Source: Thermoplasmata archaeon (GTDB taxonomy: Archaea; Thermoplasmatota; Thermoplasmata; GCA-020350865). Taken from it: a DNA stretch of 5,456 bases. The stretch lies in assembly GCA_020351895.1 (NCBI GenBank), contig CP070672.1, positions 1,378,919 to 1,384,374 on the forward strand, given 5' to 3'. This document shows, one piece after another, positions 1 through 5,456 of the stretch; positions within the stretch are counted from its first letter, which is position 1, and every line of letters starts with the position of its first letter. The notes beneath the pieces are model-generated. The model was not told the DNA's origin and ran no database searches. It was given only the letters and a program-made list of their open reading frames with translations. The position numbers and the translations under genes were made by a program.

Positions 1-166
1 GATACTACCCAAGGATCTGGGCGCCTTTGGGCTCTCAACTCCCTCAATATTCGCGACCATCACCGAGATACCCGGCAGTATACGATTCACTTTCGTTAAT
101 GGAATGGTGCTTGTGGTGATTCTGCTTGCAGCCTCAATTGCCATCTTTCGCATGAAGGAACTGTGA
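1..166 (+). CDS. C-terminal fragment of a membrane protein, ABC-2 type permease-like
   Basis: An open frame enters from the left edge (first whole codon at 2) and ends at TGA 164-166, leaving 54 residues. The visible part is a short loop segment followed by one strongly hydrophobic helix (about residues 34-49, NGMVLVVILLAASIAIF) and a short basic tail RMKEL. A last helix followed directly by a few residues such as F-R-x-K-E-L at the stop is typical of ABC-2 type transporter permeases, which make the membrane channel of an ABC exporter. That assignment is inference from the tail alone; other polytopic membrane proteins could end this way. Base composition is more GC-rich than the plus-strand genes further right. 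The ATPase partner, if any, would lie to the left of the window. Confidence 0.55.
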   Translation, partial: ILPKDLGAFGLSTPSIFATITEIPGSIRFTFVNGMVLVVILLAASIAIFRMKEL

Positions 167-300
167 GATTGTCTAAAGGGGTGCTGCCTCATCTTGTGCT
201 TGACATGTCCATTATTCGTAAGGAGATCCTAGAGCCTATCCTCGAAGATGGACATGTCCTTTGGTGTAAACCCCTTCAGCAATTTGTCGAGTCTACTTTA
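167..300. repeat. Spacer with paired GACATGTC palindromes in an inverted repeat
   Basis: Two exact 11-base inverted arms, GACATGTCCAT (202-212) and ATGGACATGTC (248-258), are separated by 35 bases. Each arm contains the perfect 8-base palindrome GACATGTC, so the sites are also direct repeats. A weaker outer pair, AAGGGGT (176-182) and ACCCCTT (270-276), encloses them, though the spacing on the two sides differs (19 and 11 bases). The arrangement could be a two-site operator for a dimeric regulator, a folded RNA 3' end of the upstream gene, or a mobile-element remnant. No coding sequence is supported here. Confidence 0.5.
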
Positions 301-302
301 AG

Positions 303-362
303 GGGTGTATCGGTGGGGTGAAACCTGAGATGAGGGGAACTGCACAGGTGGGGGTTGAGGGT
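303..362. repeat. R0: degenerate right half of the GC-rich interspersed repeat
   Basis: The stretch GAGGGGAACTGC..AGGTGGGGGTTGAG (about 332-358) matches the right-hand part of repeat copies R1 and R3 (GGGGGAAYTGCGGAGGTGGGGG). Upstream a GGGTGT at about 303 keeps nearly the same spacing as in R3, suggesting the right half is present but decayed. The left half with the two hairpins is not recognisable. It lies upstream of the promoter of the gene at 439, the same relative position as R1 and R2. Confidence 0.55.
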
Positions 363-400
363 GTAGAAATACAGGCGGTGGAAAAAAATAAGCTGTTGTG

Positions 401-416
401 CGAAAAAATATTAATA
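401..416 (+). promoter_or_regulatory. Archaeal BRE/TATA promoter for the gene at 439
   Basis: A purine-rich CGAAAAA (401-407) is followed by an AT-only TATA-like box ATATTAATATT (about 408-418). Its centre is about 27 bases before the ATG at 439, so transcription should start at or next to the start codon. No Shine-Dalgarno match precedes the ATG, so the transcript is probably leaderless. Confidence 0.55.
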
Positions 417-438
417 TTACATTTCAAATCTATTACTC

Positions 439-1467
439 ATGAAAAAGATATATCTCTATTTCACAATGATTCTAGTACTTTTACTTATTGTAAGTCATAA
501 TGTCATGGGCCATGTACCCCGAGGAGCCGAAGAAAACGACAGCTTAGAGCATGCCATGCATATTAATGAGCCCAAGAAGTCATGGGCAATTTACCACGAG
601 CTTGAAAACAAGGAACAGGCTAGATATTATGAGCTTCATCTTGAAAAAGGGGATAGATTTTACGCGTCTCTTCTCACCCCAGAAGATGGGGACTTTTCTC
701 CTGGATTGGTAATTATGGGACCTGGATTGGATTCGATTGATTCGGCTCCTTCAAATGTGGAGGTTCCTGAGGATGTGGATGTTCTTGTACTGGAGGGGGA
801 GAAAGAAGAAGAAGCTGAGTACGAACCATTCACACCTGCAAGCAACTATTTTTTAACATCTTATGACGAGATTGTGAACGAAAGCGGGGATTATTACATT
901 GTGGTTTTTGAGAATTTCACCGGGGGTAAATATATTCTTGCGGTAGGTTACCAGGAGAGCTTCACGATAATTGAATGGCTTAAAGTGCCTATTGATCAGA
1001 TCAATATCTATATCTGGACTGGGCATAGCCCTTTGTTGATTGCGGCTCCTTTTTTGATATGGATTGTCGCAGGTATATGGTTTTTATTAAGGCGGCTGAA
1101 GCTTAACACAATAAACGTCTGGCTTACAGCCTTAGGAGGGTTGATTTACCTTGGTTCTGGGACCCTCATAGCAATTGAAATGACAATAGCCCTGACCCGC
1201 ACCCCAGCAACCGCCTCCGTAATCGTGACGTTGATATTTATTCTGATTCCGGCTTTACTAGGTATGGTTATCTTTATGAAGATAAAGAAAAATGAAAATG
1301 TTTTGGATAGGCAAAATAGAATTGTATTTGCGATTTATGGTTTTTTGGGTTTGATTTTTTGGTGCGGGGTAATAATAGGCCCCATACTCGTTCTATTATC
1401 CAGTGTTCTGCCTATTTTGTATGTTCCTAAAATGAAACCAGAAGTTAAAAAAAAGCAAGTGGAATGA
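439..1467 (+). CDS. Signal-peptide protein with beta-rich ectodomain and four C-terminal TM helices
   Basis: A 342-residue protein. Residues 1-24 form a signal peptide (MKK start, hydrophobic run ILVLLLIV, possible cleavage after NVMG). Residues 25-175 look like an extracytoplasmic beta-sandwich resembling bacterial pre-peptidase C-terminal (PPC-like) domains: an ARYYELHLEKGDRFYASL strand pair near 61-78, an acidic linker at 119-128 (EGEKEEEAEY), then SGDYYIVVFENFTGGKYILAV near 149-169. Four membrane helices follow at about 197-217, 226-247, 259-281 and 295-325. The tail is lysine-rich (KMKPEVKKKQVE). Sequons occur at N147 and N159. The layout suggests a cell-surface sensor or adhesive domain on a polytopic anchor, but no enzyme motif is visible and the function is unknown. 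The start is set by the TATA box at about 412 and the signal peptide. The stop is 4 bases from the stop of the convergent glycosylase gene. Confidence 0.85.
   Translation: MKKIYLYFTMILVLLLIVSHNVMGHVPRGAEENDSLEHAMHINEPKKSWAIYHELENKEQARYYELHLEKGDRFYASLLTPEDGDFSPGLVIMGPGLDSIDSAPSNVEVPEDVDVLVLEGEKEEEAEYEPFTPASNYFLTSYDEIVNESGDYYIVVFENFTGGKYILAVGYQESFTIIEWLKVPIDQINIYIWTGHSPLLIAAPFLIWIVAGIWFLLRRLKLNTINVWLTALGGLIYLGSGTLIAIEMTIALTRTPATASVIVTLIFILIPALLGMVIFMKIKKNENVLDRQNRIVFAIYGFLGLIFWCGVIIGPILVLLSSVLPILYVPKMKPEVKKKQVE
1447..1454 (-). terminator. T8 tract, probable terminator of the glycosylase gene
   Basis: An A8 run on the plus strand, which encodes lysines at the end of the membrane protein, is a T8 tract on the minus strand 18-25 bases past the glycosylase stop. 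Archaeal RNA polymerase terminates at such tracts without a hairpin. The terminator therefore lies inside the opposing gene. Confidence 0.5.
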
Positions 1468-1471
1468 AGAT

Positions 1472-1801
1472 TCAAACCTTGCAACCGCATTTTTTTTCTT
1501 TTAGTATTCTGATCTGTTCCATTATTGAATCCACAAATTGATTTTGCAGCTCTTTACCGGACGCAAGCCGCAGATCGAGTGGGCTATTATGTTCAAAACC
1601 TCTTTTTACCATCTCCAATGCTATGTTCTCATGCCTATTGAATAAGGCCTTGAGCTTCCCCTTCCATCTTTTTGTTTCAGGGTGATTTGAATATCCCTTT
1701 TTATCCTGGGTGATTATATTCCATATTACATGGATTTCATTGTGTTCTCCAAGTAGGTGATTTCGACATAGCTTTTCTGGAAGAATGTCCCATACTCTCA
1801 T
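1472..1801 (-). CDS. Pyrimidine dimer DNA glycosylase (Pyr_excise / T4 endonuclease V-like)
   Basis: A 109-residue protein from ATG 1801-1799. It matches the short MR(L/V)W-type pyrimidine dimer DNA glycosylase family: MRVWDILPEKLCRNHLLGEH at 1-20, KKGYSNHPETKRWKGKL at 34-50, NRHENIALEMVKRGF at 55-69, then HNSPLD. These enzymes cut the glycosidic bond of UV-induced cyclobutane dimers and nick the strand by beta-elimination. Aligned to T4 endonuclease V (NHLLGEHNE against QHLMAEYRE), E22 corresponds to catalytic Glu23 and H15 to His16. Residue 2 is Arg instead of the nucleophilic Thr2 of T4. The frame stays open to a Met at 1981, but those 60 extra residues come from repeat R1 and spacer; family members start at this MRxW, and AAAGGT lies just upstream. 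The C-terminus is KEKKCGCKV. The gene is monocistronic and convergent with its left neighbour. Confidence 0.9.
   Translation of the reverse strand: MRVWDILPEKLCRNHLLGEHNEIHVIWNIITQDKKGYSNHPETKRWKGKLKALFNRHENIALEMVKRGFEHNSPLDLRLASGKELQNQFVDSIMEQIRILKEKKCGCKV
1490..1502 (+). terminator. T-rich tract, probable terminator of the membrane-protein gene
   Basis: T8-C-T4 on the plus strand starts 23 bases after the stop of the gene at 439-1467. It is the complement of the lysine codons near the end of the glycosylase (KEKK). It mirrors the T8 tract on the other strand at 1447-1454, so each convergent gene supplies the other's terminator. Confidence 0.55.
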
Positions 1802-1829
1802 ATGATAACCTTTATCGTTTTCATATTGA

Positions 1830-1842
1830 TAAATTTTAAGGA
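1830..1842 (-). promoter_or_regulatory. Possible TATA box of the glycosylase gene
   Basis: Read on the minus strand, TCCTTAAAATTTA covers these positions. Its centre is about 35 bases before the ATG at 1801, which would give a leader of roughly 10 bases, enough for the weak AAAGGT site. A second AT-rich candidate, CATATTATATTC, lies 10-15 bases further upstream. This supports transcription starting downstream of repeat R1, and so the short form of the protein. Confidence 0.35.
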
Positions 1843-1902
1843 AAGAATATAATATGATGTCCCTGAGGTGCGGATAAGATTGAATGTCCAGTTCCCAGTT
1901 TC

Positions 1903-2034
1903 GTGTTTTTCGCTCTCCACCCAAACCTTGAACCATCAAGCCTTTGCTTAAGCCAAAGAAAGGTGGGTGTGGTTTTTGCACTCAGAGAGGGGATGGGGGA
2001 ATTGCGGAGGTGGGGGTTGAGTGGGGGAGGTTGA
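1903..2034. repeat. R1: full copy of the GC-rich interspersed repeat
   Basis: This copy shares near-identical blocks with R2 (2793-2955) and R3 (4354-4499). In order: TGTTTTTCGCTCTCCACCC; CATCAAGCCTTTGCTTAAGC; CAAAG; GGGTGTGGTTTTTGCAC; GATGGGGGAATTGCGGAGG; TGGGGG. Hairpin 1 is CTTTG..CAAAG (1942-1958) and hairpin 2 is GTG..CAC (within 1966-1982). Outer arms are CCACC (1917-1921) with GGTGG (2009-2013) and CCATC (1933-1937) with GATGG (1992-1996). The left flank (about 1878-1902) also resembles the left flank of R3 (about 4318-4353). Read on the minus strand the repeat is open and encodes MQKPHPPFFGLSKGLM.., which explains the false N-terminal extension of the glycosylase. It ends about 30 bases before the TATA box of the Fic-like gene. 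Confidence 0.85.
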
Positions 2035-2063
2035 AAAGAAAATATGCTCTTTGCATCAAAAGG

Positions 2064-2075
2064 TTTTTATTTAAG
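2064..2075 (+). promoter_or_regulatory. Archaeal TATA box for the Fic/Doc-like gene
   Basis: TTTTTATTTAAG is centred about 24 bases before the ATG at 2094, which predicts a start of transcription at or near the ATG. A GTGATGG at 2083-2089 resembles a Shine-Dalgarno site, but it would only be transcribed if initiation occurs further upstream. The same TTTATTTAAG box appears before the cold-shock gene on the other strand. Confidence 0.55.
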
Positions 2076-2093
2076 TATTAAAGTGATGGTTAT

Positions 2094-2666
2094 ATGGAAA
2101 AAACCAGAAAAAATTGTGAGACATTCAAAAACTTCTATTACCATCTCTTTGAAAGAATTAATTTTGAATATACAGAAGAAACTGGAGGAAAGATCAAACC
2201 TTACAAGGATTATGAACCCAATTTGTTGATAATCTTCTGTGGGCAATATCAAGATGAAGAAGATATTTTTGATCAATTGACAAAATTATTAAGTAGTTTA
2301 ATAATTTTACAAGCCCTACCTAATGCAAATCATCGGACTGCTTTTCGCTTTGTAGATCTTTATTTGGGCTTTTCTTGCGGGGAAAAAATGAAAACATATA
2401 ACGAGGAGAAAGGACTCTATGACTTATTTTATACTAATTCTAAACGTATAGTGGATTTTGATATAAATCATAAGTATCTTTTTGATGCAAGCTATCATGA
2501 TGTCCATCATTCCAGAGGAATAAAAGATCATCGAAAATATACCAAAGAATTAGTAGAAAAAATTGTTACAGCTCAATCTGGCATGACTGAAGCGGTTCCT
2601 TTCCAACGTTTCATCACATCCTTGTACCAGGGAGGCTCCTCCTCGAACCAAACGGGCTCCTCTTGA
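2094..2666 (+). CDS. Fic/Doc-like protein with altered catalytic motif
   Basis: A 190-residue protein. Helical residues 54-72 lead into QALPNANHRTAF (73-84), which aligns with the Fic/Doc signature HxFx(D/N)(G/A)N(G/K)RTA. Asn77, Asn79 and Arg81 of the phosphate-binding part are kept. The catalytic His is Gln73, the Phe is Leu75, and the Gly/Lys before Arg is His80. Fic enzymes transfer AMP and Doc transfers phosphate to target hydroxyls, both through that His, so this copy is predicted inactive or changed in chemistry. A His-rich patch, YHDVHHSRGIKDHRK, lies at 134-148. The last 20 residues are low-complexity (GGSSSNQTGSS) and their DNA (about 2605-2665) is much more GC-rich than the rest, suggesting an acquired tail. 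No Phd-type antitoxin gene adjoins it. The family call rests on one motif. Repeat copies flank the gene on both sides. Confidence 0.65.
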   Translation: MEKTRKNCETFKNFYYHLFERINFEYTEETGGKIKPYKDYEPNLLIIFCGQYQDEEDIFDQLTKLLSSLIILQALPNANHRTAFRFVDLYLGFSCGEKMKTYNEEKGLYDLFYTNSKRIVDFDINHKYLFDASYHDVHHSRGIKDHRKYTKELVEKIVTAQSGMTEAVPFQRFITSLYQGGSSSNQTGSS

Positions 2667-2711
2667 GTCATCATGTATTGTTATTTAGGAGGTGCTATTT
2701 AAATATTACTT

Positions 2712-2757
2712 GAATTTTTACAAAAACACCTTTACACATCCTTTTTCCTTCTAATTT
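2712..2757 (+). terminator. T-rich terminator region after the Fic/Doc-like gene
   Basis: T5 runs at 2715-2719 and 2742-2746 and further pyrimidine tracts (CTTTTTCCTTCTAATTTCC) lie 50-90 bases past the stop. They are consistent with hairpin-free archaeal termination. A GGAGGTG at about 2688-2694 has no usable start codon after it. The rest of the gene-free stretch 2667-3006 is repeat R2 and the promoter of the next gene. Confidence 0.4.
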
Positions 2758-2792
2758 CCGGTATATGGACCCGCATTTCGTTACAATCCTCT

Positions 2793-2955
2793 TGTTTTAC
2801 GCTCTCCACCCAAATCTTTCCCCATCAAGCCTTTGCTTAAGCCAAAGACAGGCGGGTGTGGTTTTTGCACCTATAAAGGGGATTGGGGGAACCCGAAAGG
2901 TTGGTTACGAGAGTGGTTGACGTGTGGCTGAGATTGAATAGAGGGGGTAGGGGTA
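2793..2955. repeat. R2: full copy of the GC-rich interspersed repeat
   Basis: The left part (2793-2871) is close to identical to R3: TGTTTTACGCTCTCCACC, CTTTCCCCATCAAGCC, hairpin 1 CTTTGCTTAAGCCAAAG (2831-2847), ACAGGC, hairpin 2 GGTGTGGTTTTTGCACC (2855-2871). The right part has diverged (GATTGGGGGAACCCG, then an irregular G-rich run to GGGGGTAGGGG at about 2943-2953). The outer pairing is kept by CTCTC (2802-2806) with GAGAG (about 2909-2913). It abuts the TATA box of the gene at 3007 with only about 10 bases between. Confidence 0.85.
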
Positions 2956-2965
2956 TATCTAAAAA

Positions 2966-3003
2966 GTTATATAAACATTAAATGCGATAGTGAAACGGGT
3001 GAT
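2966..3003 (+). promoter_or_regulatory. TATA box and ribosome binding site of the coiled-coil surface protein
   Basis: GTTATATAAA (2966-2975) is a good archaeal TATA box. About 25 bases downstream of it lies GGGTGAT (2997-3003), complementary to the archaeal 16S rRNA 3' end and 3 bases before a GTG codon at 3007. Transcript start and ribosome site thus nearly coincide, giving a very short leader. This site decides in favour of the GTG start. Confidence 0.65.
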
Positions 3004-3006
3004 ATT

Positions 3007-4278
3007 GTGAAAATAAGAGGAAGGCTGTTAATAGCCCTATCAATAATAGGAATTTTAAGTTGTGTAGCATTACCAAGTGTGAATGCAGAGACTTTTGATA
3101 TTGGTGAAAAAATCTCGGAGTCAGATTCCGATTCCGGTAACAATCGATTGTATTACTTCGATTCTGGATGTATGATAAGAACAAACCAAGACTATATAGA
3201 TTATATACCATTAATATTGGATGGAAATGAAAGTACAGGTATAGATCATGACTTTGGTCCGGGTCATGATAAATTGACATTTTATTTAGTGTTTCAATAT
3301 CCATGTAATGTTAGCAATATTACTTTTAAACCAGTATTCCATGGAAATGCTTCAAAATACGTGGGTCAAAACTTTTTAATTTACATTGATTCGGTGGAAA
3401 TGTGGCTTAATTTACCATATGCTGAAAATAAAACCATTCATATAAACGGAACAATAAATACAATTAGATTATGGTTAGATAGTAATGGAACAAATCATTT
3501 TTACTTTAATGATGTGATTATAAATTATACTCCAACTCCTTCAAACTTTAGTGAAGTAATTCAGGCTATTGATGATCTCAAGATTACCGTTAATTCCCTT
3601 CAAAACCAGATAAATAATCTTAACTGGCAAATTGATGTACTTAATAACAGGACAAGTGAAATGAATAACACAATTAATGAACTAAACCAGACTCAGCAGC
3701 AGATTTTAGAGAATATCACCAATATATGGTCGAACTATAACCAATTAAATGGCTCTGTCATGAATTTAATCAAAGAAATCGAGGACCTCAACATTACCAC
3801 AGATGAGAACATAACTCTGATCAAAAATAATTTGACTTTAATCGGAACTGATATTTATAACTTATACCAGTCAATAGATAACTTAACTATTAATGAAACC
3901 CAACTTAATGAAATCCAATATTTGATTGATGATATTACTCAGGATATACACAACCTGAGCGATAACATCACCGTGATTAAAAGCACTATCCCCTCTGAAT
4001 ATGATGATACCGTCCTCACGAATCGTGTTTTCCAGCTCGAATCTGATAATATGGCCCTTAATACCGAAATAGAGAACCTGACAACAGAGATAGAGAACCT
4101 GAATGAAGAAATAGAAAAACTTAAAGATGATAAAGGCGAGCCAGATAATTTTGTTGCATTTGGAGCATTTATATTGGGGATCCTTGGTATTCTCATAGCC
4201 ATAGTAGCTATAATTATTGCTTCTAGAAAATTGGGTGAAAAAACGCCGCCTTCAGATAAGGAAGAGTCTGAAGAGTAA
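3007..4278 (+). CDS. Secreted N-glycosylation-rich coiled-coil protein with C-terminal membrane anchor
   Basis: A 423-residue protein with a GTG start. Residues 1-27 form a signal peptide (MKIRGR, hydrophobic core, cleavage likely after SVNA). Residues 28-175 form a probable beta-rich globular head with one cysteine pair (C55, C100). About 185-375 is a long coiled coil with heptad spacing and many Asn in core-like positions (LQNQINNLNWQI), possibly broken at TIPSEYDD (327-334). Residues 383-406 form one membrane helix, followed by a short charged tail ending DKEESEE. I count about 22 N-x-S/T sequons spread over head and stalk, so the mature protein is predicted to be a glycosylated stalk standing on the cell surface. 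The architecture recalls archaeal surface or S-layer-associated fibre proteins, but I do not recognise a specific family. Candidate roles are cell-wall spacer, adhesin or phage receptor (inference). The gene is flanked by repeats R2 and R3 and has its own promoter. Confidence 0.85.
   Translation: MKIRGRLLIALSIIGILSCVALPSVNAETFDIGEKISESDSDSGNNRLYYFDSGCMIRTNQDYIDYIPLILDGNESTGIDHDFGPGHDKLTFYLVFQYPCNVSNITFKPVFHGNASKYVGQNFLIYIDSVEMWLNLPYAENKTIHINGTINTIRLWLDSNGTNHFYFNDVIINYTPTPSNFSEVIQAIDDLKITVNSLQNQINNLNWQIDVLNNRTSEMNNTINELNQTQQQILENITNIWSNYNQLNGSVMNLIKEIEDLNITTDENITLIKNNLTLIGTDIYNLYQSIDNLTINETQLNEIQYLIDDITQDIHNLSDNITVIKSTIPSEYDDTVLTNRVFQLESDNMALNTEIENLTTEIENLNEEIEKLKDDKGEPDNFVAFGAFILGILGILIAIVAIIIASRKLGEKTPPSDKEESEE
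4066..4128 (+). repeat. 21-base tandem repeat encoding heptads
   Basis: The DNA repeats GARATAGAGAACCTGAnnnnA about 2.7 times, encoding EIENLTT, EIENLNE and EIEKLKD. The unit is exactly one coiled-coil heptad. The first two units share nearly identical bases and not only similar residues, so the stalk has been lengthened recently by tandem duplication. Confidence 0.7.
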
Positions 4279-4353
4279 ATCCATTCTGAGGAGAATAAAA
4301 ATAAGACTAATGAAGAAGATTCTTGATGTTCAGCTTCCAGTCCCCATCCCCAT

Positions 4354-4499
4354 GTTCAACACTCCCCACCCAAACCTTTCCCCATCAAACCTTTGCTTTT
4401 GCCAAAGACAGGCGGGTGTGGTTTTTGCACCTCGAAAGGGATGGGGGAACTGCGGAGGTGGGGGCTGGGGTGAGATGGGATGGGAAGGAGGGGTTGGGA
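4354..4499. repeat. R3: full copy of the GC-rich interspersed repeat, with G-quadruplex motif
   Basis: The outer arms pair as CCCCACC (4364-4370) with GGTGGGG (4457-4463) and CCCCATC (4380-4386) with GATGGGG (4440-4446). Inside them are hairpin 1 CTTTGCTTTTGCCAAAG (4391-4407) and hairpin 2 GGTGTGGTTTTTGCACC (4415-4431). The right part has G-runs at 4460-4464, 4467-4470, 4477-4479 and 4482-4484 with loops of 2, 6 and 2 bases, a canonical quadruplex pattern, plus two further runs to 4498. The segment to the left (about 4318-4353) also resembles the left flank of R1. It follows the surface-protein gene. All open frames across it on either strand are repeat translation and not genes. Confidence 0.85.
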
Positions 4500-4546
4500 A
4501 TTGAAAATCAGAAAAATTATATCTAGACATATGAATTGTAAATTCA

Positions 4547-4606
4547 ATGAATATGATGATAGCCGAAGTTTGGGTGTGTGCAAACAAAAAAATTAGGGAG
4601 AAATAA
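4547..4606 (+). CDS. Possible 19-residue small ORF downstream of R3
   Basis: ATG 4547 opens a short frame, MNMMIAEVWVCANKKIREK, ending at TAA 4604-4606. An AATTATATCTAG TATA-like box (about 4514-4525) is centred about 27 bases before the ATG, the spacing seen before the leaderless genes of this window. R3 lies just upstream, as R0-R2 do for the other plus-strand genes. The small palindrome TGAATT-GTA-AATTCA (4532-4546) lies between box and start. There is no homology evidence; it may be the stub of a lost gene or chance. Confidence 0.2.
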   Translation: MNMMIAEVWVCANKKIREK

Positions 4607-4647
4607 ATCTACTATACACGAAGCAAGTTCGTAATTTTCTTTACAAG

Positions 4648-4663
4648 TAAAAAAGAAAGAAAG
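4648..4663 (-). terminator. T-rich terminator of the 40-residue zinc-binding protein gene
   Basis: On the minus strand the sequence reads CTTTCTTTCTTTTTTAC, starting 16 bases after the TAA at 4681-4679. There is no GC-rich hairpin, as expected for an archaeal terminator. The gene-free plus-strand stretch 4279-4678 otherwise holds only R3, the possible small ORF and AT-rich sequence. Confidence 0.5.
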
Positions 4664-4678
4664 GCTCTTTTCTTACAA

Positions 4679-4801
4679 TTATCTCTTATGAGCCGCGCAG
4701 TACTTGGATCTGCCAGATGCATAATTCTTGCATCTTTTTCCTGCTTTGGTTTTTCCAGCGCATCTTGCTTTCTTCTTAACAGTTTTCTTTTTCTTTGCCA
4801 A
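4679..4801 (-). CDS. 40-residue Lys-rich zinc-ribbon-like protein (DUF5763-like), TTG start
   Basis: The product is MAKKKKTVKKKA followed by RCAGKTKAGKRC, KNYASGRSKYCAAHKR. Residues 13-39 match the short C-x-G-x-T-x-x-G-x-x-C..Y-C-x-x-H module found in DUF5763-type small proteins. C14, C24, C35 and H38 are the likely zinc ligands (C-x9-C-x10-C-x2-H). The basic N-terminus (eight Lys in the first 11 residues) suggests nucleic-acid binding; the function is unknown. The TTG start is firm: an in-frame TGA lies 6 bases upstream of it, and a perfect AGGTGAT (4807-4813, minus strand) sits 5 bases before it. The gene is below usual ORF length cut-offs and an overlapping plus-strand frame is spurious. 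It lies downstream of the cold-shock gene on the same strand but behind that gene's T-tracts, so probably has its own promoter. Confidence 0.8.
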   Translation of the reverse strand: MAKKKKTVKKKARCAGKTKAGKRCKNYASGRSKYCAAHKR

Positions 4802-4806
4802 GTTCC

Positions 4807-4813
4807 ATCACCT
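4807..4813 (-). promoter_or_regulatory. Ribosome binding site fixing the TTG start
   Basis: AGGTGAT on the minus strand is fully complementary to ATCACCT at the archaeal 16S rRNA 3' end. It ends 5 bases before TTG 4801-4799 and overlaps the in-frame TGA that rules out any earlier start. Confidence 0.75.
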
Positions 4814-4887
4814 ATATGGGTAATATGTTATGGTTTAATATTCTTTTCTAAGAATCAACCTAAAACTGTATCGCTAAATTTGATATT

Positions 4888-4906
4888 AAAAAAATATATA
4901 AAAAAA
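4888..4906 (-). terminator. Double T7 terminator of the cold-shock gene
   Basis: Minus-strand T7 runs at 4906-4900 and 4894-4888, separated by ATATA, begin 27 bases past the cold-shock stop codon. They separate this gene from the zinc-binding protein gene downstream. The same AT-rich segment could also serve as promoter DNA for that gene. Confidence 0.5.
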
Positions 4907-4933
4907 GAGATATTTTATTGAAACCAACTCAGA

Positions 4934-5125
4934 TTATTGTTTCTTTACGTTGGTAGCTTGCGGGCCCTTTGGGCTTTGTTCGATGTCGAATTCTACCGAA
5001 TCACCCTCGTTCAGGATCGTTCCTTCAGAAAGGGCATTACGATGTACGAAAACGTCCTTACCGTCCTCGACTTCAATAAAACCAAAAGACTTACGTTCGT
5101 TATACCACTTTACAGTTCCTTCCAT
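4934..5125 (-). CDS. Cold-shock domain protein (CspA family)
   Basis: A 63-residue, full-length single cold-shock domain: [20 protein letters not shown], then [14 protein letters not shown], ending in [16 protein letters not shown]1 is KSFGFIEV (12-19) and RNP2 is VFVH (25-28). The nucleic-acid-contacting aromatics W7, F14, F16, F26 and H28 are present. The usual Gly of RNP1 (KGFGFI) is Ser13 and the FSAI after RNP2 is RNAL. Such proteins bind single-stranded RNA and DNA as chaperones that melt structure, in cold adaptation or general growth. They are patchily distributed in archaea, which suggests bacterial ancestry. The codon choice is more GC-rich than the surrounding spacers, fitting high expression. 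AGGAGGTGA lies 6 bases before the ATG. Confidence 0.97.
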
Positions 5126-5131
5126 TTGATT

Positions 5132-5171
5132 TCACCTCCTCAGAGTCTATGTTTCTGATTCTTAAATAAAG
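5132..5171 (-). promoter_or_regulatory. Promoter and strong ribosome binding site of the cold-shock gene
   Basis: On the minus strand CTTTATTTAAG (5171-5161) is a TATA box resembling that of the Fic-like gene. About 25 bases later comes AGGAGGTGA (5140-5132), a perfect Shine-Dalgarno sequence. The leader would be only about 15-20 bases, too short for the long structured 5' leader that controls bacterial cspA. Confidence 0.6.
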
Positions 5172-5201
5172 AGTTACCAATCAAAAAGTCATGTAACAAA
5201 G

Positions 5202-5217
5202 TTTGGAGGATTCCAAA
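5202..5217. other. Small hairpin/palindrome upstream of the cold-shock promoter
   Basis: TTTGGA-GGAT-TCCAAA forms a 6-base inverted repeat with a 4-base loop, 31 bases upstream of the cold-shock TATA box on the minus strand. It could be a regulator site. The rest of 5172-5302 is AT-rich with no gene seen. Confidence 0.3.
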
Positions 5218-5302
5218 AAGTGTTAATCTTTCTAATTTTCTTCTTTATTACCTTCTCCTACAGGTTTACTACTATAACTACTTTTCTGTTTTACTTTTTA
5301 AG

Positions 5303-5340
5303 TGTACAATCCCGAAATTACTTCCCCTCGGTAAATTCAG
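5303..5340 (+). other. Possible left end of an insertion sequence
   Basis: TGTACAATCCCGAAATTACT begins at 5303, 55 bases before the putative transposase start. IS481-type elements commonly begin with TGT inside their terminal inverted repeat, so this is a candidate left end. The matching right end is outside the window, so it cannot be confirmed here. Confidence 0.25.
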
Positions 5341-5357
5341 AAGCTCTATATCTATAC

Positions 5358-5456
5358 ATGAGAAAACTTAACCAGAGGAAGGTAAGGTGGATTTTTCGGG
5401 AGATGGATAAGGGTAAGATGTCTGTGTACTCGATAGCAAAACTCCAGGGGATAACC
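5358..5456 (+). CDS. N-terminus of a probable transposase/integrase with helix-turn-helix
   Basis: ATG 5358 opens a frame that runs off the right edge, giving 33 residues: MRKLNQRKVRWIFREMDKGK then MSVYSIAKLQGIT. The sequence is basic and reads as a helix followed by a helix-turn-helix (SVYSIAKLQGIT as the turn and recognition helix entry). That is the layout of the N-terminal DNA-binding domain of IS481-like DDE transposases and related archaeal integrases. The catalytic DDE part is beyond the window, so the family is inference; a plain HTH regulator is the alternative. No clear ribosome site precedes the ATG; an AT-rich CTATATCTATA lies directly upstream. Confidence 0.55.
   Translation, partial: MRKLNQRKVRWIFREMDKGKMSVYSIAKLQGIT

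Follow-up and report, generated by a model that had tools for sequence, protein, structure and literature searches.

Four copies of a G-rich repeat, R0–R3, lie in a 5,456-nt stretch of DNA (the window) from a Thermoplasmata-lineage archaeon; they form a genuine repeat family and all face the same way. We judge it somewhat more probable than all other readings taken together that accessory genes are arranged here in a polar array resembling a cassette array, with the repeats as its boundaries. The repeats look like joints of a gene-collecting array, not promoter switches, and in this reading they are polar elements that delimit its units and probably serve as recombination sites. In one relative the family is confined to two clusters, has a single orientation within each and is interspersed with mixed accessory cargo, toxin-antitoxin and surface-protein genes included; one repeat-bounded unit occurs in both archaea with different neighbours.

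The repeat family and genes of the window

R1 (1887–2038), R2 (2776–2927) and R3 (4336–4487), all on the + strand, are 152-nt direct repeats, R2 and R3 having 70% identity to R1. R0 (300–363, +) is a degenerate copy, whose 27-nt G-rich core is 85% identical to R1 and R3 and 63% identical to R2. The repeat starts are spaced at 0.9–1.7 kb, and the GC content of the four cores is 0.53–0.63 as compared with 0.376 in the window, with 40–55% G on the + strand. The relative used for comparison, and the sole one found with the array, was the Thermoplasmata MAG bin33 (CP070751.1), a record of joined contigs. A model built from 19 bin33 copies only, with no window copies, was run on the window unfiltered. 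The top four of its 12 matches were, in order, R2 (core 2878–2920, E=3.6e-5), R0 (in which the left part is bin33-like, E=2e-4), R1 (core 1994–2029, E=0.0097) and R3 (core 4438–4478, E=0.066), all on the + strand; the next match had E=1.2. Because this model ranks R0 among its top four, R0 is a true family member, and the original prediction of one same-facing family with a degenerate first copy is borne out. Window positions 2898–2919, in R2, are identical to one bin33 copy (22/22 nt), and positions 4444–4479, in R3, are 86% identical to bin33 4623717–4623752. When a profile was made from the window copies only, its 12 best matches in 400 kb of bin33, each weak alone, were all on the + strand and all inside the arrays. 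A scan of the window at the Rfam gathering score gave no match, and a search for a conserved RNA or hairpin in the repeat gave one 6-pair stem, without changes on both sides.

In the window, a repeat precedes each complete + strand gene. R0 is followed by a gene for a 342-aa membrane-type protein (439–1467), which has 44 homologs at E<=1e-3, those named being from archaeal, Thermoplasmatota-type MAGs; R1 by a 190-aa gene (2094–2666); and R2 by a gene for a 423-aa coiled-coil protein (3007–4278), for which the matches listed were coiled-coil ones only, all below the cut-off. On the opposite strand, an ORF at 1472–1981 encodes a pyrimidine-dimer DNA glycosylase domain (Pfam PF03013, E=5e-25, residues 61–135). 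Its first listed codons fall within R1, so its true start is probably further in. R3 had been thought to have only a tiny ORF after it. The + strand segment 4504–4583 matches bin33 2351795–2351874 (71% over 80 nt, E=4e-4), where a gene at 2351805–2354084 has its 5′ end. That bin33 gene likewise comes after a repeat, and is NosD-type by DNA similarity to a second gene matching Pfam NosD. Because of this match, R3 probably precedes a decayed NosD-type unit, of which the 5′ end is left. A cold-shock gene block on the − strand (4888–5297; gene 4934–5125, Pfam CSD E=5e-23) is 86% identical to bin33 2345868–2346273. It has no flanking repeats in the window, which we counted against a cassette-like organization.

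Polar clusters and a shared unit in the relative

All 21 bin33 copies are on the + strand and fall into two clusters only, of 13 and 8, so that orientation is uniform on each contig (13/13 and 8/8); one of the two array contigs breaks off within its last array gene, at 4652959. The copies keep this strand irrespective of the orientation of neighbouring genes: VapC-type, HicAB, HEPN/nucleotidyltransferase, NosD-type and other genes lie between them in both orientations. The next downstream gene is on the strand of the repeat for 12 of the 21 copies, as expected by chance (random mean 11.84, P=0.56). The rule that a repeat stands before each + strand gene thus holds in the window and fails in bin33, and the proposal that the repeat is a promoter module fails with it. 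Where the copies show a close association is with the 3′ ends of genes on their own strand. Ten of the 21 copies start no more than 80 nt past a same-strand stop codon, as compared with 3.3 by chance (P=0.0002; the 80-nt limit was set after the distances were seen), while eight have no preceding same-strand gene. Against the refuting condition set with the original prediction, the outcome is therefore mixed: placement is random with respect to the downstream gene, and the orientation and genomic distribution of the copies deviate strongly from randomness; a multi-copy family of strict orientation and non-random placement, as had been predicted, is upheld.

The unit at 2055–2724 (+), comprising a TATA box and leader, the 190-aa gene and a 3′ tail, recurs in bin33 at 2346448–2347118, where it lies between two repeats and has different neighbours. 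Identity extends over 37/39 positions of the leader, 473/570 aligned coding positions and 54/58 positions of the tail. The TATA box is outside the repeat, in the stretch conserved along with the gene, and conservation of the unit, promoter and 3′ tail included, reaches up to the repeats.

In the arrangement that we propose, each unit would hold one gene or a small number of genes, on either strand, and an always same-facing G-rich repeat would separate it from the next. Behind a left-hand gene that shares its strand, the repeat mostly begins some tens of nucleotides past the stop codon and would therefore mark the 3′ end of a unit. Units may be gained, lost and reshuffled via recombination at or between repeats, carried out either by a dedicated recombinase acting on the G-rich site or by general homologous recombination between direct repeats. 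We counted in favour of such an array the bin33-only model and the window-only profile, the 21/21 copies on one strand, the stop-codon tie, the cargo, the shared unit and the existence of mosaic copies.

The mosaics have all four combinations at 243 of 351 site pairs, with r2 dropping from 0.30 to 0.06 with distance. The pattern is not limited to one point, and a single crossover point within the repeat is not supported. A truncated gene end ahead of the bin33 copy at 4643823 shows imprecise loss. Both observations were counted against a cassette-like array, as was the finding of no empty site and no circle in the one relative, with its joined contigs. Also counted against it, no recombinase was identified near the bin33 arrays; one resolvase is encoded elsewhere in bin33, and PF00589 frames in this record of joined contigs were two short ones (98 and 63 aa, the second below the cut-off). 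It is a tentative and rather unlikely proposal that the array is a non-integron cassette platform, on which a putative new recombinase stacks accessory units, including toxin-antitoxin pairs, in one orientation at polar G-rich sites.

Searches for the family elsewhere were made in several collections. The exact core pattern was found in no stretch of the genome contigs or viral contigs, and two more patterns were each absent from the viral contigs; exact patterns are insensitive, because the genome contigs include bin33, whose copies differ. Distant blastn with R1 gave no match in plasmids and phages. In the class sample, the R2 core had short matches in 2/300 genomes (E=0.0017 and 0.0032), in whose surroundings the repeat was absent by eye, and both a bin33 copy and the combined model, the latter under strict filters, matched 1/400 genomes, which was bin33. 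In three other genomes the bin33 model gave scattered weak matches only (E=0.0072, 0.072 and 0.38 in G003; 0.029 in G001; none in G004). Among the papers listed on archaeal integrons, integron-like or repeat-bounded arrays and Thermoplasmata cassettes, mostly outside subscription papers, no title or abstract opening described such repeats.

Possible passive expansion or termination role

Each copy belongs to a larger composite repeat (R, tail, 34-mer E2 stretch, E3), a structure also compatible with passive expansion and counted as such against a cassette-like array. Such a satellite-like direct repeat could have spread by unequal crossing-over, with genes ending up among its copies but not captured by them. 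In two 80-kb regions, 238 of the 239 repeated pairs that are 50 nt or longer are direct, two bin33 copies at 4636466–4636728 have only E2/E3 in between, E2 is limited to the same two clusters (14/14 on +), and NosD-type paralogs occur inside the arrays, all consistent with expansion of this kind. The cargo between most copies is unrelated, however, and thus not a duplicated unit, and neither the same-strand stop-codon tie nor the shared bounded unit is predicted. We consider passive expansion possible but clearly less probable than a cassette-like array.

The proximity of repeats to same-strand stop codons, together with T-rich stretches such as TGGTTTTTG ahead of several copies, would also suit a transcription terminator or insulator repeated behind the genes of a gene-dense island. 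Placement genome-wide and on both strands would then be expected, yet bin33 has neither, and the eight copies without a preceding same-strand gene fit poorly. This explanation is improbable.

Comparison with known systems

MITE/REP elements are short, non-coding intergenic repeats present in many copies, and in these respects the repeats resemble them. The original prediction had suggested a mobile element of this type inserting upstream of promoters, as the position of copies ahead of three promoters in the window allowed. Scattered copies in both orientations would be expected, whereas bin33 has all 21 on one strand, in two clusters, with no promoter link and no overall folding excess; the suggestion is contradicted there and we hold it to be very unlikely. 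When only a short window is viewed, a repeat that seems to stand upstream of one gene may really be downstream of the preceding unit.

Integrons are the textbook route to ordered arrays of small gene units. Like integron arrays and CALINs, the arrays here have mostly small accessory units between non-coding sites of one polarity, with toxin-antitoxin cargo, and like CALINs they have no integrase nearby. Tests for attC sites used R″ (RYYYAAC) and R′ (GTTRRRY) boxes 40–180 nt apart; such a pair was present in 0/19 bin33 copies and at 0.3% of random positions. Single-strand folding of the 19 copies was near the shuffled level (mean z −0.23 and −0.27, lowest single z −2.92 and −1.85), as was that of R0–R3 (−0.73 to 0.67), in an assay with no positive control. 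Unlike in integrons, the repeats are G-rich, no full-length IntI frame was found in the joined contigs of bin33 and many genes lie on the opposite strand. The reading as an integron or CALIN whose attC sites are atypical is largely refuted, the least credible of the explanations. Archaeal integrons, cassette arrays and CALINs have been described, with a site array defined by at least two sites <4 kb apart (Ghaly et al., 2022; PMC9668308), a main text in which 'thermoplasm' does not occur; 13 of 19 spacings between neighbouring bin33 copies, and the starts in the window, fall below this distance.

An integron-like layout with G-rich, non-palindromic archaeal sites would suggest that this layout arose more than once, and the array is a precise place to seek the putative enzyme and new toxin-antitoxin genes. 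On plasmids, pdif (Xer) modules carry toxin-antitoxin genes between short repeated sites. Accessory units here are also found between short repeated sites, but these are ∼80 nt long, G-rich and of single orientation, unlike those of pdif modules.

An oriented repeat family in two Thermoplasmata genomes

Accessory-gene units in an archaeal array are set apart by repeats that form a genuine family and share an orientation. In the window (37.6% GC over 5456 nt), R1 (1887-2038), R2 (2776-2927) and R3 (4336-4487) are plus-strand copies of a 152-nt direct repeat, R2 and R3 each 70% identical to R1, and R0 (300-363) is a shorter relative. All four face the same way, as the original prediction held. 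An Rfam scan of the window returned no family at gathering score, and the exact core pattern was absent from genome_contigs and viral_contigs.

A profile of the ORF at 439-1467 retrieved 22 loci, including CP070739.1 (bin396, G001) and CP070751.1 (bin33, G002); where its 44 homologs were named with an organism, these were Methanomassiliicoccales, Thermoplasmatota and Candidatus Saliniplasma MAGs, which makes a Thermoplasmatota-type archaeon the very likely source (taxonomy as given in record titles). A search across the order of G001, which took in the three genomes G001, G002 and G004, gave an exact 22-nt match of R2 in bin33. With bin33's own element as query, 20 matches (E<=0.0026), all on the plus strand, fell in two clusters of bin33, and four further matches (E=0.12-5) lay elsewhere. 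A sequence-only model built from 19 bin33 copies was run over bin33, with 150 scored out of 1431 initial candidates, and found 21 copies at E<=2.8e-4, 19 of them already in the model. All were on the plus strand, 13 in cluster A (2313736-2354214) and eight in cluster B (4623675-4648729). A weak copy (4646814, plus, E=0.059) lies inside the second cluster, and two matches fell outside both (E=0.47, minus; E=0.66, plus). The bin33 record consists of contigs joined by 100-N gaps, with the arrays on stretches 2273153-2361405 and 4537709-4652959, so the relative orientation of the two array contigs is meaningless; orientation within each contig was 13/13 and 8/8, for which the chance is about 2 in a million if copies are treated as independent. 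The second array stretch stops inside the gene after the last copy. Among 400 genomes of the class samples, bin33 alone carried the family, by BLAST and by a combined model; within the reach of these samples the family is therefore restricted to the lineage.

Past the 100-N gap, bin33 after 2361505 (L078:1506-20000) has higher GC and, by eye, phage-like ORFs, which raises the possibility of a contaminated bin. At the end of the cluster A contig (L078:1308-1405), 98 bases are identical to a stretch of the cluster B contig (L079:13557-13654) just upstream of a transposase-like ORF; they are probably from an insertion sequence at which the assembly broke.

The window and bin33 copies belong to the same family. 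Applied unfiltered to the window, the bin33-only model ranked R2 (E=3.6e-5), R0 (2e-4), R1 (0.0097) and R3 (0.066) highest, all on the plus strand, the fifth match having E=1.2. In the reverse test, the best 12 matches of an R1-R3 profile over 400 kb of bin33 were individually weak (E=0.16-1.6), all on the plus strand and all in the two arrays. Window-like copies in bin33 are those at 4622323-4622368 and 2354317-2354373; alignment over nearly the full profile was seen at 4623666-4623750. Both species have two right-end types, GGTTGGTTACGAGAGTGGTTG and one resembling GGTGGGGGTTGAGGTGAGATGG; the left parts of R1-R3 are unlike the bin33 majority type.

Position of the copies relative to genes

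The repeat had been proposed to accompany promoters. Copies in the two bin33 arrays were compared with random intergenic placement on a hand-made list of 67 genes, which omitted ORFs below 100 aa unless hand-added, dropped four longer ORFs judged spurious and kept a doubtful one (4630226-4630531) that overlaps a copy. The downstream gene was on the plus strand for 12 of the 21 copies (11.84 by chance, P=0.56), which contradicts a promoter link, and the upstream gene for 13 (9.47, P=0.087). Ten of the 21 started within 80 nt downstream of a plus-strand stop codon (3.27 by chance, P=0.0002), at distances of 26-74 nt, the limit having been chosen after the distances had been seen. Because of this excess, and with no excess in downstream strand, the repeat is tied to the 3' ends of same-strand genes, not to promoters; the promoter association in the window is a consequence of its units happening to be on the plus strand.

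In the window, R2 and R3 each follow a same-strand gene, R0 follows the end of what appears by eye to be a transporter gene, and R1 overlaps the 5' end of a minus-strand ORF (1472-1981). Window 182-264, adjoining R0, is 75% identical to bin33 4646766-4646847, which likewise adjoins a weak repeat copy; this is perhaps a gene remnant common to both. At the right edge (5358-5456), an ORF start resembles a transposase N-terminus by eye.

Units and composite structure of the arrays

Genes between bin33 copies lie on both strands. A Pfam scan of 30 cargo proteins identified a VapC-type PIN protein, HicA with HicB, an MqsA/MazE-like zinc-finger protein, a HEPN and nucleotidyltransferase pair, MaoC, S-adenosylmethionine decarboxylase, NYN, CAAX protease, NosD-type beta-helix proteins and others; the 73-aa neighbour of the PIN protein matched no Pfam family. 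Between two cluster B copies sit 13 minus-strand tRNA genes (L081:736-3566).

One unit, window 2055-2724, matches bin33 2346448-2347118. Identity was 37/39 in the leader with its TATA-like box, 473/570 aligned positions in the coding region and 54/58 in the 3' tail. In the repeat to its left it was 28/45 (right part) and 24/40 aligned (left part), and past the tail there were 19 scattered aligned columns (16 identical), without continuous homology. The unit's neighbours are not the same: in bin33 it lies between a cold-shock gene and HicAB, and the window's cold-shock block (4888-5297, 86% to bin33) is 2.2 kb downstream. Window 3-169 has an 84% match in bin33 at a site that lies past the final strong copy of its cluster. 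At 71% over 80 nt, the sequence behind R3 looks like the beginning of a NosD-type unit.

The unit's 190-aa protein (2094-2666) matches DOC toxins weakly and below the cut-off (TIGR01550, E=0.0025); among 26 homologs listed, its own entry included, one is named 'prophage maintenance system killer protein'. The bin33 counterpart has a weak AbiA HEPN match, below cut-off. Antisense to the gene's 3' end, behind a conserved TATA-like stretch, is a 32-aa minus-strand ORF (2573-2671) with 29/32 residues matching in bin33. Of its differences, 11/14 fall at third codon positions of both overlapping frames, so the two frames are indistinguishable on this basis; the ORF is a possible small antitoxin.

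Many bin33 copies are extended by a tail, by 34-mers that are partly palindromic (E2) and by a segment E3, which can connect to the repeat that follows. The E2 units (AACGCTCATATTTGGTATACCATCTGYGGGAGTT-like, often tandem, as at L077:3805-3929) are confined to the two arrays, at 14 places with <=3 mismatches, 14/14 on the plus strand (2343805-2358738 and 4620189-4643956); a search of the window for E2 (<=6 mismatches, 24-nt core) gave no match. Of 239 repeated pairs >=50 nt in two 80-kb bin33 regions, 238 were direct; many of the pairs count one set of repeats over again, and some are coding repeats. The copies are mosaics of each other: all four combinations occurred in 243/351 site pairs (left part 67/105, between parts 144/180, right part 32/66).

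Role of the repeats and comparison with integrons

The MITE reading of the original prediction is contradicted in bin33 by the strand uniformity and clustering of the copies. Recombination at the repeats is our best reading of their role, about as likely to be right as wrong; its main rival is a passive composite satellite. Mobility of the units is inferred. One relative, bin33, was compared, and neither an empty site nor a circle was seen. Recombinase frames in bin33 comprised two short tyrosine-type frames (98 aa, and 63 aa, below cut-off), both in N-run stretches, and one serine-type frame of 341 aa at 4021684.

The bin33 repeats differ from integron attC sites, whose box pairs occurred in 0/19 copies (background 0.3%); folding, scored without a positive control, gave mean z of -0.23 and -0.27, with single copies down to -2.92. 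In array layout, however, bin33 and integrons are alike.
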